Assembly: GCA_022797535.1 (NCBI GenBank)
Contig: JAAWKU010000020.1
Location: 1 to 64,000 of the forward strand
Direction of reading: 5' to 3'
DNA: 64,000 bases
DNA from: Lachnospiraceae bacterium
GTDB lineage: Bacteria; Bacillota; Clostridia; Lachnospirales; Lachnospiraceae
Both the position numbers and the translations under genes were made by a program. This document shows positions 1-64,000 of this stretch, one piece after another. Numbering within the stretch: position 1 is the stretch's first letter; each line of letters begins with the position of its first letter. The notes below the pieces were generated by a model, which searched no databases, was not told the DNA's origin, and was given only the letters and a program-made list of their open reading frames with translations.

Positions 1-1581
1 GCCGATATCCTCTCTGGCCAGCATGGGAATCCTGGTCAGATCCTCCTGGCTGTCCTCCTGTTCCTGATAAGCTGTCAGGGCCTGCTGTGCGGCCATGATC
101 TCCGCAAGCTGTTCCCGGCTCATGCCGGCCTTACGCTCCGCCAGCTTCGCTCTGAGTGCTTCCTCCTGCTCCTGAGCCATGCCCTTTTTGGGCTTTAAAA
201 CCACCACGGACTTGTGGGGATTATCAATGAGATAGGTCTGCACCAGTCCCTCAAAATAACCCTCTCCAGCCCTTTCCCGCATCCTGGCATAGGTGTCGTT
301 GGCCTCCACATGGATAAAGGGTTTATCATCGGCATAGAGCCAACTGTCCAGCACCTGCAATCCATACATCAGCCCCTTGGGATAGCTGCCGAAGTCCGCC
401 TCCCGATACCGAAACTCAAAATGATTGATGCCCGCCAAAAGGGCTTTGAGGTCAAAGCCTTCTTTGGCAATCCGCCTCAGTTCCCTGTCCACCAGTTCCA
501 CAAACTCCTGCTCTTTTGTCACGTCTGTGTCGCTGGCCACAATGGAAAAGAAAGGCTGCCGGATGCCGTCGTCAAACTCGCTGTAGACATCCTTGCCCAT
601 GGAGTGATCCAACAGGACCTGTTTCAGGGGCGCGCCCGGCGCGCTGCAAAGCGCATAGTCCAGAATCTGAAAGGCTACGTACAACTCCCTGTCCAGGCAG
701 TCCCCGGCAGTCATATTGTAACTCAGATAGCCGCATTCCTCCTCTTTGGCCTCATCGCTGACAGGATACTCCCGCACCACTCTGCGCAGCGCCGGAAAAG
801 GCTCCTGCTCCCGGATGGAACTGTCAATCTCCAGTCTCTCAAAAGCGGACAGATACTTTTCGTCCAGAAACATAAGTTTCTCCGCCATGTCCATATCGCC
901 GTACAGATAGATATAAGAATTGGACGGATGATAATACTGCCGATGGAACTCCAGGAATTCCTCATAGGAAAGTTCCGGGATCACCTGGGGATCGCCCCCG
1001 GAAACCCTGCCGTAAGTGGTGTCCGGGTACAGAGATTTCATCTTCTCTCGAAACAGCAGGCCCTCCGGGGAGGAGAAGGCTCCCTTCATCTCATTATACA
1101 CCACCCCGTTGATGGTCAGTTCCCCCTCCTGGCCGTCCAATTCATAATGCCAGCCCTCCTGACGGAAAATCTTGTCCGTGTCATAGATTCTGGGGTAGAA
1201 TACAGCATCCAGATATACATGCATCAAATTCTGGAAATCCTTGTCATTGCAGCTGGCTACTGGATAAATGGTTTTGTCCGGATAGGTCATGGCATTCAGA
1301 AAGGTATTCAATGAGCCTTTAACCAATTCCACAAAAGGATCCTTCACAGGGAACTCCCTGGAGCCGCACAGCACGGAATGTTCCAGGATGTGGGCCACGC
1401 CGGTGGAATCCTCCGGCGGCGTGCGGAAGCCGATGTAGAACACTTTATTGTCATCGTCGTTCTCCAACAGTGCCACCCTGGCTCCGGTTTTTTTGTGCCG
1501 CAGCAGATAACTCATGGAATTTAAGTCCCTGATTTCCCGCTTCTCTATTATCTCGTAGCCTGTTACCTCTTCAATACGCAT
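1..1581 (-). CDS. M16C (insulinase/PreP-like) metallopeptidase, 3' end truncated by window edge
   Basis: Reverse-strand reading from ATG at 1581 is open to base 1: MRIEEVTGYEIIEKREIRDLNSMSYLLRHKKTGARVALLENDDDNKVFYIGFRTPPEDSTGVAHILEHSVLCGSREFPVKDPFVELVKGSLNTFLNAMTYPDKT. HxxEH zinc motif (HILEH). Not in ORF track because it has no stop inside the window. Confidence 0.9.
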   Translation of the reverse strand, partial: MRIEEVTGYEIIEKREIRDLNSMSYLLRHKKTGARVALLENDDDNKVFYIGFRTPPEDSTGVAHILEHSVLCGSREFPVKDPFVELVKGSLNTFLNAMTYPDKTIYPVASCNDKDFQNLMHVYLDAVFYPRIYDTDKIFRQEGWHYELDGQEGELTINGVVYNEMKGAFSSPEGLLFREKMKSLYPDTTYGRVSGGDPQVIPELSYEEFLEFHRQYYHPSNSYIYLYGDMDMAEKLMFLDEKYLSAFERLEIDSSIREQEPFPALRRVVREYPVSDEAKEEECGYLSYNMTAGDCLDRELYVAFQILDYALCSAPGAPLKQVLLDHSMGKDVYSEFDDGIRQPFFSIVASDTDVTKEQEFVELVDRELRRIAKEGFDLKALLAGINHFEFRYREADFGSYPKGLMYGLQVLDSWLYADDKPFIHVEANDTYARMRERAGEGYFEGLVQTYLIDNPHKSVVVLKPKKGMAQEQEEALRAKLAERKAGMSREQLAEIMAAQQALTAYQEQEDSQEDLTRIPMLAREDIG

Positions 1582-1635
1582 TGTTTTGCCTCCTGTAGAA
1601 AATTATTATAACTTAAGTTCCGCATAGTCCCTTAG

Positions 1636-2073
1636 TCACACCGTAAAAACCATCATTGCCAGCTTATTAATTATGATCTCCTGCACCATAATCCCCTGAG
1701 CCTGCTTCCGGGACGGGGATATGGCCGCAAACTCTTCCAGACCCATTACCTGGGTCTCATATACCCTTTTTTTCTTTCCCCTGGAAAAAAAGCCCTTTTT
1801 CTCCACCAGTCTGACGCACTTTACCCTGGCCTTCAACTGCCGATAGGTGCGGTATGCGAAGCTGTCCGCATGCATATGGTAAAATTCGCTTTCCAGGGTG
1901 GTTTCGGGATCTGTCTGAGGCAGGATATAGCGCTCCACAATAGCCCGGATTTTAAACGGCACCTCCTCGTTCCCCAACAGTTCCCCGTAAGTGTACCTGG
2001 CTCCCAGATACAAATTCCCCGTATCCCCCATCACATATTTGTAGTCCTCGTAACTTTGCTTCTGTGATAACAT
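1636..2073 (-). CDS. hypothetical protein (145 aa)
   Basis: ORF; start codon overlaps stop of upstream sigma-like gene (TGATG), suggesting translational coupling. Confidence 0.65.
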   Translation of the reverse strand: MLSQKQSYEDYKYVMGDTGNLYLGARYTYGELLGNEEVPFKIRAIVERYILPQTDPETTLESEFYHMHADSFAYRTYRQLKARVKCVRLVEKKGFFSRGKKKRVYETQVMGLEEFAAISPSRKQAQGIMVQEIIINKLAMMVFTV

Positions 2074-2810
2074 CAGGCTTCCTCCAGATATTCGATCTGA
2101 TGACCGGAAAGGCGTATGGCGTCCCGGATGACTTTTTCAGAAAGTTTTGTCTCCCGGGCCAGTTCCTCCACTGTCACCTTACGGCGCAGTACCTCCGACA
2201 GGGAGCGTGCCGCCTCCAGCACTCTGTTGATCCGCTCCGTCATTTTACGGTCCGTCTTTTCTGTCGCCTGCTGCTCCTGTATCAGATCCTCCATGGCATC
2301 CATCATCATCCTGCCCAGCATTCCCTGGGCCTCGCCGGCATGTTCCAGCGCCCCCAGCATGGACACCCCCATGGCCAATGCCAGGTTGCCCTCCCCGATC
2401 AGATCTTCCAGGGCCACGCCCTGGCCGGTGTACAGCCTGGCCACCTCCACCACCTCCGGCAGATAGAGGGTTGCCAGCCGGCTCTGGGCGTCCGGATCCC
2501 CCGCCATGGCGGAGAGCGTAACGGCCTCCCGCTCTCCCTCGCCGACCCCAGGCTGACCCGCCAACTCGTCCAGATAATTTTGCAGATAATTTTTTTCCTC
2601 CCGGGTAAGGTAATCATCCGGGTCCACCGGCCCGCCTATGCCGATCCTGTGCTTTACCAGATAGTCATAGACCATCTGTAACTGTTCTTCGGAGAGGCCC
2701 AGCGGCGCAAACGCTTCCTGTACCTCCTCCTCGCTGATCCAGCCTCCCTGATCCGCAGCCTGGTTTTTCACCTGCTCCAGTGTCTGGGCAAACAATGCTT
2801 CCTGGTTCAT
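2073..2810 (-). CDS. sigma-70-like protein (region 1.1/2/3-like, no obvious region 4)
   Basis: YLPEVVEVARLYTGQGVALEDLIGEGNLALAMG resembles sigma region 2; RKVTVEELARETKLSEKVIRDAIRLSG resembles region 3. Confidence 0.65.
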   Translation of the reverse strand: MNQEALFAQTLEQVKNQAADQGGWISEEEVQEAFAPLGLSEEQLQMVYDYLVKHRIGIGGPVDPDDYLTREEKNYLQNYLDELAGQPGVGEGEREAVTLSAMAGDPDAQSRLATLYLPEVVEVARLYTGQGVALEDLIGEGNLALAMGVSMLGALEHAGEAQGMLGRMMMDAMEDLIQEQQATEKTDRKMTERINRVLEAARSLSEVLRRKVTVEELARETKLSEKVIRDAIRLSGHQIEYLEEA

Positions 2811-2935
2811 CCCGACTCCGATCCGCCCGCTTCCGGCGGGCCTGTGGGAAATCCTCTGCCCGCCAGGCGGGCGCTGTATTTCCCCATACTATAATAGACA
2901 TAATTTCCGCGGTATGGTTACAGTCCTTTTGACAT

Positions 2936-3814
2936 TTACCGCCGCTTCACATGTTCATGGGTAAATATATGATGCTGGCAGTATTCGTAGCTGCCTTCGC
3001 ATTTGGAGCAGAATCGGAATTCCAGTGTGGGATCGTCCGCATCCGTCCGCCCGCAGATGGCGCATTTGTGGCCGCTCATCTTCATATTCTTTTTCACTTC
3101 GTGCCGGAATTCCTGTCGCCTTTTGATCTCCTTGGGCGACATATTGATATGGCTCCTGCTGGTAAGCCAGAAAATCACGAAATTCAGCAGGGAAGCCACA
3201 ATGGCCGTCCTGTAGAAGATGCCCGCCAGGGGACTTCCCACATTCTGGAACAAATCAAACACCAGCATGGCTCCGTAGATGATTCCCAGCCATTTCATCT
3301 TCACGGGAATCACGAACATCAGCATCACCTGTACATCCGGGAAAGTGGCGGCAAAAGCCAGCAGTATGGACATGTTGATATAATAGGTACTGAACAGGGC
3401 GCTGTAGAATTCACAGACTGTTGCAGCGCTTCCGGGAATCGCCATGGCTTCTCCCTGAAACACATAGCAGAGCCCCAGGGCCACAAAACTTCCCAGCACC
3501 GTGAAAAGCATGCCGGAGAACAGATATACATTGTACCGATAAGCCCCCCAGGTGCGTTCCAGAGTAGTCCCCACAGAGTAATAAAAGAACAGCATGATCA
3601 CTGTGAAAATATTAAAGGAGGAAGGCGGCACAATGATCCAGGTCACTATCCTCCAGATCTCGCCGTGCAGGATCCTGTAGGGATTCAGGGTGAGGAAATT
3701 CAGAAAGCCTCCGCCCATCAACTGTATGATATATCCCACCGCATAGCACATGATCAACATCAGGGATATATTTTTTATCGCGTATTTACCAAATTTTTTT
3801 TCAAAATTGCTCAT
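2936..3814 (-). CDS. rhomboid/derlin-like multi-TM membrane protein with C-terminal zinc-ribbon-like segment
   Basis: Multiple TM segments; C-terminus HKCAICGRTDADDPTLEFRFCSKCEGSYEYCQHHIFTHEH. ATG at 3814 has a good RBS (CGGAGGTTCCCATG). Confidence 0.6.
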   Translation of the reverse strand: MSNFEKKFGKYAIKNISLMLIMCYAVGYIIQLMGGGFLNFLTLNPYRILHGEIWRIVTWIIVPPSSFNIFTVIMLFFYYSVGTTLERTWGAYRYNVYLFSGMLFTVLGSFVALGLCYVFQGEAMAIPGSAATVCEFYSALFSTYYINMSILLAFAATFPDVQVMLMFVIPVKMKWLGIIYGAMLVFDLFQNVGSPLAGIFYRTAIVASLLNFVIFWLTSRSHINMSPKEIKRRQEFRHEVKKNMKMSGHKCAICGRTDADDPTLEFRFCSKCEGSYEYCQHHIFTHEHVKRR

Positions 3815-4095
3815 GGGAACCTCCGGGGCATAAGCCCGCATGCTATAAATTATGCCGCGTTTGCGCGTATTTCATCACAGATTCCGCATCAGACAGACTA
3901 CATGCGGAATATTTAACTCATTGTAGCATTCGCTTTGAAAAAAGTAAACTGATTAATAGCAATTTAATAATCATTTTACATATTATTCCCTTATGAGGGA
4001 ATTTTTAGGTGCGTTTCAAACTGGAAAATGCCAAAAACAATACGTCTTTACAAAAAATTAACACAAATTTAACAGGTTCCGCGGCCTGCAATCCG

Positions 4096-4124
4096 TTGCA
4101 TTTTTAATTTTTCTGTCGTATAAT
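4096..4124 (+). promoter_or_regulatory. predicted sigma-A-type promoter for the activase gene
   Basis: TTGCAT (4096-4101), 17-bp spacer, TATAAT (4119-4124). Confidence 0.6.
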
Positions 4125-4214
4125 GTCGGGGAATGCTTAAAATTAAGCATCCATTCATAAATTTAATTAGGAACACGCAATACATTAAATTGATCCAGAA
4201 AGGATGTTTTATCA

Positions 4215-7200
4215 ATGAATAAAACCTGTATAAACTGCGATTCCGCAGGCGGAACCTGTGACGCGCCTGTGATAGAAGAAGCTCTGCGTCTCCCCGAATA
4301 CACTCTGGGCATTGACATAGGCTCCACCACGGTAAAGATCGCCCTGTTAGATAAAGAACACAAAATTCTCTTTTCCGATTATGAACGTCACTTTGCCAAC
4401 ATCCGGGAAACGCTGTCCGCCCTGCTGCAAAAGGCCTATGACAGGCTGGGCAACGCCCTGCTGCATCCCATGATCACCGGCTCCGGAGGACTGACCCTGG
4501 CCAACCATCTGGGGGTGCCTTTCACCCAGGAAGTCATCGCCGTAGCCACCGCCCTGAAGGAACTGGCTCCCAGGACCGATGTGGCCATCGAACTGGGCGG
4601 CGAGGACGCCAAGATCATCTATTTTGAAGGCGGCAACGTGGAACAGCGCATGAACGGTATCTGCGCCGGTGGTACAGGCTCTTTTATCGACCAGATGGCC
4701 TCCCTGATCCAGACGGACGCGGCGGGCCTGAACGAGTATGCCAAAAAGTATCAGTCCCTTTATACCATAGCCGCCCGCTGCGGCGTATTTGCCAAAACAG
4801 ATATCCAGCCCCTGATCAACGAGGGAGCCACCAAGGAGGATCTGGCGGCCTCCATCTTTCAGGCTGTGGTCAACCAGACCATCTCCGGCCTGGCCTGCGG
4901 CAAGCCCATCCGTGGACATGTGGCCTTTCTGGGCGGTCCCCTGCACTTTTTGTCGGAACTGAAAAAAGCCTTTATCCGAACGCTGAAGCTGGACGAAGAA
5001 CATATCATGGACACGGACAACTCCCATCTCTTTGCCGCCATAGGTTCAGCCATGAACGCCAAGGCAGATGTCAGTTATTCCATGGAAGAAATGGTGGAAA
5101 AGCTATCCGGAGAGATCCGGATGGAGTTCGAGGTGGAACGCATGGATCCCCTCTTCACCGGTCAGGAGGAATATGATGCCTTTAAGGCCCGCCATGCCCG
5201 GCATAAGGTAGGTGCCGGAGATCTGGCCTCCTATCATGGCAACGCCTATCTGGGCATTGACGCTGGCTCCACCACCACCAAAATCGCCCTGGTGGGGGAG
5301 GATGGTTCCCTGCTGTACTCCTTTTACAGCAACAATGATGGCAGCCCGCTGAAAACGGCCATCCGTTCCCTGAAAGAGATTTATGAGCAGCTGCCGGAAG
5401 ATGTGCAGATCGTCCGTTCCTGCTCCACCGGCTATGGCGAGGCCCTGATGAAAGCCGCTTTCCTGCTGGATGACGGAGAGGTGGAAACCGTGGCCCACTA
5501 CTACGCCGCCGCCTTTTTCAACCCCTCGGTGGACTGTATCCTGGATATCGGCGGCCAGGACATGAAATGCATCAAGATCAAGAACCAGACTGTGGACAGC
5601 GTGCAGCTCAACGAGGCTTGCTCCTCGGGCTGCGGTTCTTTTATAGAAACTTTTGCCAAATCCCTGAATTACAGTGTCCAGGACTTCGCCCAGGCCGCCC
5701 TGTTCGCCCAACATCCCATCGACCTGGGCACCCGCTGTACCGTTTTTATGAACTCCAAGGTAAAACAGGCCCAGAAAGAAGGAGCCAGCGTGGCGGATAT
5801 TTCTGCCGGACTGGCCTACTCCGTGATTAAAAATGCATTGTTTAAGGTAATCAAAGTATCCGACGCCTCGGAACTGGGCAAAGAAATCGTGGTTCAGGGC
5901 GGCACTTTTTACAATGACGCCGTACTGCGCAGCTTTGAAAAAATAGCGGGTTGTGAGGCCATCCGCCCTGATATCGCAGGCATTATGGGAGCCTTCGGCG
6001 CCGCCCTGATTGCCCGGGAGCGTTATTCACAATGCCGCGGAGTTGATTATGCCTCACACCAAGACGAAAATTGTGGGGAAAATTGCGGTGTCTGCAAAAA
6101 CACCCATGAAGGTTGCGGCGATAATCATGACAACAGCCCAGACTACCAGACTTCCATGCTCACCTACGAGCAGATCTGCAATCTGCAATTTGACACCAGC
6201 ATGGCCAAGTGCAAGGGCTGTACCAACAACTGCCGCCTGACCATCAACAAATTCTCCGGCGGCAGGCAATTCATCTCCGGCAACCGCTGCGAACGGGGCA
6301 TCGGCGGTCAGAAAAACGCCCACAATGTGCCCAATCTCTTTGAGTACAAGTTAAAGCGCCTGTTTAACTATGAATCCCTGCCCGCCGACGAAGCCCCCAG
6401 GGGCGTTGTGGGCATTCCCAGGGTGCTGAACATGTATGAGAACTATCCCTTCTGGCACGTATTTTTCACCAGCCTGGGATACAGGGTAGTACTCTCCCCC
6501 ATATCCACCCGCCAGATATATGAACTGGGCATCGAATCCATCCCCAGCGAGTCCGAGTGCTACCCGGCCAAGCTGGCGCACGGTCATGTGAACTGGCTTA
6601 TCAAACAGGGGGTAAAGTTTATCTTCTACCCGGCCCTCTTTTATGAGAGAAATGAGTTCGGAGAGGCCAACAACCACTACAACTGCCCCATTGTGACCTC
6701 CTACTCGGAGAATATCAAAAACAATGTAGAAGAATTAAAAACAGAGAATATCACTTTCCGTAATCCTTTTATGGCCTTTACCAGTCAGGAGACCATCACC
6801 GATGCTCTGCTCAGGGAGTTCACCGAGCTTCCCGTTCAGGAAGTACGGGAAGCTGTGGCGAAAGCATGGGAAGAACTGGCAGCCGCCCGCCTGGATATGC
6901 AGAAAAAAGGCGAAGAAACGTTGCAGTATTTAAAACAGACCGGAAAACGGGGAATAGTGCTGGCAGGCCGTCCCTACCACATTGATCCGGAGATCAACCA
7001 TGGTATCCCGGAACTGATCACTTCCTATGACATGGCGGTGCTGACGGAGGACTCCATCTCCCATCTGGCAGACCCGGAACGGCCCCTGATCGTCTCTGAC
7101 CAGTGGATGTACCATTCCCGGCTGTATGCCGCCGCCAGCTATGTGAAACTGGTGGAGAATCTGGATCTGATCCAGCTCAACTCCTTCGGCTGCGGCCTGG

Positions 7201-8627
7201 ACGCTGTGACTACGGACCAGGTGAATGATATTCTGTCCGGATCAGGCAAGATCTACACCTGCCTGAAAATCGACGAGGTAAACAACCTGGGCGCTGCCAG
7301 AATCAGGATTCGTTCCCTCCTCTCCGCCATCCGTGTGCGGGAGCAGAAGGCGGAACAGCGCGCCATCCACTCCAGCGCCATCAAGAAAGTACAGTTTACC
7401 GAGGAGATGCGCAGGGATTACACCATTCTCTGTCCCCAGATGTCGCCCATCCATTTTGATATCTTCGAGAAGGCTTTTGCCGCCTGCGGCTACCATTTTG
7501 AAGTGCTGACCAACGATAACAAGCACTCCGTGGACGTGGGATTGAAATATGTGAACAATGACGCCTGTTATCCATCTTTGTTGGTGGTGGGACAGATTAT
7601 GGAAGCCCTGCTTTCCGGCAAGTATGACTTAAACAAAACAGCCGTTATTATGACCCAGACCGGGGGAGGCTGCCGGGCCACCAACTATATCGGCTTCATC
7701 CGCCGGGCGCTGGAAAAGGCCGGTATGGCCCAGGTACCGGTAATCTCCCTGAATCTGGGCAGCATAGAGACCAACCCCGGCTTCCACCTGAACCTGGATC
7801 TGCTTGTACGGGCGGCGCTTGCTGCCCAGATCGGCGACATCTTCATGCGCTGTGTCTACCGGATGCGCCCTTATGAGGAGGTTCCCGGCAGTGTGGAGGC
7901 CCTGCATCAGAAATGGCTGAAAACGGCCCAGGACTATGTGTCCTCCAAACATATTAATCTTGCAAAATTCCCTGGCATGTGCAGAAAGATGATCCAGGAG
8001 TTTGATGCCATCCCCCTCCGGGATATCCAAAAGCCCCGGGTGGGTATCGTGGGCGAAATCCTGGTGAAATTCTCCCCCGCGGGCAACAACCACCTGGTGG
8101 AACTGCTGGAGGCCGAGGGAGCGGAAGCCGTGGTACCCGACCTGATGGACTTTATGCTGTACTGCTTCTACAACCAGATATACAAAGCGGAGCATCTGGG
8201 CACCAGCAAAAAAGCCGCAAGGCTCTCCTCCCTGGGAATCTGGGCCATCGAGCATGTGCTGCGGGGCGCGGCGTCCAGGGCTTTCGCCAAAAGCAGGCAT
8301 TTTGACCCTCCTACACCGATCCGAAAGATCGTGGAATACGCCAAGCCCATTGTATCCATCGGCAATCAGACGGGCGAGGGATGGTTCCTCACTGGAGAGA
8401 TGGTGGAACTCATTCACGAAAATGTGCCCAACATCGTCTGTACCCAGCCCTTTGGCTGCCTGCCAAACCATGTGGTGGGTAAGGGTGTGATAAAGGCGCT
8501 GCGGAAAGCCTACCCGGCCTCCAACATCGTGGCCATAGACTACGACCCCGGCGCCAGCGAGGTAAACCAGCTAAACCGTATCAAGCTGATGCTGTCCACC
8601 GCGAACAGGAATTTAAAGCAATCATAA
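4215..8627 (+). CDS. acyl-CoA dehydratase activase (2-hydroxyglutaryl-CoA dehydratase activator family; two BcrAD/BadFG ATPase domains, DUF2229 and HgdB-like region)
   Basis: [16 protein letters not shown] and [16 protein letters not shown] duplicated ASKHA motifs; GGEDAKII / GGQDMKCI; C-terminal [20 protein letters not shown]. Confidence 0.93.
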
Positions 8628-8684
8628 CTCCTGTGGACAGATTTGCTCATGAGTCCGCAACGATATTTTAGGCATAAAAACAGA

Positions 8685-8725
8685 AGGGCTGTTGCAAGCA
8701 TTTTGCAATGGCCCTCCCTGTTTTT
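8685..8725 (+). terminator. Rho-independent terminator after activase gene
   Basis: AGGGCTGTTGCAA-gcatt-TTGCAATGGCCCT stem-loop followed by ccctgttttt. Confidence 0.75.
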
Positions 8726-8890
8726 GACTGCCTTTGATTGCTTTTGATTGCCTTTGACTGCTTTTGACTGCCTTTGATTGCTTTTGATTGTCTTTGACTG
8801 CTTTTGATTGTCTTTAACTGCTTTTGACTGTCTTTAACTGCTTTTGACTGCCTTTAATTGCCTTTGACTTCCTTTGATTGCTTTTAACTG
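8721..8890. repeat. 17 tandem copies of a 10-bp unit, consensus CYTTTGAYTG
   Basis: Each 10-base block from 8721 to 8890 fits the same unit (cctttgattg cttttgattg cctttgactg ...). Confidence 0.95.
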
Positions 8891-9025
8891 CCTTTTATAC
8901 GCCAGGAATATTAACAAAGCAACGCTGCTGGTATCCCAATCTGCGTCTGTTTACTCAATGGAGCTGCAGAATCTCTTTGAGTATTTTGATTCACACACGC
9001 ATGAAAGGCGCTGCTGTGAATTGTC

Positions 9026-9517
9026 CTAAAACTCTGGCATTCTTATAAATACCACTTTCTCACCATCTGCTATTCCGCCATAAAGATCCTTTGTTTTACT
9101 CCCCACATTTATATAATGCTCTACTACGTATTTGGCGGTAAACGGCATTTCCAAAGTCAACAATTCTTCATGGGTAAACCATTGGGAGAGCCCTTCATTG
9201 GACGCAAGAGGCAACTTTACATCCTCCCTTAACTCCGCGAAAAAATAGTAGTTTTGTCTGATTTCCCCTTTTGTTCTCCGAAGTGTGACATACCGCAAGA
9301 CCATGCTTTTCACCGCATCCTCCTTCAGCCCCAGCTCTTCTTCCATTTCCCGCAGCGCACAGGCCCTTGCATCATTTAGCTCAAACTCCTCAAAATGCCC
9401 TCCGGCCGATCCCACCCAGAGGTTATTTACTACTCTGCTGCCCTGTCTGTAGAGCAACAGCATTCTGCCTGCACATGTGATATATACGGCTGTCATATTT
9501 CTCAATTTTCCATCCAT
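9026..9517 (-). CDS. NUDIX hydrolase
   Basis: Nudix-box-like GGHFEEFELNDARACALREMEEELGL. Confidence 0.85.
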   Translation of the reverse strand: MDGKLRNMTAVYITCAGRMLLLYRQGSRVVNNLWVGSAGGHFEEFELNDARACALREMEEELGLKEDAVKSMVLRYVTLRRTKGEIRQNYYFFAELREDVKLPLASNEGLSQWFTHEELLTLEMPFTAKYVVEHYINVGSKTKDLYGGIADGEKVVFIRMPEF

Positions 9518-9541
9518 GAAACGGGTCTCCCTCTTTAAACA

Positions 9542-9650
9542 TTTCTGATTTTCTTACCCTGAATTTTTTCTGATTTTTTACCCTAAAAATTTCTGATTTT
9601 TTTACCCCGATCATTTCTGATTTTCTTATCCCGATCATTTCCCCCGATCA
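9542..9650. repeat. degenerate ~24-bp tandem repeat (4+ copies)
   Basis: tttctgattttcttaccctgaat / tttctgattttttaccctaaaaa / tttctgatttttttaccccgatca / tttctgattttcttatcccgatca. Confidence 0.85.
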
Positions 9651-9687
9651 TCCACAGGGTAGCTGATCTTCAGATTCCACACACCAA

Positions 9688-9724
9688 AAGAGCTATTGCA
9701 GAATGTTTCGCAACAGCTCCTTCG
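9688..9724 (-). terminator. terminator downstream of purC
   Basis: Minus strand GAGCTGTTGCgaaacattctGCAATAGCTCttttgg. Confidence 0.6.
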
Positions 9725-9741
9725 GCATAGCTATCATATTT

Positions 9742-10614
9742 TTACTGCTGCAGCGGCTTTCCTGTGAGCAGCTCATACCCCTGTAGATACTTCTCAATGG
9801 TCTTATCCACAATCTCCTGGGGCAGTTCCCAGTCATGCTCATGGCTCTTCAGCCAGTCCCTGGCAAACTGCTTGTCGAAGGAGGGCTGGGCATGCCCCGG
9901 CTCATACCCCTCCGCAGGCCAGAAGCGGGAAGAATCCGGGGTCAGCATCTCATCCCCTAACACAATGTTGCCTTCCTCGTCCAGGCCAAATTCAAACTTG
10001 GTATCCGCAATAATAATCCCTCTGGTCAGCGCGTATTCCGCGCACTTCTTATATAGGGCAATGGTGTAGTCACGCAGCTTTTCCCCATACTCCCTGCCCT
10101 TGCCGGGGAAACGCTTCTCCAGATATTCCACGCTCTGCTCATAAGAAATATTTTCATCGTGGTCTCCGATCTCCGCCTTGGTGGAAGGAGTATAGATGGG
10201 CTCTGGCAGCTTATCCGACTCCTTCAATCCTTCCGGCAGCCTGATGCCGCACACCGTGCCGTCCTTCTGATAGCTGGCCCAACCGCTGCCGGTAATATAT
10301 CCCCGCACAATACACTCCACGGGAAGCATCTCCAGCTTACGGCACATCATACTGTTGCCGTCAAAACGTTCCTGCTGAAAGAACTCCGGCATATCCTTTA
10401 CATCTACGGAGATCATGTGGTTAGGCAGAATATCGCTGGTCATGTCAAACCAGAACCTGGACATCTGGGTCAGCACCGCCCCTTTTTTCGTCACCTGATT
10501 CTTGAGGATCACGTCAAAACAGCTGATCCTGTCTGTGGCCACCATGATCAGAGTATCCCCGTTGTCATAGATCTCCCGTACCTTTCCTTCCTTTATCGGC
10601 TTTAATTCCTGCAT
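9742..10614 (-). CDS. purC: phosphoribosylaminoimidazole-succinocarboxamide synthase
   Basis: MQELKPIKEGKVREIYDNGDTLIMVATDRISCFDVIL...; ATG at 10614 preceded by AGGAGGAGAAGG, so the ORF-track N-terminus is over-extended. Confidence 0.95.
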   Translation of the reverse strand: MQELKPIKEGKVREIYDNGDTLIMVATDRISCFDVILKNQVTKKGAVLTQMSRFWFDMTSDILPNHMISVDVKDMPEFFQQERFDGNSMMCRKLEMLPVECIVRGYITGSGWASYQKDGTVCGIRLPEGLKESDKLPEPIYTPSTKAEIGDHDENISYEQSVEYLEKRFPGKGREYGEKLRDYTIALYKKCAEYALTRGIIIADTKFEFGLDEEGNIVLGDEMLTPDSSRFWPAEGYEPGHAQPSFDKQFARDWLKSHEHDWELPQEIVDKTIEKYLQGYELLTGKPLQQ

Positions 10615-10887
10615 CCTTCTCCTCCTATTCTGCGTTCCGCATTTCCCTACTGGCACAACTTCTTCCAGAGCAACATCCGGCCACACGTGTTCGTATTTTT
10701 CTCTGTGCGTCGTCCGGGAACATGCTGTGTCTGAGTTCCGCGTTTTCCCTTCCGACACTATATTAACATTCCTGTTCCCGTTCTGCAATAACGTCATAGG
10801 CACTGTACATACAAAAATACAACTCCCGGTTGTATTTCCGGACAGGAACATTAAATCCTTTAAAAAATTCGTCTTTAATCTGCAAAT

Positions 10888-11790
10888 CTATTCCGTAAAA
10901 ACATTCCGAAAAGCTCTGAAAGTCTTACCCATGCCCTCTTCAAAGGAAGTATACTCCATCCCCAGTTCCCGGATGCTTCTGGAATTGTCATACAGTTCCG
11001 TCTCCGTTTCCCTGACTGCAAAAGGAAGGGGAATTCCCTGCTGCTGCGCCTGATCCGCTGTCACAGGCACTTCCTGAATCGAAAGATCGCTGACTTTCAA
11101 AAGCATGTCCATCAGGCTGTCATAGGATTCAGGCTCTTTACGACAGATATTGTAGGCTTTCCCGTAAGTCCGGGCATTCAACAGGCACCTTTGAATCGCC
11201 TCCGCCGCGTCCTTCACATACACCAGTTGAAACTGACCGTCCGCATCCGTGATTCTGGGCAAAATATGCTGACGCACCATCATCTGAATATAAGCGGACT
11301 CCCGGGGCGCATAATTGTAGGGGCCATAGAGAATCCCCGGCCGCAGAACTGTCCAGACCACCCCGTGGGCCTGGCATACCTGCCGCAATTCTTTCTCCAG
11401 CGCCACCTTCCCCGCAATGTAATCCCCGGCTTCGCCCGGCAGCCTCCTTTCCTCGAAGGGCGTGTCCTCCGTTTTATAGCCGCCGGTTCCCCTGCGATAC
11501 ACGTCCACGGTGCTGATCTGGATGTATTGACATGGCCTTACGGGCATATGATCCAGCACAGTGCAGATATCCCCTTCTACATAGGAGCAGAAATCCACCA
11601 CCACGTCATACCTTTCTGTCATATTCCGCCACAGCGCCGGGTCTCTGCGGTCTCCCCTGATTTGCGCCGCCCCCATGTCCGCCATGGAATATGTCCCCCG
11701 GTTTACCACAGTAATTTCATGTCCTGCCGCCGCCAGCATTACAAACACCCTGCCATAAAAATAGCTGCCGCCAATCACCAGAATTTTCAT
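10888..11790 (-). CDS. NAD-dependent epimerase/dehydratase family protein
   Basis: N-terminal MKILVIGGSYFYGRVFVMLAAAGHEITVVNRG Rossmann motif; extended SDR layout. Confidence 0.85.
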   Translation of the reverse strand: MKILVIGGSYFYGRVFVMLAAAGHEITVVNRGTYSMADMGAAQIRGDRRDPALWRNMTERYDVVVDFCSYVEGDICTVLDHMPVRPCQYIQISTVDVYRRGTGGYKTEDTPFEERRLPGEAGDYIAGKVALEKELRQVCQAHGVVWTVLRPGILYGPYNYAPRESAYIQMMVRQHILPRITDADGQFQLVYVKDAAEAIQRCLLNARTYGKAYNICRKEPESYDSLMDMLLKVSDLSIQEVPVTADQAQQQGIPLPFAVRETETELYDNSRSIRELGMEYTSFEEGMGKTFRAFRNVFTE

Positions 11791-11898
11791 ATCTCAAATA
11801 TTCCTCTTTCCTGTTATCCACAATTATCAGATGATCTTCCGATAATACGATTTTACAAAAATCATACAGCAGGCACGCCCCTTTTGAGCATACCTTGT

Positions 11899-12312
11899 TT
11901 ACTTCATATACAGCCCCACCACTTTCATCTCCGCGTCATATCCCACTTGGAACGTCACATTCTGCTTTTCATATTGGGCCTTCACCATGACAACGGCATA
12001 GTCCTCCTCCTCGATCTTCTGGCCATTAACCACAGTATTGCCATACTGCACAAAAGCCCCACCGTTTCCGTAGGTTTCGGCGCAGGCTGACTCGATCTCC
12101 TCCACAGGCAGCACCTGCTGCAAATCCTCTCGAAAGGTCTCATACACCGCCTCATACTCCCCCGCGTTCAGCCAGTCAACAATCTGTATGGTCCGTGTCT
12201 CCAACTCTTCCTGCTGGAAAACCTCTGCCAGAGGTACCGTAGTGTTACCGCAGCCTGTCATCAATACCACCAGCATAATCACCAAAATGCATCCTATAAT
12301 ACTTCTTTTCAT
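11899..12312 (-). CDS. small lipoprotein, DUF3887-like
   Basis: Lipobox LVVLMTGCGN; ~137 aa. Confidence 0.65.
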   Translation of the reverse strand: MKRSIIGCILVIMLVVLMTGCGNTTVPLAEVFQQEELETRTIQIVDWLNAGEYEAVYETFREDLQQVLPVEEIESACAETYGNGGAFVQYGNTVVNGQKIEEEDYAVVMVKAQYEKQNVTFQVGYDAEMKVVGLYMK

Positions 12313-12327
12313 TCTATTACTTCTTCC

Positions 12328-12480
12328 TTTCGCTCTCTTACTTTTCTTTTCACTCTCTTACTTTTCTTTTCGCTCTCTTACTTCTTCTTTTCGCTCCCTT
12401 ACTTCTTCCTTTCGCTCCCTTACTTCTTCCTTTCGCTCCCTTACTTCTTCCTTTCGCTCCCTTACCTCTTCCTTTCGCCC
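12328..12480. repeat. 20/21-bp tandem repeat, 8 copies
   Basis: tttcgctcccttacttcttcc units starting at 12328, 12348, 12368, 12389, 12410, 12431, 12452, 12473. Confidence 0.9.
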
Positions 12481-13055
12481 GTAATTCCGCCTGCTCCCTG
12501 CCTTTTAACCCTCTGATAACGCATATAATCCTCTTCACAACGATCAAACACGCCCTCTTCCTTCAGACGGTCATGCCACCTGTCCCAGATTTCCCGCAAC
12601 TGCCGCTGATACGGTCTCCAGTCCGCTTCCATCTGCTCCTGCGTATAGTGCTGCCGGCAGTGTCTGTCCTGCCGGCCCTCCAGACAACGGCCGCCCTTTG
12701 GCCTCCGCTCATAAGGCAGGCTGCAGCCCCGGTCTGTAAGCGCCACGCATTCCCCCATGGCGTCTACGCCGATAAAGGTAAAACATTTGTGCCGCATACG
12801 GATATAATAACACAGGCCCTCCTGCCCTGTAAAGGAGTCAACTGCGCAATCACTTTCCAGAAGCCATGCCTCCAGTTTTCCCATATCTACTGTTCCCGGA
12901 TTCTTCGTGTCCTCTTCTCTCCCCGGCTCCATCCCGGCCCGCCATATCTCCAGCTCCCGCAGCATATCCTCCGGGGCCAGGCTGCATCCATTGGCCTTGC
13001 AGCATGCTCCACCGCAGGCCGCGCAAAGTTCCGTGCTCTCATATCCTTTATCCAC
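12462..13055 (-). CDS. cysteine-rich YkgJ/DUF3109-type putative metal-binding protein
   Basis: CAACGGACCKANGC ... CFTFIGVDAMGECVALTDRGCSLPYERRPKGGRC. Confidence 0.65.
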   Translation of the reverse strand: MDKGYESTELCAACGGACCKANGCSLAPEDMLRELEIWRAGMEPGREEDTKNPGTVDMGKLEAWLLESDCAVDSFTGQEGLCYYIRMRHKCFTFIGVDAMGECVALTDRGCSLPYERRPKGGRCLEGRQDRHCRQHYTQEQMEADWRPYQRQLREIWDRWHDRLKEEGVFDRCEEDYMRYQRVKRQGAGGITGERKR

Positions 13056-13299
13056 TATCAGAAACTCCCTTTCTTTTGCCCTGTACTGTGCTTAGATTCT
13101 CCTCATAAAAATTCAATATTTGCATGCTTACTTTTTGTTCCCCAATAAAAGTGAAAACGAGACTGCCTCTCGCCTGTATTATTTGGGGCATGATAAATCA
13201 TGCGTTCTTGATCCCATATGGCTTCTATTTGTCTTGAAATGATTATACAGCATTCTCCTCCGAAAAGAAATATAAATCTATCTGTCAGATGTACTGACT

Positions 13300-14430
13300 T
13301 TAAAGATCCAGCGAAAACCACCCCGGGCTGTTCTGTTTTGCCACTCCCTTCAGGCACAGTCGCATCAGAATGGTCAGCAGGTTCTTGGAAAAGCTGTGAA
13401 AGCCCCTCTCCGTCAGCTTAACCTGCAGTTGTTCCCGAATTCTCTCCAGGGGCTGAGGGTACAGGTCCAGAGCCTCCAGCACCACCGCCTCCTCCGGTGT
13501 GATGGGGGGCAGCGCAGGGCCCCCGGCCGGCCTTGTCTGCCGGGCTGCACAGCAGGCCAGTTTCTCTGGAAAGGACTGACGCAGTCCCTCCATAAAGTCT
13601 CTGGGAGACAGAAATACCAGAGCGCCTTCTCTGACCAGCTTGTTGCAGCCGTCGCTGAGCCTGTCCGTGATCCTCCCCGGAACCGCATAAACCTCTCTCC
13701 CCTGTTCCAACGCCATATCCACCGTGATCAATGTGCCGCTCTTCTGCCGGGCTTCCACCACCACCAGCACGTCCGCAAGACCGCTGACAATCCGGTTACG
13801 GGGTGGAAAGAGCTGGGGCTTGGGAGCCGTACCCGGCGGATAAATAGAAAGGATTCCTCCCTGTGCCAGCATTCGGTCATATATAGGCTGATTTCCTTTA
13901 GGATAGCAGATATCCACTCCGTTGCCCAGGACGGCAAAGGATTCCCCGCCCGCCTCCAGCGCCGCCAGTTGGCTGATCCCATCTATACCCCTGGCCATAC
14001 CGCTGATTACCTGCACACCTGCAATCCCCAGTTCCCTGCCCAGTTCCGTGGCTATAAAACGCCCGTAATCCGAACATTCCCTGGCTCCCACCACGGCTAC
14101 CGCCAGTTTCCGGGACTGGGGCATCCGTCCTCTGTAGTAAATGCCAAAGGGATGGTCGGGAATGTTCCGCAGCCGCTCCGGGTATGCCGCTTCCGCTGTG
14201 CAGACAAAGGAAATCTGTTTCTCCAACAGTTCCTCAAACTCCCTGTCCACATCCCATTTGGTCCTTCCCTGTAACAGCTTTTCCGCCTTCCCCTTCTCCA
14301 ATACCATGGCCAGATGTTTCTCCTGGGCTCCATATACCGCCGCGCCTGTACCAAAAGCCTCCAACAGCCGCTCCCTGCACGCCGTCCCAAGTCCGTTTAC
14401 ATTGGCCAGCCAATATAGATATTTGTCCAT
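13300..14430 (-). CDS. dprA: DNA-processing protein DprA
   Basis: AVVGARECSDYGRFIATELGRELGIAGVQVISGMARGIDGISQLAALEAGGESFAVLGNGVDICYP. Confidence 0.95.
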   Translation of the reverse strand: MDKYLYWLANVNGLGTACRERLLEAFGTGAAVYGAQEKHLAMVLEKGKAEKLLQGRTKWDVDREFEELLEKQISFVCTAEAAYPERLRNIPDHPFGIYYRGRMPQSRKLAVAVVGARECSDYGRFIATELGRELGIAGVQVISGMARGIDGISQLAALEAGGESFAVLGNGVDICYPKGNQPIYDRMLAQGGILSIYPPGTAPKPQLFPPRNRIVSGLADVLVVVEARQKSGTLITVDMALEQGREVYAVPGRITDRLSDGCNKLVREGALVFLSPRDFMEGLRQSFPEKLACCAARQTRPAGGPALPPITPEEAVVLEALDLYPQPLERIREQLQVKLTERGFHSFSKNLLTILMRLCLKGVAKQNSPGWFSLDL

Positions 14431-14490
14431 ATCTTCTCTTTCCGTGTCTCCTGTCTATGTAAATTCATATATCTATGTCCGCAATCATGT

Positions 14491-16065
14491 TTAGCCCCCG
14501 GAATTCCCGCTTCCCGGCTTCTTCCACGCCCCAAGAGTAAGCCGATAGGCCAGCGCCTCCCCAAGATGTTCCTCCCGTATCCGCTCTGAATGTCCCAGAT
14601 CCGCTATGGTCCTGGCTACTTTCAGAATCCTGTGATAAGTCCTGGCACTGAGTTCCAACCGCCTGTATGCAAGTTCCATCAGCTTTTTCTCCTGCCTGCC
14701 AAGTTCACAATACCGCTCCAGATCTGCCGCCTCCATGTCTCCGTTAAAGGAATACTTTTTCCCGCGGAAACGCTCTTCCTGCATGGCCCTGGCCTCCACC
14801 ACCCTCTGGCGGATCCGGGCGCTGCACTCCCCCTGTCTGATGGATTGCAGCTTCTCCAGCTCGATCCGGCTGGTCTCCACATACATGTCCATGCGGTCCA
14901 GCAGTGGCCCGGAAAGCCGGCCCCAATACTTTGCCAGATCTCCCTCGCTGCACCGGCATCTATTTTTGTCAGGAAAATACCCGCACCTGCAGGGATTCAT
15001 GGCACATACCAGCATAAAGTCCGCAGGATAGACACAGTTGCCCTGAGCGCGGGCAATATTGACCTGCCGGTCCTCCAGAGGCTGCCGCAGGCATTCCAGG
15101 ATTGTTCTGGGGAATTCTGTGAGTTCATCGAGAAACAAGACACCCCTGTGAGCCAGAGAAATGGCTCCGGGACGGGCACGGACACCGCCGCCAATCAGAG
15201 CGGCTGCGGAAATCGTATGATGCGGGCTTTGGAATGGACGCCGCAGAATCAGTGGATTCTCCGGATCCAGCATCCCCGACACGCTGTAGATAGTGGTCAC
15301 TTCAATACTTTCCTGCCAGGTCATGGGCGGCAGGATTCCTGCCATGGCCCGGGCAATCATACTCTTGCCACCCCCGGGCGGTCCGGACATCAGCAGGTTG
15401 TGGAATCCCGCCGCCGCGATCTCCGCTGCCCTTCTGGCAACCTCCTGGCCCTTGATCTCCGAAAAGTCACTGCCTGGTCCATGCCCCTCCTGCCCCAGAA
15501 GTTCCCGGGTAGTGCAGGGCTGTGAAGGCAGCAGCTCCTCCTGTCTGTCGGTGTCCGTCTCCTGCAGAAACGCCGTCAACTGGCAGATACTGCGGACACC
15601 TCTGACCCGTGTGCCCGGTATCACTCCGCCTTCCATCCGATTGTCCCAGGGGATGATGCAGGTGCCTATCCCCCGCAGGGCTGCCTCCCTCACAATGGGC
15701 AATATACCACTGACGGGCCTGATCTCCCCGTCCAGCCCCAGTTCCCCCACAAACAGGATATCCCTGGTGGCCTCCTCTTTAAAATAGCCCAGGGTCTGCA
15801 GGATGCCTATGGCGATCGGCACATCAAAGCCTGTGCCGTCTTTCTTCAGGTTTGCAGGGGCAAGGTTGATGGTGATCTTTTTGGGAGGAATGTCAAAATC
15901 CGCGTTTTTCAACGCCACCTGCACCCGCTCTCTGGCCTCCCGCACCTCACTGCCCAGAGAGCCCACCATGGAAAAACCCGGCAGTCCTGTGGATATATCC
16001 ACCTCCACATGCACCAGGCTGGCCTCAATGCCAAAGAGAGCCCCCGTCAATATAGAACTGTACAT
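14491..16065 (-). CDS. YifB/ComM family Mg-chelatase-like AAA ATPase
   Basis: MYSSILTGALFGIEASLVHVEVDISTGLPGFSMVGSL; Walker A GPPGGGKS; CNPCRCGYF signature. Start moved to 16065. Confidence 0.93.
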   Translation of the reverse strand: MYSSILTGALFGIEASLVHVEVDISTGLPGFSMVGSLGSEVREARERVQVALKNADFDIPPKKITINLAPANLKKDGTGFDVPIAIGILQTLGYFKEEATRDILFVGELGLDGEIRPVSGILPIVREAALRGIGTCIIPWDNRMEGGVIPGTRVRGVRSICQLTAFLQETDTDRQEELLPSQPCTTRELLGQEGHGPGSDFSEIKGQEVARRAAEIAAAGFHNLLMSGPPGGGKSMIARAMAGILPPMTWQESIEVTTIYSVSGMLDPENPLILRRPFQSPHHTISAAALIGGGVRARPGAISLAHRGVLFLDELTEFPRTILECLRQPLEDRQVNIARAQGNCVYPADFMLVCAMNPCRCGYFPDKNRCRCSEGDLAKYWGRLSGPLLDRMDMYVETSRIELEKLQSIRQGECSARIRQRVVEARAMQEERFRGKKYSFNGDMEAADLERYCELGRQEKKLMELAYRRLELSARTYHRILKVARTIADLGHSERIREEHLGEALAYRLTLGAWKKPGSGNSGG

Positions 16066-16335
16066 AAAATCTCCTTTCCTGCGTTTTTCATTCCTGCCTG
16101 AATAATGGGGAATAAAGGAAAATAAAAACATGCCTGATGTTTCATCAAAGAATTTGAATAGAAATATGCTTTTCAAATACTGTAGCAGAGATGACAAATT
16201 TTTGCAATCCCTTTTTGTTGAGTTTATACTAATTTTATATTTTGTCTGCAAAAATATTATATAACTTTTACAACAAATGACATAACATGTAGGTTAAACA
16301 CACAACCAGCTCCCATGTCATGTCAGTGCCGCCGT

Positions 16336-16390
16336 CAAAAAATACCTCCAAAGTAGATAATTTATTCTTTCTACTTTAGAGGTATTCTAT
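16336..16390 (-). terminator. terminator of MCP gene
   Basis: 17-bp near-perfect inverted repeat AATACCTCtAAAGTAGA...TCTACTTTgGAGGTATT followed by TTTTT on the minus strand. Confidence 0.75.
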
Positions 16391-16456
16391 CAAATAGAGG
16401 TATCCTATCAAAGTTCACGAACGGGATTACAATTTTTCACTGTTCAAAGGCCTATG

Positions 16457-18334
16457 CTACTGCTCCACAAGTTCCAGCAGCTTGCCTGTTATATCCGCCA
16501 TATTGGAGGACGCCTGCTTTGTGTTCTGAGAAATCTGTACATTTTCCTCCACCACGCCCGTGATTCGACCGATCTGGCTGACCGCGCCCGCCACAATATC
16601 CACATTCTGCCTCACCATCTCCGTGATAGCCAGCACATCCCGATTGGATTTCTCCACATCCCGGGCCACCACGCCAAAAGCATTCACGGTCTGGTCAGTG
16701 ATCTTCTTTCCGCTCTCCACGGCCTGGATGGAATTGGTGATCAGTTCGTTGGTCTCCCTGGCAGCCTGGGCGCTCCTGGCGGCCAGTTCTCCCACCTGGG
16801 CCGCCACTACAGCAAAGCCCTTACCCAACTCTCCGGCCCTGGCCGCCTCGATGGAAGCATTCAGGGACAACATATTGGTCTGCTGGGCGATGGAGTTTAT
16901 CTCGCCGATAATCTTCTCAATGGCGGCGGACATTTCGCTGATCCGCAGCATGGAGTCGCTGAGCAGCCGCATCTGCTCCTGCGTCTGGGCAATCCGCTCA
17001 GAGGTGTGGCCAGTTTCCTCCGAGATGTCCATGGCAGCTTCCACGCTGCCGCTCAGTTCCCTGGTCAGCCGGTCCATGATCTCTTTCAGATCCTCCACTG
17101 CCTTTTCCTGCTCCTCTGTGCCCTGGGTAATATGTTCCGCATTCTCCAGGTTTTCCCCGGACACGGAATCCAGCTCCTCGCAGGCGCTCTTCACATTGCG
17201 GATCAGCATCTGGGTGTTTTCCATATCCTTTTTCTGCTGCTCCAGCAACTCCTCATTTTCCTGCATGTTCCGGCTGATATTCTCCACCATCTTGTTGATG
17301 CTGTCAGAAAGCATCACAAACTCCGGATTTCCGTCCTCATGGACAACAAGGCTGAAATCCCCCTCCGCAATCTTTTTCATGGAATTGGTGATGCGATTGA
17401 TGCCCTGAACAATCTTGCCGTCCACCATAAGATTGATCAGCACCAGCAGGATTCCGAAAATCAGCAGCATGCTCAGAGATACCACCAGGGTCTGGCTGCT
17501 CCGCTGGGCATAGTACTCGCTGACAGGCAGAAAAGTACCGATGATCCTGCCCTCATACTCTTCCGCCACATAATATCCGCTGACACCGTCTATCCTGGCT
17601 CTTCCCCGGCCCACCGTTTTCGCCGGAAAGCCCGCGTCAGGGGCGGAGGTTCCGATCAGCGCCGCATTGGGATGAGCCAGAATCAGGCCGCTGGCAACGT
17701 CGATGGCATACACATAGCCCCTGTCGCCAAAGTCCACATCCCTGAGCACCACATCCAGAGCAGTGCTCGCAAGCATTTCCTCCAGGACCTCGGGCCTAAC
17801 GCCCACCTGCACCAGCCCTTTATCATCCCTGCGGGCCACACCAATGTACTGCATGACCACGCCCTCCGCCACATTCACCTGGGGCTCCTGGGCAATCTCG
17901 ATGGAGGGATCGTCCACGATGACCATGAAAGCATTGGACTGCTCCCCGCTCTTCATATCAAAACCTATATAGGCGTCAATGGTGCTGCCGGTAATGATCC
18001 CGTCCTCGTCGATGATATGTAACTCATTCACCTGCAGTCTGTCCTTGATCTCATTGAGCCTGGCGGCGTTATCCGCAAGGGTTTTGTCTGTGGCAAGCAT
18101 ATCTGCGAAAGCCCTGGTCTTGGCCAGATTGTCCTGACTGAGATTGTCGGTAAGCCGCTGAATATTCTCCTGATTGCTGATCAGCTTTTCCCGCACATCC
18201 TGCAGCTTATCCCGGCTGGAAGCCGTGTTGTTTCTCTGGGTAATCACGGTCTGTAATGCAAAGACAGAAGTGATGGTGACAAGAAGCGCAGCCAACATGT
18301 AGGCAAAAAGTCGTTGTGTAAAAATTTTTTTCAT
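16457..18334 (-). CDS. methyl-accepting chemotaxis protein
   Basis: TM + dCACHE-like ectodomain + HAMP + [44 protein letters not shown]. Confidence 0.93.
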
Positions 18335-18490
18335 AACAGTGCTTTCCCTTCTAAATTTTCAGTCTCGCATATCCCCTCTCAGCGCACTTCCCAGGCATAT
18401 GCCAATATTTATTCATGCTGCAAACACTTACTGTAAGTTTATATGAAAAAGAAAAGAAACGCAATGGGAAATTTCGATTTCAGACAAGTA

Positions 18491-19327
18491 CTACAGCAAA
18501 AAAATCCGATCCAGCGTCCCAGCCCGGGCTGTCTCATGGACCCGCACCGCCAGATTGCCTGCGCTGCCATACAGGTAGTCCAGAAGATCCCCATCTTCCG
18601 GATAAAACTGCCGCGCCAGCTCCCCGATCACACGCTTTACCTCCTCTTCCACCCGGGAAACGGAATCCGCTGAAAACCGCCTGCACAGCCTCCCGTACTC
18701 TTCCAGGCTGAAGCCGTTCTCCTGAAGGGGCTTTTGTAAAAACAAATGGCCCAGGAAATTCCCCAGCAGGATTTCACAGATGTTGTCGTACATCAGGGGA
18801 TACTGTGGATCATGCCTCTCCAGCACCGCCCGCGTATAGGCCCTGTCAAACCTGCCCAGGAACCGCTGCTCCGCTGATATGGCGCGAAGAAAGTGCCATA
18901 CTGCATCCGCTCCCCTGTAGGGACTCAGATCCACCAACACCGGATAATCCAGTGTGAGCAGGGTATCCTGAGGACAGAATTTCGCATCATACCACTTTAG
19001 GAATTCGGGGATCCCCTTCCGCACCGTGTCCTCCAGGCACTTTACTCCATATGCCTCAAAGGAGGGAGACAATTCGTTGAACAAATCCCTGATCCGTCCC
19101 ATTCTCTCCAGCACCAGTTCCGCGCCTATGGCATATTGTTCCTGCAGGGAAATATCTCTGCGTGAAACCACGTCTGAAGCGTGGTTCTCATACGCCTCCA
19201 GACAGTAGATCACAGCCTCCATCAGCATCTGCGCCTTTTCATAACTTATGGACGTATTCTCAAAACCGGCATATTTCCTAGCCAGCTTTGACACAATGAG
19301 CATCAATTCTTCTACTCTGTATTCCAT
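18491..19327 (-). CDS. DUF6179-like conserved protein
   Basis: ORF; resembles a Lachnospiraceae conserved family (recognition only). Confidence 0.45.
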   Translation of the reverse strand: MEYRVEELMLIVSKLARKYAGFENTSISYEKAQMLMEAVIYCLEAYENHASDVVSRRDISLQEQYAIGAELVLERMGRIRDLFNELSPSFEAYGVKCLEDTVRKGIPEFLKWYDAKFCPQDTLLTLDYPVLVDLSPYRGADAVWHFLRAISAEQRFLGRFDRAYTRAVLERHDPQYPLMYDNICEILLGNFLGHLFLQKPLQENGFSLEEYGRLCRRFSADSVSRVEEEVKRVIGELARQFYPEDGDLLDYLYGSAGNLAVRVHETARAGTLDRIFLL

Positions 19328-19354
19328 ACAATCCCCCTTCCCCCATTCACCGTC

Positions 19355-19509
19355 TCAATCGTTCACCTGTGACAGCGCCAGCAGATACAGTTCCCTATCC
19401 CATCTCTGAACAATGTCAAACCGGGCGAACTCCCCTCTGCCCTGGGTTTCGGAATGTCCCCCATAGCCCGCCCGGATGGCCTGGGCAAAGAGATCCAGAT
19501 TTGTGGTAA
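19355..19509 (-). pseudogene. 5'-truncated coding remnant, possibly DUF6323-like C-terminus
   Basis: Open frame NLDLFAQAIRAGYGGHSETQGRGEFARFDIVQRWDRELYLLALSQVND* with no usual start codon; begins right after a terminator. Confidence 0.4.
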
Positions 19510-19520
19510 TATTATATCAG

Positions 19521-19568
19521 AAAAAACCGCAGGAACTGAGTTTTAGAATCAGTCCCTGCGGTTTTTTC
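19521..19568. terminator. bidirectional terminator
   Basis: aaaaaaccgcaggaactgagttttagaatcagtccctgcggtttttt. Confidence 0.85.
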
Positions 19569-19580
19569 TATCAGGCAGCA

Positions 19581-20600
19581 TTAATACAAACTCTTCCGGA
19601 TCCGGCGCATCTCCTCCCACACATTGTCTCCGTAGTTGCTGACCAGCACAGTCATTGTCTTTTTACGGGGATGATATTCCGTGAGAAAACTCACTCCCGG
19701 GTCACAGCCCTGGAAATAGGGGATGTCAAATCCTCCGCCGTCTATGATCCATACGCCATAACCGTAAGCTCCCTCCTCCGAATCCGTCCCCTGGCCGCTC
19801 TGTCTGCGGAGCATTCGGGAAACCATATCAGGAGAAAGCAGTTTCTCGCCGATAAGTCCCTGCCAGAAGCGCAAAATGTCCGGCACCGTGACAAAAGCAC
19901 CCCCTGCGCCTGTGCCCTTTGCGTCCACACTGTAAATATTGGTTCGATACCCACCCGTACCAGCGTCATAAATATAGTTGGCCGCACAGCCCCCGGGCAG
20001 CCGGTCCAGTTCGTAATAGCCGGTATCTCCCATGCCGCAGGGCTCAAACACATTCTGCCGCAGGCATACATCGAACTCCATGCCGGTGATTTTCTCCAGT
20101 ATCATAGCCAGCAGCACATAACCGGTATTATTGTACTGAAACCGCTCTCCTCTTGGATACATCATCTCCTTGTGAATAAACAGGGGAAGCAGATCGGCGT
20201 TATGTCGGATTCTGTAATTGGGAAAATCCCTCCACAGTTCCTCATATTCCTCCATGATACTCTCGTCAAAATAATCCGGCACCCCCGATGTGTGCGTGAG
20301 CAACTGTTCTACCGTCACCAGAGGATCCATACGGTGCAGGTCCATATCCAACAAATCCCCCAGCGTATCCCCAAAACGCAGCCTTCCCTGTTCGATCAGC
20401 TGCAGTATTCCCACAGCCACAAACACCTTCCCGGCGGAAGCGCTGGCAAACCTGGTGTGCAATGTGTTGGGGACCCGGTTCGCCAGATCCGCATAGCCCG
20501 TCACCCTTTCAAAAAGGGTCTCTCCCTCCCTGACTACCACTTCTGCCCCTCTGAATTCCTGTTGTAATACATTTTCCAAATGCAACCTGTTTCCGTCCAT
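19581..20600 (-). CDS. serine hydrolase / class C beta-lactamase-like
   Basis: FASASAGKVFVAVGILQLIEQG (SxxK), YNNTGYVLL (YxN). Confidence 0.88.
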   Translation of the reverse strand: MDGNRLHLENVLQQEFRGAEVVVREGETLFERVTGYADLANRVPNTLHTRFASASAGKVFVAVGILQLIEQGRLRFGDTLGDLLDMDLHRMDPLVTVEQLLTHTSGVPDYFDESIMEEYEELWRDFPNYRIRHNADLLPLFIHKEMMYPRGERFQYNNTGYVLLAMILEKITGMEFDVCLRQNVFEPCGMGDTGYYELDRLPGGCAANYIYDAGTGGYRTNIYSVDAKGTGAGGAFVTVPDILRFWQGLIGEKLLSPDMVSRMLRRQSGQGTDSEEGAYGYGVWIIDGGGFDIPYFQGCDPGVSFLTEYHPRKKTMTVLVSNYGDNVWEEMRRIRKSLY

Positions 20601-20642
20601 TTTTATTCTTCTACCTCCCTAAATTCTGTGTTATTGTGTTTT

Positions 20643-20730
20643 CCATATCCGGTCTGCCAAGTATTCGTCTATATTTGGTCTATCTTGCATTCCTCCGTAT
20701 CCGGTTTGCCATGTATTCCTCCATATCCGG
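20643..20730. repeat. 26-bp degenerate tandem repeat (~3.4 copies)
   Basis: ccatatccggtctgccaagtattcgt / ctatatttggtctatcttgcattcct / ccgtatccggtttgccatgtattcct / ccatatccgg. Confidence 0.85.
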
Positions 20731-20752
20731 CCGTAAATTCCGGGATTCAGGC

Positions 20753-21625
20753 TTAATTCCTGTCCCAAAACGTCCACCCCACACAGGGTTCGAACCCGAT
20801 TTTCTCATAAAAGAGATTTCCCCCTCCTGTCATATGGGTAGCCCCCAGAGGCTTCAACCGGCGCTGCAGTTCTGACAACGCGGCGCTGGCCAGCCCCCGG
20901 CCCCGATACTCCGGAACCGTACACAGAGGTTCCATGTAAGCCAGGTGATTTTCCGGCGTCCACCACATGCCCGCAAAGCACACATATTGTTGCTGCTCAT
21001 TTTCGATTGCCACCGCATGGTGTGGCGTGGCATGAGGCGCGGCCATAATTCTCCGCGTACTCTCCTCCTCCCCGTCCCAGGGCCCCTCTTCCTGCTCATG
21101 GTCAAATCCCTTCCAGCAGCACTCCGCAATCTTTCCGGGCTCCAGCCTCTCCGGCTCCACAAAATGAAATCCCTCCGGCAGAAGAAAATCCAGAGAGTTT
21201 TCAAAGTCAAACACCCTTTCATTATAGCCTCCGCTGTTGTGATAGCCAGCCTTTGCCGCAGCGTCCATAATAGCCCTTTGCCCCTCAAAAAGCACCAGAC
21301 GCTGCTTACCCTCTATCTTGGGCATATCACTGCCCGCATAAGCCACCATTTCCTTTGCCAGTTCGTCATATCCCGGCCGCAGACTGAAATAGATATCGTT
21401 CACGGGATTCTCGTAAAAGACCAGGGCCACGATTCTACCTGCGTCCTCCCATATGCGGTATCTATAGGTAAGCGAAGTATCCATCCAACTGCTGGACAGA
21501 GCATACTCCAGAAACGGAGCCGGGACACCGTTACGCCAGTCCCGTTCATACACCTCTATCATAAACTGCCTTACATCCATAAAATCCCTTAAAATCCTGA
21601 AATTCCTGAATTTTATACTTTTCAT
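20753..21625 (-). CDS. GNAT family N-acetyltransferase
   Basis: LCTVPEYRGRGLASAALSELQRRLKPLGATHMTGGGNLFYEKIGFEP. Confidence 0.85.
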   Translation of the reverse strand: MKSIKFRNFRILRDFMDVRQFMIEVYERDWRNGVPAPFLEYALSSSWMDTSLTYRYRIWEDAGRIVALVFYENPVNDIYFSLRPGYDELAKEMVAYAGSDMPKIEGKQRLVLFEGQRAIMDAAAKAGYHNSGGYNERVFDFENSLDFLLPEGFHFVEPERLEPGKIAECCWKGFDHEQEEGPWDGEEESTRRIMAAPHATPHHAVAIENEQQQYVCFAGMWWTPENHLAYMEPLCTVPEYRGRGLASAALSELQRRLKPLGATHMTGGGNLFYEKIGFEPCVGWTFWDRN

Positions 21626-21802
21626 TCTCTTTCCTCCATTCCCGAAGCGCCGTCATTTTGCCTTCCCTGGGGAATACCCTTTTTCCAGTTTTAAAGTGTA
21701 GCACGCAAAATCCGATTGGTCAACCCCGGTTCTCTTTTTCGCCCCATTCCCGGCTGTCCCTCCACACAGGCGCAGGCCCAGACCCAGACCCTGCGCCGGT
21801 TC

Positions 21803-21831
21803 TTGACTCTTCCGGCCCCGTATGGTATGCT
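21803..21831 (+). promoter_or_regulatory. predicted promoter for the pyridoxamine oxidase-like gene
   Basis: TTGACT (21803-21808), 17 bp, TATGCT (21826-21831); followed by stem-loop 21841-21868. Confidence 0.55.
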
Positions 21832-21908
21832 TATTTCAGTGACTGCCGGGGATTCCGCTCCGGCAGTCCATATACTTAAAAAATGGTCACTGTAAGGGAG
21901 GCATCCAA

Positions 21909-22391
21909 ATGTTCAGAAAAATGCGCAGAAACAAGCAGCAACTCAGCGAGAGGGAAAGCATCAAGATTCTGGAAAGCGCAACTGCAGGCATATTGGCTCT
22001 GTCCGGGGATGGGGACTATCCCTATGCGGTTCCCATCAGCTACGTATACAGTGGTTCCAAACTCTATTTTCACAGCGCTGTAAGCGGGCACAAGATAGAC
22101 GCCATACGGAAATCCGACAAGGCTTCTTTCTGCGTCATCTCCCAGGACCACATTGTGCCGGAGGAATACACCACCTACTACAAAAGTGTGGTCGCTTTCG
22201 GTCGGATCCGAGTGCTGACAGAGGAAACGGAAAAAAGAGCAGCCATAGAACTCCTGGCTGAAAAATACCATCCCGCCGGCACTCCCAAAGAACGCAGCGC
22301 CACCATCAGCGAAGCCTGGCCACGCCTGGCCCTGTTGGAGCTTCGCATAGAGCATATGACAGGCAAGGCCGCCAGAGAACTCATGAATTGA
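21909..22391 (+). CDS. pyridoxamine 5'-phosphate oxidase family protein (Nim-like)
   Basis: YPYAVPISYVYSGSKLYFHSAVSGHKIDAIRKSDKASFCVI. Confidence 0.85.
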   Translation: MFRKMRRNKQQLSERESIKILESATAGILALSGDGDYPYAVPISYVYSGSKLYFHSAVSGHKIDAIRKSDKASFCVISQDHIVPEEYTTYYKSVVAFGRIRVLTEETEKRAAIELLAEKYHPAGTPKERSATISEAWPRLALLELRIEHMTGKAARELMN

Positions 22392-22614
22392 CCCCGGCTT
22401 TCCTGCCCGTTCCTCACGAATGATCTTTCCGATTCCACAGCATGGCAAACCCCAGCAGCGCCAATCCCGTCACGCCAAATTCAGAAAGATCAGCATCACG
22501 CAGATCCTGCCCCTTTAATTAAGGCATTGACTTGAAAATCCAATAGGGCAGGGTATATAGAAATAGGTGCCCTGCACGTGACCACCCTGAATAATAACTC
22601 AGGCAGCCTGATCT

Positions 22615-24582
22615 TTAGATCTGCAGATAAACCCAGGCTTTCGTATCCCGAAAATATTCCTTCTCTATGACAACATAATCCATCCATATATCCTCCTGCG
22701 ACTTTATCCCCATTTTAATGCCTTCCTGCACAATCTGAAAAGATATGATTTCCTCCCTATCCTCCAGATAGTTTTTCAGTGTATCCGCTCTTTCCCAGCC
22801 CCTTTCGATTGCCCTCTCACGCCGCGTCTTCTCCTCCGCTGTCAGATAACCGTGAATCAACGCGTCGGCAGACCAGTCTGCAAAAATCTGCATAAACTCT
22901 TCCTTCTGCAAAAGCCCTGTCACCGTCACATATTCTCCGCTCTGTTTATCCACCATGATGGGCATCTGTATATTCCTCCCGCCGCAGGATAACTGTACCT
23001 GTCCGCTGACCAGACGCCTGTTATAAAAAACAGGGGCCGCGTACATAAGGACATCCATCTGCTGTTCCGGATCAGAGTAATGCTGTTTGAAAGCCCGGAG
23101 CAGTTCGTACTCTCTCTCCCAGATCAGGCTGTTGATATGGTGTTCCTCCAGCAGATTTTCGCAAGCATACTGAAAGCTGCTGCTATAATATCTCAGGTGC
23201 GTTCCATCCTGCATAAAAACATCATCTACACTCTCCCAGCTTCCTTCGCAATAATGCAATCTGCGTCCTCCATCTCCAAAATAGGACAACATGCCCATCT
23301 TCCCATAATTTTCAACACTGCCGATCAGGAGAGAATCGTCGTAGGCATCCCTGTAATAGGAGGACAATATATAAAACATCTTTTTCTCCTGATCATACTG
23401 AAATCTGAGCAGTGCATTCGTAAAAGGCGAACGCCCCACAAAGTACTCCAACTGCAACACCTCCTCATCCACAAATCCCACTTCCACCAGAGTAAGCGCG
23501 GTGTCCCAGTACTCAATACTGTTTGACAATCTGATCTGCTCATAGCCTCCGTCCTCCAAAGACAACAAAAGCCAGAAAGAAGCTGCGTAGTACGTGGAGG
23601 AATGTTCATAGGGGCTAAAGCCCTCATACCTTGTTTCCTCCTCGTAATCATCCGGATACAATACTGCGACATAGTCCATTCTGCCATCATGGTTCAGGTC
23701 GCTGACTCCAATCATGTTCCATGAATTTTTCCCGTACAACAGGCTGTATCCCTTCGGCTTGTACTTTTCCACAACCTCCAGCGACGCCTCGTTGACCGAT
23801 AGCTGGCAGGGAATGCGCCTTGTCTGTTCCCGCAGAAAATCCGCAATGCAGCTTTCCTTTTCCACCGTCACATCAACAAACATCCCATCTTTCCGATCAA
23901 TACGGTACAACTTATCCCCGGTGTGCCAGAATTCCTGTATTTCACCGTCCACCTTCCCTGCCAGACAAGCCTCCGCCTCCTGTCTGCGCAGCTCTTTTTC
24001 CTCCTCCGTATCCGTCTTTCCATCATCATAGATATAATCCACCCTGCTATAGCGCAGCACATCCTCATTGACAATGTAATCCGGCAGATCCTTTTCACAG
24101 GCGCTATCCGTCTGATAGGTGAACCACAGACCGCCATCCGGCAGCGTGCGGCATTGGTATTTCTGTTTTTCCTCCAGATCCCCGTCTGCTATCGCTATCT
24201 GAAATACATGCATCCCATCCTCATCATATCCCGCCTGCAGCACGCCGGCATATGCCTCGGAAAATATGTAGATGGCGCCTATCGTCTCCTGATAAACCGT
24301 ATCGCCGGAGTCTCTCCCCCTGTTCCCCGCCAGCATATCATCCAGCGTTTCTATGGAAGCGGTATACAATTCCTTCTGTTTCGCCCTGAGTTCCTCCTTC
24401 GGATCAGCTTCTGCCAACTCCAGCTCTCCCCCATTGCCTGCTACTGCCGTCTCCCCTGCTTCCGTGGCAGCTTCTCTCCCTTCCTCCAATGTATTCTCAT
24501 CTGAGCCGTCCGTTTTCCCGCAGGCTTTAAGCGATATCGAACAAAACACAAGCACTGTTAAAAAGAGCAGTATTTTTTTCAT
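22615..24582 (-). CDS. large lipoprotein, unknown function
   Basis: Signal/lipobox MKKILLFLTVLVFCSISLKACGK. Confidence 0.7.
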   Translation of the reverse strand: MKKILLFLTVLVFCSISLKACGKTDGSDENTLEEGREAATEAGETAVAGNGGELELAEADPKEELRAKQKELYTASIETLDDMLAGNRGRDSGDTVYQETIGAIYIFSEAYAGVLQAGYDEDGMHVFQIAIADGDLEEKQKYQCRTLPDGGLWFTYQTDSACEKDLPDYIVNEDVLRYSRVDYIYDDGKTDTEEEKELRRQEAEACLAGKVDGEIQEFWHTGDKLYRIDRKDGMFVDVTVEKESCIADFLREQTRRIPCQLSVNEASLEVVEKYKPKGYSLLYGKNSWNMIGVSDLNHDGRMDYVAVLYPDDYEEETRYEGFSPYEHSSTYYAASFWLLLSLEDGGYEQIRLSNSIEYWDTALTLVEVGFVDEEVLQLEYFVGRSPFTNALLRFQYDQEKKMFYILSSYYRDAYDDSLLIGSVENYGKMGMLSYFGDGGRRLHYCEGSWESVDDVFMQDGTHLRYYSSSFQYACENLLEEHHINSLIWEREYELLRAFKQHYSDPEQQMDVLMYAAPVFYNRRLVSGQVQLSCGGRNIQMPIMVDKQSGEYVTVTGLLQKEEFMQIFADWSADALIHGYLTAEEKTRRERAIERGWERADTLKNYLEDREEIISFQIVQEGIKMGIKSQEDIWMDYVVIEKEYFRDTKAWVYLQI

Positions 24583-24719
24583 TCTTATGGATTCCTTTCG
24601 CCGGATACAGGTATGTTTTTCTATAAGGCCTATCGACAAATTCCTGAGTTTTCTACACAGTTATCATAGGAATTTCTTTTCGCATTTTTCTAACAGGAAT
24701 TGACAAAACGGGCGCAAAA

Positions 24720-24752
24720 AAACAGGAAACCTTTTCATGATTTCCTGTTTTC
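24720..24752 (-). terminator. terminator of second MCP gene
   Basis: AACAGGAAAtcatgaaaaggTTTCCTGTTttttt on the minus strand. Confidence 0.7.
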
Positions 24753-24856
24753 ACATTGCCACTGACAGCGGCGGTTACTCGGTTGTCATTCCCCGGAAGC
24801 AAACTTGTAACCCATGCCCGGAACGGTTTTTTATGCAGGCGGGCTGGCGGCGGCTC

Positions 24857-26569
24857 CTACTTGTCTGCCGGCAGCTTGAACTTGGCAATCAGCGAATCCA
24901 GTGTGGACGCCTGGGCAGACAGTTCCTGACTGGTTGCGGAAGATTCCTCCGCCAGCGCCGCGTTGGTTTGGATTACATCCGATATCTGGTTGACGCCGAT
25001 CTCCGCCTCCTTCATAGTGGCGGCCTGGTTCTCAGAGATAACGCTCACATCCCTGGAAGAGTCGGCCACTGTCCGGATGCCTTCCACCACCGTCTGAATG
25101 GATTCCACGGCGCGTCCCGCCACTTTGTTGCCGTTTTCCACTTCCTGCATGGTGCCCTCGATCAGGGCCCTGGTGTCCACCGCCGACTTGCTGCTCTGCT
25201 CCGCAAGCTGCCTGATCTGATCCGCCACCACGGAGAAGCCTCTGCCTGCCTCCCCTGCTCTTGCTGCCTCGATGGAAGCATTCAGGGAAAGTAGATTGGT
25301 CTGGGAAGCGATACTCTCAATCTCGGAAATAATGTTGCCGATCTTCTTGGAGGCCTCGCTGATGCGATTCATGGCTTCCACCATCTCCCGCATGTCAGCG
25401 CTGCTCTCATCAGCCACATCGGCATACTTCTGAGACTGCTGATACGCCTCCCGGGCAGAAACTGCCGCCGTCTGCGCAGCATCCGCAATGGTGGTGATGG
25501 TAGCCTGCAGCTCTTCCACGGCGCCTGCCTGCTCCGTGGCTCCCTCCGCCAGGCTTACCGCCGTCTCCGCCAAATTGCCGGAACCCTCGGTCACCTGCAC
25601 GGAGGACTCCTCTATAAACCGCAGAGTCTCGATCATACGATATTTCAACTGCTTTAAGGAACCATATAACTGCTTGAAATCGCCTATGTACCTGGAGCCG
25701 TCTTTGGAACTCACGGTAAAGTCAGAGTTGGCCATCTCACCCAGAATATGTTCGATGTCAGATATAATAAAGTCAAGGGACTCTGCCATCTCCTTGGCAG
25801 ACCTGATCATCTCCGCCACCTCATCCTCGGAATCCGTCTCGGGGAACGGGCTGTACAGATCCCCCTTGGCGAAACTCTCCAGACGATTGCCCAGCTTAAC
25901 CAGAGGTTCGGAAATCCCCACCGCAATGTTCCTCCCCAGCCGCAGGGAAAAGGTGATGGCCAGGATAATTGTCACCACAATAGCCGCCACCAACAGCACG
26001 CAGACCACCGTCATGGTAGTAGAAATGACGTTTCCCCGGTCAACCTTCACGTCCATAATAGAGGTCAGCTGGTTATTGATGTCATCAAACAGAGGCATCA
26101 ATTCCGTCATGGCCCTGGTCTGCGCCAGTTTGGATTGTTCGATATCCGAAACAGCGCCCAGTTCCAGTATCTCTTTCTCCAGCGCCCAATATTCAGTCAG
26201 CTTTTCGGAGATATCCCTGTAAATACCCTTGTTCTCTTTGGAGACCATGAATTCCTCCAAATCCGCGAAACTCTGGGTGAACATCTCCACATACTTATCA
26301 TGTGCATTGTGCATGCTGCCCACGTCTTCCAGATCGTCATACCCGATACATCCCCGCAGCGCAGACCTGGTCTCCGAAAAATACGTCATGGTCTTGCCCA
26401 CATCCCCCTGGGCAAAGCCGTAATTTTTCAGCGCCCCGGCATAGATTACGGCCACTATGATCAGCACCGCCAGTACCACCACCGAAACCGCCGCCGGGAT
26501 GGCTGACGCAACCAAAAATGAGTGCGTCAACCGTTCTTTAATACGATACCTATTCAGTTTTTTTGACAT
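24857..26569 (-). CDS. methyl-accepting chemotaxis protein
   Basis: [54 protein letters not shown]. Confidence 0.93.
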   Translation of the reverse strand: MSKKLNRYRIKERLTHSFLVASAIPAAVSVVVLAVLIIVAVIYAGALKNYGFAQGDVGKTMTYFSETRSALRGCIGYDDLEDVGSMHNAHDKYVEMFTQSFADLEEFMVSKENKGIYRDISEKLTEYWALEKEILELGAVSDIEQSKLAQTRAMTELMPLFDDINNQLTSIMDVKVDRGNVISTTMTVVCVLLVAAIVVTIILAITFSLRLGRNIAVGISEPLVKLGNRLESFAKGDLYSPFPETDSEDEVAEMIRSAKEMAESLDFIISDIEHILGEMANSDFTVSSKDGSRYIGDFKQLYGSLKQLKYRMIETLRFIEESSVQVTEGSGNLAETAVSLAEGATEQAGAVEELQATITTIADAAQTAAVSAREAYQQSQKYADVADESSADMREMVEAMNRISEASKKIGNIISEIESIASQTNLLSLNASIEAARAGEAGRGFSVVADQIRQLAEQSSKSAVDTRALIEGTMQEVENGNKVAGRAVESIQTVVEGIRTVADSSRDVSVISENQAATMKEAEIGVNQISDVIQTNAALAEESSATSQELSAQASTLDSLIAKFKLPADK

Positions 26570-26701
26570 TTCCCTTCCTCCTTATACCCTTTCTCTAGCC
26601 CTCATATGAGACATATGACGGCAACCAGCCCTCTTTAACGAATCTATCTGATCAGTTAATAGTATAGCATGAAAAAATATCTTTGTAAATGTACTCCAGT
26701 T

Positions 26702-28024
26702 CTATTTTTGTAAAGCCTGCTCCTTTTTCCTCAATCCCCTTTTTGCCGGGTTGTCGATGAGGGCTCCCTCCCTTTCAAAACGGGAACCATGACAGGGACA
26801 GTCCCAGCTGTGCTCCTGTGGATTCCATTTCAGGGCACAGCCCATATGGGGACAGCGCTTCATGGTGGGAGTCAGGAGATTGGTCACAGCTTCCAGCCCG
26901 TTTATCAGAAGCTGCGGTCTCAACATACTGCGGCTGGGGGAAAATGCCGCAGCCCAGTCGTTGGCCTTCCCCTGGACCAGGTCGCAGAGCAGCAACGCCG
27001 CCGCCATGGAGGTGGTCATGCCCCATTTCTGGAAGCCGGTGGCCACCAGCAAATCAGACATACCGGCTGCATACCGGCCGATATAGGGCATCTTGTCCAG
27101 GCTCATGCAGTCCTGCGCCGACCATCGGTACTTTTCCCTGGCGTCCGGGTAAGCCTCCGCCGCAAATGCCTCCAGCTCCCGCCATCCCCCGCCCTTTTTA
27201 CCCGTGCGGTGCCCGCCGCCACCCAGCAAAAGCAGTTCTCCATAATTGCGGAAGGACAGTCCGTCCCGGGCCTCGTCCACATACATACCTCCCACGTCCG
27301 CCGCCTGCTCCAGCGCCAGCACATAGGAACGGCGCTGATACAGTTTTAAAAAATAGCTTCCGTGCCGGTTAATAAAGGGAAAATGGGTGGCTACAATAAA
27401 CCGGTCCGCCCGGATCTTTCCCCGGGCGGTGAACGCTGTGTGGCCCTCTATATTCTCAACAAAAGTATGCTCATAGATGGGGAGCCCCTCCTGGATCCCG
27501 GCGATAAATTCCAGCGGATGGAACTGGGCCTGTCGTGGAAAGGCCACCGCCCCCTTCACAGGCAGAGGCAGGGGCAGCCGCTGCGCAAACTCCGCCGGAA
27601 AGCCCAGGGAGTTCACCGCCCGGACCTCCCGTTCCAACATCCCCTGATCCCTCAGAGAATACACATATGCGGTTTTTTCCTCAAACCCACAGGAAATGCT
27701 CCCGCAGAGCCGCCTGTACTCCTCCACCCCTCTCTCGTTGGCCTCCAGGTAGATCCCGGCCCGCTCTCTCCCCAGAGAACGGATCAGGCCATCGTACACC
27801 AGCCCGTGCTGGGAGGTGATCTTGGCGGTGGTATTTTTCGTCATCCCGCTAGCAATCTCCTCTCCTTCCACCAGCAGACAGTCTACCCCCGCCTTTTTTA
27901 AAAAATAAGTACACAGGATACCGCAAAGTCCCCCGCCGATGACCAGCACATCCGTGCTGGCGTCTCCCTGCAGCGCCTCATGCTTCTTTAAAGACACCGT
28001 GTCGGTCCAAACAGATTTTCCCAT
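26702..28024 (-). CDS. FAD-dependent oxidoreductase with C-terminal Rieske [2Fe-2S] domain
   Basis: DVLVIGGGLCGILCTYFLKKAG; CPHMGCALKWNPQEHSWDCPCHGSRF. Confidence 0.92.
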   Translation of the reverse strand: MGKSVWTDTVSLKKHEALQGDASTDVLVIGGGLCGILCTYFLKKAGVDCLLVEGEEIASGMTKNTTAKITSQHGLVYDGLIRSLGRERAGIYLEANERGVEEYRRLCGSISCGFEEKTAYVYSLRDQGMLEREVRAVNSLGFPAEFAQRLPLPLPVKGAVAFPRQAQFHPLEFIAGIQEGLPIYEHTFVENIEGHTAFTARGKIRADRFIVATHFPFINRHGSYFLKLYQRRSYVLALEQAADVGGMYVDEARDGLSFRNYGELLLLGGGGHRTGKKGGGWRELEAFAAEAYPDAREKYRWSAQDCMSLDKMPYIGRYAAGMSDLLVATGFQKWGMTTSMAAALLLCDLVQGKANDWAAAFSPSRSMLRPQLLINGLEAVTNLLTPTMKRCPHMGCALKWNPQEHSWDCPCHGSRFEREGALIDNPAKRGLRKKEQALQK

Positions 28025-28112
28025 AAAAAATCCCCCGTTCTATAGAATAAACTATAGTCTATGGAGGATTCCTTTTTTTATCCAGATCAGCAGGGAACTT
28101 TCCCGGATGGTT

Positions 28113-29165
28113 CTATATTTTATTTTCCATGGCGTCCGGGTCCTGGGCGAACTGGATGGCCAGTTCCCGGTCAATTCTGCCCTCATAGTAAAGCTGGGAG
28201 ATGGCCTCGTCCATAGTGATCATGCCCATCTTGCGGTTGGTCTGCATAACGGAAGCCAGTTGGTGGGACTTACCCTCCCGGATCAGATTGCGCACCGCAT
28301 GGTTGGCATGCATGACCTCAAAAGCCGCCACCCGTCCCCTGCCGTCCGCCGTGGGAATCAGCTGCTGGGAAATCACCGCCTCCAGCACATTGGCAAGCTG
28401 CACCCGGATTTGCTGCTGCTGATGAGGCGGAAAAACATCGATCACCCGGTCCACCGTGCTGGCAGCGCCGATGGTATGTAGGGTAGACAGAACCAGATGG
28501 CCTGTCTCCGCCGCCGTGATGGCCACACTGATCGTCTCAAAATCACGCATCTCTCCCACCAGGATCACATCGGGATCCTCGCGCAGGGCTGCGCGCAGGG
28601 CATTGGCGTAACTCTCGGAGTCCAGACCGATCTCCCTCTGGTTGACCATGGACATCTTGTGCTGATGCAGATACTCGATGGGATCCTCCAGCGTGATCAC
28701 ATGGGCGTCCCTGTTGTTGTTGATCTTATCAATAATAGCCGCCAGAGTGGTGGACTTACCGCTGCCGGTGGGGCCCGTCACCAGGATCAAACCTCTCTTT
28801 CTCTGGTACAGGTCCACTACGGACACGGGCACTCCCAGTTCCTCGGGAGCAGGCACCTTGGTGCCCACCAGACGAAAAGCCATGGCCACAGACCCTCTCT
28901 GTTTATAGGCGTTGACCCTGTAGCGCCCCACATTGGGGATGGAGAAGGACATATCATATTCACCCCTCTCCTCAAAGCGGTCTCTCTGGGTTTCCGTCAT
29001 GATAGACAGCAACACATCCAGCGTATCCGCCGGCAGCATCCTGGGATAATTCATGGTAATAAGATTGCCGTTTACCCGCATTTTGGGAGGTATCCCCACC
29101 GTCAGATGCACATCCGACGCCCCCGCCTCCTTAGCCGCTGACAGGATTTCTTCAATAGTAGGCAT
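28113..29165 (-). CDS. pilT: type IV pilus twitching/retraction ATPase PilT
   Basis: MPTIEEILSAAKEAGASDVHLTVG; GPTGSGKSTTLAAIID; HVITLEDPIEYLHQHKMSMVNQREIG; AAETGHLVLSTLHT. Confidence 0.92.
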   Translation of the reverse strand: MPTIEEILSAAKEAGASDVHLTVGIPPKMRVNGNLITMNYPRMLPADTLDVLLSIMTETQRDRFEERGEYDMSFSIPNVGRYRVNAYKQRGSVAMAFRLVGTKVPAPEELGVPVSVVDLYQRKRGLILVTGPTGSGKSTTLAAIIDKINNNRDAHVITLEDPIEYLHQHKMSMVNQREIGLDSESYANALRAALREDPDVILVGEMRDFETISVAITAAETGHLVLSTLHTIGAASTVDRVIDVFPPHQQQQIRVQLANVLEAVISQQLIPTADGRGRVAAFEVMHANHAVRNLIREGKSHQLASVMQTNRKMGMITMDEAISQLYYEGRIDRELAIQFAQDPDAMENKI

Positions 29166-29390
29166 ATATTTTCCTCTTTCCAATGATTTAGATTCCGCAA
29201 TCCACTCTGGCAGTATCATGCCTCAGAACATATCGGCCGCCCCGGCATCCATCAATCCTGCACCTGTACAGGGCCCTGTTCGACGAGTTCCTCCCATAAA
29301 CGAAAGCGATTGCCAACAAAATTATTGTACACGAAAAAATGCAATATGGCAAGCATCTATTCGTATGGAAACCTTTCCTGGAAATATTTC

Positions 29391-29445
29391 TTAGAAGCCT
29401 TTATTAGAAACCTTTATTAGGGAAACCTTTACTTAGAAACCTTAC
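29391..29445. repeat. short (~13-16 bp) degenerate tandem repeat ttagaaaccttta
   Basis: ttagaagcctttattagaaacctttattagggaaacctttacttagaaacctta. Confidence 0.6.
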
Positions 29446-31103
29446 TGCCCGGCAGGGCGGAAGCCATCCTCCAAACCATCCCCCCGCAGTTCGATCCGGG
29501 GCTGGGTAGGAGCGGCCGGAAAACAGGCATAGCCCGTCCGATCCCCCATGGCAGGACGATAAAATGTGATACCGCCCAGCTCATAGGTTGTCAGTTCATA
29601 ACTGCCATAATCCTGCTGCCAGACATAGGCGTCAATCAGATAATTACCGCGGATATAGTCGCCCATCATCACCAGCTTGTAACATCCATACAGGCAGACA
29701 AGGGCGTAGAGCGCCTGCTGCCTGCGCAGAGGCTGCAGGATCACCCCTGCCATCAGCAAGTCCACCAGCAGCACATAGGCATAACCGTACCGCAGGATCG
29801 GGGCGCTATACTGCCAGAACCCATAGGAGCTGATCACCGTAGCCAGCACCAGCAGAATATCCAGGTTCTCTTTTTTCTTTTTTAACAAACTGAGTATGGC
29901 ATACCCCAAAAACAGCGGGATACAGGCCATATCCCCCAGGATCAGCAGCTTCTCCATGCCAGACAAAGCGCCGAACCAACCCGGAAACCACTCCCGCATG
30001 GGCATGTCCACCAGAGCCGCGTTATTCAGCGCCCGCCCCCAGGTCTTGATCTGCGCAGCGTCCAGCGCAATGGGGCCGGCCGGCATTTTCCAATCCACGG
30101 AAAAAAGGTCCAGCGCCGGGAAGGGATACAGAAGCCAGCCGGATATCACCACCGTCCGGGCCATCCAGGGCAGACACACCAGCAGTCCCAGTCCCAGATA
30201 CAACAGAATCTCCCCCCGGCGTTTATCCCGGAGCAGCGATACGGCAGGTTTAAATACCAGCAGCAGGATCAGGCCCGCAGTCAGTTTCAGCGTCAGGGCA
30301 TAGACGCCCGCCACGCACAGAAGCGCGTAAGGAACCACCTCTTCTCCCCGGGCCCGGCCGTTCCGTTCCAGACACAGGAGCCACTTGATTACGATGAAGA
30401 AAAGGGTACACATAATCAGATAATCGGAACTGGGCGCCGTCACCTCATCCCAGATGGTGGCCAGGTAATAGACGGCGCCGATCATGGCATAATCAGCCAG
30501 CCGCAGCTTTTTCTCCCTCCAGGTCCGGCCCAGTTCCAGAGCCGTACCGCTGAGAAGCAGGGCAAAGAAGCCGCTGGCAGTATGCAGGGAGCGGCCCAGC
30601 AGCCATTTCATGCTGTACAGAGCGTTCACGGCAAAGGCAGCGCTGTTGTAAGCGAATCTCTCATGCAGATTGCCAAGTCCCGGCACCACGCCGTATTCCT
30701 CGATCCAGCGGATACTCTGGGCATGGTAAAGATCCGAGTCGTAGGCCATATAGCCTCTGGAAGAGAAATAAGCCCACAGCAGGAAAAGAACGGGCAGCAG
30801 CACCTTTTTCACAACGGGAGTCTCCCGCCACCAGTCCTTCAATCTCCGTGAAATCTGCCTTCTCAGCAGTAAAAGCACCCCAAGGCAAACCGCCGCAAGT
30901 ATCCCGTTGGCAACGGCGCCCACTTTATAAAAAAGACTGAAAACCTCCGCATACTCGGTCACCGCTACCAGCCCCGCCATCAGGATGCTGTCCAGCCCCC
31001 GCATCCGATAACGCAGTTTTTTCTCCACCAGATACTCTATGCCGGATCCGATGCAAAATGTGGTCAATATGATATAAATCCAGTTCAGTCCTACGCTCAG
31101 CAT
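29442..31103 (-). CDS. polytopic membrane protein (glycosyltransferase-C-like topology)
   Basis: Many TM segments; SRGYMAYDSDLYHAQSIRWIEEYGVVPGLGNLHERFAYNS. Confidence 0.6.
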   Translation of the reverse strand: MLSVGLNWIYIILTTFCIGSGIEYLVEKKLRYRMRGLDSILMAGLVAVTEYAEVFSLFYKVGAVANGILAAVCLGVLLLLRRQISRRLKDWWRETPVVKKVLLPVLFLLWAYFSSRGYMAYDSDLYHAQSIRWIEEYGVVPGLGNLHERFAYNSAAFAVNALYSMKWLLGRSLHTASGFFALLLSGTALELGRTWREKKLRLADYAMIGAVYYLATIWDEVTAPSSDYLIMCTLFFIVIKWLLCLERNGRARGEEVVPYALLCVAGVYALTLKLTAGLILLLVFKPAVSLLRDKRRGEILLYLGLGLLVCLPWMARTVVISGWLLYPFPALDLFSVDWKMPAGPIALDAAQIKTWGRALNNAALVDMPMREWFPGWFGALSGMEKLLILGDMACIPLFLGYAILSLLKKKKENLDILLVLATVISSYGFWQYSAPILRYGYAYVLLVDLLMAGVILQPLRRQQALYALVCLYGCYKLVMMGDYIRGNYLIDAYVWQQDYGSYELTTYELGGITFYRPAMGDRTGYACFPAAPTQPRIELRGDGLEDGFRPAGQ

Positions 31104-31239
31104 GTGTTTTCCCCTCCTGGCTGAAGAATCCTGTACGCCGGGAATCCAGCACCCGGGAGTTCAAAGAGATGTACAAAAGGGTTCTCAAATATTTGCTATT
31201 ATATACCATGCGGAGCGTGAATGCAACTTGCAGGCCATA

Positions 31240-34200
31240 CTATTTTCTCTTTACTTTTCTTCCTTTTCTTCGGATCCTCAGGGCAAAAGTTCCCCCGGAA
31301 ATCATACAGGTACCCGCGATACTGCCAATGAACAAAGGTCTGTTATAAAACCAGCGGATAAAGGCATTGGAAGAAATCAGAAAGCGGATGGGCTGCGTTT
31401 GGGTCACATTTCCGGCAGCGTCCCTGGCCAGAATATACACCGTCTGGGTATTTCCCATTTCCCTGATCTCGTATTCCACTCTGCCGTAACTCTCCGCCAG
31501 CTGTCCCTCGTCATAGCTGGCCGCCAGCGCTCCGTTTAAATAGATTTCCACCCCTTCCAGGTATATATTGTCCACTGCGTCTACACTCAGGATTCTGCCT
31601 GTTTCCGCATAGGAGCCTCCGTCCTCGATACCCCCTGTCACCACGCTGGGAGATGTCTTATCCACAACAAATTCAATATTCATCTCTTTCAGACGGTTGG
31701 TGGTATCATTGGTAGCCTGATCGACAGACTGGAGCGTTACCACATATACGCCCTCAGAATCAAAATTGCTGCCCGGGATCTCATAGTGGTACTCCTTCCA
31801 CGCAAATGTGTCCCCGCTCTCCCGAATCAAATAATCCTCATTCTGCCTGAGCACTCTCACATTGCCGTCACAGCTGTAACTGATCTCCTGGTGCTCCAGC
31901 GTGTCCACATTGATCTCCGTCACGGTCAGTCCCGGTCCCTGGTTGACATAATACTGTTCTATAACGCTCTGGGTATCCTCACCGAAAACATATACGGAGC
32001 CAAACCGGTTGACCGAGAACCAAATGCTCTCCGCTGTAATGTTTCCCGCCTTATCCGTAACAGACGCCTCCAGTGTATATAAATCATCCATTTCCGGAAC
32101 ATGCGCAAAGTCCGCAAGTTCGATGGTCTGTCCTTCTGGAGTTGGGGTACTGGAATACTCTGTTTCCACAGGCCCATGATTGACCCCCGTAACATATATC
32201 TCCAGTTCCTGGGCGTCAAAATTTTTGTCGGAGCAGGTGATCACGGGAGCAACGATACCATTGTTGGCGGACTGGTCTTGTATGCCGCTGATCTCCAGCC
32301 TGGGAGCCGTCAAATCAATTACAAACCGGTCGCCGGCATAAGCCTCCGCCGCATTGCCCGCCAGATCCACACAACTAATGTCAAAAGAGTAATCTCCGTC
32401 CACGTCAAAGGGAATCTCGCACACATACAGATCCGTGCCATTGTTCCGCCATGAAGAGGGGTTTTTTACCACCCCGTCCGGGGAATTGACTGACAGCTGC
32501 ACACCGGCGCTGTTAAAATTATGTTCCCTCACCGTAATGACTGCGTTTCTGGCCTCCTTATAATAAAAGCCATTTTGGGATTCCATGTTGTCGTAACTCA
32601 CCTGTATCACCGGCAGCGTCTGATCCACGGTAAAAGTCTCTTCCGGCAGTGCCCCGGATTCATTGCCGGCTCTGTCTGCGCACCGAAAGGTAAAGCTGTA
32701 ATCTCCATCGGCATGAAACGCCACGGGACAGGACCAGCTGCAGGCCTTCACATGCACCGTTCCGTTACAGCCATTGGCCGCCGTGTGAGACCAGTTGCCC
32801 ATCACAGGCTGTTCCCCTGTGCCTGTAACCATATATTCGGCCGTATTTTCCTCAAAGTTCTGATCCATCACCGTAACCGTGGCCACCCGGTCCTCATTAT
32901 AATACCCATTCTCTGTGATGGCATTATAGATAATATCAACTGCCGGCGCCGTCTTATCCAGAACAAAATCCCCGTTTTGGCTCCAGGCCGATGGATTGTA
33001 TTCCATACCAAACTCCCGATTATCGGACGCATCCATGGCGCGAAATACAATGTCTACCAGATTGGGATCAAAATTTGCTTCCGTGACACTGATCACCGCT
33101 GTCACATCACCCTTGACGCAATTTCCCCCGTATACCTGATCCGAAATATTCTGCCCGTTGCTGTAATAGGCAATATCCAGCACCGGCGGTGTGGTATCCA
33201 GCACCAAAATCGGACTCTTGTAGGTTCCGTCCACCAAAAGGCTGTCCTCCTCCCCTTGAAAAATCATGGCGTTTCCGGAACGGTCCGCATAGGACAGGGT
33301 AAACTGATATTTCCCTTCTCCGTCATTCATGGCAAAGTCACTTCTGTAGCGATAACCGCCCATATCCTGAAATCCGCTCATGGCTATGGTTCTGGTCGCT
33401 TCCTCCGCTCTCAATTTACTGAGCACTTCCTCCGGGTAAAAATTATTTTCCGTAATGAATACGGCCAGTTCCACTTCCCTGGTGTTGTAATAAATGGTGT
33501 TTGCATCCCTGTTATAGCCGCTGCTGCCGCCGGGAATCACATGAGACAATTCCGGCGCTTTATCGTCCAGAATATAGTCCACCGTCAGTCCGTCCGCATC
33601 CCCGTATTCCCGGATCAAAGTGGTGTTTCCGGCAACATCCGTGACCTCCACGGACTCTATGGCAAGGATTTTCTGTCCGTTTTTCACACTGAAACGAAGA
33701 CTTACCTCATCCATGGGAATCACCCTGCCATCCACCGTGACCATGGAAGAAGTCTTGATCCCGTTCTCTGTGTTTCCGTTTTCATAGGTAAACACACCTG
33801 TGCTCTCCTTGGAAGCCGCCAGGGAGCGGTCCGTGTAGCGATATACTACCTGGACCTGCTTAACCCCCGACGCGGCCTGGGAAACTGCGTCATCCGCCGC
33901 GAAATCCGCAACATATACGGTCAGATCCATCAGACTGTTATTAAACAATTTGCCGGACAATTTTCCATACTGATACTGTTCCTCCGGCGCCTGAACCTTC
34001 TGATCCTGAGCATTGTAAAAAATATCCCGATCCCCTCTGTATTTCACATAGGCCATGGAGCTGGGAGGCGTGTTATCCACCAGCATATGTACCGTGTTTT
34101 GCCCTTCTCCCCTGGTGGACAACCGATTATGCCATTGATCTTCGATCTCAAAATAATAATACTGATTCTGGTCCTGCGCAGATGCAAAGCGATCATCCCG

Positions 34201-36462
34201 GGTAACCACCCGGTAATGATAGTACCCCTCCTCATCCCGGCCTGAAATTTTCTTGCAGTCTTCTGTCAGGTCCCAACTGATCTCCGTTCCGTCCGCCAAC
34301 ACAGATATCATACGAATGCTTTTCAAGTCGGAATAGTCCTTTAAATGAAACGAATACTGCAGAGGATTCTTCTGCTCTCTGTACCAGGTCTCCCTCTGGG
34401 GCAAGCAGACAAGATCACTCATCACCGGGGGAGCCTGATCAATCACAACTTTTAGAGACTGGTTCCCACCCAGTCCATAGCTTTGCCTGTTGCCGGATTT
34501 ATCCGTAATCTCAAAAAAGAGAGGTTTATAATTGTATTTGCTGGTAGAAATTGAAAACGCAAAACGCGAATCCCCGGACTGTTGGTCGATCTGCTTCCTT
34601 TCCCCATTTTCCAGATAATAGAGGCCAACGGAAGCAAGATTCTCCTCTTTAACATCCACTGTAAAACAGATGCCGCTACCGTCCACCAGCACCTGGGGCC
34701 CTGCCACTTCCGCCGCCGGCTGCCCGGCCGCCGCCCAGGATATTTTTTCCACAGCCGGCGGCGTGCAATCCAGAATTGCCGTCAAGCCGGCCGTAGGCGC
34801 TTCCGGGGCATTACCAAGTTCGTCTTCCAGATACAACTGCAGGTCTCTGTAAGTGGTATTCTCCCTGTCCAGCCGATAGGTAAAACTATACCCGGTATAC
34901 GCTCCGCTCTCCCGCTTCTGTTCCCCCGAAAGCGTGGTTTCCCTGCCGTTCTCATCCGTATAGCGCAGTACCGCCGCTCCCATCTCATTGTCCTCGGTGA
35001 CATGGTAAACCAGAGTGATGCCCTTCTTTGCGGCTATGACTGCCTCCCCGGAGGGATCCAGTTCCCTGACAACTCCCGGTTCCTCCTCTTTCTCCCAGGT
35101 AATCCTGTTTACCCGGGGAGCCGTTTGGTCCAGAAGGTACGTGGCGCTTCCCCAGGTGGCCGTATTGCCTGCCATGTCCTCTACCAGCAGACCTACTTCC
35201 GTGTAATGCGCATCCGGTTCAGCCCCTTTCCACTCATAAACATATTCTGTTCCCGGCCCCTTCTGTTCCGGCGCCAGCCCCAATTCCTCCCGGGTAATTT
35301 CCCCGCTTTTATCTTTATAGACAATCTGCACACTGCTTATGCCATGGGCTTCCGATATATCAAAGCGCATGGAGATTCCCTCTCTGTCCTTCAGCGCCGT
35401 CCCCTCTGTCCACTCCGTATAGTTCGTTTCGCCCCTTCTCTTATAGCTGACCCCTGTAACCGCGGGCGGCGTGTTGTCCACCAGAAAACGGATTGTACAA
35501 TTCTCCCGGTTTCCCTCCCCTGCCCCGTCCATATACAGTCTCAGGGACGCGTCCCCGCCGCTGACAGATGAAACCGGGATTTCCACCGGGTCTTTTCCCA
35601 GATCATCGCAGATCTTGTCACCGCCAAGTACAAGTTCATACTTGTCAAAGGGATCTTCCGGCGTCCTTTCATATCCGGGGATCACAATTTTTCCCACATT
35701 GTAATATATTCCCTGCTCAATCCGGTCAATTATGTTCCCGCTTCTGTCCCATATCTGCAGATCCCGGCCGTATTCCGTATAGCCCCGAAATACAAATTCC
35801 GCCGTATCATCCAGTATGGCATCCCTGCTGGTCTCCACGCCGCACCACTGGGCCCTGACCTGAAAAGGCGCTTCTGACGCCCGGACGGCCTGGGGGTTCA
35901 CCGGCTGTCCGCATTGGTTGGTATAATGGAAGCGGGGTTCCGCATCCGGGTATACATCCCGCAAAGGCACATTTTCTTTTCCTCCCACGTGGATTTTGAT
36001 TTCGGCGTTCAGCGTATGCTTTTTGCTCAAAACCACTTTAGCCCCTTCATTTCCGCTCACGGTGGCCATGGCTTCAAAATAATTGTCATCTTCTTTATAA
36101 AGGATCTCCACCTGGGGCGCATCCGCCGTGATATACATGTCGTTCCCTGAGACTGTGGCTGCTTGATAAGCGTCGATGATCTCTCCGTATTGTCCGATCT
36201 GGAATACCTTTCCACCGATCACAATATCATTTCCTGACACCGACTTTTCAAACTCCTGCTGATAATCATTCTGATCCCGGTTATCTCCTTCCACCCTGAT
36301 CAGGTTCAGAAAAATCTTATAAGCAGAGCTCTGCCGGCTGTCCTCTGTATGATTTTTCGTCTCCGCCCGGGCAAAATTCTGAAATGTGCACGTGAAAATA
36401 AGAGCTGCACAGAGAATCAATGCCAGCCTTCGCCCCGTCTCCTTGTTCCATAATCCCTTCAT
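31240..36462 (-). CDS. giant (~1740 aa) secreted/anchored protein with repeated Ig-like domains
   Basis: N-terminal signal-like segment; repeated linker motifs LDQTAPRV, VDNTPPSS, LDDKAPEL, LDTTPPVL, LDKTAPAV, VDQTLPVI, IDLTAPRL, VDKTSPSV; C-terminal TM plus RIRRKGRKVKRK. Confidence 0.8.
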   Translation of the reverse strand: MKGLWNKETGRRLALILCAALIFTCTFQNFARAETKNHTEDSRQSSAYKIFLNLIRVEGDNRDQNDYQQEFEKSVSGNDIVIGGKVFQIGQYGEIIDAYQAATVSGNDMYITADAPQVEILYKEDDNYFEAMATVSGNEGAKVVLSKKHTLNAEIKIHVGGKENVPLRDVYPDAEPRFHYTNQCGQPVNPQAVRASEAPFQVRAQWCGVETSRDAILDDTAEFVFRGYTEYGRDLQIWDRSGNIIDRIEQGIYYNVGKIVIPGYERTPEDPFDKYELVLGGDKICDDLGKDPVEIPVSSVSGGDASLRLYMDGAGEGNRENCTIRFLVDNTPPAVTGVSYKRRGETNYTEWTEGTALKDREGISMRFDISEAHGISSVQIVYKDKSGEITREELGLAPEQKGPGTEYVYEWKGAEPDAHYTEVGLLVEDMAGNTATWGSATYLLDQTAPRVNRITWEKEEEPGVVRELDPSGEAVIAAKKGITLVYHVTEDNEMGAAVLRYTDENGRETTLSGEQKRESGAYTGYSFTYRLDRENTTYRDLQLYLEDELGNAPEAPTAGLTAILDCTPPAVEKISWAAAGQPAAEVAGPQVLVDGSGICFTVDVKEENLASVGLYYLENGERKQIDQQSGDSRFAFSISTSKYNYKPLFFEITDKSGNRQSYGLGGNQSLKVVIDQAPPVMSDLVCLPQRETWYREQKNPLQYSFHLKDYSDLKSIRMISVLADGTEISWDLTEDCKKISGRDEEGYYHYRVVTRDDRFASAQDQNQYYYFEIEDQWHNRLSTRGEGQNTVHMLVDNTPPSSMAYVKYRGDRDIFYNAQDQKVQAPEEQYQYGKLSGKLFNNSLMDLTVYVADFAADDAVSQAASGVKQVQVVYRYTDRSLAASKESTGVFTYENGNTENGIKTSSMVTVDGRVIPMDEVSLRFSVKNGQKILAIESVEVTDVAGNTTLIREYGDADGLTVDYILDDKAPELSHVIPGGSSGYNRDANTIYYNTREVELAVFITENNFYPEEVLSKLRAEEATRTIAMSGFQDMGGYRYRSDFAMNDGEGKYQFTLSYADRSGNAMIFQGEEDSLLVDGTYKSPILVLDTTPPVLDIAYYSNGQNISDQVYGGNCVKGDVTAVISVTEANFDPNLVDIVFRAMDASDNREFGMEYNPSAWSQNGDFVLDKTAPAVDIIYNAITENGYYNEDRVATVTVMDQNFEENTAEYMVTGTGEQPVMGNWSHTAANGCNGTVHVKACSWSCPVAFHADGDYSFTFRCADRAGNESGALPEETFTVDQTLPVIQVSYDNMESQNGFYYKEARNAVITVREHNFNSAGVQLSVNSPDGVVKNPSSWRNNGTDLYVCEIPFDVDGDYSFDISCVDLAGNAAEAYAGDRFVIDLTAPRLEISGIQDQSANNGIVAPVITCSDKNFDAQELEIYVTGVNHGPVETEYSSTPTPEGQTIELADFAHVPEMDDLYTLEASVTDKAGNITAESIWFSVNRFGSVYVFGEDTQSVIEQYYVNQGPGLTVTEINVDTLEHQEISYSCDGNVRVLRQNEDYLIRESGDTFAWKEYHYEIPGSNFDSEGVYVVTLQSVDQATNDTTNRLKEMNIEFVVDKTSPSVVTGGIEDGGSYAETGRILSVDAVDNIYLEGVEIYLNGALAASYDEGQLAESYGRVEYEIREMGNTQTVYILARDAAGNVTQTQPIRFLISSNAFIRWFYNRPLFIGSIAGTCMISGGTFALRIRRKGRKVKRK

Positions 36463-36472
36463 TCGTCTCTCC

Positions 36473-36940
36473 CTATCCAATCCTTTCTTCTGTGTGCAGC
36501 ATCATGATATCACAAAGTATTTCCAATTTAAGCGGCGGTTTCTCCGGCTGCGCGTCGCCTTTGGTTTCTGCGTTGCCGCAATAATCCATTTGAGGAAAGG
36601 CCGTTTCCGTTTCCAACTTTACCGTTGTGGCCGGCATAACGGTATCCAGCCGGGTGGTTGTCTCCACCGGAGGAACAAAAGTCTTTTCCAGCAGCGTGGT
36701 CGCGTTCTCCTCCTGGCGGGAGACCGCGGCAGCATTTGTCTCTTCGATCTCCCGGATAGACTGACGAGCCGTAATACCCAGTTTAAAAGCAATAACATTG
36801 GCGATGCGAAACCGCCAGAACAGAAAGACCGTGAGCAGCAGACTCACGCCTCCCAGAGCCAGACATACCCCGGACACAGACTGAAAAAGAAGCACCTGCC
36901 GCTCTATCTCCGCCGTTGAAGTCAATATCCCGCTACTCAT
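36473..36940 (-). CDS. small single-pass membrane protein
   Basis: VCLALGGVSLLLTVFLFWRF TM; overlaps 3' end of kinase gene. Confidence 0.55.
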   Translation of the reverse strand: MSSGILTSTAEIERQVLLFQSVSGVCLALGGVSLLLTVFLFWRFRIANVIAFKLGITARQSIREIEETNAAAVSRQEENATTLLEKTFVPPVETTTRLDTVMPATTVKLETETAFPQMDYCGNAETKGDAQPEKPPLKLEILCDIMMLHTEERIG

Positions 36941-38630
36941 CCCCCTTCTCCTCCTCATATGTAATATCAACCATATACCTGGCCCTGTCTATCATTTCCA
37001 GCAGTTCAGCCTTCAAATCATTAACCCGCTGGGTACCGCCGGCAAATTCGTTCCCAGCAATTCTATGGGAAATATTGTCCAGCTGCGCTGTCATGGATGC
37101 CCGGTCTACCCCTGCTGCCTTGAATTTTTCCACATAGGAGATAATCTGATAGGCCAGTTCCTTGTACATGGTCAGAGCCGTTGTGGTGTTATCCAGCTGC
37201 ACCAGATCACCGGAGGACAGTTCCGTCAGATCCGTCCAATAATCCAGATAACCGATCTGGGCGTCTCCCGCCTTATTCTCCCTGCCGATCCGGGAATAAT
37301 ATGCGGCGATCTTCCCCAGGCGTCTGGCCCTCTCCACCTTAACCTCCTCCAGGACCACGGAATTTGCCGCAATATCCAGCCACTTTGTGGCCTGGGATTT
37401 GCTGCCCTTTTCTTCGTAGTAATAATAGTAGGCCAGCCCCAGGGCATAGGCAAATTCGTCATAGGCGGCCTGATTGGTCTTAAAGACAGCCTCGTTGGTT
37501 CTCCTTCCGTCATTCCCCATCAGAATTTCCCGCAGGATCTCATCCTCCCGGGCGCTCAGAATCCCGTCTTCCAGCAGCACGTCCTCCAGCAGATAAATAT
37601 ATGCATCTGCCTGAGAGGGATTCAGTTCAACAGCCGCCCGGCATTTCTCTATCTTGTCAGTGAATGTCACACTTCCCCGGGCGTCCTGCAGATACACATT
37701 GTAATTGTCCGCCTGGGTCTGGTCCGCCAGAACATGAAAGCCTGTCCCCAGGGCAAAGAGGGTCAGGGACAATGCCGCTGCGGCAGCAAATATTCCCAAT
37801 TTCCTGTTTTGATTTTTTCTGTATTCCCTGTCCAGTTCATAATAGTGCTCCAGTGCATACATCAGTTCCGCGCAGGACTGGTATCTCTCCTCCGGATTAT
37901 CCTGGGTGCATTTGAGCAGAATCTCCTCCAGGCCGGTGGACAGCGTCCCATCGTAATGTCTGATGGGATATCGGGTATAGGGTGGTTTACAGGGATCCTG
38001 TCCTGTGATCAGATGATGAAGAGTAGCTCCCAGACAATAGATGTCCGTTCTGGCGTCGGTCTGCCCCCTGCCCCCGAACTGTTCCGGGGCGGCGTAGCCG
38101 ATGGTCCCCAGACAGGTGGTATCCGCCAGGTTCTGCTCCTTGTACTCCCGGGCGATTCCAAAATCAATCAGCACCAGATTGCCGTCCGGCTTCAGCATCA
38201 CATTGGAGGGCTTCATGTCCCGATAGATAATCGCCGGGGTTTGGGAGTGGAGATATCCCAGCACATTGCACAATTGTTTTGCCCATTTAATCACACTTTC
38301 CTGGGACTGCGCTCCAAACTCCTGTATGGCGTCCGACAGAGGTTTGCCTTCAATGTAGTCCATGACAATGATAAAGGTATCCTCATCCTCTATTACATCT
38401 ACTATGCTGGGGAGATTGTCATGCCTGAGCTTCTTCAGCATATTGGTCTCCACCGTCAGTCCCTGCTTTACCTCCTCAAAATCCAGCCTGCCATCCTTGC
38501 GGACTTCTTTGATCGCCCAGGTTTTGTTTGCCTTCTCATTGATGGCCATGTACACAACGCTCATACCGCCACGACCGATCACATTCAGTATCTTATATTT
38601 GCCGTCAACCAGCGTTCCGATTTCCAACAT
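36933..38630 (-). CDS. serine/threonine protein kinase with TM and TPR-like extracytoplasmic region (no PASTA seen)
   Basis: IGRGGMSVVYMAINE, IIYRDMKPSNVMLKPDGNLVLIDFGIARE, GTIGYAAPEQF. Confidence 0.93.
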   Translation of the reverse strand: MLEIGTLVDGKYKILNVIGRGGMSVVYMAINEKANKTWAIKEVRKDGRLDFEEVKQGLTVETNMLKKLRHDNLPSIVDVIEDEDTFIIVMDYIEGKPLSDAIQEFGAQSQESVIKWAKQLCNVLGYLHSQTPAIIYRDMKPSNVMLKPDGNLVLIDFGIAREYKEQNLADTTCLGTIGYAAPEQFGGRGQTDARTDIYCLGATLHHLITGQDPCKPPYTRYPIRHYDGTLSTGLEEILLKCTQDNPEERYQSCAELMYALEHYYELDREYRKNQNRKLGIFAAAAALSLTLFALGTGFHVLADQTQADNYNVYLQDARGSVTFTDKIEKCRAAVELNPSQADAYIYLLEDVLLEDGILSAREDEILREILMGNDGRRTNEAVFKTNQAAYDEFAYALGLAYYYYYEEKGSKSQATKWLDIAANSVVLEEVKVERARRLGKIAAYYSRIGRENKAGDAQIGYLDYWTDLTELSSGDLVQLDNTTTALTMYKELAYQIISYVEKFKAAGVDRASMTAQLDNISHRIAGNEFAGGTQRVNDLKAELLEMIDRARYMVDITYEEEKGDE

Positions 38631-38645
38631 GCTGACATCCTCCGG

Positions 38646-39419
38646 TCAATATGTTCTGATGGTAATTACCGAGATATTGTCCCGCTCCTGACGCTGTTTG
38701 TTCAATTCTATCAACGCCAGTTCATTCTCCTTCATGCTTTCCGCACTGACCATCCGGGAGGGCTGAAGGTACGCATAAATCTCCTCCGGCGACACCTCAT
38801 GGCGAAAGCCATCGCTGCACAGCATATAGACCACATTCTGTCCAGGGGTGCCGAAAAAAAAGTCCGGACAGACCTCCTCCGAGGCTCCCACGCACTGCAG
38901 CAGCACACTGCGTCTCGGATCCGTCTCCGCTTCCTGCCAGGTCAGCTTTCCCTGCTGCACCTCCATGGCCACCACCGTCTGATCCCGGGTCAGCAGCCGC
39001 GCCGCGCAGCCCAGTTCATAGACGCGGCTATCCCCCACATTGACAATATAATACCGCTTTTCCGTCACCAGCAAAACGGCCACCGTAGTTCCCAGATTCA
39101 CTCCGCATCCAGCCCCATAGCTTCTCAACTGCCGGTTCTGCCCGGCGATGATATTGGTCCACTCCCGCCGGATCTCCGCATCCGTAATCCCTCTGGCGCA
39201 TAAAGCAGGAAGAACCTCCAGCACCCATTGGTGGAAAGCCTTCACAACACTGGCGCTGGCCACCTCCCCCCTGTCCAGTCCTCCCATACCATCACAGAGA
39301 ACCGCAAAGGCCATCTGCTCTCCGGCACAGGAAAGAATCTTAACATTCAGACTGTCCTGATTGGTACTCTTCACCCTGCCGATATCCGTACTTGCAGAAA
39401 CAATAAATTTCATTTCCAC
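38646..39419 (-). CDS. PP2C-type Ser/Thr phosphatase
   Basis: TDIGRVKSTNQDSLNV; LCDGMGGLDRGEVAS; VNVGDSRVYEL; LCSDGFRHEVS. Confidence 0.92.
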   Translation of the reverse strand: MEMKFIVSASTDIGRVKSTNQDSLNVKILSCAGEQMAFAVLCDGMGGLDRGEVASASVVKAFHQWVLEVLPALCARGITDAEIRREWTNIIAGQNRQLRSYGAGCGVNLGTTVAVLLVTEKRYYIVNVGDSRVYELGCAARLLTRDQTVVAMEVQQGKLTWQEAETDPRRSVLLQCVGASEEVCPDFFFGTPGQNVVYMLCSDGFRHEVSPEEIYAYLQPSRMVSAESMKENELALIELNKQRQERDNISVITIRTY

Positions 39420-39591
39420 CTTTCCTCTTCCTGCATATTTCAGGCCAGTGTGCTGTCACATGTACTTCTCACAAGTTATTTGACGAAATCTAAACTTGCC
39501 GGTGCACTGGTTCCAGCAGCTGACCGATCAACTTATCCCAGGGAAGTCGTTTGACAAAATATATACCGATGCACTGTCCTGGGGCATTGTG

Positions 39592-41310
39592 TCAATATGC
39601 TCTGAATTCAAACTCTTCATCTGCCAATCTTACCCGCATGCCATGGGTAATCTCACACTCCCGGTTGCTCTCTATCTGCTGGTTGTCCACAAAAGTATGG
39701 TTGGTAGAATTGGTATCCATCACATAAAATCTGCCGTCCCGCATCAAAAAATTGGCATGGCTGCGGCTGACAGCGGAATTGTCGCTGACGAAATAATCTA
39801 CATAGCTCTTCTCCTTCCCCACTCGGAAAACAGGCTTTGTCAGCGGAATATGCTCATCTGTCCTGATTCGGATCAGGTATGGCTGTACCATCGGTGCCGG
39901 ATTCGCCCCCAGCACAGTGGTCTCTCCCATAGCCGCTCCCCCGCCCAGTACGGTGGTTTCACCAAAATGAACCTGCATCGGCTGATTGTTCTGCGAAGGA
40001 ATGGTCGCCTGGGGCATAACGGCCTGGGACTGCGCCGTTGCCGGCGGAGTCTGGGCAAACGTCTGCTGGGGTCCGGGCTGGGTCTGGGGGACAGCCCGCG
40101 GAATTGTCTGCTGTGCCCCAGGTATGGCCACATTGGCCATGGGCTTTGCCTTCTTTCCGGATTTTCCGCCCGCTTTTTTATCCCCTTTGATGTCTGTCTT
40201 TTTCTCGGGCTTCGGCTCCTTGGGCGCTTTGCCGCCAAACAGACTGAATCCTTTTTTCTCCTTTCCCTGAGGCGCCGCCGGGGATGGCTGTGGCATTTGA
40301 GGTACCGGCGCAGAAGGTCCGCCCGGCAGAACGCCCTGGTTCATAACGGCGTTTTGCGTCGGTATCCCACTCTGGTTCACAGCGGCATTCTGCGCCGGTA
40401 CTCCGCCCTGGTTCACAGCGCCGTTTTGCGCCGGTAGTCCTCCCTGGCTCATAACGGCGTTCTGCGCCGATACTCCTCCCTGGCTCATAGCGGCGTTCTG
40501 CGTTGGTACTCCCTGGCTCATAACGGCGTTCTGCGTCGGTACTCCTCCCTGGCTCATAGCGGCGTTCTGCGTCGGTACCACACTCTGGGAAGGGGATGCG
40601 CCCCGGGGAAAAGCAGCATTCTGTACGGAGACAGCGCTCTGGGTGGTGACGGTATTCTGCCCGGATACATTATTTTGCGCCGGTTCGGCAAACTGCGTCG
40701 GAGCCTGCCGCTCTGCGGGAACCACTGCCTCATCCGGCCTTTGCGCAGGATTCTCCGCGCCTGCCTCCAATCCTTCCAGCAATAGCTGAAAATCCTCCAG
40801 CAGAAAACCTGCCGGATTGTTCAGTCTGTTGATAATCTTCCCCACATAGTCTGTGTTTTCCGTAGCATCAAACTGGGCGGAAAACATAATGCTTTTAAAC
40901 AGCATCCCCACATCCGGCGTGTCATGTACCAGCTCCATCACAGGCACACAAACCATGGATACCTCCAGAGTACTGACATTGACAAAGATCTTGTCCGCGT
41001 CATAGAGAAAGCTGCTTCTGTCCAGCATATAATCGTCCGCATTCCGCAGAGCGTTACAGATCCCCAGAAACACACCTGTCAGTCTGTGGCGGTTGACGGC
41101 GCCCTCCAGCAGTTGCTTTAGGGAAACCTTAGCCGTGATATTGAATTTTACATACCTGGTGGTATCCAGTTGTGTGTATAACGCATGAGCCACTCCGGGA
41201 ATCCTATTGTTAGTGATCATTCCCAGCGTCATGGTATCCACCTCTGCCTCAGGGGGCAATTCCGCCACCAGATAGATACTGCTCCCCTGATTTTCAAACC
41301 CATAGTTCAT
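39592..41310 (-). CDS. FHA-domain protein with DUF6382-like N-terminus and Gln/Asn/Ala/Pro repeat linker
   Basis: C-terminal FRVGKEKSYVDYFVSDNSAVSRSHANFLMRDGRFYVMDTNSTNHTFVDNQQI is a canonical FHA core. Confidence 0.9.
   Translation of the reverse strand: MNYGFENQGSSIYLVAELPPEAEVDTMTLGMITNNRIPGVAHALYTQLDTTRYVKFNITAKVSLKQLLEGAVNRHRLTGVFLGICNALRNADDYMLDRSSFLYDADKIFVNVSTLEVSMVCVPVMELVHDTPDVGMLFKSIMFSAQFDATENTDYVGKIINRLNNPAGFLLEDFQLLLEGLEAGAENPAQRPDEAVVPAERQAPTQFAEPAQNNVSGQNTVTTQSAVSVQNAAFPRGASPSQSVVPTQNAAMSQGGVPTQNAVMSQGVPTQNAAMSQGGVSAQNAVMSQGGLPAQNGAVNQGGVPAQNAAVNQSGIPTQNAVMNQGVLPGGPSAPVPQMPQPSPAAPQGKEKKGFSLFGGKAPKEPKPEKKTDIKGDKKAGGKSGKKAKPMANVAIPGAQQTIPRAVPQTQPGPQQTFAQTPPATAQSQAVMPQATIPSQNNQPMQVHFGETTVLGGGAAMGETTVLGANPAPMVQPYLIRIRTDEHIPLTKPVFRVGKEKSYVDYFVSDNSAVSRSHANFLMRDGRFYVMDTNSTNHTFVDNQQIESNRECEITHGMRVRLADEEFEFRAY
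40331..40590 (-). repeat. ~36-bp in-frame repeats in FHA gene (unit GGVPTQNAVMSQ, ~7 copies)
   Basis: GGVPTQNAVMSQG-VPTQNAAMSQGGVSAQNAVMSQGGLPAQNGAVNQGGVPAQNAAVNQSGIPTQNAVMNQ. Confidence 0.85.
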
Positions 41311-41355
41311 ATCCTACCTCCCATTTCCGTTCCGTATATATGCGTGCGCTTTTTC

Positions 41356-42648
41356 TTATATATATGGCAAAAGTTTTATGTAGCTCCAGGTATCCTTCTC
41401 CTTGACAGCCGTCACGCCGTTGCTGGAAAATGGCAGACAATCCTCAAACTGGTATTCCATTCTGATCACATTGCTGGTGTTAATATACCCCCACAAGCCT
41501 CCCTGGCAAACCGCGCCCAGACCGATATTAAAGGATTTGGCCGCCTCGTACTGGGGTTCAATCACCATATTGCCCTGAGCGTCCACAAATCCCCACAACC
41601 CGTTCACGCACACCGCCGCCGGATCACTTCCGGCAAAGGGACAGGCATTGTCAAAGCCCGTCTCTGTAATGCGCAGGCCGTCCCCGTTGACCATGTAATA
41701 TTTACCGTCCTTTTGTACGAAGATCACGCCATTGTTGATACAGGTATTAAATTCATCCCGGAGCACATCATCAAACAGATAGTCCGTGATCATCTCCATA
41801 TCCGCATTGATCAGGGCCCATTTCCCGTCCTTCTTTACCGCCGCCACTCTGTTTTTAAAGTTCGTGGCATCCTCAAAGCGAATCTCCTGGGGCACTGTCA
41901 GGCTGCTGGTCATATAGTCATACCTTCCCTCCAGGGAAAACAGAATCCAGCCGTTGCTCACAAAACTGAGAAAATCCACCGGCAAGTCCGTTCTGGCCAC
42001 TTTGTATCCGGCATCGTTAATCATATACCACTCGTCCTCGTGATAAACCGCCGCATTTTTGCCCATAAAGAAGGAGGCGTCCTCATAGGTCGGCATCATT
42101 GTGTAATTGCCGTTTTGATTGATATAGCCATACAACTCTCCCATCCGCACCCGGGCAGTCTCTCCCAGGAATGGAGTTACCTCGCTGTACCCGCTGCCAA
42201 TGACACGATACATGACACTGCATTCCAGGTAGTACTCCCGGACCCGGTCCGTGGCTATGCCCTTCTCCCTGGCCTCCAGCGCCGTATCCAGTACCATCCG
42301 GTACATCTGCTGGTCGTAATAGTACTCACACAGCGCCTCATAGGCCGCACTCGATTCCGGAAAATAATCCACATAGGCTTTCACCGCCGCCATATAGGGA
42401 TCCGTCCCCAGATCTTTTGCCTGCTTCAGATATTCCTGATAGACGCCCTCATCGCTGGCGTCCAAATGGATTGCCCTGAGATAGTTCTGTACAGCCACAT
42501 AGGGAATTTCTCTGTCCGCATTCTGCCGGGCTACCGCCAGATACCCCGCATATTCTTCCTGATCCGCCGCCTGACCCTTCAGCATCATTACCGTCACCGT
42601 AATTCCTGCCAGCACCAATGCGATTACTGCAATGATCTTGACCTTCAT
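41356..42648 (-). CDS. WG (KWG)-repeat protein with N-terminal TM
   Basis: Repeats such as YGYINQNGNYTMMPTYEDASFF, WALINADMEMITDYLFDDVL, WGFVDAQGNMVIEPQYEAAKSF, WGYINTSNVIRMEYQFEDCLPF. Confidence 0.85.
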   Translation of the reverse strand: MKVKIIAVIALVLAGITVTVMMLKGQAADQEEYAGYLAVARQNADREIPYVAVQNYLRAIHLDASDEGVYQEYLKQAKDLGTDPYMAAVKAYVDYFPESSAAYEALCEYYYDQQMYRMVLDTALEAREKGIATDRVREYYLECSVMYRVIGSGYSEVTPFLGETARVRMGELYGYINQNGNYTMMPTYEDASFFMGKNAAVYHEDEWYMINDAGYKVARTDLPVDFLSFVSNGWILFSLEGRYDYMTSSLTVPQEIRFEDATNFKNRVAAVKKDGKWALINADMEMITDYLFDDVLRDEFNTCINNGVIFVQKDGKYYMVNGDGLRITETGFDNACPFAGSDPAAVCVNGLWGFVDAQGNMVIEPQYEAAKSFNIGLGAVCQGGLWGYINTSNVIRMEYQFEDCLPFSSNGVTAVKEKDTWSYIKLLPYI

Positions 42649-42663
42649 CCCGCTCTGTACCTC

Positions 42664-43329
42664 CTACATCCCTAAAAAAATACACAATGTAAATCCTATC
42701 AAAACAAATGGCGCCATGGGAATCGTGGATTTCCGTTCCACCCTTTTCATCGCCAGCAGTGTTATGGACACGATAGCCATCACCAGCAGGGATATCAGCA
42801 AAATGGAATATGTATTGTTCAGGCCATAGATCAACCCGATCACCAGAAACATTTTGGCGTCTCCCATTCCCAGCGCCGTTTTGGCAATCAGGGCTATAAC
42901 GATCAGCAGACCGCCCCAGATCCCACCGCCCAGCGCAGAAAAGGCCAAAGCCACGCGAATATCCGTATGAAGCAGAAATACTTCAATTCCTATTTCCAGC
43001 AGCCACAGGACCATCCCGGCCAGGATCAGGTGATTGGGGATGATCTTCTCCCGGTAATCCACCCATGCCATGGCCGCAAGCAGGAACATTACCCCAATGT
43101 TGAGATAGCACTGCACCGCTGTGTACTCGTTGCGATACCGCCCGTATGCGCCTGTGACCAATGCCGTCACCAGGATAATCAGCGTGAAAACCAACTCCCG
43201 TTTCCGCAGATCTACTTTAAAAAATGTTTTTATCCTTTTTCCTTCCTTTGGGAGAAAGGTGATGTAAGCATAGGTCAGATAGCCGCCCAGCAGGGCCAGC
43301 AGTATGCCCAGCAAATTAATCCATATCAT
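42664..43329 (-). CDS. A24 prepilin peptidase (TadV/CpaA-like)
   Basis: AWVDYREKIIPNHLILAG and LGMGDAKMFLVIGLIYG, the paired-Asp motifs of A24 peptidases. Confidence 0.88.
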   Translation of the reverse strand: MIWINLLGILLALLGGYLTYAYITFLPKEGKRIKTFFKVDLRKRELVFTLIILVTALVTGAYGRYRNEYTAVQCYLNIGVMFLLAAMAWVDYREKIIPNHLILAGMVLWLLEIGIEVFLLHTDIRVALAFSALGGGIWGGLLIVIALIAKTALGMGDAKMFLVIGLIYGLNNTYSILLISLLVMAIVSITLLAMKRVERKSTIPMAPFVLIGFTLCIFLGM

Positions 43330-44299
43330 CGTTTGCGTCCTCGTCGTTTATTTTTCTGTGTTCTACATGAAGTAGTTTACCTTTCGGTGAGTGCGTATAA
43401 GTTCTCTCCACACTTGCCTGGGACTTCCGAACATTTTTTCCATTGCCGGTGAAATAAAAGCGTGTTACGTTGTTTCCCTTTTCATCTTTGGGAAGTATCT
43501 CCAGCACAGGATCCGTCACTTTCTTCTTCCTTCCATGTAGGGAATGTGCTACTTCATCTATGCCCACACTTCTCCTGAAGTCCCACTGCCGCTTTCGGTT
43601 GGCTGGATTCTCATAATCCCACATATTCTTATAAAGCATTATGCGGATTACATCATTTTCCAGTTCCACATTCTCATGGCAGTTAGTAAATGCCTGCAGC
43701 TTCTGTTTGGAAATGTATTGGTAAAAGTCCCGGCCAAACCACATACAGTGGTAGGAGCCAAACCAGATTCCTGCCTCCACATGTGAATGTCCCGCATTAA
43801 ATTCAATATCAATTATTTCTTCTTTGGGCCTGTTGGGATGCTGGGTTGTCTTTTTTCCTTTTATACTTCCTTCAAAATGGCAATACCAGGAAATACTGTC
43901 CAGATTTTCCAGAAAGTTATCCATCGTAGAACATTTAAACGCAAATACTCCCTGCCCACTGCACATAGTATCTTCTATCATTCTCTCAATACGGGGGTTT
44001 TCCTCCTTAGTGTCTAAGCCGAATATAACCCGGCCATCCTCCTCTTTTACATAGGTAGAAAAATGTTCTTCCTTTGTCTTTATATACAGATCCATTTCTG
44101 CTTTTTCGACCACACTTTCTATCTCTTTCCTGAGTATTTCAGCATTATAGTTCATAAAATTATTGCCGATTGTACTGATGAGCATTTCATTCGGTTCTAT
44201 GATTTTGGCTATCTCCTCCACCCACATCAGCATATACTCTGTAGTGTAATATTCCTGCTTAATAGATAATTTATATAGTACATTGTTCTTCATTCTCAA
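43316..44299 (-). CDS. protein of unknown function between barstar-like and prepilin peptidase genes
   Basis: 327-aa ORF; overlaps prepilin peptidase start by 14 bp; no motif recognised. Confidence 0.7.
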   Translation of the reverse strand: MRMKNNVLYKLSIKQEYYTTEYMLMWVEEIAKIIEPNEMLISTIGNNFMNYNAEILRKEIESVVEKAEMDLYIKTKEEHFSTYVKEEDGRVIFGLDTKEENPRIERMIEDTMCSGQGVFAFKCSTMDNFLENLDSISWYCHFEGSIKGKKTTQHPNRPKEEIIDIEFNAGHSHVEAGIWFGSYHCMWFGRDFYQYISKQKLQAFTNCHENVELENDVIRIMLYKNMWDYENPANRKRQWDFRRSVGIDEVAHSLHGRKKKVTDPVLEILPKDEKGNNVTRFYFTGNGKNVRKSQASVERTYTHSPKGKLLHVEHRKINDEDANDDMD

Positions 44300-44424
44300 A
44301 ACTCCTCTATCTTAATCTCAATTCCTGCTTCCTTTGTATTTTACGACAACATTATCATTAGGACACATTTGCTCAAATTGTTTGATAACCTATTGACAAC
44401 TTGGACAAGGAACTCTTTTCACTA

Positions 44425-44832
44425 CTAAATAACCAGATATACTATAAATGATCTTGGTTTTCCTTCTACTACATGCTCACAAACTTCTGATTCCCACCAA
44501 GGGAATACCAGCTTCTCAAATATATCTACGACAGTTTGCTTTTCGTATTGCTCTTCGCAAAGAAATTCACCGTAGTTTTTTATTACAATTGCTATGTTTT
44601 CTTCTCGAATCCATGTGAGATCACAGATCCAATCCGCATACCCATCATACCCTTCTGATAGAATTGGAAACTGGAATTTGGTCGAAACCTCCGTTAAATA
44701 ATCTGAGAGGACTTTACAATTCTCCCCTTCAATTTCCACACAAAAAATATTTGGATCGTTTCTTAAATTCAACAATATTTTATCAGCATTTTTCTGGCCA
44801 ATGCAAATTATTCTATTTTTCTTTTTTATCAC
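44425..44832 (-). CDS. barstar-like immunity protein
   Basis: VEIEGENCKVLSDYLTEVSTKFQFPILSEGYDGYADWICDLTWIREENIAIVIKNYGEFL resembles barstar (...FPxYYGxNxDALxDxLTxW...); directly downstream of barnase-type toxin. Confidence 0.7.
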   Translation of the reverse strand: MIKKKNRIICIGQKNADKILLNLRNDPNIFCVEIEGENCKVLSDYLTEVSTKFQFPILSEGYDGYADWICDLTWIREENIAIVIKNYGEFLCEEQYEKQTVVDIFEKLVFPWWESEVCEHVVEGKPRSFIVYLVI

Positions 44833-44897
44833 TGTAAATGGTTTGACCCCTTTCCTGATTTTTCAGTTGGTTAAACATTTCTGGATCATTATAGCTC

Positions 44898-46526
44898 TTA
44901 TCTGATCTTCACAAAATCTGGCAAACCATTTAAGCTTGTTCCCTCTCCATAGTGGCTATCTGTATAATATATTGAGCCATCTGATCCTGTAACAAATCTC
45001 TCCCCATCTCTATTATGGCCTGGCTGACGATTATTTACATCCCACTCTTGGTATGTAATTGGGTTGCCATTCGCGTCAATTGTAGGAAGTGCATTATTTT
45101 TATTTAAGTATTGTTTTCCCGCACATGTTCCCGGTGTTTGTCCTGATACGTTCCCCGTCCATCCTGCTTTATCATATTTTTCAAAAATCTGTTGCACATT
45201 TTGAGGTAACGTATCTATTTTAACAGTTGGTATTGCTGGAGTTGGAGTACTGCTGGGAACAGGTGTCGCCGTTGGCGCAGGCGTCGCCGTTGGTGCAGGT
45301 GTCGCCGTTGGTGCAGGTGTCGCCGTTGGTGCAGGTGTCGCCGTTGGCGCAGGCGTCGCCGTTGGTGCAGGTGTCGCCGTTGGTGCAGGTGTCGCCGTTG
45401 GACCAGATGTCATTATCAATAACAGATATGCCGTAACAGCATTTCGCCATTGCTCTTCTGTCCAGTTACTGGTATCATAACTCAGTCGTATATCGTTGAT
45501 AATACTTGGATTGACACTGGCAAGGTACTCCTCCAGACCAGTGTCCTCATCATGCGAGTCGGATTCCTCATCGTCCTCCGATTCTTCTTCATCCTCCCCC
45601 TCTGCCGGTGGCGTTTCTACCGTTTCTCCAGACTGATCTCCGCCGGTGCTTCCCGGACTGACTGCCGGCTGCTTTGCCAGTGCCTGCACATCATCCCCGC
45701 CCAGCCATGCTCTTGCCCTGGTTTCCTTACAGATAACAGCTTCAAAATCCGCCCATTTAAAGAGCTGCATTACCTTCACTTTGTAATACGCAACCAGATG
45801 AATTTCATCTTGATGGTTCTTTTCAAAGATTGTGGAGCGGGTGAAATTCATGCCATCCAGGCCGCCCACCACTCCCAGGCGTTCCAAAGCCGCATTGGCC
45901 TCCGCCTTGTTATCTCCAAAATGTTTCACCATAAGAGATTTGGCCAAAGGCGCCGCGATGACATGGGACTTCAAGGTTTCCAATCCCTGTGAACCCGCCA
46001 CCGCTATAATGCTCTTGAGATATGTCATTGGATTGTCTATCACATCGCCAATCTGAGCCTCCATCTTTTCAATGGAGGCACTCACATTGGCGGCATTGGT
46101 ATCCAGATTCAACAGCGCTGCCTGAACTCCGTCGCTGGTAAGATTTCCTTCCCTGAGACTATTGTTCAAACCGCGAATTTCTGCCTCGCTGGAACTTGCG
46201 GCAGTCCCCAGAGCATTATACAGATCTCCCATTGAAGAGGCCACATTGTTCAGGCTTATGGCATTCTCCTCACCTATTGCCTGGATTTCCTGATCGAACT
46301 TACGAAGCCCGCTGATCTGATAAAAATAGGAATACTGGGTCAGTTCCTTGGTTACCGTATCCATGGCATTGGATACAAGCATCTGCGCTCTGCATATATT
46401 AACAATATTCAATATGGTAAATATCACGAACAGGAAGCCCGTAAAGGATACCACTGCCTCTACCGTGGCGGAGCCCGCCTGACGTTGTCTGATCTTCTGC
46501 AGGATACGGTTTATCATACGCCTCAT
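44898..46526 (-). CDS. TadE-like pseudopilin fused to C-terminal barnase/RNase N1-type toxin domain
   Basis: N-term RQRQAGSATVEAVVSFTGFLFVIFTILNIVNI; C-term LPTIDANGNPITYQEWDVNNRQPGHNRDGERFVTGSDGSIYYTDSHYGEGTSLNGLPDFVKIR aligns to barnase LPGKSGRTWREADINYTSGFRNSDRILYSSDWLIYKTTDHYQTFTKIR. Confidence 0.88.
   Translation of the reverse strand: MRRMINRILQKIRQRQAGSATVEAVVSFTGFLFVIFTILNIVNICRAQMLVSNAMDTVTKELTQYSYFYQISGLRKFDQEIQAIGEENAISLNNVASSMGDLYNALGTAASSSEAEIRGLNNSLREGNLTSDGVQAALLNLDTNAANVSASIEKMEAQIGDVIDNPMTYLKSIIAVAGSQGLETLKSHVIAAPLAKSLMVKHFGDNKAEANAALERLGVVGGLDGMNFTRSTIFEKNHQDEIHLVAYYKVKVMQLFKWADFEAVICKETRARAWLGGDDVQALAKQPAVSPGSTGGDQSGETVETPPAEGEDEEESEDDEESDSHDEDTGLEEYLASVNPSIINDIRLSYDTSNWTEEQWRNAVTAYLLLIMTSGPTATPAPTATPAPTATPAPTATPAPTATPAPTATPAPTATPAPTATPVPSSTPTPAIPTVKIDTLPQNVQQIFEKYDKAGWTGNVSGQTPGTCAGKQYLNKNNALPTIDANGNPITYQEWDVNNRQPGHNRDGERFVTGSDGSIYYTDSHYGEGTSLNGLPDFVKIR
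45262..45405 (-). repeat. 18-bp in-frame repeat encoding PTATPA (8 copies)
   Basis: gtcgccgttggtgcaggt units; minus strand PTATPAPTATPA...PTATPV. Confidence 0.93.
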
Positions 46527-46582
46527 CGTTATTCATCCTCATCTGTCAGTATCTGAATTAAACTACGTCTGGAAAATCTTCG

Positions 46583-47338
46583 TTATTCTCTAATCGTAAT
46601 AGACTCTGCCATCTTTCTGGCATAGGCCTCAATAGTCCCTTCCGGCAACGGGTCCAAACTGGGACTGCTTAAGGAGTCATCCAGCACAATCAATGTAAGA
46701 TATGAGTGTTCCACCTGTTTAGTGTCCACACTATATGCCACAAAATCACACTGTCTGTCCTCTTCTTCATAGGTATAGGTATGTATTCCCGTATACTTAT
46801 ACATGGACAAATCATTGATCGTTACAGGCTCAGCCGTCTCAACTACGAAATCAAAATTATCGTAGCGCCGATTACGATCAGACTTCAAATATCGGCAAAT
46901 CTGTGGTTTGGTTGCTTCAAATGTATCCTCCAGAGATTCTACCAGCAGATTTTCATTCAAATCAATTTCTCCATCTACAAGAACAAATCCAGGACTTGTA
47001 ACAAATACATATGCAGGGTCCAGTTGGTATGCCCATCCAAAAGATGTGGGTTTTAAAGAGGGGTACTCAATATTTATTGCTACTCTCCCGGCATATGTTC
47101 TACCCGCAGTGTATATATCATAGCCAAAAAAGTCCTTCACCCCTTTCCAGTAAGGCAAATCCTCATCAACACTTTCTTCTGAGGTTTCGTTGGACTTCTC
47201 CTCCGTCTCCGGCACAGTCTCCGATTCTGAACTGTTCACCGTACTTTCTGTTCCTTCACTCGAGGCCGGTTGTCCGCATGACACCAGTCCCATTAATAAC
47301 GCGGAAATACACCCCATAAGCAAAACTTTTTTCTTCAT
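46583..47338 (-). CDS. lipoprotein, unknown, within Tad locus
   Basis: MKKKVLLMGCISALLMGLVSCGQ lipobox. Confidence 0.75.
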   Translation of the reverse strand: MKKKVLLMGCISALLMGLVSCGQPASSEGTESTVNSSESETVPETEEKSNETSEESVDEDLPYWKGVKDFFGYDIYTAGRTYAGRVAINIEYPSLKPTSFGWAYQLDPAYVFVTSPGFVLVDGEIDLNENLLVESLEDTFEATKPQICRYLKSDRNRRYDNFDFVVETAEPVTINDLSMYKYTGIHTYTYEEEDRQCDFVAYSVDTKQVEHSYLTLIVLDDSLSSPSLDPLPEGTIEAYARKMAESITIRE

Positions 47339-47360
47339 ACCAATAACTCCTTTCATTAAA

Positions 47361-50300
47361 TTAATATCCAGCAACACCATTGTATGGTATCGTCGCCACT
47401 GCATCTACCTGACTCTTAATGTCTGTTCCCTCTTCGATTAGTAACCTGTTAAAGAAATCCATATTCAAAAACAGCATATCTACTTTGACGCATCCCTCTA
47501 CAGTCAAATAAGTCTTTGCTTCAGCCATAGTGAAATCGCTTTTCCGATTGTGTACAAATAAAAGTTGTCCCTCCTTACCCCCTTCACCATTTGCGTTCTG
47601 CATATTCAGTTGGATCAGATCAGCCGTTCTTTTCAATATTATCTGATCATTGGCACAAACATTTATAAAAAGCATTAACATCAGATAATCCTTGTACCCA
47701 AACTTAATTAAGGATGCTACTTTCGCGGCGTTGGAGACTTTTGTGGTACTTACAGATCCCATATCCGGCTTATCCACATCTTTCAAATATTTATTGGAAA
47801 AGTTATCCATACTGGACGCTACCTTATCCTTAATTGATGTAGTTAATTCCTCACTGGCTTCCGCAATACATTCATTTGCATACTCATTTAATTGATCTGT
47901 AATATCTTCAACCTGTTTTGCCGCTATGGAGTTGACATATTCTTCCAATATATTGACTTCCTCCTGCATCATCTGTATGACATCATATCTTATCTGATTC
48001 ATTTCCCGGCATACGATATCCCCGATATCCACCGATCCTGATGCCCCCGCGTAAGCAGAATTTATCAAGTCATCTATTCTCTGATGTACTCTCCCTAAAA
48101 CTCCGTTATTTCCAATTATGCTGCCTTTGAGCATATCCTGAAGTTCATCCGCAAACGGATTACCTGCATAATTTGCAAATATCCCATTTACTTTAGCATT
48201 CAGTTCATTAAACATGGTATCTACCTTATTTTGCACTTGCGTCTGAGACATGCCTTCCCCATCCAAAGCAACGTAATCCACAAACTGAATACTATTCAAC
48301 ATTTTATCTATTTCACTTTGCAGTTCCGTGTATATACCATCCACTATCTCCTGTCCCTTGTTCTGTGCCGCATTACTGACGGTTTGGGTTAATTGCTCTA
48401 TTGCTCCCTTCAGTTCCTCCGCTGAAGCATCCAGTACTGTGTTCACCCCTTCAGTAACATATGCAACAGCATTGGAAATAGTCGTGTCAACCACATTGGT
48501 TACAACATCTTTCATGAATCCCGCTGCTCCCGATATGCTCATACTCCAGGTATCTTTAGTCTTGACAACTACCACCTTTAATCCCCTGCTCATCATATCC
48601 AGGTCTATGGCGGATTCTGCGGCAGCCAGCGCCAACTGCAGCACTACCTGCACTAACTGGTACGGAACAAATCCCGCCGTCGCCGCCTGTACAGCCAGAC
48701 CCACGGCTCGGGTAGTATTGCGGATCTCACTGTTGGTAAAAGCAAAGATGCTGTTAAAGGCAAAACGTATGGCATAAATGCTTCCCTTAGTATAGGTGAC
48801 ATTTTTAGCCGCTTCTGTATTCCCCCACAGAATGTATTCTACCTCTGCTCCATACAAATAATTATTAGCGCCTGTGATGCTGTAATTGCTGAGTGTTCTC
48901 GCCGTCCCGACATATCTGCTCAGATTCTTATGAGAAGCAATGCCCATCACCTCGGAGTAGTTCTCCAACTCTTCTCCCTTTACAACCATTTCCTGAATCA
49001 TGGTATTATAGGAAAAATTTTCGAAAATATAATCCATGATATAGACATTTTCCAATCCTGTCTCCAGAACCTTTCCCACATTCCCCAGCACAGAACTCAA
49101 ATTCTCATTTTGCTTCCCCAAACTGTTACTTGCATTTACATTACCGTCTTTATCCTCTGTGATAGACATACTGTTCGTACCGCACCCAGTGGGCTTCTGT
49201 GCACGAGAAGGCAAGGAAGCTGGGTTAACAGGCTTCTCTTTAAAGGTATATCCATATGGGTCCGCATTGGAGGCAGGTATTTCTTCTCCCGCTTCCTTAT
49301 CCTCCTTCATCTGAGTCTTTATATCCTGGTATTGCTGCTCCGGGTCTCCTTCCGTGCCATCTGTCACAATTTTCTGCTCCTCAACAGGGAAGTTCTCATT
49401 CAGATACTTTAAAAACTGAATCGGCAATACACCGTCTGTCAAAAAAGTTGCCTTTTGTATCTCCAGCGCGGGAGTGGGCTCTTCCGGATACAGCAGTTCC
49501 AACTGACTCCCCGCATACTCTTCTGTCACAATGTCCGGCAATATGTCTTTTGTGGCTGCCGGTATTGCGCCGAGTATCTGTTCGCTGGTGGCCATGGCGT
49601 CAATTCTTTTAGAACCATACTTATAATGCGAAGCATCTATGATGTATTGGTAAAAATCATTATATTTATCCCCCAGAGTGTGCACATAGGATATCAGTTG
49701 ATCCAAAGAGTCCAGATCATACTGCTTTTCTGTAGCCGCAATATCCGCCTCATTCTGTCTGCTGAATGTGTCAGCGGAATTATTCGTAACATAATCTTGA
49801 TTTACGCTTGACCATTCAATTACTTCCTCCTCATATTTCTTCACAGAGTCTCTAAGTTTATTAAGTCCATCTTCGATATCCCTCAAACTCCCTGTCAGGT
49901 TCTTCATATTCTCCCTGATCTTCAGAGCCTGTGTCTGGATAGCCGTTGCTTCTCTGGTGATTATTTTTCGAGCCGTATCCTGATAGGTCATATACCATTC
50001 CTGGTCTCTCTGGTATGCATTGGAGAATTGCATATACGTGGCTATTACTTCTATATATTTAGCAATATGATTCTCCCGTATACTTTCCAGATGTTTCACT
50101 TCATCTACCAGTATGTTATACTCCTTTTCCAGCTGTTCAAATTCCGCCTGTTTTCCTGCCAGTTCACTTTCCAGTGCGGCAATCTGTCCATCGGAAGGCT
50201 CCGCTGCCTTGGCTCTGTTATAAGCAGCTTCGGCATCACTCTCCTCTGACTCTGCCCTGTTATAAGCCGCCTGAGCCGAATTTACCGCCGCCTCAAGGCG

Positions 50301-51830
50301 GCTAATTTCCTTTTGATCGCTACCAGTATAGGAATTCAATTCATTTTCCGCTTTTTCAAGATCGCTCTGTGCTGCATTCAAATCAGAAACAGCCGCGTCC
50401 CAGGCGGACTTTTTGTTCCCCACTTCTGCCTTTGCGCTTCGGGCGCTCTCCAAAGCGCTTTCAGCCTGATCCACTTCCTGCTGCTTACGGTTCTTCTCCC
50501 TTTCCTTAGCGTCCCTGACTGCCGTCCGTTCCTCGATATGCTGTCCCATTAACGCAATGTAATTGTCCTGATACTTTTTCAGGATGCAGAGCTGCTCCAG
50601 GATCTCAGCCGCTTTACTGTATGTAATAGGCGCCCTCTCGGCATCATTTAATAGAAATGCTTCATAGAGGATAAAGGCATTTATAGCCAGCCCCCAATCA
50701 CTGTAATTCGTGTGATCATAGTTCAAATTGCCCTCTGGAAGAAAGTTGGCATTACAATAGATATGCTGCCAATTCATGTAGGAATTCGGCTGCCCCCCGT
50801 TCATAAGTTTGTCACGCTGGCTTATAACCTGGGTTTCCGCCGTTTCAAAGGTTTCCGCCAGTTCCACCTCCACAGAGATACCCCCCTTATCCGCTTCCAA
50901 AGTATCGTCATGGATAAAGCGCTGATTTGCGGAAAAACTCATCCCGATGAGATATCTGTCCGATATGGTGGGAGGCTTCAGAAGAAATATCAGGGCAAGT
51001 CTGTTGATATTTTCGTAATTCTCAGCCCAATCCTGCCTGTATTTATCCAACTGTTCCGGATACTGACGGATACCCACTATATTGGGATCCGTGCTGCCCT
51101 CCCTGCCCTTTACCGCCTGATCTCCGGTATCAATGGCCTGTACGAGACTGTCATATGATCTTATGGCATCAATAACAGTACGGCATCCCTGAGTAACCGG
51201 CTGCAGGCTCTCCTGTGCTTCCACCTGCGCCTGTACCACCTTGGTCTGATCATTTATTGTGGTAAATGCCTGTACGGAATCCAGAAAGCTGAGGCCAAAA
51301 TTCATTGGCGCCCGGTACTTCATGTAGTCCACAATCTGCTTTCTCAGTATCTCCGGATTGTCCAATCCGCTCGCGTCCACTTTATTTACCGCAAACGACG
51401 CAATCTCCATATCCAGAAAATTACTGACTTCCATATTTCCGGTTCCAGACAACAGATCATTAATCCCTCCCATAAGCTGGGATACATAGTCCCCTGCCTC
51501 CGCCTCTGAAGTCACCCCATAAGACACCAGCGTTTTCTCAAAGTACTCCCGGATCTCAGCATTTAATATTGCGCTGGCCTGATCAGGAGATGTATTCCCT
51601 TCCAAAGCCTGGGACATGGCAAAGAGTCCGTACACATCCTTCAGCACCGTGTCATAATTGGCAAGTGCGGAATTAACTGCCAGGTCCCCGGCACTGGACA
51701 CCATGGAGCGGGCCATATTGATACGGCTTGTATCCACGATCAGTGCGGAGAATACCATGGTAACAAGCAGGATAATAACCATCATCACTGAAACAGATCC
51801 CTCTATCCTTCGTTTGACTTTATATTTCAT
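47361..51830 (-). CDS. TadG/DUF5702-like pilus-associated protein with long coiled coil (1489 aa)
   Basis: RRIEGSVSVMMVIILLVTMVFSALIVDTSRINMARSMVSSAGDLAVNSALANYDTVLKDVYGLFAMSQ; Glu/Ala/Lys-rich coiled-coil segment (EREKNRKQQEVDQAESALESARSAKAE). Confidence 0.8.
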   Translation of the reverse strand: MKYKVKRRIEGSVSVMMVIILLVTMVFSALIVDTSRINMARSMVSSAGDLAVNSALANYDTVLKDVYGLFAMSQALEGNTSPDQASAILNAEIREYFEKTLVSYGVTSEAEAGDYVSQLMGGINDLLSGTGNMEVSNFLDMEIASFAVNKVDASGLDNPEILRKQIVDYMKYRAPMNFGLSFLDSVQAFTTINDQTKVVQAQVEAQESLQPVTQGCRTVIDAIRSYDSLVQAIDTGDQAVKGREGSTDPNIVGIRQYPEQLDKYRQDWAENYENINRLALIFLLKPPTISDRYLIGMSFSANQRFIHDDTLEADKGGISVEVELAETFETAETQVISQRDKLMNGGQPNSYMNWQHIYCNANFLPEGNLNYDHTNYSDWGLAINAFILYEAFLLNDAERAPITYSKAAEILEQLCILKKYQDNYIALMGQHIEERTAVRDAKEREKNRKQQEVDQAESALESARSAKAEVGNKKSAWDAAVSDLNAAQSDLEKAENELNSYTGSDQKEISRLEAAVNSAQAAYNRAESEESDAEAAYNRAKAAEPSDGQIAALESELAGKQAEFEQLEKEYNILVDEVKHLESIRENHIAKYIEVIATYMQFSNAYQRDQEWYMTYQDTARKIITREATAIQTQALKIRENMKNLTGSLRDIEDGLNKLRDSVKKYEEEVIEWSSVNQDYVTNNSADTFSRQNEADIAATEKQYDLDSLDQLISYVHTLGDKYNDFYQYIIDASHYKYGSKRIDAMATSEQILGAIPAATKDILPDIVTEEYAGSQLELLYPEEPTPALEIQKATFLTDGVLPIQFLKYLNENFPVEEQKIVTDGTEGDPEQQYQDIKTQMKEDKEAGEEIPASNADPYGYTFKEKPVNPASLPSRAQKPTGCGTNSMSITEDKDGNVNASNSLGKQNENLSSVLGNVGKVLETGLENVYIMDYIFENFSYNTMIQEMVVKGEELENYSEVMGIASHKNLSRYVGTARTLSNYSITGANNYLYGAEVEYILWGNTEAAKNVTYTKGSIYAIRFAFNSIFAFTNSEIRNTTRAVGLAVQAATAGFVPYQLVQVVLQLALAAAESAIDLDMMSRGLKVVVVKTKDTWSMSISGAAGFMKDVVTNVVDTTISNAVAYVTEGVNTVLDASAEELKGAIEQLTQTVSNAAQNKGQEIVDGIYTELQSEIDKMLNSIQFVDYVALDGEGMSQTQVQNKVDTMFNELNAKVNGIFANYAGNPFADELQDMLKGSIIGNNGVLGRVHQRIDDLINSAYAGASGSVDIGDIVCREMNQIRYDVIQMMQEEVNILEEYVNSIAAKQVEDITDQLNEYANECIAEASEELTTSIKDKVASSMDNFSNKYLKDVDKPDMGSVSTTKVSNAAKVASLIKFGYKDYLMLMLFINVCANDQIILKRTADLIQLNMQNANGEGGKEGQLLFVHNRKSDFTMAEAKTYLTVEGCVKVDMLFLNMDFFNRLLIEEGTDIKSQVDAVATIPYNGVAGY

Positions 51831-51833
51831 TTC

Positions 51834-51965
51834 TCACCTCCTTTTATGAACTGCTTCACACTTATCCCTGTGGATCTGCTTTCCTGATGGATGAGCTTCA
51901 TCAAGGCCAGTGCTCGCCACATTGATAAAATGCACTTGCCTCATCCCCACATCATACCTGCTCAT
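51834..51965 (-). CDS. possible 43-aa small ORF upstream of TadG-like gene
   Basis: AAGGAGGATTGTGA-ATG; MSRYDVGMRQVHFINVASTGLDEAHPSGKQIHRDKCEAVHKRR*; stop lies in the RBS of the next gene. Below ORF-track cutoff. Confidence 0.5.
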   Translation of the reverse strand: MSRYDVGMRQVHFINVASTGLDEAHPSGKQIHRDKCEAVHKRR

Positions 51966-52213
51966 TCACAATCCTCCTTATGTTTTAAATTATTAAAAAT
52001 TATCAAGTATCTATATTTTTATAATGCTGTTTTCATTCTGATTTTTCTCAAAAGCAAAATACCATTCAGCTTTTTCTATTTCATATTTTATAATTTAATC
52101 AATTTACCATGGGCATCCCAAAAACAATTCTTCTTTTCCCCTTAATAATCTTCTTAACATTTCCAAGTCTCTTAGCCTCCCCAAAAGCGTACAAATAAAC
52201 AAACCAGCATTAA

Positions 52214-52648
52214 TCACTCCAATTTCTGATCTATGTACTTTACATTCAAATAAGGCAACATGCTTCTATCCCCTATAATTACTTTATTTCTTCTTTCCAA
52301 AACGGATCTGCACCCATTAAAAAGTACAATACATTGTTCTTGATTTTTAGAAATTAATGTTTCCATAAATTTCATCATCATTTGGTATGTACTCTGGTTC
52401 TCTGAGTAATACAGATCAAACCATATTTCATAATCCAAATCCATATTGTACTCTTCTTTAGTTATATCCATTTTTAACGATTTATCCCTCACCCTTATGA
52501 GGAAATCGCTACAATATGCTACACATTCATGTTCATTGTTTTTTTTGATTTCAATTTCTTTTGCCAATAATTCTAATTGGTGTAAGATAAATTTTTTGAA
52601 TTCAGTAAAGTTGTTGCGATCTTGCATATATAGCACATACAATTCCAT
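52214..52648 (-). CDS. putative immunity protein for the CdiA_C-like toxin
   Basis: Small, AT-rich 144-aa ORF starting 16 bp after the toxin gene stop; position is the main evidence. Confidence 0.6.
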   Translation of the reverse strand: MELYVLYMQDRNNFTEFKKFILHQLELLAKEIEIKKNNEHECVAYCSDFLIRVRDKSLKMDITKEEYNMDLDYEIWFDLYYSENQSTYQMMMKFMETLISKNQEQCIVLFNGCRSVLERRNKVIIGDRSMLPYLNVKYIDQKLE

Positions 52649-52664
52649 ATATATCTCCCTTAAT

Positions 52665-54320
52665 TCATTTTGGAAGCCACCTTTCTATATTTCCATCCTT
52701 AATAATAATCAATTCTTTTAACGTTTCTATCTCATATTCCATGAATTGATTATATAAGTCCTCCTCAGACCCAGCATAATCATCCAGGTTTAGTATTATC
52801 CTTTCTGCCTGCCTTGTCGTTTTATCTTCCACATTACTCCAAATATTCCGCACATTCCTACCATCAGGAGAATAACAGTCAAACGCTTTCCCGTCAATTA
52901 AGTAATCTGGATTAGAGCCTGCCTCTATGCCATACCCATTTCCTCCCCTTCTTTCTGGAAGCATTTCTATGTCATAGCCATATTCAGCCAGCAAATCTGC
53001 GCTTTCGTTTTGACGATCAATAGGCCTTCCATCAGGTCCTGGTCTAGAGCGTTCATAATTACCTCTTGGGGTTCCGCCTCTTGGAAGCGTTGGCTCCGTT
53101 AATAACACATTTGTAGTTTGTGGCTCCGGCGTACTGCTGGGCTTCGGCACGGGCGCAGGCGTAGGCGCAATCCAATCCCCCGGCAGACTTCCGTTCAGCA
53201 GATACTCCTGCATGTAAATATACCAGTCATCCTCCGTCCAGGTACTGGTGTCCTCGCCTTCACTGATAGCGTCCACATTAGACTGGCCGAAACGCGCGAT
53301 CATGCTGTCCCGGATTTGCTGGGGCGTTACCTCTTCCTTATCATCATCCTTTTCTTCCCCGCCCGGAATTGCAACGACTCCCAGGCCGCCAGTGGAAGCA
53401 TTCCCCCCGTTTCCCACACCGCCGGTGCCATTGCCCGCCACGATGCCTGCAAAATCCCCTGCGCCGTTATCGCCTTCTGTCCCTGTGCCGCTTTCACCAC
53501 TGCCATTCTCTTCTTCGCTGCCGCTTTCCCCGACGTCTGCAAAATGGTCACCTTCACCGCCTCCACCGGCAGACGCCCCTGCTCCTCCCAAACCTCCGGA
53601 TCCCTTTTCCCCGCTCAGGAACTGAGTGAGCTTGGTTCCCATATCGTTCAGCTTGCCCAGGACCTTCTGAATATTTCCCCCGGTACTTCGGTCAATGGCA
53701 GCGCAGACGTCGATAATCAGGTCCACATTCCGGATGAATTCGTCTGGATCGTTTACTGCTGTGGCCGCCGTCACGGTATAGTTAAACTCCGTAGGCAGAC
53801 CAAAGTTTCCGAAGATCTTGGGCAAAGGGTACCTGGCGGTAATACTGACTTCCACATTCTGATAGATGATCTTGTTGTCTATCTTTACCGCGATATCCCC
53901 TGTCTCAATCTCACGCCAGGGAATCTTGGTATTTTGGATGATGTTGGAAATCTCATTCACCGTGGCGTCCCGGATATCCGCCGTATTCATCACCAGATAG
54001 CGGTAGGGCTTGATATTGTCACCCACTCCGTTGAAGCTGTCCGCGCTCAGTTGGGTCACATTGGTATCCAGCGTGCCCGATTGATGCCCCGACTGCCGCA
54101 GAATCATGGAATAGTTGGGATCGCTTATGCATCTCGCCGCATATATGGTCCCTCTCTTCGCAGCCGCATCCAGCGTGGAATGATCGTGTATGACAAAAGA
54201 CGCCAGGATCATAAAGTAAATCACAATAATGATCAATGGCAGAATTATGACATTTTCAATTAAGGTATTGGCTTTCTCGGATCTCAGTCTCTTATATATT
54301 CTCTGTAACATTATTTTCAT
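52665..54320 (-). CDS. TadE-like pseudopilin fused to C-terminal CdiA_C-type tRNase toxin domain
   Basis: N-term LRSEKANTLIENVIILPLIIIVIYFMILASF; C-term RQNESADLLAEYGYDIEMLPERRGGNGYGIEAGSNPDYLIDGKAFDCYSPDGRNVRNIWSNVEDKTTRQAERIILNLDDYAGSEEDLYNQFMEYEIETLKELIIIKDGNIERWLPK. ATG at 54320 preferred over the upstream GTG. Confidence 0.83.
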   Translation of the reverse strand: MKIMLQRIYKRLRSEKANTLIENVIILPLIIIVIYFMILASFVIHDHSTLDAAAKRGTIYAARCISDPNYSMILRQSGHQSGTLDTNVTQLSADSFNGVGDNIKPYRYLVMNTADIRDATVNEISNIIQNTKIPWREIETGDIAVKIDNKIIYQNVEVSITARYPLPKIFGNFGLPTEFNYTVTAATAVNDPDEFIRNVDLIIDVCAAIDRSTGGNIQKVLGKLNDMGTKLTQFLSGEKGSGGLGGAGASAGGGGEGDHFADVGESGSEEENGSGESGTGTEGDNGAGDFAGIVAGNGTGGVGNGGNASTGGLGVVAIPGGEEKDDDKEEVTPQQIRDSMIARFGQSNVDAISEGEDTSTWTEDDWYIYMQEYLLNGSLPGDWIAPTPAPVPKPSSTPEPQTTNVLLTEPTLPRGGTPRGNYERSRPGPDGRPIDRQNESADLLAEYGYDIEMLPERRGGNGYGIEAGSNPDYLIDGKAFDCYSPDGRNVRNIWSNVEDKTTRQAERIILNLDDYAGSEEDLYNQFMEYEIETLKELIIIKDGNIERWLPK

Positions 54321-54385
54321 CCACAGGTACTTCTCTTGTGTTACGGCTCCGCCGCGTCTCCGCAGCAGAGCCACAACTGCTTCAA

Positions 54386-54637
54386 CTAGTTCCACTGACT
54401 TGCCACATCCGACTGGGTGGTATTCTCATTGCCGTTCACAATCAGACTGTTCCAGATTCCCTTCACCAACCCGGTCAGCTGATCCTTGAACGCAAATGCC
54501 AGAATCAGCACGATGCCGATAATTACCAGGGTTGCAATCAATTCCGCCCCTCCGGCCTGTTCCTTGAAAACTCGCCTAAACCAGCTGTCCACCTTGAACT
54601 TACAACAAAATGCCGCATTTCTCATCGCTGTAACCAT
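54386..54637 (-). CDS. small Flp-like pilin
   Basis: EQAGGAELIATLVIIGIVLILAFAFKDQL hydrophobic helix; RBS GGAGGAAGGAACAATG; located after tadC. Confidence 0.7.
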   Translation of the reverse strand: MVTAMRNAAFCCKFKVDSWFRRVFKEQAGGAELIATLVIIGIVLILAFAFKDQLTGLVKGIWNSLIVNGNENTTQSDVASQWN

Positions 54638-54708
54638 TGTTCCTTCCTCCTTTCGTATTTTCTATATCTATGCGTATCGCAGACATTACCTGCGGTATCA
54701 CCTGAGCA

Positions 54709-55572
54709 CTATGCTCCGATATTGCTGACTATGGGAACCAGAATCATAACAAAGATACCCACCAGGATCATTCCCAGAGGAATCATCAGCTTGTTGGCCG
54801 CTGCTTCTCCCTGGCGCTTTACTATGTGCTTCTTCTCCTCCCAGCACACTGCGGACTCATTCTTCAGGAATTCCACCAATTCCTTATTCCCCTTCTCCAG
54901 ATTCTGTACCAGCATGGAGATAAATTTCTTCACAAAGGGTACGCCGCAACGATTCCCAAACCCAATATAGGCGTCAATCTCGGATTTACCATTCCGCATG
55001 TCCACAGCGGCATTCCGCATCTCCTCGTAAAGAACACTGCTGCCGGTAACTCCGATCTCTTCCCAGGCCTCTCTGGTAATCATCCCGGCGTTAATCAGCA
55101 GCGCCATCTTGGACACCACATCGCAGAAATCCTTGGTGATGGATATCTCCCTCTCCTTGATGATATCCGTGATCTTGGTGTCGGCATAATACCACAGCAC
55201 TCCGGCAGCAAATATGCCAAACAGCATAATGACAGGATAGCCAAACAACGGTCCCAGCAGGGGCGTCAGCACCAGGCACGAAAAGGCATATGTAACCTTC
55301 TCCGCCATATTAACGCAATAATAATACTCTCCGTATTTTTCCCCATATACAATCTTGGCCTGCGCAATGCGTTTCCGGTCAAACTGAGATTGATAAGAAT
55401 AACGCACCATGCCCAGTATCTGGAACCCCACTCCGTACAGACCCTTCAGCATATATTTTCTGCCGTCCAACGGCTCCAGCATCTCTTTATACTGCCTGCT
55501 TCCCCTGAACAGGAGAATGCCCCACAGTATTATGAGTACAAAATACAGAGACAGACATATAATATCAGTCAC
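54709..55572 (-). CDS. tadC: Tad type II secretion F-domain protein TadC
   Basis: Membrane protein with LINAGMITREAWEEIG...MRNGKSEIDAYIGFGNRCGVPFVKKFISMLVQNLEKGN; gene order after tadB. Confidence 0.8.
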   Translation of the reverse strand: MTDIICLSLYFVLIILWGILLFRGSRQYKEMLEPLDGRKYMLKGLYGVGFQILGMVRYSYQSQFDRKRIAQAKIVYGEKYGEYYYCVNMAEKVTYAFSCLVLTPLLGPLFGYPVIMLFGIFAAGVLWYYADTKITDIIKEREISITKDFCDVVSKMALLINAGMITREAWEEIGVTGSSVLYEEMRNAAVDMRNGKSEIDAYIGFGNRCGVPFVKKFISMLVQNLEKGNKELVEFLKNESAVCWEEKKHIVKRQGEAAANKLMIPLGMILVGIFVMILVPIVSNIGA

Positions 55573-55584
55573 TTCTCGCCCTCC

Positions 55585-56379
55585 CTACAACTTGATATCC
55601 AATATCTTCCGGCTCACAAAATAAGAGGCAGCAAAGATCATCAGGGCAATGGATACAGACAACTGGCCTATAGGCGACTGCAGGTCAATCAAGTCCCCGC
55701 CCATGGATTTCATCAGCAGAATAAAAGCTACCGGCATCACCAACATAATATTCTGTTCGTTTTTCTGACCGGATACCATCGTCTCCAATTCCATCTGGAT
55801 CTCTATCTTGTCCCCCAGAATTACTGTGGTGTTTTTGATGACTTCCTTAATATTGCCGCCCTTTTTATAACAGGTTGCAAACACGTTGGCAAAATTGCGG
55901 ATATCCTCAATTCCGCTGCGCTCCGCGAAATTCATCAAAAGATCCTCAATTTGAATATTGTTATTCAGCCCTGTGCGGATTATCTGCACTTCTTTTACAA
56001 TATCCGCATCCGCCGAAAACTGCACTGCCAGGTCTTCTGCGGCGCCGGCAAAGGCGTCAAACATATTTTTGCCTGCGCCTATAGAAGTGGACAGTGCGTC
56101 TAACAACCCCCGAAACTGCATGGTAAGCCTGGTTTGACGCTTTCTGATTACCTGCCCGGTTCTCATGGGGACAAATATAAATCCACAGACAGCGCCCACA
56201 ATGACAGATACCAGTATCTTTTCGTAAAATATGTACAGCACTGCGCCGCTGGCCGCCATGCCCATGAGAAACCACAGAATCTTCTCTCCAGGGCTGGGAA
56301 AATAAACATTATAATCCGTTGCGTCGCAGGTCAGCCCCGTTTTTACCTCATAAGGTTCCTTTTTTCCAAATAGCTTCAT
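55585..56379 (-). CDS. tadB: Tad type II secretion F-domain protein TadB
   Basis: FRGLLDALSTSIGAGKNMFDAFAGAAEDLAVQF; FATCYKKGGNIKEVIKNTTVILGDKIEIQMELETMVSGQKNEQNIMLVMPVAFI. Confidence 0.82.
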   Translation of the reverse strand: MKLFGKKEPYEVKTGLTCDATDYNVYFPSPGEKILWFLMGMAASGAVLYIFYEKILVSVIVGAVCGFIFVPMRTGQVIRKRQTRLTMQFRGLLDALSTSIGAGKNMFDAFAGAAEDLAVQFSADADIVKEVQIIRTGLNNNIQIEDLLMNFAERSGIEDIRNFANVFATCYKKGGNIKEVIKNTTVILGDKIEIQMELETMVSGQKNEQNIMLVMPVAFILLMKSMGGDLIDLQSPIGQLSVSIALMIFAASYFVSRKILDIKL

Positions 56380-56390
56380 CCGTATCTCTC

Positions 56391-57629
56391 CTAGATCTCT
56401 TCCCGTATACCTGTCATAATCAATTTATTCCTGTGGACCATCTGATTGGCTGTCCGCCGCAGAGCTCCGGAAACCTTGTATAAAGTGCTGTTCTCATCCT
56501 CCTCAAACACATACAGAGGATTCAGTTCAATCTGCCCGTTCCGATATCCCACCACCTCCGTGATCTCCATTGTCTTACGGGACTTATCCCTCAGTCGGGA
56601 CAGATGGATAATAATATCTACCGCCGAGGCGATCTGTTGGCGAATCGCCTCCAGCGGCAGGCCGTCCGCTCCCTGAAGCACCATGGTTTCCAGACGACTC
56701 AGCATATCCTGTGTGGAGTTGGCATGCCCGGTGGACAGTGAGCCGTCATGGCCGGTATTCATGGCCTGCAGCATATCCAATGCTTCCCCTCCCCGGACCT
56801 CGCCCACAACAATACGCTCCGGGCGCATACGCAAAGAGGATTTGATCAGATCCCGTATGGTAATCTGTCCTGCGCCAGATGCGTTGGCATTGCGGGTCTC
56901 CAGCCGGACCAGGTTCTCCACTCCCTCAATCTGAAGTTCCGCCGAGTCCTCTATCGTAATCACTCGTTCGTCCTTGGGAATGTAATTGGAAAGCGCATTG
57001 AGGAAGGTGGTCTTGCCGGAACCGGTGCCTCCGCAGATAAATATGTTGTATTTAGCCCTGACCAGCAGCTCCAGCTTATCCGCGATCTCCTGGGTGATGG
57101 AACCATATCGGATCAGTTTCGCAATGGTCATGGGTTCCTTGGAAAACTTTCGAATGGTCAATGTAGGGCCGCACAGTGCAATGGGCGGCAATACCACATT
57201 TACACGAGATCCGTCCGGCAATCTGGTATCGCAGATTGGATTGGCCTGATTGACTTCCCTTCCTGCCAGGCCCACAATCCGCTGTATAATGTCCTCCAGC
57301 CGCCGTTGGCTCTCAAACTGCTTGTCCAGCTTAAACAGATGCCCGCCCTGCTCTATAAAGATATTCTGGGGACCGTTTATCATTACCTCCGTGATGGTGT
57401 CATCACTGATAATCGCATCCAGCAGCCCAAAGCCTCTGATGGAACTGTATACCTGTTCCACGATGGACACCCTCTGTTCTATGGGCACATACTGTCCTCC
57501 CAGATGCTGCTCCGTAACCTGTTCAACCTTTTCTTCCAACTCCTGGTCTGTCAACTGGCTAATGGGAATATTATCTATAATGTAGTCCTTGATATTCGCT
57601 ACCATCTGTTGCTCTGTTTCAAAAGTCAT
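56391..57629 (-). CDS. tadA: Tad secretion ATPase TadA/CpaF
   Basis: [76 protein letters not shown]. Confidence 0.95.
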
Positions 57630-57640
57630 GCATTTTCTCC

Positions 57641-58705
57641 TTAGTACAATTTATCCAGTACTTCCTGCTCCGCCAGCTGTCTCAGCAGCTGTTCCACCGT
57701 ATAACCCTCATAGCGCTTGATGCCTCCGACTTCTCTGACATCCGAAATCGCCGCCTTCTCTGAAGTCCTGCTGCTGAATCGGTTATACAGGATACTGCAT
57801 CGGATCAGGAGTTTCCAGTCATTCTGTTCCTCGAGAATCCTCATGGACGCCATAACCCGCTCCAGCTTCCTGTTGGAGGTCGGAGAACCATCCCCTACCA
57901 TTACGATCTGGGCACATTCCCGCAAAATATCCAGTTCCGATTTTTCAAGAGAAAAATCCATATCTAAAATGATATAGTCATATGCACCACACATCTTAAT
58001 ATTAGCGATCATGTTACGGATTTCCTCAGAATTCAGTTCTGCCATATCCAGTGCCGTGGCTGTGGCAGAATAGAACCATACGCCTGACGGATCCTGCTTC
58101 ACAACGCTCTCCAGCTTTACGGACAGATTCCCCTTCCTGCTCTTGATGGCATATATAATGTCCTGAAAACTGCCCGCTCCCTCCGCCTGGAAGAATACAT
58201 CCGCACTGCCAAACCGTTCCAGATTCAGGTAGAGAACCTTTTTTCCCTTTCTGGCCAGTCTGATTGCGCTTGCAGCTGCAACTGTCGAAGCCCCTGTGCC
58301 GCCGGATGCCGCCAGATAGGCAATTAACCTGCCCCCGTTTCCCTGTTCCATATGAAGTCCGGTAATCTCTGTCACATTCTCCGCGTATATACTCAGGATC
58401 TGCCGGTAAATCAAATCTGCTTTCTGAAATTTATGTATGACCTGCTGCCCTCGAAAAGATTCAATCTCCGCGGAATCAACCAAGTAGGCAAAACCACAGC
58501 GCCCTGGAATCTGCCGGTTGTCAATCTCAAAACTATCGTCTGCCAGAAACACATCTATCCTGCTGGCTGTCAACGCTTCAAAAGCCGCCTGCTCCCGCGT
58601 GAAAGAATACATTTCCAGCTTCTCGGTATACCGGGAATTAAACGCTGAGACCAGACGATTCAAATAGGTCTTATCACTCCCCAGAATTGCCACTTTAATT
58701 TTCAT
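57641..58705 (-). CDS. CpaE/TadZ-like ParA-type ATPase
   Basis: Receiver-like N-term; LIAYLAASGGTGASTVAAASAIRLARKGKKVLYLNLE. Confidence 0.85.
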   Translation of the reverse strand: MKIKVAILGSDKTYLNRLVSAFNSRYTEKLEMYSFTREQAAFEALTASRIDVFLADDSFEIDNRQIPGRCGFAYLVDSAEIESFRGQQVIHKFQKADLIYRQILSIYAENVTEITGLHMEQGNGGRLIAYLAASGGTGASTVAAASAIRLARKGKKVLYLNLERFGSADVFFQAEGAGSFQDIIYAIKSRKGNLSVKLESVVKQDPSGVWFYSATATALDMAELNSEEIRNMIANIKMCGAYDYIILDMDFSLEKSELDILRECAQIVMVGDGSPTSNRKLERVMASMRILEEQNDWKLLIRCSILYNRFSSRTSEKAAISDVREVGGIKRYEGYTVEQLLRQLAEQEVLDKLY

Positions 58706-59087
58706 TTTATCCCCCTGTCCGCCTGTTTCACAGAAACCCCATTAAATCCCTTAATTTCATGATTCTTGTAATTTTAATCAATTAATGCCCGTAATATTTA
58801 AGCATTTGTAATCTAAAATTTCAAAATAATTATACAATACATGCAAATATTGTGTCAACATATTTATTTGTATTTGGTTATATATTTTTATATAAATAAT
58901 TATTGAATGATTTTTGATTATATTACAAGTAGAATCAGACCCACTTTTCAGTTTTATTTATTATTTTTCATCAATATAATCCACGCCCTACGAGAATTCT
59001 ATTGTTATGAATAAAAAGCACCACCCGCTATTACGCAGTGGCGCTTCAACATATCCGGGTTGTCCCCCACGACATATCTATCAAATA

Positions 59088-59145
59088 AAAAGAGGATAGA
59101 ACCGGTCAAGCCTCCCTATGGCTCAACTGACCCTATCCCTTTTGG
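59088..59145. terminator. stem-loop terminator between sigK and the Tad locus
   Basis: GGATAGaaCCGGTCAAGCC-tccctat-GGCTCAACTGACCCTATCCcttttgg imperfect stem. Confidence 0.5.
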
Positions 59146-59166
59146 GGCATTATTCATCTTCCTATC

Positions 59167-59802
59167 CTACCCCTGCTCAAACTTCTCCCGCAGCTTCCCC
59201 AGCGCCTTCTTCTCGATCCGGCTCACATAACTCCGTGAAATTCCCAACCGCTCCCCGATCTCGCACTGGGTCAATTCCCGGTTTCCCCATAGTCCGTACC
59301 GCAGCAACAGGATTTCCCGCTCCCGTTCCGTCAGTTCCTGCTGCATCAGCGTCATAAGCCTTTGCACATTGCCGCGATATTCCAGGGCCTCCACTACATC
59401 CTGCTGCTCCTGTTCGATCACGTCCATCAGGTGAATCTCGTTCCCCTCTTTGTCCTGCCCGATGGGTTCGAAAAGGGATACCTCCCTGGAAGTCTTTTTC
59501 TTGCTGCGCAGCAGCATCAAGAGTTCATTGTCGATACACCTGCAGGCATATGTGGCCAGCCTGCCCTTGCCTGCGTCAAAAGTGTCTATGGCCTTAATCA
59601 GACCGATACAGCCGATAGAAATCATATCTTCCATATCTTCATCCACGTTCTGGTATTTTTTGACTACATGAGCCACCAGGCGCAGATTACGCTCTATGAG
59701 GGTGTCCTTGGCAGCCTGGGCCTGGTCGGCGTCTCCTTCCCTGAGCAGGCGGACATAGTGAGCTTCTTCTCCAGAGGTCAAGGGCTTTTGAAAGGTCTTC
59801 AA
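59167..59802 (-). CDS. sigK: sporulation sigma factor SigK (uninterrupted)
   Basis: IERNLRLVAHVVKKYQNVDEDMEDMISIGCIGLIKAIDTFDAGKGRLATYACRCIDNELLMLLRSKKKTSREVSL; HTH ELTQCEIGERLGISRSYVSRIEKKALGKL. Confidence 0.92.
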   Translation of the reverse strand: MKTFQKPLTSGEEAHYVRLLREGDADQAQAAKDTLIERNLRLVAHVVKKYQNVDEDMEDMISIGCIGLIKAIDTFDAGKGRLATYACRCIDNELLMLLRSKKKTSREVSLFEPIGQDKEGNEIHLMDVIEQEQQDVVEALEYRGNVQRLMTLMQQELTEREREILLLRYGLWGNRELTQCEIGERLGISRSYVSRIEKKALGKLREKFEQG

Positions 59803-60006
59803 TCGTAGCCTCCACAGGATACTCTTACCTCTAGTCTATGTAATCAGGACATTTTTCGTGCCTTTCCCACTCTCTACTATTTCCGCTCCTGACTCCCTCA
59901 CGCCATGACATGCCATCAGCTAAATTCATCCCTTGTCGCCGCCCCATCCCCAGGCTTTCAAACCATCTGAAACGGCACCCCCCACCGCTGCCGTTTCATC
60001 CTAAAA

Positions 60007-61233
60007 TCATGTAATCGGCGGCTCCAGAAAATCCGCCATCACCATATTGGCTACATCCAATCCCCGCTCCGTCAGATACAGGTATTTTTCTCCAGTCTTG
60101 TCCTGATAGTCCAGTAACCCTAATGCAATATATCGATCTATAACCTCTCCATACACCTCTTCCAGCCTCCGGTGGAAAAATCTATAAAATGTTCCTGCGC
60201 ATACTCCCTCCGTCAGACGCAGGCCCAGAAACATAAATTCTTCCATCTGCTCCGCCATTGACAACAGGCTGGACGGCTCTCTCTGTCTCAAAGGGGCCTC
60301 CAGATAAGAAGTCAGTTCTCTCCCATTCCGGAATCGGACATTATCCACCAGCGAAGCCGCGCCTATGCCAAAACCCAGATAGTTTTCCCTGGTCCAATAC
60401 CCCACATTATGCCGACACTCGCCCCCCGCCTTTGCATAGTTGGAGATCTCATAGCGCTGATACCCGTACTCCCGTAAAACCCGCTCCGTCAGCCCATATA
60501 GCGCCCGGTCCGTCTCCTCGTCCGGCAGTTTCAGTTCTCCGTCCTCATAGCGCCTGGCAAAATCCGTTCCCTCCTCCAGGATCAGACTGTAGGCGGAAAT
60601 ATGCTCCGGCCCGGGCACAAGCTCCGCCACCCTTCTTAGTGTGGTCTCATAAGAAGCAGGGGTTTGACCCGGCAAGCCGCTCATCAGATCCACATTGATT
60701 CTGGAAAATCCTGCTGCCACCGCCCCCTGGTAGGCATCCAGAAACTGCCTCCAGGTATGAATCCTCCCCAGCTCTTTCAGTTCCTCATCCCAGGATGACT
60801 GCAAGCCCAGACTCAGACGGTTTATTCCCGCCTTATAATACCGTCTCAGAGCATCTCGGTCCGCCGTCCCCGGGTTGACCTCCATGGAAATTTCTGCCTC
60901 CGGCAGAACCCGGTAGCATTGACGCAGGATATCCATTATCTTCTCGATGTGTCCCGACGCAAGCAGACTGGGCGTACCGCCCCCGATAAAGACTGTGGTC
61001 ACCTCAAAACCCGCATACGCCTCCGCCCGGCCCCGCATCTCCCGCTCCAGCGCCCCCACATATTGATCCTGTACTTCCCGCCCCGCCGGAGCGGACAGGA
61101 AATCACAATATCCGCATTTGCGCATGCAGAAAGGAATATGAATATATATTTCCGTATTTTTCACCTCTGCCTCTGTTACGCCATCCCCAACAGACCTCAT
61201 AAACCCTTCATTAATACGGATGCCGTCTGACAT
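60007..61233 (-). CDS. hemW: radical SAM heme chaperone HemW
   Basis: IYIHIPFCMRKCGYCDFLS; VFIGGGTPSLL; EVNPGTADRDALRRYYKAGINRLSLGLQS. Confidence 0.92.
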   Translation of the reverse strand: MSDGIRINEGFMRSVGDGVTEAEVKNTEIYIHIPFCMRKCGYCDFLSAPAGREVQDQYVGALEREMRGRAEAYAGFEVTTVFIGGGTPSLLASGHIEKIMDILRQCYRVLPEAEISMEVNPGTADRDALRRYYKAGINRLSLGLQSSWDEELKELGRIHTWRQFLDAYQGAVAAGFSRINVDLMSGLPGQTPASYETTLRRVAELVPGPEHISAYSLILEEGTDFARRYEDGELKLPDEETDRALYGLTERVLREYGYQRYEISNYAKAGGECRHNVGYWTRENYLGFGIGAASLVDNVRFRNGRELTSYLEAPLRQREPSSLLSMAEQMEEFMFLGLRLTEGVCAGTFYRFFHRRLEEVYGEVIDRYIALGLLDYQDKTGEKYLYLTERGLDVANMVMADFLEPPIT

Positions 61234-61377
61234 GCCTGTCCGGGGCAGAACGTTGTCAAAAATTTTTATTTACAAATTTACTGTGTTGTATCTAATCAGA
61301 CTGTATGCAAATGATTACAACACCTAAATAGGAAGATGGACATTTTAACTCCTTCATAAGCAGAAAAAGATTCCGGC

Positions 61378-61911
61378 TCATGAACCTTCTTTGATCAACC
61401 CCAATTCTACTGCCATAGAAGGATTCAATACCAGTACATCCGCTTTCCATATCTTTCTATAACGTAACAGCCTTGTCTCAAGTTCCGCCTTAGGACCACC
61501 TAACCAGCTTTCTTCAGCCTCTGCGATCACAAGAACAAACCTGATCTTACTCCCCATATATGTCCGCTTTTTAACAATTTTTTCTCCCACACTGTCACTG
61601 TACCCATTTATCCCCAGCACAGTTGCAGAAAACATATTAATAGAATCGACAAATTTGTCCGCTATTTCACTATAATATTGCTCATACTTTTTCTGTTTAT
61701 CCTCACTGTCGTTCTTGTTGGCCTCATTGGGGCAAGTCTTTTTGGCTTCTACAAACAAAACATTTTCACCCGCTGTCAAATAAATAAATTCTACTGTTTT
61801 GATTCCTTCCCCAGTCTTCCGGTGTATATCCGAATGCTCAATATGAAACAATTGTTCCTTTTCCAGATTATCAAATTTTACACCCGGCTCAATTATGGGT
61901 TCAGCCCTCAT
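61378..61911 (-). CDS. putative PD-(D/E)XK-type nuclease partner of AAA ATPase
   Basis: VEFIYLTAGENVLFVEAKKTCP (ExK motif); 4-bp overlap with ATPase gene. Confidence 0.55.
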   Translation of the reverse strand: MRAEPIIEPGVKFDNLEKEQLFHIEHSDIHRKTGEGIKTVEFIYLTAGENVLFVEAKKTCPNEANKNDSEDKQKKYEQYYSEIADKFVDSINMFSATVLGINGYSDSVGEKIVKKRTYMGSKIRFVLVIAEAEESWLGGPKAELETRLLRYRKIWKADVLVLNPSMAVELGLIKEGS

Positions 61912-62942
61912 AATTTCACCCCTATCTCATCTCTGTAAATCTGTAAATATGTTTTGGTTATTGGGTTATTCTCCAGCAAAGTAAACTGTTCACTGGTCTC
62001 ACAGCATACGCCTCCCCCTTCGGGCTGAAAATAGAAGGAATAGTATGATACCAAATCCTCCTGTGCCTTTTTGATATCAATATACTTCGCCAAAAAGTAA
62101 TTATGAGTGGATAGGAATATTTGTACACCATTTCTGTATAATTCCAACAACAATTCTGCCACTGTGGACAGATAGGCAGGATTTACATTTGCCTCTGGCT
62201 CATCCCAAAACAGAATGGAGCCTTTTTCCAGAGTACCATTCTTAGCCAGAAGCCACAAAAGGCCCATTTTTTTGATTCCCTCCGCAACAAGACTGAATTC
62301 CTGTTTCGAACTGCCCTTTTTTAAGTAAAATTCATCTTTGTCTCCGTCATAGACCACCTGTCCGTCCGTCATTTTTTCTATTCTTTTTAGCATTGCTGCC
62401 CTGGCTGTAGGATTTTTTCCCATCGTAATATCGATTTTTGCGGAGTTAATTATGTCGATATACGTATCATCAAATCTGACATTATCTACACTTGTTGCGG
62501 CGGCAAGCTTATAACTATGAGAGAGGATTTCTTTAGCGGGAATAAAGATACTGGAATTGTCCTTAAATTCCTTTTCCCACTTTTCCTTCCCTCTCACATC
62601 TGCCGCACTCTTTTTGGTCTTTTTATCAAAGGTAATCTCCAGATGCGCATCTGTCCTTTTATCATCATTCGCCGCATTGACCCTGATCTTTGCAATATGA
62701 TTACCCTTTCGTCTATCCACAAGTCTGGAAATACGAAAGTCATCTGGCATCATGGTACGAACAATTTTCTGTCCGAAATCAGTATCCATGCGGTTAGATC
62801 TGCAAGCTGAATATAATATTTTTAACATGTGCGTCTTTCCTGTAGCATTTTCCCCGATAAAGACATTGATTCCATTGCAGAAATCTATCGCCACTTTTTC
62901 AAACACTGTTATATTTTCAATCTTTACACTTTTAAGTTTCAT
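61908..62942 (-). CDS. RecF/OLD-like AAA ATPase
   Basis: INVFIGENATGKTHMLKILYSA (Walker A); KGSILFWDEPEANVNPAYLSTVAELLLELYRNGVQIFLSTHNYFLAKYI (Walker B, switch His). Confidence 0.9.
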   Translation of the reverse strand: MKLKSVKIENITVFEKVAIDFCNGINVFIGENATGKTHMLKILYSACRSNRMDTDFGQKIVRTMMPDDFRISRLVDRRKGNHIAKIRVNAANDDKRTDAHLEITFDKKTKKSAADVRGKEKWEKEFKDNSSIFIPAKEILSHSYKLAAATSVDNVRFDDTYIDIINSAKIDITMGKNPTARAAMLKRIEKMTDGQVVYDGDKDEFYLKKGSSKQEFSLVAEGIKKMGLLWLLAKNGTLEKGSILFWDEPEANVNPAYLSTVAELLLELYRNGVQIFLSTHNYFLAKYIDIKKAQEDLVSYYSFYFQPEGGGVCCETSEQFTLLENNPITKTYLQIYRDEIGVKL

Positions 62943-62977
62943 ACACCGTCCCCCTTAACACTGCCATCCCCATACCG

Positions 62978-64000
62978 TCATTTCCGATCATCCAGCTTCA
63001 GCACGCTCATAAATGCCTTCTGGGGAATCTCCACGCTGCCGATCTGGCGCATACGCTTCTTACCCTCCTTCTGCTTCTCCAGCAGCTTCTTTTTCCGGGT
63101 AATATCGCCGCCATAGCACTTGGCCAGCACATCCTTGCGCATAGCCTTGACTGTCTCCCTGGCGATGATCTTGCCTCCCACCGCCGCCTGGATGGGAATT
63201 TCAAACAGATGCCTGGGAATCTCGTCTTTCAGCTTCTCGCACATCTTCCTGCCCCGCTCGTAAGCAGAATCCGCATGAACGATAAAGGACAGCGCGTCCA
63301 CTTCCTCCCGGTTAATCAGGATGTCCAGCTTCACCAGGCTGGACTGCTCGTACCCTTTCAGATCATAGTCAAAGGAAGCATAGCCCCGGGAGCGGGACTT
63401 CAGCGCGTCAAAAAAGTCATAGATAATTTCGTTCAGAGGCAGTTCATATTTCAGCAGCGCCCTGGTTCCTTCAATATATTCCATGCCCAGATACCGTCCC
63501 CGCCTCTCCTGACAGAGTTCCATAATGGAGCCGATGAATTCGCTGGTCACCATGATTTCCGCATTGACGATGGGTTCCTCCATATATTCGATCTCCGAGG
63601 GATCCGGCAGATTGGAAGGATTGGTCAGTTCGATGACTTCTCCGTTGGTCCGGTGCACTTTATAAATTACCCCCGGCGCAGTGGTCACCAGATCCAGATT
63701 ATATTCCCTCTCCAGCCGCTCCTGAATGATCTCCAGATGTAAAAGTCCCAGGAATCCGCACCGAAACCCAAAACCCAAAGCCACCGATGTCTCCGGCTCA
63801 TAGTTCAAAGACGCGTCATTTAACTGCAGCTTCTCCAAAGCGTCCCGCAAGTCGGGATACTTGGCGCCGTCCGCCGGATACATGCCGCAATACACCATGG
63901 ACTGCACCTTCTTATAGCCGGGCAGCGGCTCCCCGCAGGGATTGCCGTCATCCGTCACCGTATCCCCCACCGCCGTATCCTTCAGGTTCTTAATGGAAGC
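62978..64000 (-). CDS. lepA: elongation factor 4 (LepA), 5' end beyond window
   Basis: [69 protein letters not shown]; frame open to 64000. Confidence 0.96.

Follow-up and report, generated by a model that had tools for sequence, protein, structure and literature searches.

A stand-alone HEC-02 candidate defence cassette, pairing an OLD/SMC-type ATPase with a putative PD-(D/E)XK nuclease, between lepA and hemW of a Lachnospiraceae bacterium

Several described defence systems pair an ATPase with a nuclease. In Septu EcB88, mutations of the Walker and HNH motifs each abolish defence, and tRNA-Tyr is cut (PMC13096335). In PARIS, as summarised in PMC12839542, tRNA is cleaved by a TOPRIM nuclease that AriA activates on sensing Ocr. 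In 594 taxa that have BREX or BREX-related systems, the same paper (2026) describes OLD-ABC ATPases with an HNH, PD-(D/E)XK or PIN nuclease as partner; for these dyads it proposes a backup suicidal role. HEC-02 is catalogued in PADLOC-DB 2.0 (HEC, Hma-embedded candidate) as a candidate defence system, with no description. Several HECs (HEC-06 is named) were active in assays in an archaeal immunity paper of 2026 (PMC12988326); our literature search returned no anti-phage assay of HEC-02, no mention of it as a defence system and neither a fold nor any biochemistry for HEC-02B.

The window analysed here was a stretch of 64,000 nucleotides (contig JAAWKU010000020.1, assembly GCA_022797535.1), in which a pair of genes matching HEC-02 was located between hemW and lepA. 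Both proteins matched the PADLOC models over nearly their full length, with the same pairing and the same sizes; the window copy differs from the catalogued system by lying outside any Hma or BREX locus. The dyads of PMC12839542 have, by their description, the same domain pairing and BREX embedding as HEC-02, but are treated in that survey as parts of BREX/BR loci, whereas the window copy is free-standing. The present analysis adds evidence for the assignment of HEC-02B as a nuclease, a deletion scar and a foreign origin of the cassette, figures for how often homologous pairs lie in BREX operons, and a hint that the ATPase has exchanged partners.

The two-gene ATPase-nuclease layout is held in common with Septu (PtuA-PtuB) and retron I-A PtuAB, and the closest Foldseek match of the predicted HEC-02A structure was the PtuA of retron I-A (3e-16). 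Septu differs in its HNH partner, where a PD-(D/E)XK motif is found here, and in the length of the matched PtuA chains (about 370-525 residues, versus 344 aa). The ATPase of PARIS (AriA-AriB) belongs to the same broad class (AriA model, 3.5e-20), and a BREX/RM association is reported for both systems. Membership of either system was rejected: the small protein gave no HNH or PtuB match and carries the PD-(D/E)XK motif instead, and it gave no AriB (TOPRIM/DUF4435) or Toprim match. The original prediction had likened the layout to Septu and PARIS while expecting a partner domain other than HNH or TOPRIM.

The gene pair and its surroundings

All coordinates are given in Table 1. The two overlapping ORFs were found where the original prediction had placed them, and every motif that it had named (GENATGKT, WDEPEANVNP as part of FWDEPEANVNP, STHNY and FVEAKK) was present. 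It had also proposed a check with PADLOC; since both HEC-02 models were matched, the pair was assigned to the candidate defence system HEC-02. The four bases ATGA are common to both ORFs, so that HEC-02A and HEC-02B may be translationally coupled; a 4-bp overlap was the most frequent arrangement among homologues with a non-type-II partner (27/42). Promoter-like matches around the pair were no more frequent than in shuffled sequences and the 35-bp spacer leaves little room for a promoter; the pair is therefore likely to be transcribed by read-through from lepA, which lies in the same direction, as does hemW.

Table 1. Features of the HEC-02 cassette and its flanks (window coordinates)
Feature	Coordinates	Strand	Evidence or conservation
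lepA (stop at 62978)	62978 onwards	-	
Spacer, lepA stop to ATPase start, 35 bp, with G-rich ATPase ribosome-binding site	62943..62977	-	
HEC-02A: 344-aa OLD/SMC-type ABC ATPase	61908..62942	-	Pfam AAA_21, 1.9e-19; PADLOC HEC-02A (PDLC04213), E=4.1e-119, residues 1-342; pLDDT 89; Foldseek
ACAGT copy 1, codons 12-13 of ATPase, one end of G021 deletion	62905..62909	-	
Walker A GENATGKT, residues 30-37	62832..62855	-	G30, N32, G35, K36 invariant in 55 sequences
ABC signature-like EFSLVAEGIKK, residues 215-225	62268..62300	-	E215, F216, E221, G222, K225 invariant in 55 sequences
Walker B + D-loop FWDEPEANVNP, residues 245-255	62178..62210	-	FWDEPEAN and P255 invariant in 55 sequences
H-switch STHNY, residues 278-282	62097..62111	-	T279, H280, Y282 invariant in 55 sequences
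ATGA stop/start overlap of the pair	61908..61911	-	4-bp overlap also commonest in homologues
HEC-02B: 177-aa PD-(D/E)XK-type nuclease (putative)	61378..61911	-	PADLOC HEC-02B (PDLC04221), E=3.6e-44, residues 3-174; motif and profile tests; pLDDT 95.9
E41, first acidic active-site residue (predicted)	61789..61791	-	E in close homologues, D in distant
E55-A56-K57, (D/E)XK signature	61741..61749	-	E55 and K57 invariant in 41/41
K86, long helix after core	61654..61656	-	invariant in 41/41
ACAGT copy 2, 3' of small gene, other end of G021 deletion	61280..61284	-	
hemW	60007..61233	-	

Among the other 38 long ORFs of the window that were scanned, no defence gene was evident; PglZ was absent from the genome of origin. 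A Tad/Flp pilus-like cluster was seen at window positions 55585-58705, just past hemW and a sigma factor, with genes that look like a TadA-type ATPase, a CpaE-like ATPase and a TadB-like membrane protein.

Catalytic motifs and predicted folds of the two proteins

In an alignment of 55 homologues of HEC-02A, the Walker A motif, EFxLVAEGxxK, FWDEPEAN and the H-switch histidine were invariant or nearly so. With the ABC fold of its predicted structure, the full set of OLD/SMC-like ABC features (Walker A, signature, Walker B/D-loop, H-switch and fold) was thus present. Beyond the retron I-A protein, Foldseek matches of the model comprised SMC heads, Septu PtuA, Rad50, retron Eco7/Eco8 proteins and GajA. 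Because of the conserved ABC motifs and these structural matches of its model, HEC-02A is classified as an OLD/SMC-type ABC ATPase and not as RecF itself; of the earlier label "RecF/OLD-type", only the second half was retained.

The small protein was more difficult to place by similarity. A Pfam scan of the window HEC-02B returned no family, scans of 41 and 28 members of its two subtypes gave sub-threshold matches only and no accepted family, and PDB sequence searches with the HEC-02B sequence and profiles returned nothing useful. The sub-threshold Pfam matches include nuclease families (SduA_C, SwaI-like, UPF0102, NERD and ERCC4). The main alignment (the window protein and 40 homologues) showed, in addition to the invariant residues of Table 1, a nearly invariant E8. 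In subtype II (28 sequences), D41, D43, E56-Y-K58-N and K89 were invariant, E56-Y-K58 being found in 28/28 and K89 being the equivalent of K86. The two subtypes are homologous by profile comparison (hhalign: 98.4%, E=1e-14), and an acidic residue followed by a conserved (D/E)-x-K, as in PD-(D/E)XK enzymes, is present family-wide in both.

The motif was compared with profiles of four PD-(D/E)XK families (YraN, NERD, SduA_C and Cas4) and of three controls (Toprim and two ATPase halves). With the merged HEC-02B profile, p was 5e-5 for YraN, 0.0075 for SduA_C, 0.0087 for NERD and 0.013 for Cas4. The controls gave p=0.12 to 0.42 (0.2 to 0.4 for Toprim), with alignments at unrelated places. All four local alignments with the nuclease families fell on HEC-02B residues 35-66, around E41 and E55-x-K57, and these residues were in register for YraN, SduA_C and NERD, and in or near register, with gaps, for Cas4. 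Only YraN is strong when taken alone, and the weight of the test lies in the agreement of position. The spacing of the acidic residue and ExK is also that of Shedu SduA (SduA_C), NERD and YraN.

In the predicted structure of HEC-02B, one strand starts beside E41, another ends at E55-A-K57, and a long helix bearing K86 follows. A Foldseek search of this model against the PDB and viral predicted structures gave no match below E=0.001. PD-(D/E)XK proteins were nevertheless frequent among the highest-ranked, non-significant matches: Hachiman HamA came first in the PDB list, with NucS/EndoMS, Mus81 and XPF also near the top, and endonuclease I and an MmcB-like protein were near the top of the viral list, as was a head-completion nuclease. 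HamA, SduA, NERD and YraN differ from HEC-02B in that there is no significant sequence-family match, and in their other partners and other architectures. Motif conservation and the register shared with known nuclease families make it likely that HEC-02B is a PD-(D/E)XK-type protein; the signature originally suspected in FVEAKK is thus borne out by the invariant E55, K57 and K86 and by the family comparison, and not by a significant fold match.

HEC-02B might instead keep the PD-(D/E)XK fold and serve as a sensor of nucleotides or nucleic acids without being a nuclease. PMC12839542 assigns a sensor role to inactive REase domains that have an NTPase as partner. The motifs of inactive REases are eroded, however, whereas across three subfamilies of HEC-02B neither E55 nor K57 varies and position 41 nearly always holds an acidic residue, and we regard a purely sensory role as very unlikely.

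Origin, loss and distribution of the cassette

lepA and hemW had been described as common neighbours, and in 28/28 relatives with both genes readable they were separated by -7 to 243 bp, with the cassette absent; the interval measures 1744 bp in the window. An insertion hotspot between the two genes was rejected, as all 28 relatives have 243 bp or less at this place. The cassette has a GC content of 39-40% and a GC3 of about 0.40, and the flanking genes a GC content of 49-54% and a GC3 of 0.56-0.70. By its composition the cassette is foreign and horizontally acquired. The site shows no evident mobile element.

In G021, the nearest relative (LepA 98% and HemW about 85% identical), the cassette is missing, and 35 bp past lepA lies the scar ATGATACTGAAAAGTCTAAGAATTGCAAAGATATA, whose first 33 bases agree with the beginning of the ATPase gene at 26 positions. 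The scar then joins, at ACAGT, sequence 3' of the small gene (L099 1380-1425 and L136 1565-1589, contig 71). Its best match in the whole 64-kb window was the ATPase start, and 1/20,000 shuffles was as good. Since G021 keeps this 33-bp remnant, its lack of the cassette is attributed to a deletion at the ACAGT repeat. The simplest reading is that the cassette was gained before the two species split and that a deletion later removed about 1.6 kb from G021. A pure insertion with no prior presence in G021 was rejected on the evidence of the scar. The pair had been predicted to be an insertion; the foreign composition and the absence from the interval of 28 relatives agree with that, but the comparison is not simply one of an insertion with an empty site. 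The scar may also be noted as a record of the loss of a candidate defence module by microhomology deletion.

Selection on both genes is purifying: against a homologous locus (L018), pN/pS was about 0.11 (ATPase) and 0.27 (small gene). These values are rough because synonymous sites are almost saturated.

A scan of one genome per species gave 80 ATPase loci, spanning Bacillota, Synergistota, Kiritimatiellota, Acidobacteriota, Chloroflexota, Pseudomonadota and others. Pairing is strict across these phyla: a right-sized partner ORF lay directly 3' of the ATPase in 84/95 ATPase loci, and several of the exceptions were contig ends. Cultured hosts of the pair include Anaerobutyricum hallii DSM 3353 (L054), Mitsuokella multacida DSM 20544 (L074) and Lysinibacillus piscis (L047). 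Presence is sporadic and not fixed among relatives (HEC-02B subtype I model in 13/392 genomes of the order; HEC-02A in 2/138 congeneric genomes). The second congeneric copy (G758, L267 1444-3163) has a HEC-02A only 34% identical and a subtype II partner, and is located at an unrelated site, with neither lepA nor hemW beside it.

These data bear on two other functions for the pair. It could be a toxin-antitoxin or addiction module, in which a constitutive nuclease toxin is neutralised by the ATPase and stabilisation of a plasmid or locus is the main role, as an overlapping two-gene operon and the Pfam label of AAA_21, which names the AbiEii type IV TA system, would allow. We consider this unlikely: matches were found in only 7/72,556 plasmid and 2/50,697 phage records, a single deletion removed almost all of the cassette from G021, a kind of loss that addiction modules resist, and the catalytic residues of the ABC ATPase are fully conserved, although a passive antitoxin needs none. 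An ordinary DNA-repair or housekeeping pair, with a RecF/Rad50-like ATPase and a repair nuclease, would fit the resemblance of the ATPase to Rad50, SMC and RecF in sequence and fold. Such a role is highly improbable for genes that are rare, sporadic and foreign in composition, were lost in G021 and lie inside BREX operons elsewhere.

BREX association and proposed function

The 290 proteins encoded immediately around the 80 loci (two genes to either side) included 9 PglX, 8 PglZ, 4 BrxL and 2 BrxC. Six loci (L025, L027, L028, L042, L070 and L077) have the pair between pglX and pglZ, another (L081) has it between brxC and pglX, and L020 and L032 are BREX loci too. In total, at least 9/80 homologous loci, the window copy not among them, have the pair in or beside a BREX operon. 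PglZ was found in only 40/295 genomes of the order, weak matches included (about 26 strong), so that about 0.01 to 0.02 cases of PglZ adjacency are expected by chance (own estimate for 80 loci, each with four neighbours in a genome of about 3000 genes). HEC-02 pairs are inside BREX operons far above chance. In a sample of the order drawn without regard to BREX, one genome (G208) has HEC-02B 18 bp from pglZ. BREX loci are scattered on the ATPase tree (9 changes for 9 rows, a number inflated by truncated contigs).

The reading of the pair as a candidate defence system, put forward in the original prediction, is thus supported, at the level of sequence, by the PADLOC match, the nuclease signature and the sporadic presence, and the homologous pairs in BREX operons provide the defence association of the family. 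The pair is probably a stand-alone HEC-02 cassette, a horizontally acquired two-gene immune module in which an ATPase sensor licenses a metal-dependent nuclease on infection. PD-(D/E)XK enzymes mostly cut DNA, and DNA is for this reason the most likely substrate of HEC-02B; RNA could conceivably be the target. By analogy with Septu and PARIS, sensing and licensing would most likely be the role of the ATPase, as follows: HEC-02A would bind ATP, form a head-to-head dimer or higher assembly and hold HEC-02B in check in an ATP-driven complex. It would change state on sensing an infection product, possibly a phage-encoded inhibitor of restriction or BREX, and would then license HEC-02B as a Mg2+-dependent nuclease using E41, E55 and K57. 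Cleavage of nucleic acid would stop the phage and possibly the cell too, in which case the outcome would be abortive. Points against this reading are that the literature search returned no anti-phage assay of HEC-02, that Foldseek gave HEC-02B no significant fold match, and that the pair is isolated in its own genome, where PglZ is absent and the other 38 long ORFs scanned in the window include no evident defence gene.

The BREX embedding suggests a guard role. The pair may be a BREX- or RM-dependent backup, with a suicidal nuclease that the ATPase triggers when it detects either anti-restriction proteins of a phage or the disabling of the host's BREX/RM complex; a lone copy would then be a relic or would guard another system of the cell. 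In favour of this are the homologous pairs found repeatedly inside BREX-1 and BREX-2 operons and beside type I RM genes, the PARIS precedent and the same proposal for OLD-ABC dyads in PMC12839542. Against it, no BREX genes adjoin most of the 80 loci or the window copy, whose own genome is without PglZ, and the lone copy is under purifying selection. Dependence on BREX or RM is accordingly a possibility, and not the one that we favour.

On the HEC-02A tree (a quick, short search, with weak deep branches), the partner subfamily (I, II or distant) needs 6 changes by parsimony, of which well-supported branches require at least 3 per subtype, which suggests that the ATPase has swapped partner nucleases. 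The module was found at stand-alone sites and in BREX-1, BREX-2 and type I RM loci. HEC-02A could be an interchangeable sensor, and HEC-02 a plug-in guard that fires whichever PD-(D/E)XK effector it carries on a trigger common to all hosts, e.g. anti-restriction proteins; we propose this tentatively and hold it to be rather doubtful.

For the favoured reading, an immune module licensed by its ATPase, the window copy is convenient material. It is compact and free of BREX and Hma genes, so that a clone of less than 1.7 kb suffices to assay it alone, and the conserved residues are direct targets for mutation (K36, D247 and E248 in the ATPase; E41, E55 and K57 in the putative nuclease). The theme of PARIS, Septu and Gabija, an OLD/SMC-type ATPase licensing a nuclease, would be extended to another, predicted nuclease fold.

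Two annotated plasmids carry the pair within BREX operons. In the BREX-1 operon of Methylomonas koyamae plasmid pLM6, the order is brxC-[pair]-pglX-PDDEXK-pglZ-brxL; the PDDEXK nuclease-domain protein (L140, 20105-21262) is separate from the pair, so that this one operon holds two accessory nuclease modules. In the BREX-2 operon of Polaromonas plasmid pPNAP01, the order is pglX-[pair]-hypothetical-pglZ, and the hypothetical protein between the HEC-02 pair and pglZ is about 1240 aa long (L141, 11735-15457). Gene clusters resembling type I restriction-modification systems were seen near the HEC-02 pair in six loci (L026, L036, L047, L054, L055 and L087).
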